The notes beneath the pieces were generated by a model. The model was not told where the DNA came from and ran no database searches. It was given only the letters and a program-made list of their open reading frames with translations. 64,000 nt of DNA from Diploscapter coronatus (lineage: Eukaryota; Nematoda; Chromadorea; Rhabditida; Rhabditidae): contig OZ038423.1 in NCBI GenBank assembly GCA_964036155.1, positions 79,499,249-79,563,248 on the forward strand, written 5' to 3'. Positions 1-64,000 of this stretch are shown here, piece after piece (position 1 is the stretch's first letter; each line of letters begins with the position of its first letter). Both the position numbers and the translations under genes were made by a program.

Positions 1-537
1 CTCAGGTGATTTTTTTAATTTGAAAAAATAAAAATTGCTATTTTTAGCCCATGGTTTTTACTCAGCCCCGTCGCTTCCAGCGTCAGAACAATAATAACTT
101 CGGCGGCGGACAGGGGAACAGGTAAAATTGTTAAAATTCTAGCGAAATTAAGCATGGCTTAAAAATCAGAAGTTAAACAAAAATTATATTAATTTCCAGA
201 AGGGAGTTCGTCCAGAAGAACAACAGGTTCCGCAGTGCGCTCGGACTCGGAAATGGCGGCGGCAGATTCATTCAGGAGGTTAGAAACTTGGAAGATAAAA
301 CACTCCAGGATCTTGCATCTTTTAACTTTATGAGATCAGAGCATCAAGATCTTGTATTTCAAAAAGGAAAGATATCCTAAACTTCTACTTTCTCGTTTTT
401 TCTTTAAATAGAGGTCTTGCATTTCTAAATTTTCAAAGATCCAAATCGACTACTTGTAGGTGCAGCGTTTCGAGCCGTCGTCCAGCTTCATCACGTCGCG
501 TCGCACCGCCCGCCGCGGCAGGGGATTCAGGGACTAA
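1..537 (+). CDS. 3' end of an Arg/Gly/Asn-rich protein (partial)
   Basis: C-terminal part of a gene whose 5' portion lies outside the window. Exons read 1-5, 48-121, 200-278 and 460-537, with GT/AG borders and consistent phase; the stop TAA is at 535-537. The visible ~75 residues are rich in Arg, Gly, Asn and Gln: an Asn run followed by GGGQGNRR, then LGLGNGGGR, then a basic tail ending RRGRGFRD. Such RG-rich tails are common in RNA-binding and mRNA-export proteins, but no folded domain is visible, so no function is assigned. It converges on the peptidase gene at 1252-6030. Confidence 0.6.
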
Positions 538-1251
538 GTCAGGGATATGCCAAATCGCCTCGTGGGTATATGAAATCCACTCCTATTCTCTTTAGAAACC
601 CGAATATGTCAAATCCACTTTATATATCCTATTCTCATTCTGTATCCGGATATATAAGATGCTATTCTCTTTATCTTATTTTATTTCACTCTGTCGTTTT
701 TTTATATCTGGATATGTAAAATTCACCCCCACCCTTTCCTTTGATACTCATGTGCAAAAGAAATCCTTTACTTCTTCCTATATATGCTCTCTTGTTGGAT
801 AAATTATCCGTAATTTTGTTTAGCCACATTGTTTTTATTCTATTTTTAAGTGACCATAATCGTTCTTTCATTTTTCCACTAACTCTCCATTTTGAATGTT
901 GTCTAGTTTCTTTCTCTCATTCAAAATGGGAAGTTCAACTTATTTTGAAGCCTCTTCGTTTTCTTTCTTGAATTTTTGACGGGGTATTGGGTTGACAAGG
1001 ATACTGTAGCTTTTTGATCCCGCCCCCTTTTACCCTGAATTTCTTTGATGTTTCTTTTGTTGGACTTTTATCGTCAATTGTGAAGGTTGAAGCGATGGAA
1101 GAATAAAGATGTGTATTGGAAAACAAACAACAATCTTTAACTTAAACCTGCTCTAATGCTAAAATTCTAGCAATAGAGCGCATTTTCATCCTACAGTACT
1201 CTAAAGGGTGCTCAATTGCTAATTTTTAGCACTTGAGCACACTTTTACGCT
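538..1251. other. Convergent intergenic spacer
   Basis: AT-rich spacer between two convergent genes. The stretch 560-720 holds degenerate repeats of a 'gatatgtaaaatccac' kind. A small hairpin repeat (about 1148-1250) abuts the stop codon of the peptidase. I see no gene. Confidence 0.5.
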
Positions 1252-4200
1252 CTAAATATTGATAGCATCCAGGTTCGAAGTATGTATGGACTGGTCGGAA
1301 ATCGCCGATGTCAAATTGTCGGCCGTGGGGCGAAATCCCAAAATATTCTCAAGTAGAATAAGAGGCGCTAGACCACCACCATATGACTGGATCTGAAATT
1401 TCGATTAAAAAAATCTTCTTCGTTGAAATCTTATCACTTGATCAAACTCGTATCAGTTTGCCATTATCTTGTTTTTTTAAAATTAAAATCATCAAATTTG
1501 TCAAAAATTCTATTTTGTCGACCGACCTTAGCCCATTTCATTCCAGCGTCTCGGTTAAACGGATCTTCTCGGAATTGTGAGGACCAAATCAGACTTGCTC
1601 CGGCTCTCGCCACCAGATAAGAATAATACCGAGCACCGTATTGGACCAGATGGTGGAATCTAGAGAGTCAGAAACATTATCTTCTCGTGTTAAAGCATAG
1701 GGAAGACTTAAAACCGGCTAGTCTAATTTTTCAATCAACGTCTTCCATATGTTTTAGGTCATAGAACAAAAATCGTCCGGAATATAATTTCGAATTTTCA
1801 CCTGTGCTGAAACGCAGTGTTTGGAGATCGAGTGATTTGTGGAAGGGAGGTGGAAAGCATCGAGTGGAAAAGTTGACCCGTCGTGAGTTTACCCTGAAAG
1901 AAACATGTTTAATATGAAGGAGCTAAATTTTAAAATTTTCAGTGGGGATCAGCTTTTCTTGACGGAACTCCTTACCTGTCTCAACAATTCAGGTGCTTCT
2001 GGTCCATGCAACTCCAGGTCGAACAAACTGTAGGCAGCCTGAAAAAATATATATTTTAACACTATCGTCCGGAGTTTTCTGCTTATCTTTCAATGTGCGA
2101 TGAAAATTTAAAAATATTCCAGACGTTTTTATTTTTCTATGTGTTAACATGCATTAGAGAGTTAACCTGTTGCACAACTTCGATTGCGGAGAATGCAGAT
2201 CTAGCAGAGAGGTGACTCGCCGCTTCGTCTATCGGAATTTCTTCATCATTTTCGCCCCGGAGTAGGGAACGGAACACCTGAATACAACTTTTTAGGCTTT
2301 TATAGAAAAAAAATCAAAAAGTAGGAGATTAAAAAACTAAAAGAAAAATTAGGAAAGAATAAGATAGATGACCAATTAAAGAAAAATCACCTGTATATCA
2401 TTGAAGAAGAACTCCATGAGGTTCGAGGGAATTTCGGAGAAATCCTGGGGACATCGAGTTCCTGAATTTAAATAAATAAATATATATATATATATCAAGC
2501 TTGCAACATAAAAAACTGCTTCCTCACCAGCGATGTGTTGATACCGCGTCCTGCCCAGAATACTGTGCATCGCGTGGCCCATTTCATGGAAGAAATTCTC
2601 CGCTGCGTGAACGTGAACCGGACTGAAGTTCGCCATTTTTTTTCGAAAATAAAAAAAAACGATCTACCTTTTCCTCCAGTTTTTCTGAGACTCGTCGCAA
2701 AGCGAAAGAGACACCACGATAATCGGGGTTTGCCATTCTTGGTTATCCAACTGAAACAAAAATTTAATTACAAAAAAAACTTTTCTTTAAAAATAACCTC
2801 CTTAGAGCATCTGACAGTAAAATGACAGTCCCCGACCGCTTTCGATTGTCGTTTTTCTACGTCCAAATAAATGAACCCCAGAGAATTGTTGTTTGGGTCT
2901 AGGGCTTCCTGGAAAGCAGAAAAATATCATAAAAAGTATAAAACTATTTAAACTCTTGTTGCAAACACAATTCATTCGAATTATACTCTCCATTGTCTCC
3001 GAGATGAACCCTTGCAAAGAAGGGAAAAGGGGTAGCCGCGGTCCTTAGCTATTTTTCTGCTCATTTGCTCTCTGCTTCCTCTAGCCTGGATGCGTCGCGC
3101 TCGCAGGTTATAGACGCAGAGTGCATATGAAAGGCTTGTCTCGAGGACAATGGAGGGCATTTCTTTTTGCAAAAAATCAAGACCAATCATTACCAATTTG
3201 ACCATCATCGAGTTCCACGTCTCGCCATTTTCAATGTTTCTCTCCACGAGGTTAACATCGTAGAGTCGATTTGCCAGTTTGACGAATCCTCTGATCAACG
3301 AGTCGACTGTGATGAATCGACCGATCCTTCCGAGCCTCAGTGATTCACCATAGGCTCGGGTCTGCAGAACAATGAGCAACTTGTAAAGTTCTTAAGGTAG
3401 TACTGTCTCTAATCCACGCAATTTCTATTCTAACTCACCTCATCCTTCTCCCTTAACTATGCCTTACTATCTTACAAACTTTACAAATTCCCGGAAAATG
3501 CAAATTCAAAAGATCTTTTTTTTCTATATAAAATAGCAATACAAATGTATTTCTTAGTATTTTGTGACTCTCTCTCTCTGTTGCAACTACAAGGAGCATA
3601 TATTTTCACGAGTTTTAACAAAATTCAATTCCTTTTTCAATATTTTAACCAAACAAAAATCGTCGAACTTTAAAAAATATGAAAAACTACATAGGTCTCT
3701 ATTTTTATAAAGATGAAATAAAAGACCCCGTACCTTGTAAAGATCGATGAGATACGGTAGGTCACACTCCAGAACTTTCGACTGCCCCATCGCGCATTGC
3801 GATTGAATGTCGTACAGAATCGCCACTTCTCGGTTCACCGCGGGTTGACATTTCTGAAAAGAAGATATATGAAGTCCAAAACAATCCCCCACCTCGATGA
3901 GTAAATGGAGGAACTCTTTGACATTATCATAGGTCCCCAAGACGGAATTATGCTGAGCTCTATGAGCGAAGGACTCGAACCCGGTTAATCTCGCCAGATC
4001 GTGCCGGCTTGTCACCAGACGTATTAACTCGGACTCCTGAAAAGTGCCTGATTTAAAAAAAAAAATCTTATAAAAGTGAAATATAAGGCCCGCGTTTATT
4101 AATATATGCTCCCCGATGGTGAAAATTTTTCAAAAACCAGCCCTAGTATACGTAATTTCGACTTTTTCTAGCAGATAAATCCATGCTAGTGATATCCTGA

Positions 4201-6030
4201 TAGTTTGGCGACGCTTGGAAGTGAGCACATAATTTTCGTGTGTTTGAAAAAATCGTTATTTTCAGATTGTCTAAGCAGGGTTCTAACGGTCCGGTCGGTA
4301 TTTTGCAGGTCGAGTCGGGCTGAAGAATTTGGAAATTAACTCGGGTTGGGCTGAGATTTGTTGAAAGTACTACAGGTCGGGCTGGATTTTTTTTTTTAAT
4401 GTAGACCGAGCTCGGACCGAACATTTTCGACCCGTTTAGAACCCTGGACCTAAGTCCCCCTTCCATATGAATTTCACCGTGTACTTTTTTATTTTACTAT
4501 GAGCTTCCTTAAAATATCCTAACCTGTCCCGGATTGGACTTGTAGAAGGTCGAATGTATGAAACTCCGCTTTTCCTGCTGACTTGAGTACGAAACTGGTG
4601 ACGTCAGCCTCGTAGAGGGCAGCGAGAAGCGGTACTTGTCCGTTCTGAACAAAAAAGGTATTGTCGATTGGGGAAGAACGCGTCGGTATCCGAAAATTAC
4701 GTTATTCGTCTCTCGTTTCTCTTCTACGCGACTCACTATTTCGCTCGTCCAAATTTAAAAGGCTGATGATAATTTAACATTTTCCGCACCTGCCAATTTC
4801 TACTGGGACATCACACTGCCACTGATACCGCGCACCAGCATCGAAAATTTCGCTCGATAAACGAACAAACTCCTCCCTCTGAAAGAAGGAAACCATGAAA
4901 TTTCTAAAAATACGTCTTAACAAATTCCATCTCTAATGGGAAGACATGTAGAATTATTGCTTTCTCAGACGTTTTTCATAAATAAAAAAAGATCTCAAAA
5001 CCGGATTCCATATATCTCCCTTTCCTAACCTGTTCAGGCGGCAAATGCACTCCGGACTGTTTGAAATCGTCGATGAAAAGGTCAATCGTTCTTTTATCCA
5101 AATCGTCCAATTTTCCAGATTCTTTTTCTTTCGAACCCTTCAAACGGTTGTACAGTTCCGTGTATGTGTTGAGTCTGAAAATTAGAATACATTTAAAAAT
5201 ACCGTAATTCTTTAAAAACAAAATTTTGGAAAGATATAGTAACAGTAAGTTTGCAGTAATTTTTTTAAGAATTGAGAAAGTTAGAGTAGATTTGCATCAT
5301 AGTTGAACAAGACTACACTAATCCAAATCTAAAATTTGGCAATACACTAAAATCAGACTTCTAAAAACTCGACCCGCAGAAAATAGTATATCTCTTTGGG
5401 AGAAGAAAGGAGAACATGCTCTTTTCCTCTCTCGCCTTCGTGTGCTATTGCTTTTTGCTTACATGAGCGGAGTATGAGCGCGCCCTAACTCACCCCTCAA
5501 TGAGCTGACAGAAGTCCCTCGAGCTCTCTTCAGCCGCCTCTCGGAAAGATTCATTGTTGTGCATTTGACGGACGCATTCTACCTGAAAAAATTAAATAAC
5601 TTTTTTCAACGATAAAATTGAAAGTAAAAAATAAGAAATAAAAATGACCATATCAGCAGCCTTGCAGATTTCATTGGACAGGTCATCGAAAAGTCGCACG
5701 GTCGTTTTCTTGGACCTGGAAGTTGAGGCTGGGTCCATGATCTGGAAGAAAATAATTTTGAAGAGTCAAAAATAGTAAAAATTGCCTGATTGACAATGCC
5801 CTCGCACTGGATTCTGACATGGTCGTTGAGTTCCTTGAAACTTGACGGAGTTTTCAGAGGTCCGTTGAATAGGCCCTGAAGTTTGAAAATTTAACTTCAG
5901 AATAAAACGCACCATAAACACTTTAAATTTCAAATTATAGAAACAAAAAAAAACTCACCCCACTAGCATGGTAAGCCCTAGAATAAAAGTGGTACGGCCT
6001 CAGAAATGGCAGAAGACGCCATCGATACAT
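1252..6030 (-). CDS. MIPEP: Mitochondrial intermediate peptidase (M3 zinc metallopeptidase)
   Basis: Family role: removes an octapeptide from imported matrix proteins after MPP cleavage. Nineteen exons (minus order): 6030-5959, 5875-5786, 5741-5649, 5582-5494, 5174-5030, 4878-4790, 4644-4524, 4036-3893, 3853-3734, 3361-3194, 2908-2798, 2750-2668, 2622-2528, 2461-2391, 2277-2167, 2038-1976, 1893-1802, 1659-1527, 1392-1252, giving 676 aa (human 713). The start [12 protein letters not shown] is Arg-rich and fits a mitochondrial presequence. The zinc site [11 protein letters not shown] followed by LGRTRYQH and [10 protein letters not shown] (third ligand Glu) matches MIP rather than thimet oligopeptidase. 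The C-terminal [14 protein letters not shown] is also family-typical. Intron 2 has a GC donor (CAG|gcaatt). A splice acceptor lies 7 nt before the ATG. The gene is 344 bp downstream of csn-6 on the same strand. Confidence 0.95.
2986..3157. repeat. Palindromic repeat, family G (MIPEP intron 10)
   Basis: Arms CTCCATTGTCTCCGAGATGA and the imperfect inverse CTCGAGGACAATGGAGG. One end recurs in inverted form at about 11105-11166 in an NPC1-homologue intron. Confidence 0.55.
5354..5490. mobile_element. Degraded palindromic MITE, family A (MIPEP intron 4)
   Basis: The left end CAGACTTCTAAAAACTCGAC followed by CCGCAGAAAATAG matches family A. The right half is diverged. Confidence 0.5.
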
Positions 6031-6373
6031 TTGGCGTCTATACAAATTTTATGTTTCTGAAGAATGAAGCATAAATCTACTCAAAGGAATAAATTGGCTA
6101 CACAAACCACGAATTTCATTAAATATAGCGTTTTTTTCAAATTCAAACTTTATTTCTCTTTAAAAACCCGTTGAGAAAGTTTAAAACAACTCTTGCGAAT
6201 GTGCCAGTAGATCAAGTAAATAAGATCCGAATAGTCGAATAAAATTAGGGCATTTCTGATAGTTTCTTTAAATAAAAAATAAAAAAGAATCAATTTCTGT
6301 GAATAATTTGCAGAAGAATAAATAAATTCACTTTCTTTTTTCAGGTATCAAGCAAATTCTCTTCAAGTGTAAT

Positions 6374-8877
6374 TCAGGCATCAAAAGGCTGCGACTGAGA
6401 AGCCATATACTCGTCGAAGGGCATACCCAACATTATTCGAGTCTTCCTGCTTCCACTCCTAAAATTTCTTAATTCAGACCTAATTTTTAATTCTGAATTT
6501 GTTTAAAACATTTACTTAGCTCTAGATTGAACTTGAGTTAGAATGACTTGTAACAAATTTCTCATATTATTTAGTCAAACCTTAAAAATTTTGACCTAAC
6601 TATAAGTCTGACCGGAGCATTTGTTTTTGAAGTCAGCCCTAAGAATTTTAAGCCTAACACCTAGGAGTTAATGTGTTGTTGTTATTGAAATACCCTACCC
6701 AAGTGGAGAATCTCGGTCGCTTCTGGATGACATCAGAGACATCGCGCGTTCCGAGGCGATTTGGTTGACGCGGTGAAGGAGCTGAGAATTTTTCATTTTT
6801 AACAAATCGAAAGATTAAATTATTAATTTTGAAAAAATATTTTTATTTTTTCAAGGTTGAACTAAGATTTTAACGAATGTATTTCTAACCATTTTTCAGA
6901 CATTAAAATCAAACCTGCGAAAATTCGGCGCCCATTTCAGTGAGTCCGGAGAGAAGAGTAGACAAAGTGATGTCGACGTGCTAAAATCGATTTTTCCCTT
7001 TAAAATAAAATGATCGAATGTTTTAAGATATCAATTACTTTTGAAAGAGATTAAATATTTCTCAAAAAGAGGTCAAAATCAAAAGAAAATACCGCAATAT
7101 CCTTGGTTTTGCCGCACTTCATCTCTACCAACTTCAAAGTGTCGCTGGCCTTCTTGACCTCCCTTAGAATGTCCTCATTCAAAGGCAGCTTTCCTTCAAT
7201 GACTTGGCGCAGGTAATTGGACATTACCTGAAAAATCAGTCATTTTCTAAAGATTATTTTTGAGATAAAGAGCAAAAAATGTCGGAAATCAATTTTTTAG
7301 GAATATAAAATTTTACCGCGACTCTACCCAGCAACATTTCGACCGCCGAGACGTGGGATTTCAGGCTTTTCGCGGGCACCGACTCCGAACCGGAACTGGA
7401 ATTCGTGGAATATCTGAAATTTTTTAAACTTTAATTATTCTTCAATCATATCAAGAAATTCAGAATTAAAGAAATAAATATGAAAAATTCTAGATAAAAA
7501 GGCTAAAGATATATATATATATATATATAAGGAATTTGAAGTCTAACCAGATTTCTCAAAATTCGACCTGTAGAAAAATAGTATGAGATATTGAGAGAAG
7601 AAAGAGCGTATCCTTTTCTTCTCTCTCGATAAGATATGCTATTTTTCTGCGGGTCGAGTTTTGAGAAGTCTGAATCGAACCTGACAATGTGATCGACGCC
7701 TACTCGCTCGCTCTCCTCGGAAATGACCGCGTAGTCGAGTTTGTAGAGCTCGTTCAAGCCGGCGACCGTGTCAGACTGCACTGATTCATACATTACGATG
7801 GGCAACTGCAAATATGATTAGTTTTGTAAATAAAAATAATTTTAAAATACTTTTTTGAAGATAAATTTTTTCCTCATTTGTTGAAAAAAATTTCAGAGTT
7901 TGATTATTTTGAATCGTTTTATTGAAATACATTTTTGAAATGAAATAGGAAAAAACAACCTTCGATGATGACCCAGATTGCTTGTAGGGGTTGAGTTTGA
8001 GGACGATAGGAAGCTCGATGAGTCTGCCGAATTGGCGGTAGAGCTCAACCTCGTCCTGGTCGAAATGCTCATCGTCTCCAGTGCAGTAGTACCCAATCAC
8101 TTCCAGCTCGTCGAACATTTCTTTGTCTGGAAATTTCAGTTATAAATGCATGTGTTTTTCCCTCAACTGTCTTAGGACCCACTTAGACGTTAGTTCCAAT
8201 GCAACTAACGTCTGAACGAACCCTAGAGACATTGAAAATTTGCTAATCAAAATTTCAGAAAAAATCTGAACCAAGATCTAGAAATTTGCGTTCTACACTT
8301 TCTATACTTTACTCATTCAAAATTAAAAGAAGATAATAATGAAAAATAATAAACTTACACTGTTTTTGCCTGCAGAAGAAGTGTTCGACGTCGAACACGT
8401 CGCAAGGCAGCAGCTTCTGTTCATTCGCGCTCGACTTGAGAGGCAATTCGAACGAGTTGCGTAGCTCCGCGTTCCTACCCGCGCGGATACCGAGCAGTGC
8501 TCCGCATACCTTCAAAAACTATTTATTTACTTGTATTATTTTTTTAAATTCAAATATTTTTAATATAAAAATCGACTTTCAAAAATTTGCATTTTGAATA
8601 TTGTCCTAAAATTGCGATAAGTTTCAAGCTTTGTCTTATTCAGAAACTTTAAAAAGTTGATTAGTACGATCTGCGAGTTAACTCAAAACAAATCTTTAAA
8701 GAATATTTAAGTTAAAATAATAAAAAATTTACAAAAAAAAACCTTATGTTCTCGTCTTTCCAGGTTCTGCGCCTTCTCCCTGGTCCAGTGCTCAGAAGCG
8801 TTGATGATGACGAGCGGGTGTAAATTGCAGTGCATATTACTCTCCGACTCCATAACGCGCACCGAGCCGGGATCCAT
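6374..8877 (-). CDS. csn-6: COP9 signalosome subunit 6 (MPN-domain protein)
   Basis: Non-catalytic MPN subunit of the COP9 signalosome; the complex removes NEDD8 from cullins, and CSN6 pairs with CSN5. Exons (minus order): 8877-8743, 8509-8359, 8126-7960, 7805-7681, 7413-7317, 7227-7093, 6980-6915, 6781-6699, 6458-6374, all in phase, 347 aa (human 327). Landmarks: LHPLVIINASEHWTR near the N-terminus, VCGALLGIRAGRNAEL then NSFELP, VIGYYCTG, ESERVGVDHIV, and a helical C-terminal half. No JAMM zinc motif is visible, as expected for CSN6. The ATG follows an acceptor (ttccag|AAGATG) with no upstream coding exon, so the mRNA is probably trans-spliced. Intron 4 carries a 125-bp palindromic repeat that starts 9 bp from the exon. 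The order csn-6 then MIPEP with a short gap suggests an operon. Confidence 0.93.
7548..7672. mobile_element. Palindromic MITE, family A (csn-6 intron 4)
   Basis: About 37-bp imperfect inverted ends: CAGATTTCTCAAAATTCGAC left, GTCGAGTTTTGAGAAGTCTG right. The centre is a purine tract facing a pyrimidine tract. It is preceded by an (AT)n run at 7510-7528. Confidence 0.7.
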
Positions 8878-10645
8878 CTTCTGGAATTTTTTGGAACTTT
8901 AAATATTTTTTAAAAATTCGAGTTTTCTAGAAGTCAGAAATCGTGTTCTGGAAGTTCTAAAAATGCAAAAAAAATAATGTTCGGGACTTCTTTTAGAATT
9001 TGAAGAGAGATGTTCTATTATTGATGTCGAAATCTGGGAGGTCGAAAATGAGTAGATAACGGATTTTAAGCCAGTCTCCCTTCGCGTGCTATTTCTCGAT
9101 TTTCTAACCACTAAAAATAGCTGTGCACCACTTTGTACACGCCTCCCAGATTTCGGCATCGACGATAGTTCTAGATGTTTTATAATTTAAAAAGAAACTA
9201 AGTTCTAGAACTTCTAGAAGTTAAAAATTCGAAAAATCATAAATGACGAACATCAAACGTAAATAGCGAACTAGAACGATTAAAGGACGGACAATAAAAA
9301 GGCAAAGAAGGCAGACCTTCATTTTTCCGAAATGATTAAGTTAGCTAATTGGCATAATTACCGTTATTTACCCACTTCTCTAAGAATGATCAAAAACTGA
9401 TTTATTATCATCAGGACGAGATTGATAAAGCAACTATCAGTAAAGACGAAGGTTAATATAGGAGCGAAGTGGTTGTTGAAAGGAGCTTTACATGATGCAT
9501 AACTTTGCAAAAGATCACAAAAATAACCGTACTGCTGAAAAATTTGTTGAGTGAAGTAATTGAAATCATCGAATTGAGAACAAATCAAAGCAAGGCATAC
9601 TTACCCTAAATTTTAGGTAAGTGGACCCCCTTTCAATATGTGCGAAACATTTATCACAACCTAGGTCAGAAAAAATGATAATGAGATGAAACTCTATAAC
9701 CGGCGGGATAGTAGACTCGGAATTTATAATTTTAGAGCACAACGAAAATTCGATTATCACATTTTTAAGAAAAGTTACAGGTTCTCAAAAATACGTTTCA
9801 AAATTTTCTTTCTCCAAAAATATTTTGAAACATACTCAAAAATGTAGAATATGACACCTCCTAACTAAAATGGTTCACCTCGTCAACAAGTAGAAGAAAT
9901 TAAGAGCAAAATTGAGATGAGAAAAATTGCAGTTTTCAAATGAAAAAAACCCGGATGCTCATAATAAATTTACACTGCTTCGAATTACCAAAATTAATAT
10001 ATTGCAGATTTCCACACCCTGTTTTCAAAATGAAATTCTAAGTCAAGAAAACCTAATTGTTAAGGAATTTACAACAAAAAACTAGGAAAGATTTTTTTTA
10101 AATCGTTTAATGTTCAATTTTAATGAGATTAATATTGTCGGGGTTGCGTCATCGTCGTTATCTTACATTTGAATTGTTCAAAGTTGACGATATTTATGCA
10201 ATGAAGAGGTAGATTTTCGAATTTTGCGAACCTCTGAAATTCGCGGACTTATCTCATCAATTTTAAATTTTATTTATTTTCACTAATCATCAAATCGTCG
10301 AGTGAAACATTTTATACTGAAAGCGTATAAAGTTTTCGTTAGCTTGAAATTTGAAAAATATCATATAAAAATGGGCTTTTCTTCAACTTTTAGTCGTCTT
10401 GGAAATTTCACGCTCATTCCAGGTAGACTAGTGTTTGTTTGTAGAGAAAAAATGGCTGAACCTTCCAAAAGCCTAATTTTTATCATAACTTATATGAAAA
10501 GGGTAAAATTGTTGGCGCATGTATAGGTTTATCTCACATTATTTTCATAGCGAAGCAATAGAAAAAATGGGATAACTCTACACGACTTTTCCTGAGATAA
10601 AACTACACGCACTCAGGATTTTCAAATTTCGACCTACCATAACCC
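8878..10645. other. Intergenic region between NPC1 homologue 3' end and csn-6 start
   Basis: AT-rich spacer on the minus-strand side of two co-oriented genes. It contains a palindromic repeat at 9023-9166 (family C). Short open frames at 9364-9760 and 10302-10526 show no codon bias, splice signals or recognisable motifs, and I do not call them genes. Confidence 0.5.
9023..9166. mobile_element. Palindromic MITE, family C (copy 1)
   Basis: Ends GATGTCGAAATCTGGGAGG and the inverse, CCTCCCAGATTTCGGCATC. It is an inverted copy of 34467-34622 with no coding capacity, upstream of csn-6. Confidence 0.75.
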
Positions 10646-13600
10646 TCATTCCGAACACGGGGTCAGAATCATGGGCGCCGAATTGTGGCTGGATAGTCCT
10701 CGGGATAGCCTCCGAATGGGCGAGACTTGGGCTGGAGGTGGCATGATGTCATCGATCCGACGTCGGGACTGAAAAGATCACGGTAAGTCTTAGGAGTTAC
10801 GGCATTTTAGGGAATTTTCAGATTTTTTATAGTAAGGATTAGAGTATTTTGAATTTCTGTATCCTTAGAGTACGGTAATTTCGAAATTAGTGTTTTTAGA
10901 TTACGATACTTTATTTAGGAAGCACTGTGTACCTGATTTAGAATGACGGTTCTTCTTGGGAAGCGACCTTCTGACGTCAATAAAGGTGATAGGGCTTCTG
11001 AAATAATAGTCTTTAAAGAAATCAAATAAGTTTAAAAAATTGGTTATCAGAAAATCACAATTCGTGAGTAAAATGGAGTCCGTTGCATTGCCCATCAAAG
11101 AGTTTGGTGGATAACGCACGTCCCCGTCCCCTTTCTTTGCAAGGTTCATCTCGGAGACAATGGAGAGTAATTACCGCTAGAAGACGGATCCTTAGGTGAC
11201 TGTAGTTGCCGGTTTCCAGTCGACAGAGCCATGTTTCTCCTCAAACGATCGCCCTCAGATTCGTGATCCGTTGAGCCCACTTGAAAATGCGTCTTTTTCA
11301 TCGGGCGACGGTTCATCGGGGGTCCTTGAAATATTTCTTTATTAAGCGTTTTAAATTCACTTGTTTAATTCCATGCTAATAAAACTTCTAATGAAGGTCA
11401 GCTTTGACAAAACTAGCTTTTTCCTACAAATTTTGATGAACGAGTCTGGAGGTCAGCGTAAACGACAAATTTTCTAACTTTTTTCACGGTGAACATCAAC
11501 TTAATTTGAAATATTTTCCTCTTCATTATAAATGTGTGTTCAAAAAATTCAAATTACCTCCAAAACTTAGTATCACGGGCAGTAGTATCAGAGCGTGCAT
11601 CGCACCAATCAGAACGATACCCAGGAAGAGTCGGAAGTAGAAGACCTTGAAGATCTGAAAACATACTCATGTTAACATGGCTAACGCCTGAGCTAAACTT
11701 CGACAATAAGTTAACAAATACAATAAACTTCAACATTCATTTTAACCGCTAAGATTAAATAATTCATTGTCAATGATCAATTACTTGAGACGAAAGAAAT
11801 AACAGTCTTTTGGTGGACAGGAATTAGCACGCTGTTTGCAACAGACTTTGCGCTATTACATTATATTCAAAGAATGAGGTTGGCGACTATCTGTGCATAC
11901 GTAATGCACACTTTGCACATTCGAATTTATGCATCATTTATTTTGTCTCAGGTTATAGGCCATTAACAATACCTGAGAGTGCGCGAAGGCCAACACCAAA
12001 GTCGCCCCCAGCATCGCCAAAGTTAGGCCGGAGGAAATCTGAAAAGTCGGATTGCGAACATTTTTTTAGATAAATTTCAATATTCAAGGTTTAGTTGATT
12101 TCGTTCACGGGATAATGTAATCATGAAGACATGGCGAGTTTTACTTATAGTCATTAACGTACGTACAAAGAAGTTAATATGCTTTTGCAGGAAATGGTCG
12201 AGAAAGACAAATTAAAAGTCTGACTTTGAAAACGCTTACCGTAGACCCCATCGCAGCTAGGGCTTCCCTTGACCGATCGATCCTTGTTGGGAGGTGCGAG
12301 TGGGAAAAGGCCCGAACGATGTGAACCACGAATTCCACGGAAATGCCGACGCTCTGAAATTTAAAATTATTTTTTACAATGAAGATCAACTTTTTAAAGA
12401 CTAAATTAAACAAAAAAAATGACAACAACCTCCTTACCATGACCAAATTCGCCACTGAAACCGCATTTAACTCGATATTCCAGACGAACATCAGACCGAT
12501 AAGATCGATGATTATCGAGCAAATCGTGCAGACTGAAAATGTCACCTTCAAATTGCCAGTTTTAATAATACAAAATTCTTCAAAGTCGATCATTTCAAAA
12601 CAGTCATGATGTAAAAACGGCAGTAAAATTTCAACATTTTCCATTTTTTAAAAGAATTTTCTAAGAAGAGTACCTAAAGATACAGTAATCCAAAAATAAA
12701 CTGAAAAGCCACGGTAAGAAACTAATTTTTACCTGACAAAACGGCACTCCAAGGGTCGAATCCGAGAATAACGCAGTTGGTGATGAAAATGACGACCATT
12801 GACAAGACGAGTTGCGTGGCGCAGTTATCCGCGATTGTGCCGTACTGCTCGTAGAACACGTAAAATGGGCTGCAAACGTTCAATTTTCATTAGAGCTTCT
12901 TGATTTTTGCCAAAAAATCACAATTTTGGTCATTCGAAAGTGTCGCGATCAGGCGAAATAGTATGTAGGAATAGGGGAGGGTAGGGATTGTAGGGAAATG
13001 CCCTCTCGCTTTTACACACTATTTTGTTATGACGCGACGTTACGACAAATCCAAATTGCCAAGATTTTCTTCAAACAATCAACAACTTTCTTTAGAAATT
13101 CTGAAATTTGATTAAGCATTTGCGATTTTTCTTCTAAAAACCCCAGCTTTTGGTGCAGCATATGTCATAATAAGGGAAAAGTCATATTTTGTGTAGAATT
13201 TTCTAGTTTCAAACATTTACCTGTACGGAAATACCGTAACCCCACTGATGTTGATGCTCTTCTGGATCTGACTTGCGACCCAACGAGCTCGGTCCATGGC
13301 ATCTAAAATGTCAAAGTTTAGAAAAATTCGACGTTAAAAAATCCGATGATAATAAAGCTAAGATTTTTCAAAGTAGCGATTAGATTGCTGTTTTTTGTTG
13401 TTTTTAAATCGAAGAAATGTTAGTATTTCATAAAGATTACTGTAATTTGTGAGAAAAAATATATCGTATACCTATGAATTCTTGAGAGTCCGATAGATTC
13501 AGCTTCCGATGGAAGGTCATGAAGTGCGATGCGACGACACGGGATCGACCGTCCAAGCTGATCGCCGTTTTGAACGCGGCTCTACCGCTGAAGTTTATTT

Positions 13601-16600
13601 TTTTAAACTTATAAGGCCCTTCCATTAGGTACGGAATGCGAATATCCTACTCCAAACGTTGGGACGTTTTCCATCGCAAATATCCCTTATGCGGTGAATT
13701 ATTCCAGTCAGCTTGCAATTACTATCTTTAATAATGGCGACAAGAGATGCTGACCGAATTTTTGCTTGAAAACGTTCCCAACGTCTGAGATTCTATTAAA
13801 ATTGTCGAAAGTATTGAAGCGTGTAACGATTCTTTTTTTCTCATCTAGAATTTTTGAATACTTATACGAAAATTTGTAGGCTATCCAAAGAAAATGTCCC
13901 CTGGGACTGACCCCTTGACGCATTTCGAGTTGGGTACGTCCTCCATGAAATGCCCTAGGTGCTTGTAAAACGAGGACGACGGTCGAGTCGTCGCCACTTT
14001 GCACGGAACGCAGTTGGTTTCTGGAAAAAACTGATAATTTTCCAGGTTTCAGAAGCTTCGAAATAGCCATTACAAACTGTAAATTATTCATTTTTTACTC
14101 CACTCGTTTTAGCCATATGATCATATCATGAATTTAAAAAATCACCATAATTCTATCCTACGATAACGTATACTGTAGAAAACTGATAGTTTTTTAATGG
14201 TAAGGTATAGTGTAATAAAAACCGCCCGGTATATCATGAAATTCTTACGATTCGTATTCGAAGAGCAGAATCTGCCTTGACTATCGACCATGCAGCAATC
14301 ACTGTCTGGTTCGAGCCATTCCAAGTAGTTGTCCATCCAGTTTAGCACCGTCCCATTCAGGTAGGTCCTGAACATTGGCAATTTTTCAACCTTCTTATAT
14401 TTTTACCTCCTTTTTTCTCTTCCCCTTGCTATTTTTCCGAAAATGGCTAACTTTTACAAAAGGGTAAGAGTAGCGCGCACAATAAGTAAAGTAACCAAAA
14501 ACTTACCTCTCCATATTCTTTGGTTCTGAGGCCTGTATCAAGTAGGCTCCAAGACTGTCTTCATTGCATCCGCCTATTGTGCAGAATTTGTTCTGAAGCG
14601 TATACTTATTCAATTTGCAAAAGCAAATACAATTCGCAAATCTATAGAAGACTTAAGTCAGATGATCGTGCGATCTACCATAGTCTATAATATTTCCTTC
14701 AATTTTGTACTTTCTCCAGCCTTGAATGTTCAAAAAGTGTTTTCAATTTGTGATAAGGTCAAAATGTAAATTTCGCTTCTGCGATCTACCCTCCCTATAT
14801 TTTTGAGTCTGACTCAAATGCTCCTACATTTGTAAAATTCATAAATATAAAAGAATACATTAATTAAAAATGTCATTTTTCAAGTACTCTACTTTCAAGT
14901 CTTCATTCAAGATGTGAATTTTGCAGAGAAAGATTATAGATATTCGTGTAACTAAATTTAACAAAAGATGAAAGGAATTAGAGGGGAATACTTTGAAACC
15001 TACATAAATCGTCGAATTGTGGTAGTGAAGATCAGCTACGACGACGAAGTACACTGGCGGGCCAACGTTCATGAATCGGTCCAGGTACTTGAAATGGAGC
15101 GCGAGGTAGGATTCCTCAAAATCAAAGCTTCAATTTAAAATTTATCATTTGATCGAATCTGGCTACGCTAGATACCAAAACGATAAATTCCGATTATAAA
15201 ACGTAGTTTTTCTTCTGAAACATAATATCATGGCATTTAGAAAAAAGAACATTGCTTTATATCTTATAGAAATTTCAAAACTTTAATTTTTACCTCCGCC
15301 ACAGCCATGGTTTGGTCGAATCCAACCCGTATCATGTTCATGACGACCAGTGAAAAGCATAGCCAGCATGCGAAGAAGAAAATCTGAAAGTTTTGACTTT
15401 AAAAGTCACCCTTTCAAAAAATTCTATATAATGTTCCCTTTTTCAAAATTTATTTGAAAAAATACCCCCTTCACAAGGTTCATAAAATGCACTCTTTTCT
15501 AAGAGAACTTTCAAAATTGCCTTTTTCAAGAACAAGTTTCAAAGTGCACTCTTCCAAAAACTTACAAAATGCGCCCATTTTCTTTCGAATTTCTTAAAAC
15601 CCACCACCCCGCAACGGACGTAGTTCTCCATTAATTTCGGAGCATAATATCTGTCGATGAGCATGTAGAAAAATCCCTCGGATTCAGGTCTTTCCGTTTC
15701 GCCCACGTAACAGCATATGATTTCAGCTCGACCGCTCTGCAATTTAAAAAATACGTCATTGGCTCAAAGTAGTACGGGGTTGTAAATATCTAGCTAGTTT
15801 TACGAAACTATAAGGTCTTTTATGGAAGTTAAAAGAATTTGTAAATCTCTTGCCAATTTCGTCTTGTTGATAATGCATAAAACTAGCTAAAAATATCATA
15901 AGAAAGTGCAAAACGTATCTTTTTACGAAAATAAACTAAAATAGAAAAAAAACAATTTACCGCTTCCCTCCGGACATCGAAAACGAATAGCGATAAGAAT
16001 ATGGTTGCCTGGAAAATGAAGTCGAAAGCTATCGCCAACGCTGCTAGAAGAGAGAAGCACCGCACTGCTGGCATAGGAGTGATGGCTCCTGAAGATTAAA
16101 CAAGAAATTGACAAAAAGTCCACTCTCTCAGAAAAAATTATTTTTCAATAAGAACTGTTCTCCAACCAGAACCAGACTTAAATCATTCTGCAAAAAATAC
16201 TATGTCATATTGAGAGAAAAAGAGCACGTTTTCTTTTTTCTTGAAAAGGTGCACTACTTTTTCTGCGAGTTGAGGTTTTGGAGAAGTCTGTCTCCAAAAC
16301 TTTTGGGAAAATAAAATCTGTCTTTTATTTTTTAAATCATATCTTAAAATGAGATGTACAAATGTTGGTATTTGGTGAAAATTTTTCAAGAACTTACCAA
16401 CGAAGAAGCAAAGACTTTCCGAAATCGCCGATAAGAGCATCGTCGGTAGAACTTTTCCGCAGGCCCGACCGATTTTGTGCTCCAGAGTTTCATTTGGAAT
16501 TAGGGTCAGTCTCTTAAAAGATCAAAAATTATTTGTGATACTTTTTAAAAAAAATTCCAACCTGATAAGAATGGACCACGATGAAAAGACGGTTGATTCC

Positions 16601-19600
16601 AACGCCCAAAACTACAAAAAATTGCACCACCAGAGCGCTCTTCGCGACTCGCAGTCCATAAAAAGAATACACTCCGACGGAGCTGCAAATAAACAAAATA
16701 AGCTTCAAGAATTTAGCTTTTAAATTAAGAATACTTTAGTTATTCTGTGCCCGGATCCACGACTCTCGGAACCCTTCTTATAGGAACATCCCAGCAGGAA
16801 GAAGGCTCCGGAGGTTCCGAGAGTCGTGGATTCGGGCACTGATTTAGTTAGAATATTTTTAGATCAAAACTAGCCAATTGCAATGCATTTTTTCCAAGTA
16901 CGTTTCAAAAATTTTCAGAATCTTCGATTTCTCAATGTTATGTTGTTGATTTAGTTTTGAAATACGATTCTACCTGAAGACAGATAGAGCGATTATGAGT
17001 ACGCCGGACAGGCCTAGGAGAATCCTGGAATGTATCAGCAGCGAGTTCAGGTCGTTCATCGTTACTGTATACTGACCGAGCGAAATGCACACGTACAGGA
17101 TCATGAAACAGGTGCTGAAATTTAATCTATCACTTACAGAAATTTTGCGAATTTAAATTAAACGGGAATAAAATGATCATCACTATCTTACAGAATTTTA
17201 TCTATCATATGAAGATAGCCTGATATTCGAAGAGAAATCGTTCAAGCCATTATTTTCATTATTCATCATTTTCAGGGAATAAGATCAATCTTGTTAATCT
17301 GAGATTACGGTATGAATTTTCCGCAGCGAACTACCTGATCAGTACGGTGTAAACGTCGGACATGGCTTCTTTATCTAGTTCATCCTCTATCGATCTCTCA
17401 GCCATGAATGAGACCTGGACGTTCTTCGCGTTGGGCTTGTAATCCTTTAGATGCTGGATAAATCTGAAAAATGTCTGCTATCAGTAAAATCACATTATTT
17501 TAATGGCCATAATTTGGAGTACTTATTTAAAATTCTGTATTTAATTTTTTCATACACACTAGAGAAAGTAGCCAAAAATATTTGCAACAAATTTGAATGT
17601 TCTTGAAAAATTTTTTTAATTGAAATAAAAACTTACGCTTTCTCCCAGTCCTTAGCCTTCTGAGCGAACTTGTTTGAGCCGGATACGGTAAACGTCAAGA
17701 CGATAGCCCTCGAATCCTTCACAGATTCGTTCCTGGAGCTCGCTCCCGCATAGACCAAATAGGGGAAAATCGGGCCACCATAAGAGCCGAGGCAGGATAG
17801 ACCCAGTGAGGTATCGATTGCGTAGGGATTACTGTAATTTACAAATTTGAATAAAGCTAGGAGTTTCAAATTAGCATTTTCTCAATAATTACTGCCATCT
17901 AAAATTTGAAAAAAAAATCAAATATCGTCTGGAGAAAAATAAAAATACGGATTAAGTTTTTCGAATTCTACCTCAAACACTCCTCCAGATGATCGATATA
18001 GTCGATAATCTTGGTCCTGTTTGCGGATCCCGTCGTTGGATCGTCAGCGAAATAGTCGAAGTCATCGTCTGTTGGGATGGCCGTCGTCGCCTGCTCCTCG
18101 ATGAACTTCAGAAACTTTTGACGGTCGTTCTGCAAAGTTTTTTTTTTAAAATAATTTATTAATTAACTATTAAAGTATCAATTTGAAATGGTATGTTTTA
18201 AAATTTCCAAAACTTCTGAGTCGTTCTGGAAAATTAAGAAAATTTAATTAAACTAGAAATTTTATATATGGTATGTTTCTAAGTTTTGGACGATTAGAGG
18301 TCAGTTTTAGATATAGCTTTTAGTCGATCAACAAACTAAAATATTTTCAAATTTCGCGAATTTTTGCAGTTTAAAAGTTATGTTTCAATATTTTGGAACT
18401 CTACAAGAATATTTTTTGGATATAATGCATTCTTCTGGCAAATGAATAGCAAAATCAATAGGATAAAAGCTCTAAACATAAAATTTCGTGGTGAATAAAC
18501 ATTAAAATAGATAGGTTTCAAGTTTTCACAACATTTTCAGTTATTCTTTTACATTATTACGCATGTCTCACATCTCACAGCATAAAACAAATATGAATGA
18601 AATCATCAAATTTGCCTGGAAATAGCTGGTCGGCGACATGATCATGCAGTCGTAGGTCATGCCCATCGGGCGGTGGCAGATCTGATCCAGCCAAATGTCG
18701 TTCATCTTCGACTCGGAGTTCGGCGCCGACAAATTAACGATACTATCCACCAGATTGAACGTCTAAAATATGCGGCAAAATTGCAAATTTCTAAAATCTA
18801 GACTCCACTCCCTTTTTCTATAAACTCACCAATATCTGAGAAAAATGTCTATTTTCAGCAAATTTAGGCCCCCTACCCACTTTTTAATCAAGTCTTTTTT
18901 TGTTGTAAAATCTACCTCAAGCATGAGCTCCTTGTCGAAAACCGGTCCGGGTAATCGTCGGCTCTCATTTCTTGGCGCTGTGGAGTAAATGATAACTTGC
19001 TCGACTCTATAGAAAGGCCTGAAATAACCATCTAATATCATTTTGAACAAATTATTTGAAGAGTTTCTGTTTCAAAGAAAACCGAATGAAAGTTTTTAAA
19101 GTAATTCATCCGCACCGTCGTAAACAAACAAAAATAAAAATGCGGAAAAAACCCACTCAAATGTGTTATCGAAGTACTGCTTTTCCGCGCGAGCTTTTGA
19201 ATTCGCGGATGACCACAAATCAACCGGATCTGAGATGAAATCCATGAAGATCAGCCCGCAACAGCACCTGGAAAACTCAAAGATAGGGAGATTAATGAAA
19301 TCTGGATATATGAAATTCTAGGGGATATGTTAAATCTTAGAGTATATGTCAAGTTCCTTACATTATTCCGATAAAGAGTCCGAACATCATCACGAGCAGG
19401 GGATGGCGGGCGACGAACTGAAAATTTTCAAAATAGTTAATTTCGATTTTTTTTGGAAAGAAAAATCTGGTCCTTAGGCCAACGTCGCAAATTGCAAAAC
19501 GGATATTATAAGCGAATTTTTTACTGATGCCCGGTATTTTGCGTTACAAAAGAGTCATGTTTTATCATCGAAGATAAAGCGATATAAATTTTACCTGAGC

Positions 19601-22600
19601 ATACATTCTGCAATTGATCTCGAGCTGGTTTTCGATCCAAGCCCCGGCCGATCGGAATCTCCCGATATTTTCCTCATCCACGGCCTGAAGTTCATCAATT
19701 TTCAAATAAGAGTGCTTTTTAACCAGCTAAACGGAGTAACGAAAAATGATAAGTTATATAGCAGTTTTTGGTCTATATCTTCCATGATTTGATGAAGTGC
19801 AGTTTATAAAAGTTGAATTAAAAATTTATCATCGTTGATTGGAGAGCAAGGTCGATATTCACATGCAACAGCAATTAGAAATCGAGTTTAGAGGAGCGAA
19901 ATAGTGAGTCATGTAGAAGAGAAACGAGACGAGCAGCGTGCAATTTTTGGATATCGACACGTTCTCTCCCAATCAATAATACCTCATATTCATTGGTCTC
20001 CTCCGACTCTGCATCGTCATTGTAAATCGTGACGACGACGATGCAGGAGACCACGCCGAGCAGCACGAAAATCGACAAGAACAGGAAAAGTCGGGCACAT
20101 CCGATCCCACCCACTTTGCACCAGTCCTGAATATTTGTATCTGTTAGCAATTTTAAAAATTCAACTTTTCAATTATGTTTCAAAGTTTCTTATATTTAGT
20201 CGTAATTAATCTATGTCAATGCTCAGTCGAGAGATTGAGGTAGGAAAAATGAGATTATGTTTGTATTATTTATGTTTCAAAATCTTCACATACCATCAGA
20301 GGAAATTACATTGCTATATGTTCAATTCTTCCATCTTTACATTTTATACAAAAATTACAGATATAATTACTTTTGGGTATGCTTAAAAATCATCCGCCAC
20401 TATCTTGATACTTTTCAATGCTCCCTCGAAGCATCTCTGGCAGAAATAAATTTTCTATAAATTTTAGAAATACCCTAAATCAGTGCATTTCGCAATGTTT
20501 GCTATTGGTCTGTGGACAGGGTTTTGGACCATCTTTACATTCTTCTCCCCACATTTTTACGCACTGCATAAGTTATGCCACCTTGCAAAAATACACAGCC
20601 AAATGTTTGAGTAAATATTTACACAAGACCGAAACTCCCCAACAGAATCTTATATCTAAGACTGTTTTCTTGCCTTATTCCACATCGTATAACAAACATT
20701 CTTTAAAAAATCCTATTTTGTTGATCTCTCGGTTCAAATTTTTGGAATGAGTCAGAAGTTTTTTCGGCAAACCAATTAAAATTTAAAGCGCAAAAAGTCA
20801 AGATCCCTTTCAAGCCGCGACGTTAGCAACGGAAATAAATATTGCGAAATTCTGTGTATCTAGCCTTTTTTCTGAAAATGAGATAGTCAATTTTAGCATG
20901 GGAAAAATAGAGAGAGAAAAGAGTCGGAGAAAGTGAGAGTTTAAATTTTCCCATGGAAAATCGAAGAGATAAAAAAGAATCAAATGTTTCCATTAGCGCA
21001 ACATTCATTTTAATGGCATGATCTTTCAAATTTCATAGATAGAAAATTTTGAAAATAATGCGTTTCAAAAATTCGCATCTAATCTGACAAACATGAAATT
21101 GGGCTATGATTAATTCCAGCTCCTGCTACATTTGTATAAAATTACTTTTAAAAATATAGGTAAAAAATGGAAATAAAAGAACTAAAAACCCTACCTGAGT
21201 AACAACTAATGCCGATTCGGTATTATTGAACAGGTCCAGAATCGGCGGGTACGAATTGCAGTGTCTTCTGAAATAAAAACAAAAAATCATCACTCTTTGA
21301 ATCTCAGTCTAAACTTTAAACTCTTAATATTTTGAAATAAATCAATTAAAAAAAGAAAAATTACCTTCCGCATTCCTTCATCCCTTTCCGGGGACTTAAA
21401 TGACACGGGGTTGGTTTGGCTGACATGAAAGAGGTCGAATTTGAGTCCTGTGAATTGTTTAAATTTAATTTCTAGAAATAATCTTAAAATAGCTTCTAAA
21501 GATTTTAAAAGTCATTTGGAAAATATAGGTTTCAAAATGTACGAATCCTAAAATGAAAAGCCGAATTCGACAGTATTACAACCAATCATTCAGTTAAATA
21601 ATAATCAAAGTAGAAAAACCCTCACATTTTCCTGAACGACTTTGAAGTCGATCGAGTATGGGATGTTGTAGAGTTTGCTCTCCGTGCCCATAAAGTGGAA
21701 CCATTTGTCCCTGAAAATAGCAAAATAAAACTTTGTTCTTCATTTTAAATTAAGATGCCAGCCTGAAAACCTCGAGCCCTCAAGCGATGCGAAATAGTGT
21801 AAGAAAAGAGTCGGTTTTCCCCACTATCCCTCGCCCTATTTCGCATGGCTTCAAGGCTCGAGGTTCCCAAATAGCCAATTAAAATACCTGGTGCATTGCT
21901 CTTCAGCCGATTTGAAAGTGCCGCACATCATACGGAGCACCAATGAAGATGAGCCCGTCGTTTTCACGTCTTTGCAGGAATCATACAGGACGTCGGCGAA
22001 CTTGTTGCCGACGTTGTACTCGGTTTTCTTGACATGCTTTCGACCGTCCGGCGAATTTTCTGTGGAAATTACCTGGAAAAATTGATTTTGTTCTTCTTTA
22101 ATGATATTTTTAGCATCTCTATTATTTTCAGATCTTCCCCAAAAATTTCGCAACCTTTCCAGAAAACTCTACTAGTAGTTTCAATGTTTTACATTTATCA
22201 GTCGACATTTTTATCTATGATTCGAAGTTTTCGATCGTTGTATCATTTTGTTTGTTGAAACTTATAACATCAGAAGAATAGTTTTGCGCGTAAAGATATG
22301 ATTCAGAATTTATAGTTAGCATTTCGAAACGCTTTGAATATGCCTGACGTTTTTAGGTTGTTATCTTTAACGTGAAAGAGCAAATTTTTTTACTTCTCAT
22401 AGAAAGGCATAATGCGACTATTCTTATCAAATAATCTGATCAGACCATAAAAGTCGCATAGTTAACATTTTGAATTATGCATTACGCGTTATCGTGACAA
22501 TGAATAATGGAATAAAAAGTTTAGAATGATTTTCTGCAGCGCTTTAAAAACTAATAAAATTTTGCGAGTTTCATCTCTTGGAACTTGAACTTTTAGCATT

Positions 22601-23845
22601 TATGTTTCGAAAAATACGCTGTTTCTTACAAAATAAACAGTAAATCGCTAGATAGATACAAAGTTCTTTAAAATATCTCATCCTTTACAGAAATAATATA
22701 AATCCTACAAAAACTTTTCGTTTTTCTTCACATAAAAGTAAAATATTTTTAAAAAAATTAAAAATTAGAAAATAATCTTACATTTACAAACTCTGCTTGC
22801 CTCGGTGAACACATGTACTCGCACCAGAGTTTCTGAAATCAAAATGTTTTTTTTTAAACTCGAAAAAGAAAGTCTGTCAAAAGTTTTCAGACCCCTAACA
22901 TTTTTAAATGCCCGTTAAATTTCTTCCGGGATAGTTTTATTTAAAGAAAGCTTCAACCAAGGGGTTTTCTTATAAGAAAAAATAAGAAATGCACCTGAAA
23001 ATTGTCGTTGCAGGAAGGACAAGTGCTCAAAATGGCTGCCGACTTTTTGAGTTGCTTCTCCAGCGCAACCACCTGCTGAGAGGTACAACACAATTCGGAA
23101 TTACCTAAAAATAGGTAAATTATTGATTTTTTTGTTAATTTAGGTTCATGAAAGCCCAAATGAGCATAAAAATGAGTAATTCTCATTGAGTTAAAATTGA
23201 GTTCGTTTTTTCTTGAAACATACGAGATAATCAAATTGAATTTTAGTGATCATCATAGAAAACTGTAAAGTTCATTATTTCGACAAGAATCCAAAATCGC
23301 TATTCATTTTTCTTTCCAGATAATAATCTCTTGAACCGTCAAATTTAAAGAAGAAAAATAAACTCACCATTTTCAAACAAATGCGGGCATAGGTTCCGGA
23401 GAATCTTTTCGGCGTCTTGTGCGGATGTCGCTGAAAATTGTTTAGCATAAGTTTCGAAGATTTTCAAAAGCCATCAATTAAAGAATTGTTTTGATTAGCG
23501 CTTAATAGTGTTCGATAAATCTATCTTTTCAAAAATTCTCAAGAATCTTAAACTTTTTTACTAATTAAAAAAGCCACCATTCGTGTTCCGTAATTGCCTG
23601 GGTTTGACAGGGCTTGTCTCGTGGGCGCAGGGCAACTCCCCTGTCTGGTTGTCCCACCGCAAGTGGCATACGTCCTGAAGAACACAATCAGACGAACAAC
23701 CCAGGATGTTCACAAATAGTAATAACGTCGTCGTCAAAGCGTGCAGTGATCTGGAACTTTTTATTATTATTAAAATATACTTTTCTTATTTTTTGAAGTA
23801 AGGCTTGAAAAATTACAATAACCGTGTGAAAACCAACCTATTCAT
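10646..23845 (-). CDS. NPC1: NPC1-type lysosomal cholesterol transporter (NCR family)
   Basis: Thirty-eight exons, about 1,400 aa (human 1278). Exon 1 is only ATGAATAG (23845-23838), then 23750-23578, 23430-23368, 23104-22995, 22842-22792, 22072-21888, 21710-21626, 21447-21365 and so on to 11654-11558, 11324-11175, 10997-10933 and 10768-10646. Order of parts: signal peptide ([20 protein letters not shown]); Cys-rich sterol-binding N-terminal domain ([30 protein letters not shown]); first TM ([19 protein letters not shown]); luminal loop with DPVDLWSS; sterol-sensing domain ([16 protein letters not shown] to VFDVRRE); Cys-rich luminal loop ([31 protein letters not shown]); C-terminal RND bundle with [17 protein letters not shown]. 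The SSD lacks the Asp-Asn pair usual at this site. The cytosolic tail is Ser/Arg-rich, about 110 residues, and ends LTPCSE without the human LLNF signal. Intron 15 has a GC donor (CAG|gcaaat). At least six introns carry palindromic repeats. I cannot decide between ncr-1 and ncr-2 orthology. Confidence 0.95.
12943..13043. mobile_element. Palindromic MITE, family B (NPC1-homologue intron)
   Basis: Left arm TGTCGCGATCAGGCGAAATA; the right arm ACTATTTTGTTATGACGCGA is its imperfect inverse. G-rich/C-rich centre. Confidence 0.55.
14651..14830. mobile_element. Inverted, end-truncated copy of family D element
   Basis: Highly similar to the reverse complement of 25440-25625, sharing runs such as TTCAAAAAGTGTTTTCAATT and GCGATCTACC. 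It lies in an NPC1-homologue intron between the exon ending near 15005 and the exon starting near 14592. Confidence 0.7.
16173..16290. mobile_element. Palindromic MITE, family A (NPC1-homologue intron)
   Basis: The right end TTTTGGAGAAGTCTG and core TTTTTCTGCGAGTTGAGG match the other family A copies; the left arm is more diverged. Confidence 0.55.
16747..16840. repeat. 94-bp palindrome in NPC1-homologue intron
   Basis: Near-perfect ~29-bp arms: GTGCCCGGATCCACGACTCT left and AGAGTCGTGGATTCGGGCAC right. Only one copy is seen in the window. Confidence 0.7.
19836..19992. mobile_element. Palindromic MITE, family F, abutting an exon of the NPC1 homologue
   Basis: Left end TTGATTGGAGAGCAAGGTCG, right end the inverse (CGACACGTTCTCTCCCAATC). 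The exon ending ...TNEYE is followed at once by its donor and then the repeat, so the repeat supplies almost the first half of this intron. Confidence 0.65.
21763..21871. mobile_element. Palindromic MITE, family B (NPC1-homologue intron 6)
   Basis: Arms AAACCTCGAGCCCTCAAGCG and CTTCAAGGCTCGAGGTT plus core ATGCGAAATAG / CTATTTCGCAT. It lies 17 bp from the exon ending at 21888. Confidence 0.65.
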
Positions 23846-24958
23846 AGTCCAGTGCCGTATCCGGGGCGAGTTTTTCATCGAGTATCGGCGAGTAATGAGC
23901 AGGGTCATTACATAGAGCAGGAAAATTTGGGAAAAATGCTAATTTCCCGTATTTTGCGAATTTTTGGTGTAGATCACCCGATAAATTTGAAATTTTAGAG
24001 AACCTTGAGCGTACTTCTAGCGAATAATAATAAACCACGCCAAATATCGTCGCCTTCGATAATTTCGATTGAAAATATAGATAAGTTTCGGAAAAATAAC
24101 AAATTATTGAATAACAAGTAAGGGAGGTGTTTAGAAAATATTTAGTAAGTTTATAATTAGCCCTCTTTGAAGATAATTAGCTATAATTAACTTGGTAGAT
24201 AGCGAGAATAATGAATAGCAGGGAGTAGCTTTGTTATAAGCCTAGTAACTGATATAGTTGAACATTTTATCAGTATTTCCCGCAAAGAGTCATCAAATTA
24301 TCAAGGCGGTTAGGGCCTGAAATGTCAATTTAAAACTCGAGAAAAGCGGTAAAAGTGAGGGTCATTTTCAATAGTAAAAAGATGAAAAATTGGAAATCTT
24401 TAGGAAAAAGAGTTACTCATCGAAAATTATCTAGCTCAAGTATTACTAATGAAAAATTGAATGAAATTTGTTGTGACTCAGAAAAATGCGAAGATTTAGT
24501 ACGATTTGTAAGGGGAAAAATGAATTTATTAAAAATGTTGTTGAAGAAAATTAGAGTGAACGCATAAGTGCATACATTTCCGAGAGAGGGAGGTATAGAG
24601 AGAAATAGAAAGAAAGAAAAAGAAGCAGAAAATATCTATCTTTCTCCGTCCGCTCCCTCCTTTTCATACGCTATTTCTCTGCTCTCCAACTTATGGAGGA
24701 CGCGTTTTTCCACGCCTCTGCAAGCAAATATTGCTGATTTTCTATGTCTTGACGAGAAATAGCAAATAGATTTGAGAGGAAAGAGAAATAGAAAGTGAAA
24801 AATATAGGAAAAGGAAAAAAAAACATTTTTCGAACCATTATGAATCAGATCTACTATCAAAAATTGTGGCTCTTTGATGATGTAAAATGACAAGTTTGTT
24901 TCTCTTTTTTCTCTCTACGCGTGTTTTATTTCTCTACACTCTCTCAATATTCCGTAGT

Positions 24959-25028
24959 CTATAAAAGGATAGAGACGCAAAGTAGTTGTCCGAATTTCTT
25001 CTAGGAACTTTCGGAAGTGGTGACGTCA
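24959..25028 (+). promoter_or_regulatory. Possible core promoter: TATAAAAGG plus heat-shock-like and CRE motifs
   Basis: CTATAAAAGG at 24959-24968 is followed by an imperfect alternating TTC/GAA run (about 25001-25016) and a perfect palindromic TGACGTCA at 25021-25028. No open frame begins downstream, so either this drives a noncoding RNA or the motifs are chance. Confidence 0.2.
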
Positions 25029-25431
25029 CGAAATATTCATGAGATGATGAAGAATAGAAAAGTAAAACGGCTGGAATTGAACTTTGAATTTTTAAAATTT
25101 TAAATCTCTTAAAGATGAACAGCTAAAAATGGATATTTTGAATCTAAAAGTGTGCGAAATAAGTGAGTGTTTTTGGCGTTGGAAATTCGAAAATTACAGG
25201 AGAAAAAATGAGTGAAAATCGGGAAAAATTAGGCCATCTATACGGAATAAAGTCCATAGTCTGTATTATGGAAATGTCATTTCGAGAAATGAATTTTAAA
25301 AATAGTCTCTAATTTAATTAGGGAGTTATTTAATTTCAAATTAAATTTAGGCTTAGGATATCTAACAAAGCACGCTGTCTACGAAACATTAACTTTATAG
25401 ATTTCAACATTTACTCGAGTCTTTGAAAAAT

Positions 25432-25634
25432 GCAGACCTAGGGAGCATTTGAGTCAGACTCAAAAAATATAGGGAGGGTAGATCGCAGAAGCGAAATTTA
25501 CATTTTGACTTTATCACAAATTGAAAACACTTTTTGAACATTCAGGGCTGGAGAAAGTACAAAGTTGTGAAGGAAATATTATAGATTATGGTAGATCGCA
25601 CGACCATCCTGACTTAAGTCCTCCCTAGGTCTGC
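25432..25634. mobile_element. 203-bp TIR element, family D (intact ends)
   Basis: The ends carry a perfect 14-bp inverted repeat, GCAGACCTAGGGAG. The body (about 180 bp) recurs in inverted orientation at about 14651-14830 inside an NPC1-homologue intron, where the terminal repeats are lost. There is no coding capacity, so it is a non-autonomous DNA element. Confidence 0.75.
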
Positions 25635-28297
25635 GAAACGCGTGAAAAACTTTTCGAGTTTCCAAAGAATTGAAACTTTCATGAGAAAATTCGATAAGTG
25701 CTACATGTGCTGAGACATAATTAGAAATAAACCCCGAGCCAAACTTGAGATATCAATATCTGCATTTATGAAAATTAAACGAATGTCTTTATCGGCTACG
25801 CTACAGAAAGCACAATTTCAAATAACTCCTTTTAGAATAGCATTAAAATTTCAATTTCCGACTGAAAATCTTCAGACGCGAAATCGGAACTCTCTGTATG
25901 TTTTGAGGCGGGCAAATTGAAATTGTAAAAAATGCGAACCAAAACAAACTCGCACGTATGTGTGGGATGGAAATATAAATGCAAAATAGAAAAAAGAAAT
26001 AGAATACTTTTCAGAAAAATAGAATAATTTCGGTAAAGATCAAGCTTATTCCTTACATTTTAGAGCAATTTGATCTTGAAAATCAAGTTTTGCCTGCTCC
26101 TAAATGAAGACTTGTGATGAATATCAGCTTTTTCTTATTAAAAACGATAATAGATATTGAAAAAATTAAAATATTTTCCGAAAAAAATGCATGAAATTCC
26201 AGGGAGCTCAACAAAACGCTGGTCTCGATTGCAAAAATGCTGTGGAAAATGGCCGCCTACCCTCCTTTCTGGAAAGTCGTTTTCTTTTCCTCTCTCTCGA
26301 ACTCACACACTATTTTCCCATATTTAGCGCTCCTTTCCGACACTCTATTTTGCCTGAAAAAAACTTCATTTTGTGCCCGTATTTAGGTTTGTTAGTCTTC
26401 AGAAAAAATATGGTATTTTTATCTAAAATTAGTTCAGAATCTTTAACCTATGATAGAGTGTACCATTAAAACTGTTTGGGATTAAAAAATGAAAAGTAAA
26501 GTTTTTGATCTTAGGAAGAAAGGGTTAATGCAAATAGAGGATATCATAAATCCTATCTCGATTTTATTTGCCAAGCTCTCATAAGAAGCCCCTCATTGAT
26601 GTTATTTTGCATGTTTTAAAATTATGCCAGCCGGTCTTTATTGTCCATTTTTCAGTTTTAATTTAGAATTCTAGTTAATTTTTTGCCATTTTTAATCAAT
26701 ATCGCATGTGACAAACCATAAAATAGTTGCAACGTGGTTACATTTTTCTTTTCGAAATTCTTCTTCTGATATCACAAGTTACTCCGTTTTTATTTATATC
26801 ATTTTCTTCTCTGCGCTCTTTTCGCCCTCTCCAATCTTCGCGCTATCTCTCGGCATTCTTTTCTCATTTTCTAACCGAGCAATTGTACACAAGTGCCCAT
26901 CAGTTTAGCCGGCCAAACCACGCACTTTTAACCTTGTTTTTAGTTTTAAAAATTGAATTTATTTTTTCATGAAAACTTGTCCAACTAATCTTTTTTCATT
27001 TTAGACTTATTAAGGGGTACTTTTTCATACTAGCGGCACATATCGATTTTTCTCCGCTTACTCCCCTCCAGTCTTTTGCAAAAGCGATAAACAAAAATAA
27101 TAAAAGCGGAGATTTTCACTGAAAAACATCCAATTTTCAGGAACTAACTTCAACAATCAATTTTTGCGCTTAATTTTCTTTGCTAACAACCCGTCACGCG
27201 AAGTCTGGGCAAATATTAGCGACTTTTGGAATCCGGATTCTTGAAAAATTCACCTTTTCGCCCAAAAATTCGAGGGACGAAAACGTTCTTTCAGAACAAA
27301 AAATCATTTTTTGTAGATTTTTAACGAACAATTGGAAAATAGTCGAAACGGCTCGCGAAATTCTATAATGCACTTTTGTGCAACTTCCCCGAAACAACTA
27401 ATTTTTCAATTGTCGCAGTCGCTATAAAACTCTTTTATCATTCGAAAATCGGCAAATTTTGGGCCAGATTTGACACATCTGCAAAATTTAAAGCGGCCTT
27501 CCGATTGATCTCCAGTGGTCTCGAATTGTTCCGGCCGGGTTTCCGGATCTATGTTTTAACATTGTCCTAGATTTCCAAGGGACCTGTGAAACTCGACAAC
27601 AACTGTTGTTTTGTGGATGGGTGGAAAATTTTAGGCGTTGCTTGTTTTTGCAAGTGTCTGAATTTTTCCTGGTCTTGTACCAGAAATTTCAGCACTTTCT
27701 CGTCTAATGATAAAGTATAGGCCTCTAAAACAGGCTAGTAAATTTGAGGTTATGCCTTATTTCCCAAACTTCTTGGTATATCCTATATCTTTTTATCCGT
27801 CTTGTATATCACTCCGTGACTTTTCAAAAATCCGGACTTTCAAGTGAAAATTTAGCGATTTTATCAAAGTTTTTGACTCTTCGTGTAATCTCAAAATTTC
27901 ATGAACGCCTAGAATTTGCCGAATGCCTTGGTAAACAGACAGGCTTCAGACATTGAAAGCTCGACTTCCCTAAATTTATCGAATTTTTGAAACTGATCTT
28001 TCCAACCAAAGATTTTTTCTCGTAGTTTTTGCCTGAAGCCTTGAATTTTTCATCATTCATTTCCTAGGTTTCAGCAAACAAAAATTTTCCGAATTTCTCG
28101 ACTTTATGAATTTTTGACCTCTTCTTGAAAAATTCATGCTCATTTTTGTAAGCTTTTCGGGACGATAAAATTTTTCTTCTCAAATTTAATAAAAAAACAC
28201 TCGTAAACATCTAGAACGTTATAAGTTTTTCGCAAAAAAATCGCGATTTCAGTTGTACTCGTTGAAAACTTGCGGTCCAGCTTCAATCAACTCAAAA

Positions 28298-31200
28298 ATG
28301 ACCGAGGCTTGGGTTACATTGGCAACGAATGACGACTACGCGAGGTACCATTTAAACAAATTAGGGTCAAGGGTCACACTGGTCACTTCTTAAATTCAAA
28401 AAAAATTTCAGATCCTTGACTAAATAAATTTTTTCATTAAAAAATTTCAGGGGCGCACTCGTTCTGGCCCACTCGCTTCGTCGCGTCAACACCACAAGGA
28501 AACTGCACGTCATGATTACAAATCAGGCAAGCATTTAAAAATTCTCTGCAAACTTATCTATTATTCTTCCTGAAAATGCAATTTTATTAACACATTTTCT
28601 GCAATGAGCAGTAATCAGATAAAAATTTACCCTTAACTTATCTAGGAAGATAATATTTCTTTCTTAAATTGAAGAAAAAAATCAAACTTATCCCAAATTT
28701 TCACAGGTCTCGGCCCGCCTGCGCCAAGAGCTCGAGGCGGTGTTCGACGCCGTGTCCGTGGTCGACGTCATGGACAGCAATGATCCGGTAAGTTGGCGAA
28801 AAATTCGAGAAAAAAGGGGAAACCTAGAATTTTTTCTTCTGGCTCTAAAATTGTGCAATTAATTTGTTTGAAAGATCGATTTTTATAAATCAAAAATCTT
28901 TTGTTTCCGTATCTGTTAAGTCTTCAAGTAATTTTCTAAATATCATTTTTCGTAAAAATTTGTCCAATTTTAGGAAAATCTGGCCCTCATCTCGCGTCCC
29001 GACCTCGGCTGCACGTTCACGAAGCTCAATTGCTGGAGGCTGACGCAGTACACGAAATGCGTCTTCCTGGACGCCGATACTTTGGTAAAAACGTTCAAAT
29101 TGGTTGAAAACAACCTAAAAATTTCAACGAAAAGATAAAAACTGAAAAGAAAATTTGAAGAAGCATGAAAATGATCTAAAACGAAAAATGTCCAAAAACA
29201 TTCTTAGAAATCAGAAGAAAAAAGGTAGAAATCTTTATAGGAAAAAAATGAACAAAATTTTAAAAAACCCAAATCCGACCCGCAGAAATAATAATGTCAT
29301 ATTGAGAGGGTAAAAGAGCACATCTTCTTTTTCTCTCGATAAGATATACTATTTTTCTGTGGGGGGCGTTTTGCGGATTGCGTTTTGAGAAGCCTGTTGA
29401 AAAATTAAGAAAAAACAACGATGAAACTTCCAGGTGGTCCAAAATGCCGACGAGCTCTTCGACAGGCCCGACTTCTCTGCCGCAGCGGACATCGGCTGGC
29501 CCGATACCTTCAATTCTGGAGTGTTCGTCTACGCGCCCAGCCTGGAGACTTACCGTAAGATTTAAACTTTTTTCTGAAATACTAAAATATTGTACCTTTT
29601 TAGTGCTCCCTAATCTAGACATTTTTGAATAAGCAAATACCTAATTTTTTCAACTATAGACATATTTTCCAGACAAACTCGTGGAATTCGCAGTGGAGCA
29701 CGGTTCGTTCGATGGTGGTGATCAGGTACATAAAATCAAATAAATTAGCAAATTAGCTCTGAAGTTAAAAATTAAACTTCAAAGTTAAGAATATCAACTT
29801 CAGGGCCTGCTGAACGAGTTCTACCCGAATTGGCGCGACCTGCCCTCGGCCCATAGACTTCCTTTCATCTACAACATGACTGCCGGCGCGTTCTACACCT
29901 ACCCAGCTGCTTATAAGAGGTAAGTTCGATTTGCCTTCATTTTTCTGCATAAATGTTTCGTTAATTTTAATCTTACGCCCTTTGAAAATCTCTAACTTAA
30001 GACGCGTTCTTTGAGTAACCCGAACAAAGGCCGGACAACTGCAAAAGTGTCTCGGATCCGAACCAAACTTATATGGTGGATACACCCATGGGCCCTAATC
30101 ACAAAAATGGGGAGATCAGGTCCCGCCCCCAAAAGTGGGCGGGGCTAGGTGGGGGTCAAAGTTGAGCATTTTCACGATTTGACACCCCTCAGGGGGTACC
30201 AAGAAAACTTTTTTGTTATAAAAGATTTTCGAAAAATTTAAAAAGGATGAACACAACCATGGAATGTACTTTCTAAAAATATATCGACTTTAGGGGGTCA
30301 GCCACTTGCTTGGAGTTGAAGGGGTCCCAAAGTCAAAAAGCGTCAAAAATGGCAGTTTCAAAATATGCATTTTTTGCATAAAATCGATTTTCCTGAAGAA
30401 ATTTAGGAGGAGTTCCAAAAATCTGATGCTATATTCGAATTCTACGTATCAAATTACCCTAAAATCAGCCCTAAAAAGCATGAATTAGGCGGGACATTTT
30501 AGAAAAAAAATCAATCAAATAGGCGTGGCCTGAGGGTCGAATTTTACAAAACTGATCAGAAAAATTCAAACGATATACCAATCGATAGCCCTTGAAAAAC
30601 TAAGCAACTTTTGTGAAGACACTACATGGTTATCTATTATGGTATGGGGGTGGCACCTCAAAAACCAAAATTTAATGTCAGTTTTCAAGAAAATGATACG
30701 AGAATATTTTCATAGGCAGTCTACCAGAATTTGAGCTCAAATTGAAGCTAGAGACATCTATTGTTTATTCCCGTTCAATTTGGAGTCGAACAATACCAAA
30801 CATGGTATGGTACCAAATGGTAGCGACCCATATGGTCAAGTCACCATTTAGTAACCAATATCCATCATGTTATATACCAAACGAAAGCCCTTATCGAGCT
30901 GAGTAATATTCTGAAAACCATTTGAAAAACAGATTAGTCTATAGCCTTTTATGGTCATTTGAAAATACCCCATTTTTGATCTTTTTCGATAGATGGTTAT
31001 AGTCAATTACAATGATGGTATAATGAAACCACTGATTGAAATTGATAGAAATAGACTCGAATATTACTCTCCAGTCTATTTCGAGTCGAATGATATCCAT
31101 TTTGGTATAGTATCACTCGGGTACCATATGGGTGGTATACCATGGACCCATATGGTACCATAGTAAGTGGTAGCACGGTACTCTAGGAAGCGAAAATGAA

Positions 31201-33557
31201 GTATTGCCCATAATCTGCTATATTCCGAAAAGATTTTTCAATTTGGTTTTATTTTACAAAAGTTATGAATTTTTGAAGATTTTTGTCATTTTCTTGGGTT
31301 TGATCTATTCAAACCTCTATACCATGTTTACCATAATAGATAACCATGTAGTGTCTTCACAAAAGTTGCTTAGTTTTTCAAGGGCTATCGATTGGTATAT
31401 CGTTTGAATTTTTCTGATCAGTTTTGTAAAATTCGACCCTCAGGCCACGCCTATTTGATTGATTTTTTTTCTAAAATGTCCCGCCTAATTCATGCTTTTT
31501 AGGGCTGATTTTAGGGTAATTTGATACGTAGAATCTGAATATAGCATTAGATTTTTGGAACTCCACTTAAACTTTTCAGGAAAATCGATTTTATGCAAAA
31601 AATGGGGCATCAGCATACCGCCATTTTTGACATAAGGACCCCTTTCTGACCCAGCAGGTGGTTGTTGCTCGAAAATCTATATACCAGAAGGTGCGCAATT
31701 ACATGGGCTACTCTATGCTTTTTGAAATTTTCGAAAATCTTTTATAGCAAAAAAGTTTTCTTTATACCCCCTGAGGGGTGCCAAATCGTGAAAACACCCA
31801 ACTTTGACCCCCACCTAGCTCCGCCCACTTTTGGGGGCGGGATCTAAAAACCTAATTTTTGTGATTAGGACCCATGGGTGTATCCACCATATAAGTTTGG
31901 TTCGGATCCGAGACACTTTTGCAGTTGTCCGGCCGCTCTTAATAGTTTGTTCAGGTTATTCAAAGAATGCGTCTTAACATTGTTTACGGAAAATGATTTT
32001 TTCCAAAATATTGATTTTCAGATACGGCAAGGACACGAAGATCGTTCACTTCATCGGTGCGCAGAAGCCATGGCACGGATCCTCTGCAGTTCACCAGGTG
32101 CCATTTTCTTAGATTTAGCTTTTAAACCTAAATATCGGATTAAAATGTCAGATGATTAAATAGAATTTTCGATCTGAGATTAAAATTATTCGAAGTTGAT
32201 CAAATTACCTACGAGTTTAATTTCAGGGCGAACATTACCACACCTGGAAGGCTATCTACAATGCTCACGTCGCCCACACGGTAGGTCGAATAGCCGAGCG
32301 GCTGTCGCTTAGCCTCCCGATTAATTATTAATTTGATTTTTGACAAAAATCCTTCTGCATGACTGTTTTTACATTTTGGGTTGTAGTGAATTTTTCTTAA
32401 CTTTAGTTCTTTTCCTAAGTGAAGTGATGTGCAAATGAGTGCGAATTTTCGTGAATCTTAGGGATTTTTGAAAATCCCTATAGTTGAGATAAAATGCCAT
32501 TTGGAGAAATGCACAAGAACGAGCGTAATCCTGAATTTTGTCGTGAAATGCGGTGCATTTGTGATGATTTTACAGTGCTACGTAAAAGTTGTGGCTTGCA
32601 CAGAGGCCCCACCCATTGAAGGATCTAGAGACGTCATTTCTGCAATCCCGCCGCACGCTCAGGAAGTCGTCCTTCCCGCGTGGCAGGCCCGAGAGCCGGT
32701 CAGACATTTCGAACCGGCACGGGTCGGCATCCTATCTGATCAAATCGGAACCGGACCGGAACCGAAGCGAGAAGAAAAGTAAAACGAAAAACAGTCTGGA
32801 AAAATCACCGAGAGAAAAATTACGGTAAAATAGATCGTTTCAAAAAAAAAAGCATTTTTATTTGAAATGACGTAAATTCTAAAAATCCCTAAGAAATCTA
32901 TAATTTTTGAAAAAGATGCAGTAAAATTCTCACATTTACGCCATATCACCTAAAAGTGCGATTTTGAAAATGGAAAAGCACGAAATTTGCACATCTAACT
33001 TGGTAGTTTAACACTAGGATGGCTTAATTTTGACTGCGAGTACTTTTCCCTCAAAAATATTCCATTTTGGTGGCAAGTTCTCACGCCCCTCGATTTCGGT
33101 AGTTTTCCCTTGCTTGGCTTCGCTTTGGTAGCAAAATGTAGTAGTTATTTTGTCCTTCGATAACCCTTGGATTGAACTTAATCTTACAGACTGATAGTGA
33201 AACTGTAACCTCTACTTTGAGTGGTTTGGAACCAAAATTGGAACACCGTTTAAAAACTGATAGGCCCCCAGTTGAGGTGAATACTTACGAAAGTTTAGGT
33301 TTTATTTGAAGTGGTAACTACCAAATGATTGATTTTTTGTTTTAGTTACTAAAATGGTAACTTTTCCATCAAAATATGGTAAATTTTACCAAGAAAGTGG
33401 TAGCTTTTACCAAAACATCGATTTTTCCCCCAATTTCCAGAGTTCTGACGTTTCGTCCGAGGAGCGCATGCACCAGTGGGAGTCGGGAAATCCGGACTAT
33501 TTGGGTCGCGACGCGTTTTCCAACATTCAAGCCGCTTTGGATCGTGCCCTGCAGTAG
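28298..33557 (+). CDS. gyg-1: Glycogenin (self-glucosylating glycogen primer)
   Basis: GT8 glucosyltransferase that primes glycogen synthesis by glucosylating its own tyrosine from UDP-glucose. Exons: 28298-28344, 28451-28526, 28707-28787, 28974-29084, 29434-29554, 29673-29725, 29804-29919, 32022-32097, 32227-32280, 33441-33557; 283 aa. Landmarks: start [22 protein letters not shown]-sugar/Mn site [38 protein letters not shown] (region of the acceptor tyrosine) and [12 protein letters not shown]. Only a short tail follows the catalytic domain, as in worm glycogenins. Intron 2 uses a GC donor (AATCAG|gcaagc), intron 4 holds a family A repeat, and intron 7 (2.1 kb) holds a foldback element. A likely alternative last exon lies in intron 9 (32604-32828). 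Confidence 0.95.
29268..29396. mobile_element. Palindromic repeat, family A (glycogenin intron 4)
   Basis: Inverted-repeat ends with the shared core GACCCGCAGAAA and a pyrimidine-rich centre. Related copies lie at 5354-5490, 7548-7672 and 16173-16290. It has no coding capacity. Confidence 0.65.
29998..31977. mobile_element. 1.97-kb foldback DNA element with TTAA borders, inside glycogenin intron 7
   Basis: Each border is TTAA followed by an inverted terminus (left GACGCGTTC, right GAATGCGTC). Matching inverted arms continue for about 650 bp each side (for example CTTATATGGTGGATACACCC left against GGGTGTATCCACCATATAAG right). The central ~650 bp is less symmetric and has no transposase frame. 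TTAA target duplication is typical of piggyBac-like elements, so I infer a non-autonomous foldback of that type. Confidence 0.8.
32604..32828 (+). CDS. gyg-1: Probable alternative 3' exon of glycogenin
   Basis: The acceptor ttgcacag|AGG opens a frame in phase 0, matching the phase at the end of exon 9 (32280). It runs about 75 codons ([20 protein letters not shown] and onward, Ser/Arg/Lys-rich) to a TAA at 32826-32828. Roughly 70% of third positions are G/C, far above the AT-rich intron and like the flanking exons. It would replace the normal last exon and give a longer basic tail. A second overlapping frame (ending at 32782) has poorer codon bias. Confidence 0.45.
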   Translation, partial: RPHPLKDLETSFLQSRRTLRKSSFPRGRPESRSDISNRHGSASYLIKSEPDRNRSEKKSKTKNSLEKSPREKLR

Positions 33558-34184
33558 GTCTCATAGCCGAATGGTACCGCTTCCGGCTTTTGCCGAAATT
33601 CAAATATTTTGAATAATTTGCCCAAGTTTGTAGTTTGACTAGATTTTTATTCAGTATTGTCTAGAGATTGTTATTTTATCTTGGCTAGTCAAGTTTTTAT
33701 CTTTTATTTTTTCAAGTTGAAATTGTTTGCTCAAATCTTTCATAAAAAGTGGCGCTATAACACACAAATCGACGTTCTCTTGAGCTACTTATTAAGGCGC
33801 GTTCAGACTGTTCGTCTTACCGCGACCATTGAGAAATAGCATTATTCGTGGAGATAACGCGGAGAAGAACTGCTCTTTTCGCTCTCTTCACGAACAATGT
33901 TATTTCTCGATATTCGCGATAGGACGAACAAGTGATCGCACCCTTAGAGAATTATGGATCATGACATTTTTATCCGATTTTATTGAAGATTTTTTCTTCG
34001 AGTGTTTGTTGAAAAGTGAGAAATTTTTGTTGAAGATTTTTATAAACGATCTGAGAATAAATAATTTTAATTACGTTAAATAACCTTTGTATGAAACTTA
34101 GGATAAACAATTGAAAATTGATATCGTGAAAAATGGATTAAATTTATAAAATAAATTTAGTCTTGAAACATTAAAAAAAAACCC
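33558..34184. other. Convergent spacer (glycogenin / SDR 3' ends)
   Basis: 3' flanks of two convergent genes. It contains a family I palindrome at 33793-33945. No gene is seen. Confidence 0.5.
33793..33945. mobile_element. Palindromic MITE, family I (copy 1)
   Basis: Ends TTAAGGCGCGTTCAGACTG and (inverted) a degenerate GCGAT..CCCTTA, with the inner arms GAGAAATAGCATTATTCGTG and CACGAACAATGTTATTTCTC. A copy with better-preserved ends lies at 50986-51136. Confidence 0.7.
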
Positions 34185-36307
34185 TTACATTCGTGAGTTT
34201 TCTAACTTGTCTTCTTCAATGATTTCTTGTTGGTACTTTTTCGGAACGCTCTTATATTGACCCGATTTTTTTATGACTCCTTGTTCTATCGCTGAATATG
34301 CCATTTCCAAAATCGTGTCTTCAACGTTGTGATACTTCAGGCCTAGCAGTTGGATGGACTGAATTGAAATTCGAAGTTCATGATAAATATTCATCTTTTT
34401 GAAAACCGGGTTTCAAATATTCAATAAATCCCAAATCTATGAAATTTTACATACTCAACATCTCAGATATTGTTGATGCTGAAATCTGGGAGGCGTGTGC
34501 AAAGCGGTGCGCAGCTATTTTAGTGGTTAGGAAATCGAGAAATAGCACGCAAAAAGGAGACTGGCGCCTAAAATCGCTTCTTTCTCCCCTCATTTTAGAC
34601 CTCCCAAATTTCGGCATCAACAATATCAAGATTTCAGATATCCCAAAAATGTCCTATATCCCACCTTCCGATTATTAAACTTGATTTCGATATTTAGTCT
34701 CGGGAGTGAAGATGCCGCTTCAGCGTCGAAGAAAGAAAACATCCAAACCATGAAGTACGGGGCTTGGACTCGAGGAATCCTATGTTAAAATTGTTTTTAA
34801 AAAATAAATGAGTTCTAAAATACTTGTATCCTTGGGAAGAAAACTCTTTCCTCAAAGTTCGAGCAATGTCTCTGAACCAAATCGAGGGCGTTGAGGCTAC
34901 CTAAAATTTAGATTACTGTAGTTTTTATTATGTCAGATGGTTTTTTCAACTATTTCATTCCATCCCAGAAACAGTGTTATTTTATGGTTAAGCATAGCTC
35001 TTTCATTAAACATAATGACATAGTTCAAGTAGACATCTATCGGCTGTATCAGTAAGTCTTATTTTCGATGAAGATCATATTTCTCCCTACCAAAATTCTC
35101 TCGCCGTCAGTTTCGGGCCTTCTCATGGCTTCCAAATGAGCTCTAGCGACGTCCCTCACATCCACTAGGGCCATGTTCAGAGGAGGTGTAGCCGGCATTT
35201 GGCAGAAGTCCATGAAGCGGCGAATCAACGAAATACTCGCACCCTGCTCGGTAATTAGCATCGGCCCAAAGACCAATGTTGGGTTGATTACAGTTAGGGC
35301 GAACCTGAAAAGATACGTTTCAGGAATACAGAAATTTGGGTAGCAAAATGTGAAAAAAGATTTTTATTTTTTTCTAACCATCGAAAGTTATTTTATCTTA
35401 TACATGACAGAAAATTAAAATTTAGAAAAAAACAAAATTCAACTTACCGTTTTTCCTTAGGTAACGACTCCAGAAAGTTCCAAGCTTCTCTCTCGGCCAG
35501 AGTTTTACTTTTCGTGTAGTTATCCACACCTTTCGTTTCAATATTCGTCCAGTTAGTTTCATCGAAAATTTTGTCCTGGGGCTGACCTTCTAAAAATTGT
35601 TGAGGGTAGTCTTGAAATTCTTGTTTCAAAAAATTAGATAACTTACCATTAACCGCAGCACAGCTACTCGTTAAGACGACTTTTTTGATGTTACCGTTCT
35701 CTGCGACCGCTTTGAGCACATTTAGAGTTCCCTAAGTTTTCAATTTTTACAACAAAAAAAAGGTAGGTTGCACAAATTTTCACCTCAATAGCGGTTTTAA
35801 TGCAACCTTCGTCAGCTACTAGAGGGAACGGTGAAGCCACGTGGAGCACGTACTGACATCCTTTCACCGCTCTAAAGATTCATTTTTGATGAAGATCAAC
35901 TTTTCTAAAGTTTATTTTAGGTTCTCCTTATGATTTTTTGAGAATAGCTCAATAAAATGATAAGTTTTGTTCGAATTTTTAAATTTACTTCTTCCACCCT
36001 GAAGGTTCTAATAAATCAGCTTCAACCAACTCAAGTCTACCATCGGTGTCTAGGATTTTGACTGGGTCAACCTTGAAAGAAATGAAGTTAGAGCAAAATT
36101 TAAAAAAAAAAAAAACTACTTTAGCCGAATTTTTCAAACTTCTAACGGTCCCTCGAACTCTGTAGCCTTCGTTGAGTAATAATTTCACGCAGTGAGATCC
36201 AATATATCCGGAACAGCCAGTAATTAATACCACTAAAAATTTAAACCTTATGAAATTTTCAAAACTTTGAACTCACAAGTATTCCCGTTCTCGTTATTAT
36301 TCGCCAT
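34185..36307 (-). CDS. Extended SDR, dihydroflavonol-4-reductase-like NAD(P)-dependent reductase
   Basis: Atypical for the plant enzyme's pathway but clearly of that fold. Exons (minus order): 36307-36277, 36232-36120, 36071-35989, 35871-35784, 35731-35647, 35589-35448, 35304-35091, 34900-34824, 34779-34665, 34358-34185; 373 aa. The N-terminal Rossmann motif LVLITGCSGYIGSHC has the Gly pattern of extended SDRs and is followed by GTVRS. VVLTSSCAAVNG carries the catalytic Ser region, NYTKSKTLAE provides Tyr-x3-Lys, and INPTLVFGP and VDVRDVARAHLEAM are typical of the DFR/cinnamoyl-CoA reductase branch. The C-terminal end has a family-typical KSIQLLGLKYHNVEDTI followed by a charged tail. The substrate cannot be told from sequence. 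Intron 9 carries a palindromic repeat (34467-34622). Confidence 0.88.
34467..34622. mobile_element. Palindromic MITE, family C (copy 2)
   Basis: Starts GATGCTGAAATCTGGGAGG and ends with its inverse. It is close to the reverse complement of 9023-9166 along the whole length and lies in the last intron of the SDR gene. Confidence 0.75.
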
Positions 36308-36389
36308 TTTCAGAATAATAATTAAAGATAATTACCTGAAGTTAAATAATTAGACAATTAAGGATAATTAAATGGAGAGTGTGCGTTGT

Positions 36390-36490
36390 TCAACAAAAAT
36401 ATTTCGCCGTAGCGATGTTCAACAAAATTTTTGTTGAACATCGTCTCACTTTTTCTGTGACGTTGTTCAACAAAAATTTTGTTGAACAAC
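36390..36490. repeat. Nested palindromes built on TTGTTCAACAAAA
   Basis: Three copies of GTTCAACAAAAATTTTGTTGAAC-type sequence (full self-complementary core AACAAAATTTTTGTT) within 100 bp, framed by GTTGTTCAAC ends. Immediately upstream of the SDR gene start. Confidence 0.7.
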
Positions 36491-37242
36491 GTTACGGACT
36501 CTAATTAAATCAACCATTTCAAGGGAAAGTTTAAAAAGAATGATTTAAGGTTGTAATCTATTTCAAGTTTTAAAGGCTAGAGTCTAGCCAGAAGAGTCTA
36601 GCCAGAAGATTTACAAACATTTCTTTGTCTAGAGGAGAAAAATCGAAAATGCCAATTGATAAGAAATGTCTCCTTTTACATAAAAAATTATTGGAAATGT
36701 TTCAAAATCTTCGAGAATTCATAAATATTAAAATAGACGTTTTAGGATAGAGATTATCCTCATTATTTATAAAAAGCATAAAACAAAATGATTAAAAAAT
36801 CAAACTTAAAAATAAATTATATTAAAAATATATTTTAAAATATCTGATCTAGCTAAAAACCCAAAAAATCGATATTTATCCTTCACGATATTCCCTAAAG
36901 CCGGCTTTCTCTGACCCCATTCTAACCGAGGGAAATCTAAGTTTGAATAGCCAAGTTTTTCTTTCTCTGATTCTGCACCCTAGCCTATTCTTCAACACTG
37001 AAAAGTCAGAGATACGGGAAAAAATATTTTAATTAAGAAGTAATGAAGTACAGCTAAATCTGAGATCTAAAACGTGACAATCCTAGAAAATTTTCAATGA
37101 TAATTGTAGACTCCAGAAAATTACATCACGTAAAGTTCGACGCTAATGAAATAATCTTGTAGTTTATGGTTTTAGATCAACCTACTTTCAGAAATTTACT
37201 AGCTTTATTTTTCTTCTAAATTTTTTTTTTCGTCTGACGAAA

Positions 37243-37432
37243 ATGCTCCCTAAATCTGGATGCGAAGGATGAAGGACCTGTTAAGGTACGAAGAAATATT
37301 TTCTTTAAAAAGTAACTATCGAGAAAATTAAGTAATTTAGAAACGGTGGTGATTCAGTGCTGCAAAGGAGCCTCTGCAAATCATGACTGCGGGAGAGAAC
37401 GGAATGATCCGGCTCTTTGAAATTGCACTCTG
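37243..37432 (+). pseudogene. WD-repeat-like fragment (possible gene remnant)
   Basis: Two short coding-like pieces. A frame ending in NLDAKDEGPVK is followed by a good donor (AAG|gtacga, about 37287). Then, after an attcag acceptor (about 37354), a frame reads KEPLQIMTAGENGMIRLFEI and stops at about 37432. The second piece looks like the last strands of a WD40 blade. The phases of the two pieces do not match and no upstream exons are seen, so it is either a decayed duplicate or the end of an unrecognised gene. Confidence 0.25.
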
Positions 37433-38548
37433 AAGAAATTTCCTTCCTCAAAACTGGTTACTTTTTGTTTTCGAATTTCAAATTCTATCATGTTTTTCCT
37501 TGTTGAACACTCGTTTGTTATGACAGTTGTTAATGAATTTTTGATTTTTAAAATTGAACTTTTTTATTATTTTCAAGATCCGTTTGAATCGGACTGGATA
37601 TCTGAATTATTTTCAATTTTAAGTAATCAGTTGATATGAACTTGCTCATTGAATTTGAATGCCTTGTTCTCTTCCTTTCTTTATTTTACATATCGAGTTG
37701 CTTTTTTCTTTAGATAAAGCTAATTACAAATCCCTTTATGACCCTGGGATTCTGAAACTTTAAAATGAAGTCACCAGAATTTGTATAATCCAAGGCTTGC
37801 AAAACACTGGAAAGATTACTGAATTTTAAATTAACTTACAAGCCTGAAGAAATCTTGTCTTTTTCGATATCGGTATCACTATTTATCGCTTACTATTCTA
37901 TTTCCGAGAAATATGTTGTGACTGTGATCATTTTTGAACGGTATGTTAATTTCTTTAATTGCTCTATTTGCATATTAGTTTCAGTTTTCTGAAAAGATAA
38001 ATAAAAATTTTAACAGAATATTTTGAGCATTATTCGTATTTTATAGAGGTTCTACGACCTCTTTCAGTGCAATTATGCGCATTACGTTGTTAATTAAAAT
38101 TTTCATTCAACTTTAGACAAAATGTCGTCTGTTAGTATTAGAGCATTTTTTCCGTACACATTATTGATTTTCGACTCATGTGAGCGGTGACATTCATTAT
38201 TTTTATCTGCGACCTATTTTCCATTCATTCATTTTTGTTGATGACCTTGCAAATACAAAACAGTTTCATCGATCAACGATAAATCGCCACTCTGCAAAAT
38301 CATTACTTTCTTTTCTTCGGCTCAATTGCGAAATATTTTCAAATCGTTCTTCATTTTGATAACGATTTCCACTTGTTTCTTTTTACTTTACTTCCAACTT
38401 AATCCGGATTTTCATAACTTCGTATTTATACCCAAAAAGAAGCCTTTAACTTTCCCTGAATATCCTTTTAAAGCTTATCGAATTTTTACACGACTATCGC
38501 TGTAAATTTTCTCTAAGTCGACTTTTTTTCTTAAATTTTAACTTTCAG

Positions 38549-41500
38549 ATGAGCTCTGATGAATGTCAACCGACGACTTCGGGAGTTTCCGGTTCGGTCG
38601 ATTATCGGATGGAGATCCTTCGGCTTCTAGAAGTTCGCGATCAAAAACACGCCTTCATCGAGGGGATTTTCCGAAACTGTGGGTCTTATTTTTGTTTTTT
38701 TCTTCTTTAAAAATCTTGAAAAATGAATTTTCGGCTTTTTTAGTCGAAACTCTTCACTATCTCCTATATTTTTGAGAAAAAATCGATGAAAATAAAGGAG
38801 AAATTGTCTGTGTCAGAAATCATTTAAATATTTTTTTATTATTTTCTAAAAACTTAAAAAGGAAACAATTTTCAGACTCGAAAATGATCGACACCCTCTC
38901 GAAGACGCGAATTTCCCGGGTATCAAACAGGAGTTTCGACGAGACTGGCGGCGGCTCGGACGAGATACGGAAGCTGCGCGACGAGATCTCTGAGGTCTAC
39001 AAGAAGAAGTCCAAAAATGATCAGGTAACGAGTTTTTTTTAATTGAATCTTTTTTCTTTTATTTTACTCAACTTTTTCATGCCTAAAAATCGACTTTCAG
39101 GAACTCATCGATGCAAACCGACGGCTCGCTGAGTGCGAACGAAACTTGAACGCTATCACGGAGGAGTGAGTTTTTTTAATTAAATTTTTTTATCTATAGA
39201 ATTTGTCACACTTAAAAATCTAGATAAATCTTTTTTGTTGCTGAAATTCGAACATTTTCAGACGCGACAAACTCAAATCGGACCTCGACAAAATGTGCGC
39301 TCGGATCGCCCAACAGGAACTGCTGGTCAAGCAGACGCTGGACGACAACCAGAACATGCGCGATGAGATGATCGCCTTGAAGGTGCAGGGATTATTTGAA
39401 TTTTCGAATTTCGTTTTTGAGAAAAATCTTTTAACTTGTTTATTTACTGATTTCCTGCAGATTGCAATTTTTTAGAAGATCACTGCAATTTTACGGTTAC
39501 AATATTTTCAGACCACCTGTGACGCACTAACGAGAAGGAAAATGGAGTGGGAGGAGGAGCGAATCGCCTTACTCAACAAAATTCGCGAGCTCAACGAGAA
39601 GTACGCCGAGTTTTTCAACCGGGAGGTAGCATTTTCATTTTTTTCTTGAATTTTGAAAATTTCACCATCCATTTTTTGCAAAATCTAGTTTTAATAGTGA
39701 AGAAAAACTGCGCGAACTTTCTTAGAATCCCCTATTATTTCATTTTATTTTTAGGTCATAAAATCGGATATATGAACTCCTTTTTGTACGTGTCAAACTT
39801 GATCTCCAGGAAAGCATTTTCTCCGCGCAAATTTTATTAGTTACTAAAAATTAGAATTATGAGTTATGAGTTTTCTTATTTCTATTTTTTACCTTCAGGT
39901 TGATGACCAAGAAGAGCGACGGCGAATGAAAATCCAGGAGGAAATCACGAAGGCTATTCAGGACACGTCGAGGGACGAACGAACGTAGGATATTTTTTAA
40001 TTTTCTATTTTAATAACTTGATTTATAATAAATCTTTTATTAAATTGAAAACTTCAAGAAAGGATTTTTCGAATCACTAAGTCTTATTTAATGTTCAAAA
40101 AGAACTTTCTTTTGAGCTAAACAAGGCTTATAGTAAGCCGTATTTACCTATTTTCTTTCTAAATGCTCTTTCCAGAAACTCCCTACTTCAGCAGCAAGAG
40201 AATATTCCAATTGGAGACGTACTTCTAGGCGATGTAGTTCCTTCGCAAGCTCTCGCCAAATTCGTGGGTTTTTAATTTCAAGATTAACAAAAATGATATT
40301 TCTTTTCAATGAAATTTTTTCAAATATATTATAACTTTGGAACAAAAATCTCGCAGACTCGGAACTCAAACAGTCCCATCTTTCTTTTCCAGTATCTTTT
40401 AAATTTTTTCTTCAAATATTGATTGGTAAAAATGGAAAAAAATTCAGGACTCGAATGACGGAGAAGTCAATGACGTTCTATGGTTGAGCGGAGAAACGTT
40501 CGCGAGTGCTGGTTCAGACCGAAGAATCCGAATTTGGCGCATCGACTCCCAGGGCAGATATCAGAAATTGTGAGAGTTTTTCTTCTAAAATAACAAAACT
40601 GCAAATTTAACACATTTCCCCATTACTAAACTTCATCATTTCAATTTTTCCCCGCTATTTAAAGAAAAATGCTATCGTTTTTCATTTCTAAATCTAAACT
40701 TCGAAACTTTCCTTCTTTTATAAATGAAAGAAGAATTTGACAATAACAAAAAAACATCAGCAAGATTTTAGATTTTTCATAAGGGAGTGAATTTGCGAAA
40801 GTTTTGAATTAAAAAAATCCAGATGTTCTCTCTCTGGAGCGAATCAGGCAGTGACCAGACTAGACTACGACAAGGACAAGCACGTTCTTTTGGGCTCTAG
40901 CAACGACAACATGTGCCGCCTCTGGAATGTCGATAATCAGCGGCTTTTGGTGAGATTTTTCAAATCCTTACTTCTTTATCTTAGAGGATTTTAGTTTTTT
41001 CCCCCTTCACTTGCACTTTTCTTTATATTAATAGGTGAACATTTGATTTTTATAAGGAAAGCTTTGAAACATACGAAAGAAATTGAACTAGTTGTGAAAA
41101 CTACCTTGATTTGTTTGGATTTGGGCTTCATATCGTAAGCTTAAAAGTCGATTTTCATGAAGAAAATGTTTGCAAAATTTGGGGCCTCCTGTACTATGTA
41201 CCGCCGGAACATCAACACTGCCTGTAAAGACACCGGTCTCTTTTTCTCATTTCTCCCTTTTGCCCCCATTCTCTCACCCTAAAATCACGGTGTCTATAAT
41301 ACAGACGGGGTGTCGAGTATACCGGCGGTGTATAATACAGCAAGCCCGAAAATTGATCTTTTCTGAAAAAAAAATATGTTATTTTGAGACGACGCTATCC
41401 GGCCACACGGACAAGGTCTCGTGCGCGCGCTATCATCAGAGCCACAACATCGTCAGCGGCTCGTACGACCGATGCATCAAACTATGGGATATTCACAATC

Positions 41501-42629
41501 AGAGATGTGAGGGTTTTTTCCAATTTTATAAAGAAAAAAACCAAACGTCCCGGTTTTTGAAAAACAAGTCGATTCTTTCAAAGTCAACCTTGCGTTATTA
41601 CTTATTCCGAAAAAGATGGGGGGTCATGAAAATTTGAACATTGTGATTTCACATTCTATTAGTTTTATTTTTTCTAAATTTAATTTAATTCCACAGAACC
41701 ATGAAGATATGAAAATTATAAACAAAATTTTTTTTTAAATAATTAAAACTAATAGAAATTTTCAGGCACGAAATCCTACTTTCCCGGCTCTATAGTCCTG
41801 GACATAATCGGTCGACAGTCGCTGGGCGGCGCCGCGTTCATCTCGGCCCATTTCGACAAGAAGATTCGCTTTTGGGACGGAAGAAATTCGGTACGATTTT
41901 TCTTGATATCCAAACCATTTTATCTTCCTATATTTCAACATGAATTTCAACAATTCCAGGAACCATTCAAAATCGTCGAAATGAGTGGGAAGGTAACTTC
42001 GTTGGCGCTATCCGAAGATGGACTTCAACTCTTGGCTTCTACTCGTGATGATACTTTGTCGCTGATCGATATCCGCAACTATCACATTCTTCACATTTAC
42101 AGGTAATTAATTAGTTAATTATCCTCATTATATCTAACTAACCACTTAATTACCCCAATTATTTTCAGTGCAGAGCAATACCGAACGAGCGGCGACCTGG
42201 CGAGATGCGTAATTTCACCTGGACAGGACTATGTGGCTGCAGGGTAATTACTCGTCAATTAGCCTAATTGTCTTTGGTTAATTGACCAATTAAATGGATA
42301 ATTATTGCGCTAATTAAGGTCCGCCGATGGTCATGTTTACGTTTGGAATTCGCAAACCACTCGACTTGAGAAGATCTTGGCGAGAGGCGGGCATGAGTAA
42401 GTTTCCCTATGTTTCAGATAAAATACCGGAAGCTCTTTTGATTATCATCAAATAAAAGTTGGTAGAGAACTTGAACAAATTGTTGGACGAAAGCGACAAT
42501 CTTAGACAAGATGGTATTTTTAAATTCACGAAAAATTTCAGGTCCGCCGTGCTATGTCTATCGTGGTGTCCCACCGGAGTTGGCTTACTGAGTGGTGACA
42601 AAATTAGGCGCGTCTGTTATTGGCACTAA
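38549..42629 (+). CDS. atg-16: Autophagy protein ATG16 (coiled coil + WD40)
   Basis: Part of the ATG12-ATG5-ATG16 complex that directs LC3/Atg8 lipidation to phagophore membranes. Exons: 38549-38678, 38876-39024, 39101-39165, 39262-39382, 39512-39625, 39899-39984, 40176-40263, 40448-40569, 40823-40949, 41389-41506, 41766-41890, 41960-42102, 42169-42243, 42319-42396, 42542-42629; 542 aa, near the size of worm ATG16 proteins. The N-terminal [20 protein letters not shown] fits the ATG5-binding helix. Residues ~70-225 form a charged coiled coil. From ~255 the WD40 propeller follows: [85 protein letters not shown], ending RRVCYWH. The acceptor tttcag is joined directly to the ATG, suggesting SL trans-splicing. 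Confidence 0.95.
41187..41345. repeat. Palindromic repeat in ATG16 intron 9
   Basis: Left arm includes GTACCGCCGGAACATC and AAAGACACCG; the right arm has the inverses CGGTGTCTATAATACAG and ACCGGCGGTGTATAATACAG. Pyrimidine-rich centre, non-coding. Confidence 0.6.
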
Positions 42630-43506
42630 CCAGGGATGTTTCCGCAATTTCGATAGGCAACAATTTTTCGACTCCCGAAAATTTCTTTTTGTTGGAAAAT
42701 TTGGCTGTGAAAGATCATTTTCTATTCTTATATTTTCTCTAAAATGATATAATTTAACATTGCAAAATCACGTTTTCTCTGAACATATTTTTTGAAGAAA
42801 AATCTCGAAATTACACGCATTTTATCCTTTTGTTGATATCTGAGAATTTAGTCGAATGTTACATATGAAAATCATTCATTTTTCTAAAAAAAAATTTTGA
42901 CGATGTAAATTTCCTAATTCAGTTAGCATGACATATAAATTGTTTTCAATTTCAGCAATTTATTCGATAATTCAATTTCAAACATAAACAGAAAGTGCAG
43001 TTATAACTTCAAATATACTATGTAAAACCAGAATATTCTTTATTAAAAAAATGCCGCACATTGCAAGAATTACGAATTCTGTAAAGCTGCGGGGTGGTTT
43101 TCATCGGGATAAAATAAAGATCAAGTGGAAAACATGCCCTGATGCTAATCGGCGGATTGGGAAACCTGCTCGAATGATAATCAAATGAGAGGATGGCCTA
43201 ATTTGATGGTGGAAATGCATAATAATAATAATCAGATGGTGATTGAAAAGATGGACTAAAACAGGTTTTTGAATGGCTTTCACAATTGATTTTATGTATT
43301 ACATTCTTCATGTTCATTAAATTTATGATTTTTTATCGAATTTCATACCGTTTTATATCATATCAAGAAGGCTAGGAATATTCTTGCATACAATTTATAA
43401 ATATAAAACTGGAATCCAAGAATTGATTTAACTTGTCTTTCTATTTCCTGAGATATCACGCTGAAGAGATTATCTCAACTTAAATTGGGGTTTCTTGACT
43501 TCTTCA
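42630..43506. other. Convergent spacer after ATG16
   Basis: AT-rich 3' flanks, with CAT/ATT-rich low-complexity sequence around 43190-43250. No gene is seen. Confidence 0.5.
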
Positions 43507-44832
43507 TCAAGGTTCATCGAGCACTCTGAGTTCCTCCATGGCCATCATTTTGAGGCGTTTCGGGACGAGCTTCAAAAATTAATATCTTAAAAATCCTTTT
43601 CTTTCTTTCCCATTTTCTCTAAACTCACTTTTTATACTATTTCTGTTTTGAGAATTTTATTTACCTTCAACAGCGAATCGTCGATTTTCTCCTGGCTGAG
43701 CCTCACCGACACTTCATTCGCGAAAGTGATCATCAACGCGACGGAAGCCGACGGAGTGCGGTTGTAGCGCTTCTACAGCTTTTGGGCTGCCTAAAATATT
43801 CACAAAATTAATGAAGATCAGTGTTTTTAGAAAAAATTTTGCGTGAAGATCAACTTCCTTCTTGAGAAAATACACCTTTATGCGAAACTTTCGGAAAAGC
43901 GATGAAGATCATTATTGTGCTAAATTCATACTACCCTTAAAAAGTTGCAGCAAAATGAGAATTCAAAAAGTTATTCAGACGTCATCATCATCAAAAATAA
44001 CGATGAATTTTTGGGAGATAGTGAGTCTTCATATTTACCAGACCTATCTCTGGCATATGATTTTTCATCTGCGCAATGCTATGCTATTCATGAATAGACA
44101 GACGTTGGCATTTTAATTTCTATACAGTATACCTGAAAATTCGAGTACATGCGATAGCGAGAATGACGCCGTCGCTCGGATCGAACTTCTTGACGAGTTG
44201 GAAGAACGTCAACTTCACCGGAATGATATTATTCCACGTGGTATTGTCCTTTTTCAGCACGACGTCGGAACTCTGCTAAATTTAAGGCGCTCTTTTAAAA
44301 GAATTATCGATTTTGTTCTATCAAAAAATCATACAATGCAATATTTACATGGTTCAAGATCACTGAGATCGCATCTATTGTACGCGAAAACCTTCATTTC
44401 ATTCAGAAAACTACGGCGCAATTTTACGATGTGCAAATATTTTGAGAAGCTTGAAAAGCGAGTTTCTTCAAAAATTTAGATTTTTCTTAAAAGGCGATTT
44501 TATGGATTTTTAACATTTTACATTCATATGATCCCTTATGAGGTAGTGCTTCTCCACCGAAGCGTTTGACAGTAGAACTGAGATGAGCACCTAAATTCTT
44601 TCTTTTTACTCTCTCATCGTATGTTTAAAGATAGCTTCTAAAAATCGTCTAGTATATTTTTCTTTATCTCACTTGCGGTCCATTGGTAGAGTTGGTCGTG
44701 TAGTTGTGCCAGATGTATTCGGATCCGCGAAATACCGCTTCCGCATTGTATTTTCTGAAAGAAAATTGTTGCATGGAATTGTCGCCTGACTTACATCGAA
44801 AGGCATAGCAGTGTCCAGTATATATAGCGCAT
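43507..44832 (-). CDS. Small secreted protein, unknown family (model with a phase conflict)
   Basis: Not recognised. Exons (minus order): 44832-44795, 44754-44673, 44590-44522, 44275-44133, 43772-43665, 43569-43507. The first four join in phase: a short hydrophobic leader (MRYIYWTLLCLS), then YNAEAVFRGSEYIWHNYTTN, VLISVLLSNASVEKHYLIRD and IIPVKLTFFQLVKKFDPSDG. Several N-glycosylation sequons (NYT, NST, NAS, NTT) fit a secreted or luminal protein. The last two exons (YNRTPSASVALMITFANEVS, then LVPKRLKMMAMEELRVLDEP and stop) are in phase with each other and have strong codon bias. However, exon 4 ends in phase 2 while exon 5 is open only in phase 0. Either an exon or donor was missed, or the gene is decaying. 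Confidence 0.5.
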
Positions 44833-47151
44833 TGAAATCCGCACTCAGAAAAATGCGGTAATGACGAAGAATCAAATGTATTCAAATTTTATTCGACCTT
44901 CGATTTTTGAAACAGGATTTTTCGATCATTTTTCTGTCATGAAACATCTTGACCAATAAAAATGCATAAGTGACGCAAAAATGTCGCCTTTAAAGGTTAC
45001 AGAGTCACAGTAGCTCATACTATTCGACGAACTTTGACTGACTTATTTGAAGATCGGACTTTTTAGGTAGAAAAATTAGGTTCATTAATTTGGGGACAAT
45101 ATATAGTTGCTATTCATTTTAGGCAAATTCGGCTAAGTAACTAAATATGCCTCGTTTTATTTCAGTTTAATTACTCTGCATCTCTAGCCTATCCCATGTT
45201 TAAACATGGGAGGAGGTAGAGTAAACATATTCCATGAATGGGCGTGTCAACACGCCGTCATTGACTCATTACGTAGCGAGGAATGCGCATTCGTCTAACT
45301 CGGTTTCGATCTAAAACATGTGAAATGAGAAATGGGAGAAATTTGGAGTGAAGAGAAAGTTTGTCTCGGAAACGCGCGTAGTCAGTCGATATACAATTAG
45401 AAGAAAGGTGTACTTCAGCATTCATAAATTGATTCTTACATCAGATTTTGCCTTATTTATTTGAGTCTCACAAGATATGATTATGAATATTAGCTTTATT
45501 TAATGAATCAGTTAGAATTTCAGATTTATTTCATTTTTAGAATTCTACTTCTTCAATTTTTCTTAATTAGAATCGATTTATTCGAGATTAGGTATCAAAG
45601 ATTTGGGACTTCCATATAAAAAAATCGAGTATTTTCAAATTTCATTTCTTTTATGTTTTCCAATCGTTTTCAATTAAGGTTGATGCAAGTGAAGATATAT
45701 TGAAGATTTAGGACTTCCATATAAAAAATTTAGGGTAACTCTGAATTATAGAAAGTGTTCAGGTTTGTCAACCTTCACCTAAACTTTGGTTTGATCCTGT
45801 TAACCCTCGAGAATTTGATTGTTTAAGTATTTTGTACTTTGATTTTCTAATTCTTTTCTCGGTGATGGTAGTGATAAGTCAGAGAAATTAGCCAATTTGT
45901 ATCAATGAAATCGACTAAATTTGACATGACCTCCTCGGCATCTCTAGCCGCGAATTTCATGTCTAGAATCCAGAGAAAATTATACTTTAAGTGTGTTAAT
46001 TTAAAATTTATGCGTCTTTCAAAGACGTGACTTGTCATAGCGCTAATTTAACGATTTCCTTTCACTTGTTAAACTATTTTCAATTAAGGAATCAATTCTG
46101 TGTGTAGATTCGTTTTTATTCTTTGAAAATTTGGTAATTTAAACTTGGGACAGAAATCATAATTTTATAAATAGGTGAATATAAAATTGGCATGAAAATT
46201 CAAATTTTAAAATGGTAAGATTCAAATTTGGCACGAAAGTTATGATTTTTCTTCACATTGACACTTCTGGGAAGTTTTTATTTTATCAGTCAATTTTTGG
46301 GACAAGAATGACTGATGAGATAGGGAAAATTGATAAAAATTGTTAATTGTTGATCGAAATCGCCACTTTTTCGACTTTCTGAAACGTGATCGATTTTTCG
46401 GTACTTTGTCGTCAAATTTATTAATTTCACAGAAACTTCGGAAAATTCTGCATTTTTCTTGTTAAACTGATTACTTTTCTAGAGTTTTGCAATTTTTGCA
46501 TCAAAGTTCGCAAATTTATATCGTAGTGCACACTTTTATCTTATCTTATCACTGTTCAATTCGATAAATAGCTGATCTTCGTCAGACATTTTGTGCTTTC
46601 CTATCCTATAGTGAGTGGAGACTAAAAACCGTTGAGATATGCTATATTTAAGGCCACGATCTTCATCGTATATAAATGCTAATAATTGCTTGAAATACTT
46701 CATTTCATACTCAAAACTTGATCTTCGTCAAAAATTTAACATTTTATTGGGCTATCATTAAATATAAAGTCGTCTAAGGTATTTACTTTAGTTTCATATT
46801 CTAGACCTCGATCTTCATTTAACAATTTAATCTATGGTTCTCATCTTTTCTCCTAATTCATCGATAAATGCGCTCATTTCTCCTCAAGTATCACTTTTTA
46901 CCTGTTTTCAACGTTTTCTCTCAATCAACGCGAACATTTTCGTCTCCCGTAAATTCCCGTCGTACCATTTTCGACTTGTTGGTACACGATTTTAGTATTT
47001 TCAATTTTTCTAGTTTTTCTCATAACCATTTTTATTTAAACCATTTCCACCTACGCTATCCTGTTCAAAATAAAATTTTCTGACCTAGAATATCGTAATA
47101 ATACATATTTCAGGCTTATTTATCGTGATTTTTAAAATTTTATACTCTTAG
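44833..47151. other. Divergent spacer with short palindromes and a recurrent motif
   Basis: AT-rich. Contains the perfect palindrome CCCATGTTTAAACATGGG at 45192-45209, a GGCGTG..CACGCC hairpin at 45241-45256, a ~28-bp direct repeat (45597-45624 and 45703-45730) and four GATCTTC-type motifs at 46575-46815. No gene is seen. Confidence 0.5.
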
Positions 47152-48875
47152 ATGTACAATGAGTTTACGCTAAGGATATCAATATTATCTCTAATTTTAT
47201 TGGTTATTTTTATCGACTATTCTAAATCTACGGTTTTCGATGACATAGACGTAGAGGAAGAGGGACAGGTATTAAATTAAAATAATCAAATTTAAAGATC
47301 ACAATTATTTTAAGTCCATGACTTGATAATTAAACTTGTGCTAAAAATGTATGCAATTATAACTTCAGAGTTTAAATACAAGGGTCAAAAGACATATGAA
47401 AGAATTGCATCATCGTCATCGACATCATAAACGAAGAGATTTGAATTTAACTAGTCCAAGTTCAAATTTAAATTCATCCATTCCCACCCCAGCTCCGATT
47501 TCGAAAAGACCTCAGAGATTAGTGTGAGTTTTTTTTAATTAAATAATCCTAAATTTAAAAATATAGGCATATAAATTTTAGATCATAGATTTATTATTTT
47601 TAGACATGTATGTATAAATAATAATCTGAAGTATAAAATAATTTAGATCAAACTCTTAAGATTTAATATTTTTAAATATCCATCTTCAGATGCATAAACG
47701 GGGAGTTTATCAACGGACAATGTGAATGCGATTTAGATTTTGTCGGAAGGCATTGCGAGAAAGAAAAGCATTGCAATAGTTATAGACGGTATAAGAATGG
47801 AACGTAAGATTTAAAAAAAAAAAAAGTTTATGCTCAATACAATTTATATTTAGCTGCGTAGAGTGTAAGGAGGGCTGGTCTGGGGACTATTGTGAGAATA
47901 TCATCTGCAAAAATGGAGAACCGACTAGAGTTAGTTTAAAACTTATTGTTAGTATCTTAAGGCCTCTTGTATTCCATACCCACTTTGCTTTTTTCCCTAC
48001 CTCCCTTCTCTACTCTCCTCAAAAAGCGGCTGTGGAATACAAAAGGCCCATTTTGAATACTAAATTATAGTACTCCATAAAATGCAAGTGTAGTAAGCCG
48101 TTTTCCGGCGAGCATTGTGACAAACTAGACACGAAGGACGTTTACCTGATGTATAATATGAAGGTAAGTCTATTAGCGAATTACTTAGTTTTTTTTAGTT
48201 TATAAAAAATAATCTCCGATTTTTACTACATCTAAGAATTATCATCCCCTATGATAAAGAATAGCCATAAAATCATCTGAAATGAATTTTAGGCATTTTT
48301 AATGGGACCCTTTGGTGCGCTAATTCTCATACCCATGTGTGCCCTGTATTTTGGATGCGAAAGATGTGCCAAACAACGCCAGGTAAAAACTCTTAAACAT
48401 CGATTTTTGAAGAATTTCCCAAAACCACTCTTGCCACTAACGCACTTAGAAATTGTGAGTCATGAATGTTCACTAAAATTAGTAAAATAGAAAAATGACA
48501 AGTGCAGATGAATAACTATTACGCAGGAGTTACGAAAATTAAAAAAATGAAGTTCAAAAAGCATATTTTTAATTTTCGTCAAAGATTATAACCTGGGAAA
48601 AATAATTGAAAAATTTCAATTTTCCAGACTCGGTGTGAAAAAATCAACTTATGATCCAGAAAATAATGAATTTAAAACATTTTTAGAAGAAACGAGTTGA
48701 AGAAACATGGAGCATGTTGGATATCAAGGTTACGGAACACGCTCTAACCACGCTTCTCGAAGATACCAAGAAAAAGGCGAAACCTGAGAAAACTGATTCT
48801 CAAGATTCCGGTCGGAACGGGTCAAAATCGGTTAAATCATTGTTGATGTCCTAATGTCATCAACGCTCTGCTAAA
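47152..48875 (+). CDS. EGF-repeat single-pass membrane protein
   Basis: Not matched to a named family. Exons: 47152-47268, 47369-47523, 47690-47803, 47854-47929, 48071-48163, 48293-48382, 48687-48875; 277 aa. Order: signal peptide (residues ~8-25, ISILSLILLVIFIDY); an acidic then His/Arg-rich, Ser/Thr/Pro-rich stretch; three EGF-type cysteine modules (INGQCECDLDFVGRHC, CVECKEGWSGDYC, IKCKCSKPFSGEHC); a transmembrane helix (FLMGPFGALILIPMCALYFG); and a charged cytosolic tail of about 70 residues. The KRHMKE-HHRHRHHKRR stretch could hold a furin-type cleavage site. The ATG is directly preceded by a splice acceptor (cttag). The stop lies inside a small hairpin repeat (48866-48950). A surface or adhesion role is inference. 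Confidence 0.8.
47960..48052. repeat. Palindromic repeat, family H (EGF-gene intron 4)
   Basis: Arms GGCCTCTTGTATTCCATA and TGTGGAATACAAAAGGCC surround a pyrimidine-rich centre. A related palindrome lies at about 53690-53800 in the NDUFS2 gene. Confidence 0.55.
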
Positions 48876-49794
48876 TACCCTTTACTGAAGCATGCACTGT
48901 TGCTAAATGTTAATAGCGTTCACCCTAGCATTTAGCACTTGAGCATATTTCACATGCAAAGGCTAGTTGCAAGTAATTTCTTTTTCTAAATTCAAATATC
49001 TTGTGCCGTACCCCCAGCCTGTTTTCTCCTCTATGCTTTATCATACGCCGAGATTCAGACTTCAAAAATTATAAACTCTGCTTATTCTTTCATTGAAAAT
49101 CCTCACATTTTTTGCAAAGACAGGCCATGCCTCTTTTTATTTTAAGCCCCGCCCCTCGCAAATCTGCGCTCAAATATTATGTTTGTACGAATTCAGGTAT
49201 TTTCCACGCATTTGTCGCTCAACTAAGTGCCAAAACGAAGCTTTAATTTGTCTATCTTAGACATTTGAAGAAGATTTTCGGGATTTCTTGTATCCGATTT
49301 AAATAGCATCTTCAAGCGTTCTTCATATTTGACTTTCATAAACAATGCCTCATATATTTGGACTATCTTCTATTTTCTGAAGCCCATATTTATTTGATCT
49401 ATCCAAGATTTTATAAATCTAGGATATTTTTAGGTTCTTTATTTGTATATTTTTAGAAATGAATGAATTTTTCAAAAACCTTTATTCCTCTACAATAAAC
49501 GACAAAAAACGACATAATTTCTTGAGCTCTACTAGGCTTCTACCATTACAAAAAATCTCGCTGGTTTTTACATATTTGTCTTAGAAATCTATAAACAAAA
49601 AATCGAAGTTTTCCTTGTGGTGGTACGCAGAATTTTTACTCTCATCGAAAAAGACTCATTCTTACTTTACTTTAAAAAAAGGTTTCTCACCGAGAGAAAA
49701 AATTCCCTTATAAAATTCCAGGTACCAGGAAAAAACGTTCATGTTTTCTTGAAAAATAAAAAGAAAAAAGAAATACCGTCCCTCTCAAAAACGT
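48876..49794. other. Convergent spacer (EGF protein / NDUFS2)
   Basis: 3' flanks of two convergent genes. A hairpin repeat at 48866-48950 overlaps the upstream stop codon. No gene is seen. Confidence 0.5.
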
Positions 49795-52700
49795 CTATCG
49801 ATCAACCTCGCCGAAGACAAGGTCCATGGTTCCGATGACAGCGACGACGTCGGCAATCAGCGACATGAATACGACGTCGTGGACCATCGCCAGATGCGCG
49901 AAGCCAGGTGCGCGGATATAGCATCTGGAAATAAATATCCTTGATTGAAGAGAAAATCGACATTCGTTTTGCGATTAGAAATCGAATTTGGACGAGCAAG
50001 ATAATGAGGCGCGTCGAAGAGAAACGAAACGAATAGCGTGTAATTTTTGAGTATCGACGCTCTCCTCCACTCAATAATACAATTTCAACATGTTTAATTA
50101 AAACAATTCCGTTAACAAATCGAAAATTTAACCTTTTTCAAAAACATTGTTTTGTGAAGCATATCTCTTAGTTTTGTTTGTTTTCTTAGATTTATTACAA
50201 TATTATATAATTGAATATCTTTTTAGAAAACTTTGAAGAAGATTGAAAGAAAATGCTTCAAGAAGAAAACATTCGAAAGAAACATGTCTAGGAATTAATT
50301 CGATCGGTTTTATACCTTTCGAATCATTTCAAAATTATGACTTTAAATTTTAAAAATTTACCTATAAGGTTTGCTGGTTCCATCGGCCACCAGGTAGACA
50401 CCGAATTCGCCTTTGGGAGCTTCGACAGGCACATAAGTGGCTCCAGGTGGGACTTGGAAGCCTTCCGTGAAGAACTTGAAGTGGTGGATCAGGGCTTCCA
50501 TGGATTCCTGGAAATCTTTGTTTCAAGAAAATTCTGGTTCAAATCCAATTTTCATTGAAGTTTCAAATAATAGTATTCAAAATTTTCAGATACGCTTCAA
50601 AGATATGAACCTCAAAAATTTGTTCTAACAAATTAATACTGAACTTTTACTCATATACTTATAGTTTAAAGAAAAAAATCCCGACCTTCATCTCAGCCCT
50701 TCTCGGTGGGGAGACTTTATTGTCGTCGACACGGTATTCTCCTGAAAAATGTCGAATTAGAGAAAACAAATCAGGTATGAAAATTCGTACCCTCAGGCAT
50801 TTTGTTGAGGCACTGATGGATGATGTTCAGGGACTGTCGCATTTCCTCGACACGGCACAGATAGCTTAAATAAGGAAAATTAGGCTTTAAAAACAATGCT
50901 TATGAAAGATTAGAAGAGCTCTTTTGATGCTTCGACGTAATGTGTGTTTTTTTTTCTAATATACTAAACTTGTGATTGGTATGAGCGCGTTCAGAATTTG
51001 TTCGTCCTAGCGCGAACATTGAGAAATAGCGTTGTTCGTGGAGAAAGCGTCGGGTGCGAATGCTTCACTGCACTTTCTTCACGAATAGCGCTATTCGCTA
51101 TGCTCGCTCTACCACGAACAGTCTGAACGCGCTCTTATAAATTCGATTAAGTTAGTTGTGTTTCAAAATTCTTCAAATGCAACTTTATCTTCAAAATTTT
51201 CAACACAGCTGCCATATCATGGGTTCTTAAACAGAAAAATTTAATTGAAAAACTTACCGATCATAACAATCGCCCTTGGTTCCGACTGGAACGTCGAATT
51301 CCACCTGAAATCATATAAATATCAACAAACTTCTTTAAAATAATAACGATATTATTTTTCTACTTTTATATATGCTTCCGTTATCTTTAATTCAAATTTA
51401 CCTGATCATAGGCATCATAGGGCTGCGTGAGTCTGACGTCCTGTTTGATTCCCGAACCGCGCACCATCACCCCACTAAAGCCCCAATTCAGTGCATCCGA
51501 AGCTGACACAAGGCCTAAATTTCATGTTTTAATAAAAAAAAAGTGCTGACTTTATATAAGGTTCAATAAATTATTAACAAGTGAGGACTCAAAAATGGTT
51601 AGTGGAGGATATGAAGGTAGAGTTATAAAAATTACAGTAGTCCAAAAATCAAGCATTTTACGTACCAATGTCGATGGTTCTTGCCTTCCAGATACGGTTC
51701 TCCGTTAGCATGTCTTCTAATTCGTCGATACGAGCGGGGAACTAAACAAATCAGCAAAAATAAAGGAGGAAAAAGCTCGAAATATTTAAATCTCCAGAAT
51801 AGTATGTAAAAAGCGAAAGTTTATCATTTCTAACTCCTTTTTCTTACATATAATTCTTCAAATTAAGACATTTCTGAATAACTTTCAAATAAACGGCTAT
51901 TTGGGAACTGCGAGACATGAGACATAGGCGAAATAGTATAGGGTTAGGGTAAGGTGTGGAGGGTGATAGGCTCTTTCCCCCCACACTATTTCTCAATGTC
52001 TCGCGGTTTCCAAGTTGCGAAAGTGAAATCAAACCTTAGTCGCCCAATCATAAATGTCGTCCATGATGCCGATGGGCAAGTCCCAGGCCACTCCGCCGGG
52101 TCGAACATAATTCGCATGCATTCGAGCGCCAGACACTCGCTCGGAAAATTCGAACAGCTTTTCACGCTCTGAAAAATATCATGTCTCAGATAAAACCATA
52201 AATATTGGAAAACGCTTTCAGTCTCCTGGACTTTTTTCTAAGAGTTGTAGGAATTTTGATAGGTTCCAAAGAAACCCTTATAAAATAGGCAAAAATCTAA
52301 AACGGTACTATTCTTAGTTTTTGATAGAAAAGATTCAACCTGTAGAATTATTTTTAAAAAAAAAGCTATATAAACTTGGAAAAGGACTTTAAAAATGGTA
52401 ATTTTTACCCTCGAACATCCAGAAGAAGGGTGTCATGGCTCCGATGTCGAGCGCGTGAGTGGTGATGCCCATTATGTGGTTTTGGATTCGGGTCAGTTCA
52501 CCGAACAAGGCTAGAAAAAGTCTATAGGTTTCAAAATCAACCATTCGAAAAACTAGTGATATCGCTTATCATAGGTTCAAAATTAAAAAAAAAAAACTTA
52601 AGAATTGGGAGAAAAACACCAACTTCGGATCCACTTTGCCCTGGGCGGAACCTCGATGCCGAGCAGCTTTTCCACAGCCAACGACCAGGCCTGCTCGTTC

Positions 52701-54493
52701 ACCATCATCGAGACGTAGTCGAGTCGATCGAAATAGGGCAGGGCCTGAAAAATATTTTTTTTTTAAAAGTGAGAATATACCAAGAATAAATTCTGCTTCA
52801 AAAATCGAAATATAGCACCCTAGCTTTTCCAGAACATTTACTTTTTTGAGTTTCTCCAACCCTTCTCTAAAATCTTTCGCTTATATCGTCCAGGAAAGGC
52901 AAAAATAACGCGCTGCCCACTACATCACACTGCTATGAATGAAGACACTCATTTTTACATTATGAGCTTGGTCAGTAGAAGCGAAAGAACATTTAAAACG
53001 GAAAGATTTAAAGGGGCTCGAAAAAAGTAAACTAAGCTAGGCAGTTTTGATTTCCAATCGAAGAATGTAAAAAATGTTTTTAAAGGGGACCAAGAAATGT
53101 TCAGTAAAGTACCTGCGTATAAGTCTTGTACTCGATGAGCTTCTCGGTAGCACGATGCAGCAGTCCAATGTGGGGAATGGCGCGCATCACAACCTGGAAA
53201 TAATCATACTTTCAGCAAATATCGTTGGAAAAAATGAATTTATCGATCTTTCATTCAGTTGAAATCTCAAAAATGGGCGTACTGATCGTAGATATCGTTA
53301 GAAATTATCGCTACAGTAATCCCACCTCCCCTTCCAGCTCCAACATGAGTCGAAGCACGCCGTGCGCGGCCGGGTGTTGCGGACCGAAATTCAGCATCAT
53401 GTTCTCGTAGCGGGCTTCACTAAAATAAAAAAATAAAAGATCGCTGTAGCTCTCAAGAATATTACTGCAATTTTTGAATACTGTAGCTCTTGTTTAAATT
53501 TTATAAAAATCAAATCAAATTTCTCACTGAAAAGTAGGTTTCAGAAAAATAAGTGACAACATTAACGCTAAAATCAACAATTCTCTCAGATTTGTGGTTA
53601 AAAAAGAAACTTTTTGAAAATTAGGAAAAATATTGCTCTTAAAAGGAGAAAAAAACTTGAAAAAATAAAATAGGCTAAAAACGGTCTCTTGTACTTGTTA
53701 CCCCCGTTTTCTGGAAAGTAGAAAGGGGAGGAGAAAAAGACGGAGGTAAAAGGTACAAGAGGGTAGTTAACGGTAGCTTAGGGGTAAAAATACAAGAAGC
53801 CTTAAAAACCCTACCGATACTTGCCACTGGCCTGATCGTCGCGTCGCGGCGACTCAGCGACCCACTTCTCCAGTTTGGAAATGCCGAGGTCGTCCTTGTA
53901 CTGAGCCGACGCAGTGCCCGGCGACCAGACCATGCCCAAGGTCGAGGGCTGCAAAGTTGCATTATTTGATAATTTTACAAAATTCAACATTTTCTGTGGA
54001 AATTTTCAATTGGTGATCGTGCTGTTTTCTTACAGCTATCACAAAACTGTTTCAGAATCTATAAATGAAAAAAACAGAAAATTGCAAACTTCAATAACTT
54101 GGCTGAATGTTCTGTGAAAGCTAATTTCGAAGATATGCTCATCAAATTTTATAAAAAGAGAAAGTCTTCAACCTTATACTGCCTTTCGAACTTCGCATCT
54201 GGAAACCAGATGGTGTGGCTCCCATGTCCCTCGTGCCTTCTTCCGATGACACCTGAACACTTCAAACTGCGAAATTTCAAAGAATTTTAATCATATCCAA
54301 GCGTGTGTGATGAGGAATATGATTAGAAACAGGCTGGGAAAAGCATTTGCGGGTATAACAATATTTATCTGAATGCACCTGCTGCAGGATGGTTCTTTTC
54401 CGAGTTCCGCATGTTAGGCACTTTTCCGGCGGTGCCAAGCAGAGCGGCAGCCGATCGGCCACAACCCGTCGACGCCAACCGACTACCCAACAT
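49795..54493 (-). CDS. NDUFS2: Complex I 49-kDa subunit (NDUFS2 / GAS-1)
   Basis: Core subunit of mitochondrial NADH:ubiquinone oxidoreductase; with the PSST subunit it forms the quinone site. Fifteen exons (minus order): 54493-54379, 54252-54173, 53948-53815, 53419-53326, 53193-53113, 52744-52624, 52510-52409, 52168-52035, 51741-51666, 51514-51402, 51304-51258, 50864-50791, 50741-50686, 50507-50362, 49924-49795; 500 aa (human 463). The N-terminus ([20 protein letters not shown]) fits a matrix-targeting presequence. Diagnostic motifs: [107 protein letters not shown] and the C-terminal DLVFGEVDR. An acceptor lies 7 nt upstream of the ATG. Nematodes carry two paralogues (gas-1, nduf-2.2); I cannot say which this is. 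Confidence 0.96.
49945..50080. mobile_element. Palindromic MITE, family F (last intron of NDUFS2)
   Basis: Inverted ends TTGATTGAAGAGAAAATCGAC and GTCGATACTC-type, with the inner arm CGTCGAAGAGAAACGAAACG. Related copies lie at 19836-19980 and, truncated, 4661-4755. It begins about 20 bp from the last exon's acceptor side. Confidence 0.65.
50986..51136. mobile_element. Palindromic MITE, family I (copy 2)
   Basis: Ends GAGCGCGTTCAGAATTTGTT and CACGAACAGTCTGAACGCGC; inner arms GAGAAATAGCGTTGTTCGTG and CACGAATAGCGCTATTCGC. It lies in an NDUFS2 intron. Confidence 0.75.
51903..52020. mobile_element. Palindromic MITE, family B (NDUFS2 intron)
   Basis: Arms GGGAACTGCGAGACATGAGA and TCTCAATGTCTCGCGGTTTC with the internal core GGCGAAATAGTAT / ACACTATTTC. 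The right end is ~15 bp from the coding exon at 52035. Related copies lie at 12943-13043 and 21763-21871. Confidence 0.65.
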
Positions 54494-56209
54494 TTTTCAG
54501 GTCTGAAATCAGGAAATTCGAAAAATGATCCATCGACATTTTAGCAAAAATCCAAGAAAAACAGCGTCCTAGAACATGTTCTACCGTTTTTGGTAAGTCA
54601 GGATATCAAGATTTTTCTCGAATTTCAATAAATCTGGAAAGAATGAGGAAAATAAAAAAGAATATGCAAGAAAATCAACGAACAAACACTCTGCCCAAGA
54701 CATCCCACTATCCGTACAACGACTGCGAATGTTTACAGTGTACTCTGCGTTTAGGCGCGTAGTTAAAAATCAATCAATGGCAAATAAAGGGAGGAAGAGG
54801 AGGGAGAATTTTGTTGTTTTCAATAACTTTTGGGGATTTTTCAAATTCCACAGGTTTATCGATTTATTGATCGGGTGCGAAAGAAGTCCGCAAATGTGCG
54901 TCAAATGCACACCAAATTACGAAAATGCTAATATTTCGAGTTATAAAAAAGGTACATTTAATTTTTTTTGATGAATCGGTACACCTAGTTGAAATGTACA
55001 ACATATGTAAAAATTAGAAAAATCCTGCGTAGAGCAAATTTTTTCGAGGCAATAATAGATGCTCGCCTTTGCGGTCCTGTATCTTGACAAAGGATCACTG
55101 AAATCGTCCGAAAACTTGACTAAAATAAAATTTGATACTCCCTAATTATGATATTCAAAAGAAAAAAAACGAAATTTTATCAGAAAATATTTTTAAAATT
55201 AATTTCAAAATGACCATTTTTTGTCTTTACTGAATTGGATCACCCTAGACATATTTTGAAAGGCACATATTTTTTTATTCCATATTTGGATTAGTTGGTC
55301 AATTTTCCGTCTTCAGTGAAAAAATCAGAAAAATCCTGCGTAGAGCAACTGAGATCTTGATAATTCGCGGAAATATAAAAGAAGCCAATGCTGAAATGGA
55401 GGAGAGTGCAGAGAAAAAGATCCCCAAAGGCAGGAAAAGAAGGGGGAGCGAGCGGCACAGTGTCTTTTGCAGATAAACCACGCCCCTTTCCCTTGTCCAC
55501 GAAAAGGAGCGATTTTTCGCGTTAAATTTTATCTTTTTTTTTTGTCAGTGACGTATTTTTTCGCGGTTTTTTTCGGTGAGGATGGTTAGAGGGGCACCTC
55601 AGCCCCTGAAAAATGTGGGAAGCATAGTGCCAGAGTGAATTTGGCAAAAGGACTGGCGGTCCCTAAATGTCGATAAAAATCGACCTTTGCATAAGTTTAA
55701 GATTGCTCAGCTTTACTTGTTCGATAGAGCTAGACAAGATGAGACATCGTTCTCCTCCTTTTTGCTCTCATTCTCACTCTCATTCTCACTTTTGCCTCGC
55801 TCTTCGCAATGATGACAGCAATGTTTTTTCTCTGAAAAGTTTTTAATCTTCGTTATCGATTTATATTCTTCAGCTTTATGTTTTATTTCACTTACATAAA
55901 ATTTTCCTTTTGTTCATAATAAAGGTTTAATTACCCAAGTTTGAGGTACTATCATCTTCTACTGCATACTCAAGTCTCTCACCCCCTAAACACCTACTAA
56001 CTGCACTATCTAACGGACGTTGGACTGATCACCCAGAGACGTTTTATTTACACTAAATAAATCTCTTACATTTTTACGATATCGCAAATAAACGCTTGAA
56101 AGTATGCTCTATTGATTGACCTTATACTGACGCTTGGAACGTTAACGAATATTTCTAATCTTCACATTTTTTATATTGTAATTTCGAAATTGATTGTTTT
56201 AGTTGAACG
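54494..56209. other. Divergent spacer NDUFS2 / F-box gene
   Basis: Contains two copies of AATCCTGCGTAGAGCAA (55021 and 55330), a pyrimidine-rich 'cattctcact' run at about 55765-55790, the perfect SL1 sequence at 55924-55945, and from about 56065 a 130-bp block that recurs downstream of the F-box gene. Confidence 0.5.
55924..55945 (+). other. Perfect genomic copy of the SL1 spliced-leader sequence, possible cis 5' exon
   Basis: All 22 nt of nematode SL1 are present (begins GGTTTAATTACCC, ends AAGTTTGAG) and are followed by GTACTA, so the natural SL1 donor GAG|GT is intact. What follows does not resemble SL RNA: no Sm site of the A(T)4-6GG type is seen within ~120 nt. The next good acceptor is at 56200 (ttttag|TTGAACGATG), directly before the F-box start codon, giving a potential 255-nt cis intron. 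Confidence 0.7.
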
Positions 56210-59200
56210 ATGCTGAAAAATTTCCCGACGGAAATTCTCGAGGAGGTTCTGCTCGACCTGCCGCTGAAGGAGCTGGTCAGAATGATGAAGACCAACAGCC
56301 GCATCTACAAAATCGCCAGCAACCCAAGGAGCCCGCTGCGCCACCGCTTCGAATGCAAGGACTTTTACGAGGTGAGTTAGGAGTTGGAGTTGAGATAGCT
56401 AGAGGCGAGAGTGAGCGGAGGCGTAAAACAGTTGTTCGAAACGCATTGTTTCAAAATTGTCGAAATTAAAACTCCATTTTTATGATCTTTTGAGATCGAA
56501 CATTTCAACGTATCTCCCTTTATTCAAAAATCTGTAGAAACCGCGAAGCCTCATTTCTAAACTCGTTTAATGCCGAACACTCGTACACTCCTGGATTGGG
56601 GGTTCATTTTGCTTTGCCGATTCGAATACGAAGACGAGCAAATCATTTATCAGCTCTTGGCCAAGTCCTTGTATAGGTGGATTATAAGAGAGAGAGAGAG
56701 AGAGATAGTGTGGGATTATTAATTATGCTAATTTACTCTCTAACTAGGTATACATCACCACTTTCGGGCCGACTCCTGGCAATGGGCACTCGCCTGACTG
56801 CACGAGCAAGGTGGGTGTTCGTCAATTTAATCAATTAGACCAAATTTCTCGTGACATGGTCATTTCGAAAATTCACCGCCGCACCATAGTCCTCGTCAAA
56901 ATTTATTGAACATTGATGTATGGGATAGGTGAGATTATGAGCGGAGCCAAGTAGGAAACCACTACAAAAACGATGATATTTTGGCATGGTGAGACTGCGA
57001 GTTTTCGGAATTACATTTACTTTTTAATATTCAATCTTTCAACATTGTTTTGGTAGATCAATTACAAATATCCATTTTCAGCGTATTGAGCGGGTTGAAG
57101 TCAAGATCTGTACTAAGACGACGGAGGGTTGGGCGGCGCTGGAACTCTACTTCTGGGACGCCTGCAGCTGTCGCCAGGAAACTGTCGACGCCATTTTCGA
57201 GCCAGCCAAGCTGAGCCCGGCCAGAATCGTCAAGTTCATGAAGGAGAAGGGTGAATCTATTATGGAAACAACGAAAAGATATCGGATCATCGGACAAGAA
57301 TAGTATAAGATAACCGCATTTTATTATGGACCCCCATACCTAGTCTCGACTTCAGCAACGTGTTCCTTGCATAGTTAAGCCAGATGCCATTTCGTAGCAT
57401 TTCTACTCCGTGCTATTTCGCAAATATTTTAGCCATTATGGTCGAATTTGTAAAATTTGAAAAATACAATGCTAAATTTGCGAATTTTAATATCTTTAGG
57501 AAATATGAATGAATATAAATATTTATTATGGGTCATCTGGAAAAGAAAAACTGAAAATGCATAAAAAAATACTGTTCACTCAACTAAATATAGTTAATTT
57601 AAATTAAAAGACAATTTATAGGCAATACGTGCGAACTGAAAGCCCGTGTGATGCACGATTCTCTCGACGCAGCCCTCCGCACTACCCACCTCTTCCTGCT
57701 CGAATTCTTCGCTTTCTTCAGGGCTTGTCGATCAGGCGTTGTAAGTGATTTGTTTTTCTATATATTACCCTTGCTCGAAATCTTTGCAACTGCAATATAT
57801 AATCATAACTGATTGCTCCCCACTCGGCGTGTATGCGTTTGTTTGTGTTTTTTTGTTGTCTTTCTATTATTCAAACGCATAAACGCCGGCAACACCTCCT
57901 TGTGGGCGGCGGTGTCAAGTGACAACGGTGAGGTCTAGGCAAGGGAAAATAGTTGCAGCTTTTACTCGGAAGTACCGTATTTTTTCTTCAATAGAGGAGG
58001 CCCTGGGCTTCTATTTTTCAAACCTCCAAAAATTTTCAAATCCGATATTTTCAAGTCCCACTTTTTGCGTTTTTAACAATCTAATCATTTCAAATTGAAT
58101 GTAAACGGACTAATTCGACTATTCTCTTTTATTTTAGCATGTTTCGAGTCAATTCAAGTTCAATAAAGAGTAATTCGGAATTTTGGGGGTAGGCTTGTAT
58201 TAAAGAAAATACTACGGTATTTCAGATGGTCAACGGCTGTCCTGAGATATTCTACAGGCTGTCGGGCCAGTTCGCGGCTGATGACTATCCAGCGCTCTTC
58301 GATTGGGGCCTCCTTGGTCTGTTCAATACGCCAAACTTCGATTCCGAGAGGTTCTTCTCGAGTTCATTCTTCAAGAATGGTTAGATCGATAAGAAAGTTT
58401 CAATTTCACATAGCAACTTTGCAAGAAAGCGCAACTGGTTGTTTACAATATCATTTTTACTAGTCTTTCGGAAAATAATGATAATGAAAACTTTTCTTTT
58501 TTTAAATCAATGAAAATGTTGTCAAATTGTTTAGTGGATGATTAATCGAGATTGCATGGGTTAGTGTGATTGCTATTTTGAAAAAAGTGTTCTAATCAAG
58601 TTTATGTTACCAAAAAGTGGAAAAAGGAAGAACTATGATTATTTTAGGCATCGATGCGATCGAATTCGTAAATCTTACGGATGAAAAGGTCATATCGATT
58701 CAGCCTCTTCTGCACAATTCATTGAAGAATGTAAGTCATTGAATCAAGTATTAAGTAGCTTGTGATTTGTATAGACTCCGCAGCCTTTTTTTGCATTTGC
58801 TAACTAAAATATTTTGCAACTTTTCGAATCATTGTCGATTTGGCTAAAGATGTTGTTACTATTTCGCAAAGTTATGCAGTCGCAAAATAGCGCTTCCGGA
58901 CGAATTACTGTCGACTTTGCAAATTAATATTTTTCACGGTCTCCAGAAATTAGTATCTTTTTCTTTTAATTTCACCAAAATTCATTAAACTTATATCAAG
59001 TATAAAAAATATATCAGTCGCACGCCTGCTAAACAAAATATTTTTTGCAACGGTTGGAATATTAAATTTTCACTAAATATTAATTAAGTAGTATGAGAAT
59101 CTGAAAATGTCTAAGAAATTTTTGTCAATATACTCTTACAACGCGAATGAAATAACTCATTTATTTGCAGCTTGACTCGCTATTAGTCGAAGGGAATCTG

Positions 59201-60470
59201 ATTCAGCTCGGCGATGCACACCTGCTGGGGTTCATCGAACTAGAAATGGCCTGCATCGAACTGGAGACGTCCTATCAGCTTACTGCTTCTGGCATCGCCA
59301 CGGCGATCAAGGTGACATATTATTGTCCTTTCACGAAATCTTCAGTGTTAAGTTAGAGGCGGAGCCAAATGGTCGTACGATGTTTGCGCTTTTTTTTTTT
59401 TTGCATATTTTTGGTTTCTTCTCCAGATCCAGGGAAGACGTATTTGATAAATCTCGCACGGACCTTTCTCCCTTTATTTTCCAAAAAAAGCGCAAAAATT
59501 TGAAACTATGGTAATTTTCTTATCACATGATTTTTCGTGATAAAATTTTTATTATAGCTGGTCCATCCTCAAATTTTCTCTAATAGACAAATCTAACAAA
59601 GGAATGGACTTTAGCTCCCACTGAATTTGGAGATGAAAATTTTACCATAGATAGAGCAAAGCTTTCCTGTTCCACTGATGTAATTTTTATCAACTAAATA
59701 GCTAATTAGGCAAGGTAATTAATTAATTCAAATATTACTGTAGTTTCGTAAGTTAGAATATTGAATGACAAGAGAGGAGAAATTATGAGCATCCAAACCT
59801 TTGCCAAATTCCAAAAAATTAGCTAATTCGATGAATTATCAAGTCCTGTATTCAAGTTTATACTATTTCATGGCGAATTAGCTAATTCTATGGGAATAAT
59901 TTGGGAAATTTGAATAGATAAACTAGAAAGTCATTCGAATTAACTAATGCTTTTGGAATTTTGGCGAGTTTTGAATGCTCCATCATTCCTTTTCCCTCGT
60001 TAAGTTGCCGTTATGCTAAGCTATGAAACTACAGCAATATTTTAATTAATTAATTACCTTGCCTACTTAGCTATTTAGCTGATAAAAATTACATCAGTGG
60101 AACAGGAAAGTTTTGCTCTATCTATGGTAAAATTTTCATCTCCAAATTCAGTGGGAGCTAAAGTCCATTCCTTTGTTAGATTTGTCTATTAGAGAAAATA
60201 CTGTATTTTACTTGCAAAATTCAGGTGATCGTCGAAAGCTCAGAGCCTGATGAAGGGATTCACATCAAGATCAAGGATCTGCCCTTCACCATCAACGAGG
60301 TTTTGGCGGAAATTGAGGAAGATGAAATCGAGTGGGAGAATGGCGGCAGACGCGCCGTGATCTTCAACGGATTCGGCCAGATGACGGAAATCGACATCGA
60401 TGAAAATTCGATCTTCGAGTTGACCAAATTATTAGTGGATGAGGCACAAATCTTTGTCAATTCTACTTAG
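56210..60470 (+). CDS. F-box protein
   Basis: Likely substrate adaptor of an SCF ubiquitin ligase. Exons: 56210-56371, 56748-56810, 57082-57250, 57622-57740, 58226-58379, 58648-58730, 59171-59311, 60225-60470; 378 aa, all in phase. The N-terminal F-box begins at residue 3 (NFPTEILEEVLLDLPLKELV) and continues RMMKTNSRIYKI. The rest has no motif I can name. It holds a Cys-containing segment (WDACSCRQ), a possible helical stretch (THLFLLEFFAFFRA), repeated LxxLxLxxxxI-type stretches (VNLTDEKVISIQPLL, LIQLGDAHLL) and an acidic C-terminus. This layout resembles nematode F-box proteins with divergent C-terminal substrate domains. Intron 7 holds a 627-bp palindrome. The start lies 10 nt after an acceptor that could pair with the SL1-like exon at 55924. 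Confidence 0.85.
59573..60199. mobile_element. 627-bp near-complete palindrome (foldback) in F-box gene intron 7
   Basis: Inverted ends ATTTTCTCTAATAGACAAAT and ATTTGTCTATTAGAGAAAAT. Arms continue through ATGGACTTTAGCTCCCACTG and its inverse and remain related almost to the centre (about 59885). It has no coding capacity. Confidence 0.8.
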
Positions 60471-63057
60471 TTAATTTTATTTTATCGTTTGTTTTCTTTG
60501 TACCTCATCATTCATCAATGATTCATAAGTATTCATGACTATTTACGATTATCATTCTTTCATAATATCACCCTACTTTGCTCGTTCTATTTTTACCAGT
60601 TAAAGTCGACTAAATTCTGGCAAGTTACCAAAATTTGTCTCGGTGCAATCATGCGTCGAGCTGAACACGAGTTATTCAAAGTTTTTTTTTTTTTTAATTT
60701 CCATTTTTTACAGTATCCCAAAGTGAGCTCAGTTCTAGTGAAAATAAATATTTTATCGGTTTTAATCTAGCCAACAAGTATCTTTTGACACGTGTTAATG
60801 TTAATTTATTTTATGACATTGCGAATAAACATTTGAAATTGTGTTTATTAATTGGCCTCATGTCGACGTTTAAAATGTCTAACGAATATTTCTAATCTTC
60901 GCAATTTTATTGTAAACTTCAAAGGTGGCAATTGAATACTTGACTCTTGATGCGATAAATGACCCTAGTTCGGTAGCTGGATTCGCTTACGACATAACAT
61001 TTTCATATGCTTATATAATTAGCATTACACTCTCGGTATTTCTTTTATAATATGGATAAATTGCATATGACACATTCTTCGTAAAAATAGAATTTTTTTA
61101 TAGAGGGGGCGGTACCCAAAAAGTCTATGCTCAAATTTTCGAGCTGATTTTTTGTCCCTGGGAGTTTTGACTACGCTGATGACGAATTTGGCGGTTAAAA
61201 CTCGATCCGACCACTTGTTCCGCTTGTTCCGGAAGGTCCAGATACGATCGTGCCGAAAAATTCTATTTTCGTTATTCTGCATGGGAAAGATTCAAGTTTG
61301 GTATCAAAATGCTCGCAGAGACCAGCTGAGCACGATTCTGAAAAGATTTTGTCAGAATGACACCGAATAAGGAAGTTATGATGAACATAGCGAAATACAT
61401 GAAAAATGTCATATCGCTTTTTCGCTTTTTTGGAATTTTTTATTTTTTAAAAGCCCCAGGTTCCGTGAGTTATTTACACTGGGAAGTAGTCCAGGTCTTC
61501 TAGTTTCTGAAACATTTGACTGTTTTTCTATAAACTGCCCGTTAGCGGAGAAATTCCACTTCTTCGAAGAGCTGTCATGACTCACTTTTGCCTAGTTTGA
61601 TTTAAAAAATTCATATCTCCCTGTGTGTGCACATTCCAGAATAAGTTCTGGAACAAAAGTTGATCAACTCGAAGAGCTCTACAAGATTTCATGGGAAACT
61701 CCGGCGTTAACCCACATTACCCTTGTAAACACAGTACGGGTATACAGGATAAATTTGAGTAGCTCTTTCCCGCCAAAATTAACTTCTAAAAATGTTCTTT
61801 TTATTTTTACTTTACTCTCCTACTCAATATCTACAAAATAAAAAAATAATTACAAAACTTGTCTGGTACATAGGGAGATATGAATTTTTGAACATTTTCT
61901 TTCATAGAAATCATCCCGATTTTACACGTTCGGCAATTTATTTGACCCCAGGATCCCCCATCTTTCTCCACAAAATCTATATCCTTTTACGCGGAATCTA
62001 ATAGGCTTTCAAGTGAGATGATTTTCAACAGGCCTTTCTTCCTATCGATGGAGTCAAAATCACGAAAAGCTGAACAACATATGTGAAAAGCAGTCCGATT
62101 TTCAGACTCCTATTCATACCGACTTTGGTCCTTACTGATCTTCACTCTTAAATCAATAAAGGAAGGACATGACTCTAGTGCTGATAAGATGAATACTCAT
62201 TGATAGTTATTTCACAAGTGCAATTTTACACATCCTATCCATAAATTATCGGTTTATTTTTTTTTCTGGACACTTTCAAAATTTTTGTGTAATTTCACTG
62301 TATATAATTTTCATTTATTTATGATCGTCTTTGGCATTTTTTTGCAAAAATTAAAATCAAAGGCAAAATAGGTTGCTTTAGGACTATATAGTCCTAAGAT
62401 TAGGATAATTTCATTTATCAACTATTTTGATTGATAGAGTATAGCTTGACTGATAAAACTGCACTTTTCTCGCCCTTGCCTAGTTCTTTTCAGGAAATCT
62501 ATTTGCTCAATGTCTCATTGTGAATGTGCTAATATTTGAACGCAAGCAAGTCAGATCAAGAACTACTGTAGATCAGGAATGTATGCGGTCCGTAAAAATT
62601 GAAACCCGGACATTAATTAATCTCGGGGGTTCGGGTCCGTATATTCTTGCTGTAGACTGTTTTAGGGTATGAAGAAATGGGTTTACATGTACCCCCCTAA
62701 ACTATTTATCACTGATCATGTCTAAAATTGATGGTTTCATCTAAAAACTAGTTATCAGTCGATATTTTATGACTTCTCTTATGAATTCCATCTTATCGCT
62801 TAGCTCTGCTTATCTAATTTTAAAATACTTTATGGTTCGCGTCTATTTGTCGGGGAATTCGTAATATTGAAACTTTGAATACCATGAATTTCATTTATTA
62901 TTACAAAAAAAATTAATCAAAATGTTAGCCTTCTCGAAAGACAAATTCTTACTAACTAAATAAATCGATAATAACTGTATTTTGTAAAGAAAGTAACAAC
63001 CATCTTTCGATTTCAGGATGTTTATATGAATGCAATTTCAATATCTGAATCACTATA
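60471..63057. other. Intergenic region between F-box and GT14 genes
   Basis: Holds the duplicated flank (60800-60935). The stretch 61060-62120 has a distinct texture, with an inverted pair of ATTCATATCTCCCT (about 61609 and 61875), suggesting a decayed element. A rough hairpin lies at 62560-62660. No gene is seen. Confidence 0.45.
60800..60935 (+). repeat. Downstream duplicate of the F-box gene's 5' flank
   Basis: Resembles 56065-56195 over about 130 nt, sharing runs such as CTAACGAATATTTCTAATCTTC (20+ nt, one variable base) and GCGAATAAAC / GCAAATAAAC. The copy stops before any start codon or F-box coding sequence, and SL1 is absent. Confidence 0.6.
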
Positions 63058-64000
63058 ATGATGTATGACAACATTTCTTACAAGCCGTTGCTGAACGAAA
63101 CTGAAGAAGAAATGGACTTATCTAGTTTTTCGAAATTTTATCGACAAATCACGAATAGAAAGCTAAACCTGCGCTGTAGAATTCGATTGAAATCCTCGAT
63201 ATTGATCATTAGGTTTTTTCTATTCTTTTTAGTACTAATTCAACTTTTGTAGCTTACTAGTTCTACTATTCTTCCTAAGTATTTATTATTTCGATAGTCC
63301 GAAATGCTCAATTAGTAATGTAAGAAATATTTCCCTTCGATTTTTCAGTTTTAAATTTTAGTTCAACGGGTATTCATCGTCTAATTTATCACCAAACTAT
63401 TTGTCTAAATATGGCGGAAGTAACATAGGTGAATTGTGGAGAGATTATTTTCCTGGGTAGTTTATTTATCTTTTCAAAAAGTATTCCAAGAATATCTTTC
63501 AGATTCAATCCGAACAATTTGAAATGTAGCGAGTTTTTCAACAACAATAAGACTGCCATGAAGCAATATAGTGATTGCGGAAGACTAACAATTTTTGAGG
63601 TAATTTTATTTAGATAGAAAAAATCAATGTTTTAAATTTAGGACCATCAATTAGATATGGATTGCAACAGCGTTCGAAGAAGAGTTATGGGAAATAACGT
63701 TTATTCTAAACTTAACCAACCTATTGTCATTATTAGGAATATTTATACAGTTAGCGATGTTTAATATTACGATTTTGCTAAATTATATTTTTCAGAGTTA
63801 TCCAATGCAAGAGGCCTTCATGTCGCTATCGTATCACCCAGAAAACTCGTATTGTTTTGTAATGGATAGCAAATCGAATGCGACCTTTACCTATAAAATG
63901 AACAAACTAGCAAGATGCTTCGATAATATTTACATTTCTGATAAAGTATGAGACTTTTAAAATTGTATGAAATAAATCTTCATTTAGACCTACGATTTGG
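63058..64000 (+). CDS. GT14 family (core-2/I-branching type) glycosyltransferase, N-terminal part
   Basis: The C. elegans 'gly' enzymes of this family are Golgi type II membrane proteins. Exons: 63058-63231, 63362-63456, 63503-63599, 63642-63758, 63796-63945, 63988-64000 (continues past the window). The N-terminus is a ~45-residue cytosolic part, then a short hydrophobic anchor (SSILIIRFFLFFL), a stem (WRDYFPG), CSEFF and CGRLTIFE. The catalytic domain begins with the family pattern 'vyt..y..qEa..l.YhPeN.YCf..D.Ks': here SYPMQEAFMSLSYHPENSYC then FVMDSKSNATFTYKMNKLAR and CFDNIYISDK. An acceptor at 63016 precedes the ATG by ~40 nt. The border of exon 1 is the least certain point, because an alternative reading stops at 63252. 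Which linkage it makes cannot be told. Confidence 0.8.

Follow-up and report, generated by a model that had tools for sequence, protein, structure and literature searches.

The question raised by this locus is why a complete copy of the nematode spliced leader SL1 is encoded in front of an F-box gene in the genome of Diploscapter coronatus. In the 64,000-nucleotide stretch of DNA that was analyzed here (the window), the SL1 22-mer GGTTTAATTACCCAAGTTTGAG is found without any mismatch at 55924-55945 of the plus strand. This is the only SL1 match in the window even when up to three mismatches are allowed; a chance origin was considered and rejected, as 100 shuffles yielded no match at this threshold. 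A preliminary description of this DNA proposed that the leader serves as an ordinary first exon that is spliced in cis onto the F-box gene, with a decayed SL RNA gene or a retro-inserted mRNA 5' end as alternatives. What it had read directly from the sequence was found again: all 22 nucleotides are present, a GT follows immediately (at 55946), a TTTTAG acceptor lies ahead of the F-box ATG (56210; PF00646, 1.5e-06), and neither an Sm site nor an SL RNA body was seen by eye downstream of 55945 in comparison with the fetched SL1 RNA genes. An Rfam search of the window at gathering thresholds, run without a positive control, gave no hits.

The window SL1 is part of a 385-bp solo LTR, which is present on one of two homologous contigs (Table 1). 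D. coronatus is described as having a diploid 170-Mb genome with 2n=2 (PMC5483258). The window belongs to contig C2 of a three-contig, 169.7-Mb genome, in which two contigs measure 87.7 and 82.0 Mb. C1 and C2 are allelic at the F-box locus with 90% identity, and the C1 allele aligns on both sides of the insertion and lacks the LTR itself. Both the TG...CA ends of an LTR (here TGTCG...ACA) and a short target-site duplication (CTAAA) were found, together with the empty allele. There is no second LTR within the window, where only three other matches to LTR sequences exist, each of 23-29 bp.

Table 1. Features of the SL1-bearing solo LTR and of the F-box gene start in the window
Feature	Position	Strand	Basis or remark
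Left target-site duplication CTAAA	55663..55667	+	Same as 56053-56057; single CTAAA at the empty site of allele L010
Solo LTR, 385 bp, TGTCG...TTTACA	55668..56052	+	Missing from the C1 allele
Putative U3 (promoter part)	55668..55923	+	Location with respect to SL1; dispersed-repeat hits starting at 55700
TATA-like TACATAAA at -31 from SL1	55893..55900	+	Outside the regex used for the motif counts
AATAAA directly ahead of SL1 (-6)	55918..55923	+	Sequence
SL1 22-mer, predicted R region and transcription start	55924..55945	+	Motif positions, module break
Putative U5, starting with GTAC (possible splice donor)	55946..56052	+	U5-only search
Right target-site duplication CTAAA	56053..56057	+	Same as left copy
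Splice acceptor AG (TTTTAG) ahead of F-box ATG	56201..56202	+	Kept on the LTR-free allele
First coding exon of the F-box gene (54 aa), then GTGAGT	56210..56371	+	PF00646, 1.5e-06

The genome-wide count of SL1 with a comparison of flanks, which the preliminary description had suggested, gives 269 exact copies, with GT as the next two bases in 215; two classes were distinguished, SL RNA genes and a second class that is described below. The context of an SL1 RNA gene (CTTC-SL1-GTATT) occurs at 133 places, part of which were fetched. SL RNA genes were defined by TTC before SL1 and an Sm-like AATTTT[GA] site within 70 nt downstream, and the fetched set contains 22 distinct genes of this class. These genes (L026-L048 and the genome listing) often form divergent pairs with a spacing of about 245-350 bp. 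A base other than C precedes SL1 at 107 places, and the first 100 of these 107 were listed. Outside the SL RNA class, the 143 loci collected gave 97 distinct copies, and removal of three SL-RNA-like copies (L129 and, twice, L137) left 94, a subset of the non-SL-RNA class to which the window copy belongs. TGTCG is found upstream of SL1 in 66 of these 94 copies; in the other 28 it was not seen in the fetched flank of at most 300 nt. Of the 66 TGTCG copies, 34 have a CA/TA end followed by an exact 5-bp duplication, compared to a mean of 2.9 and a maximum of 8 with shuffled flanks. The duplication called by script for L084 was rejected as a chance match, its true duplication being at the distal end of a longer insertion; a few others among the 34 with unusual ends (e.g. 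L004, L090, and L142) may also be chance, considering the shuffled mean. An SL1 variant with GTTGAG was found at a single place only, and SL1 searches of viral_contigs and genome_contigs returned no stretch in either.

Two motifs suggest that SL1 lies where the R region of an LTR is expected to begin. A TATA-like motif starts at -36 to -29 from SL1 in 52 of 93 copies (mononucleotide shuffles: mean 13.7, max 26) and is missing from this interval in 41. AATAAA lies within the 13 nt before SL1 in 67 of 93 copies, all 67 beginning between -8 and -6 and 66 of them at -7 or -6 (shuffles: mean 0.5, max 4), and is missing from these 13 nt in 26. Transcription initiated on the first G of SL1, together with 3' cleavage in or just after SL1, would make the R region approximately SL1 itself; the start, the poly(A) site and R are all predicted from motifs. 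Many related elements in this genome seem to use the host mRNA leader as their replication repeat.

If SL1 is an R region that is common to many families, similarity between copies is expected to be kept within U3 and within U5 and to be nearly lost across SL1, and this is the pattern we find. Copies with short flanks were left out of the clustering and segment tests, so that 93 or 92 copies were used. At 85% identity, 93 copies form 53 U3 clusters and 49 U5 clusters. Of the 14 U5 clusters that have at least two members, 11 are combined with two or more U3 clusters; conversely, 10 U3 clusters occur with two or more U5 clusters. The correlation of pairwise identities in 92 copies is 0.37-0.58 among U3 segments, 0.33 in U5 and 0.03-0.10 across SL1, and both within-versus-across differences that were tested were retained in 200 of 200 bootstraps. 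The U3-U5 linkage is weak and above zero, with 8 of 500 Mantel permutations reaching the observed value. For the pairs tested in a set of 87 copies (without both entries of L084, the second LTR in two cases, and a duplicated locus) the values are 0.34-0.57 in U3, 0.31 in U5 and 0.02-0.08 across SL1; for the 32 of these copies with script-found duplications they are 0.55-0.59, 0.60 and 0.02-0.21, respectively. In the 87 copies, discordant pairs, defined by an identity of at least 0.88 in one segment and below 0.62 in the other, number 0-7 inside U3 or U5 versus 8-59 across SL1; in the 32 copies the numbers are 0-5 versus 0-18. A stricter cut leaves seven pairs with the same U5 and a different U3. 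At the strict cut, pairs with the same U3 and a different U5 among copies with script-found duplications all include L084; at a looser cut without L084 there are 0 to 12 such pairs, depending on the segment. DNA-level conversion or uneven decay could contribute to this shuffling.

A composite insertion, L084 (C2:21283000-21285300), carries two SL1 units. It is 1409 bp long, is flanked by the duplication ACGAG and is arranged as U3-SL1, 848 bp of unassigned sequence, and U3-SL1-U5, with different sequences after SL1 in the two units. The first 15 nt past SL1 in the 5' unit are common with the U5 of L121, which fits a second SL1 strand transfer onto the RNA of another family. Reverse transcription of a spliced RNA was also considered for L084, and a second strand transfer explains it equally well. 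The 848-bp interior matches none of the fetched sequences at the DNA level and has one weak 20-aa match (E 0.68), and its 203-aa frame matches no Pfam family. In another pair of loci, L082 and L083 (C2, 3.55 and 3.64 Mb), which are inverted duplicates, U3 and SL1 are common while U5 and the downstream flank are different, so that the duplication seems to stop at an SL1-LTR.

The type of element can be read from two full-length relatives, L080 and L081, which belong to a different LTR family than the window copy. Both measure about 9.1 kb from LTR to LTR, carry SL1 in both LTRs, have an LTR identity of 99.3% and contain a single frame of 2661 aa. L080 is a BEL/Pao element and has an envelope-like domain: its frame, searched in Pfam in five pieces, contains Peptidase_A17 (Pao; PF05380, 6.3e-35), rve (PF00665, 1.8e-09) and Phlebovirus_G2 (PF07245, 4.6e-71), as well as DUF1758, DUF1759, and Integrase_H2C2; Pfam reported no separate RT family in these cut pieces. 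In the primer site region, TGG begins directly after the 5' LTR of L080 and L081, and a search for the 20-mer complement of this putative primer site gave L080 and L081 only, with no tRNA gene match. In both LTRs of L080 (441-468 and 9290-9317) a second TTTGAG follows SL1. The LTR family of the window has no full-length copy here and no internal region linked to it, so the putative membership of the window copy in BEL/Pao rests on its LTR anatomy. By this anatomy, the window LTR probably derives from a BEL/Pao group that uses SL1 as its R region.

The mechanism that best fits these data, and that we regard as likely when taken as a whole, is that the window holds a solo LTR of BEL/Pao origin in which SL1 acts as R and mediates strand transfer, and which might be a promoter of the F-box gene. 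RNA polymerase II would initiate on the first G of SL1, which lies about 31 bp past the TATA-like element, and the 3' end of the transcript would be cleaved in or just past SL1, directed by the adjoining upstream AATAAA. The element RNA would then carry SL1 at both ends, and minus-strand strong-stop cDNA would transfer from the 5' to the 3' end via SL1. As SL1 is common to many families and to host trans-spliced mRNAs, such a transfer could combine the U5 and the U3 of different families. Finally, the solo LTR ahead of the F-box gene could act as an alternative promoter with SL1 as the first exon.

How well SL1 itself is conserved has to be judged from copies that were sampled in another way, since the main 94-copy set was collected by exact SL1 and SL1 conservation is not demonstrable from it. 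A search with the window U5 alone gives 10 places including the window, the other nine at 74-90% identity. Seven of these nine were used, leaving out one duplicate of L011 and one unfetched place. In this small sample of seven copies SL1 has 4 mismatches in 154 sites, versus a mean U5 divergence of 18.9% (P 7.8e-10, with sites taken as independent). A wider reading, which we offer tentatively and to which we give less than even weight, is that an envelope-bearing BEL/Pao group uses the host SL1 as R, that reverse-transcription exchange with trans-spliced RNAs keeps this R identical to the host leader, and that U3-SL1-U5 modules recombine freely.

Another option, which we consider doubtful, is that transcription starts further upstream and that SL1 is added by trans-splicing onto an AG at or inside an old SL1, and is then reverse-transcribed into both LTRs. 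The low divergence of SL1 relative to the neighbouring U5 in the seven copies fits such a process, and so do five exact places with NTTGAG after SL1 (four loci, one with both LTRs) and four further rows with one NTTGAG mismatch, in three of which the TTGAG tail is intact. The repeated TTTGAG in L080 is exactly the product that splicing onto the internal CCCAAG would give. However, tandem slippage gives the same 6-nt repeat, the exact TTTGAG repeat is present in only one of the four loci, and TTTGAG is a poor nematode splice acceptor. The TATA-like motif near -31 and the AATAAA at -7/-6 also suit initiation at SL1. A precedent from C. elegans points both ways, as Cer1 makes an SL1-trans-spliced subgenomic mRNA, but its 8-kb genomic RNA was not trans-spliced at that site (PMC3315495).

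A somewhat less probable option, and in our view an unlikely one as a full account of the locus, is the original proposal in its LTR form: the solo LTR is a host promoter and SL1 is a cis first exon that is joined through GAG|GT to the F-box acceptor. The LTR has the promoter anatomy for this, with GT and AG in place, and a like arrangement was described for a solo LTR in the flatworm Echinococcus (PMC4558846). The idea of an RNA that begins with SL1 and looks trans-spliced agrees with the LTR anatomy (a TATA-like element 31 bp upstream and GT after SL1), and cis splicing to the F-box acceptor is therefore possible. However, the allelic contig, which has no LTR here, retains both the first exon of the F-box gene and its acceptor, so TTTTAG is older than the insertion, and the insertion is confined to one haplotype. 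In addition, GT follows SL1 in only 48 of the 94 copies and is in the majority in 14 of 35 U5 clusters, so it is not constant and does not imply donor use. The F-box acceptor is probably an ordinary trans-splice site, and the LTR may provide the gene with a further promoter and a first exon that consists of SL1.

Near the allelic F-box gene on C1, a different SL1-bearing LTR copy is located about 560 bp upstream of the ATG (L010, ~1100; C1:85269506), and an SL1-LTR is therefore found near the F-box gene start on both haplotypes. Within the window, 60809-60908 is 77% similar to 56072-56171, upstream of the F-box ATG, perhaps ahead of a paralogue, and has no LTR match.

The two alternatives of the preliminary description fare worse. 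A retro-inserted 5' end, or an SL1-tagged retrocopy of a host trans-spliced mRNA like those of dinoflagellates, would place SL1 within a retro-derived unit, as is the case here, but it is very improbable, since LTR sequence flanks SL1 within one target duplication, SL1 sits at the predicted U3/R boundary, and neither an mRNA body nor poly(A) follows downstream. A decayed SL RNA gene, for which the exact SL1 followed by GT could speak, can practically be dismissed, as SL1 sits inside an LTR with defined boundaries and a target duplication, and the window copy has AATAAA and no Sm site where the fetched SL1 RNA genes have TTC before the leader and an AATTTT[GA]-type Sm site.

If SL1 is indeed R, a host mRNA leader was turned into the strand-transfer sequence of retrovirus-like elements, and the RNAs of these elements would gain a host-like 5' end. 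It would also be a recombination point common across families and a possible route to the capture of host messages: with the leader in common, unrelated element families could exchange ends with one another and, in principle, with any host mRNA that bears SL1. Solo LTRs would spread SL1-first promoters across the genome, perhaps including the F-box case. With SL1 encoded at a likely start site in dozens of LTR copies, an SL1-bearing read in such a genome would be no proof of trans-splicing.

BEL/Pao elements with a phlebovirus-type envelope are known from nematodes, namely Tas of Ascaris and the Cer7-like elements of C. elegans. L080 is alike in having Peptidase_A17, rve, Integrase_H2C2, DUF1758/1759, and Phlebovirus_G2 in one frame, and differs in that here SL1 is presumed to serve as R in many diverse LTR families. 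SL1 is said, in an old remark, to be present in the LTR of Tas; if this is right, SL1 as R may be an old trait of the clade and the novelty of our observation is smaller. Among the matches listed for CC-licensed PMC literature, including the topic of Tas, we recognised no description of SL1 within an LTR. Cer1, a Ty3/gypsy element of C. elegans, is likewise a nematode LTR element that encounters SL1 in its life cycle, yet there SL1 is joined in trans to a spliced mRNA and is absent from the 8-kb genomic RNA, and the excerpted account describes no SL1 in its LTR (PMC3315495). In Echinococcus, an ancestral trans-splice acceptor receives the transcript of a ta-TRIM solo LTR by cis splicing; the excerpted account mentions no leader within that LTR, and in the window such splicing would be a prediction (PMC4558846). 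The SL-tagged retrogenes of dinoflagellates likewise represent a DNA-encoded SL that arose via reverse transcription, but their tags mark host retrogenes, whereas here SL1 lies inside the LTR (PMC12014239).
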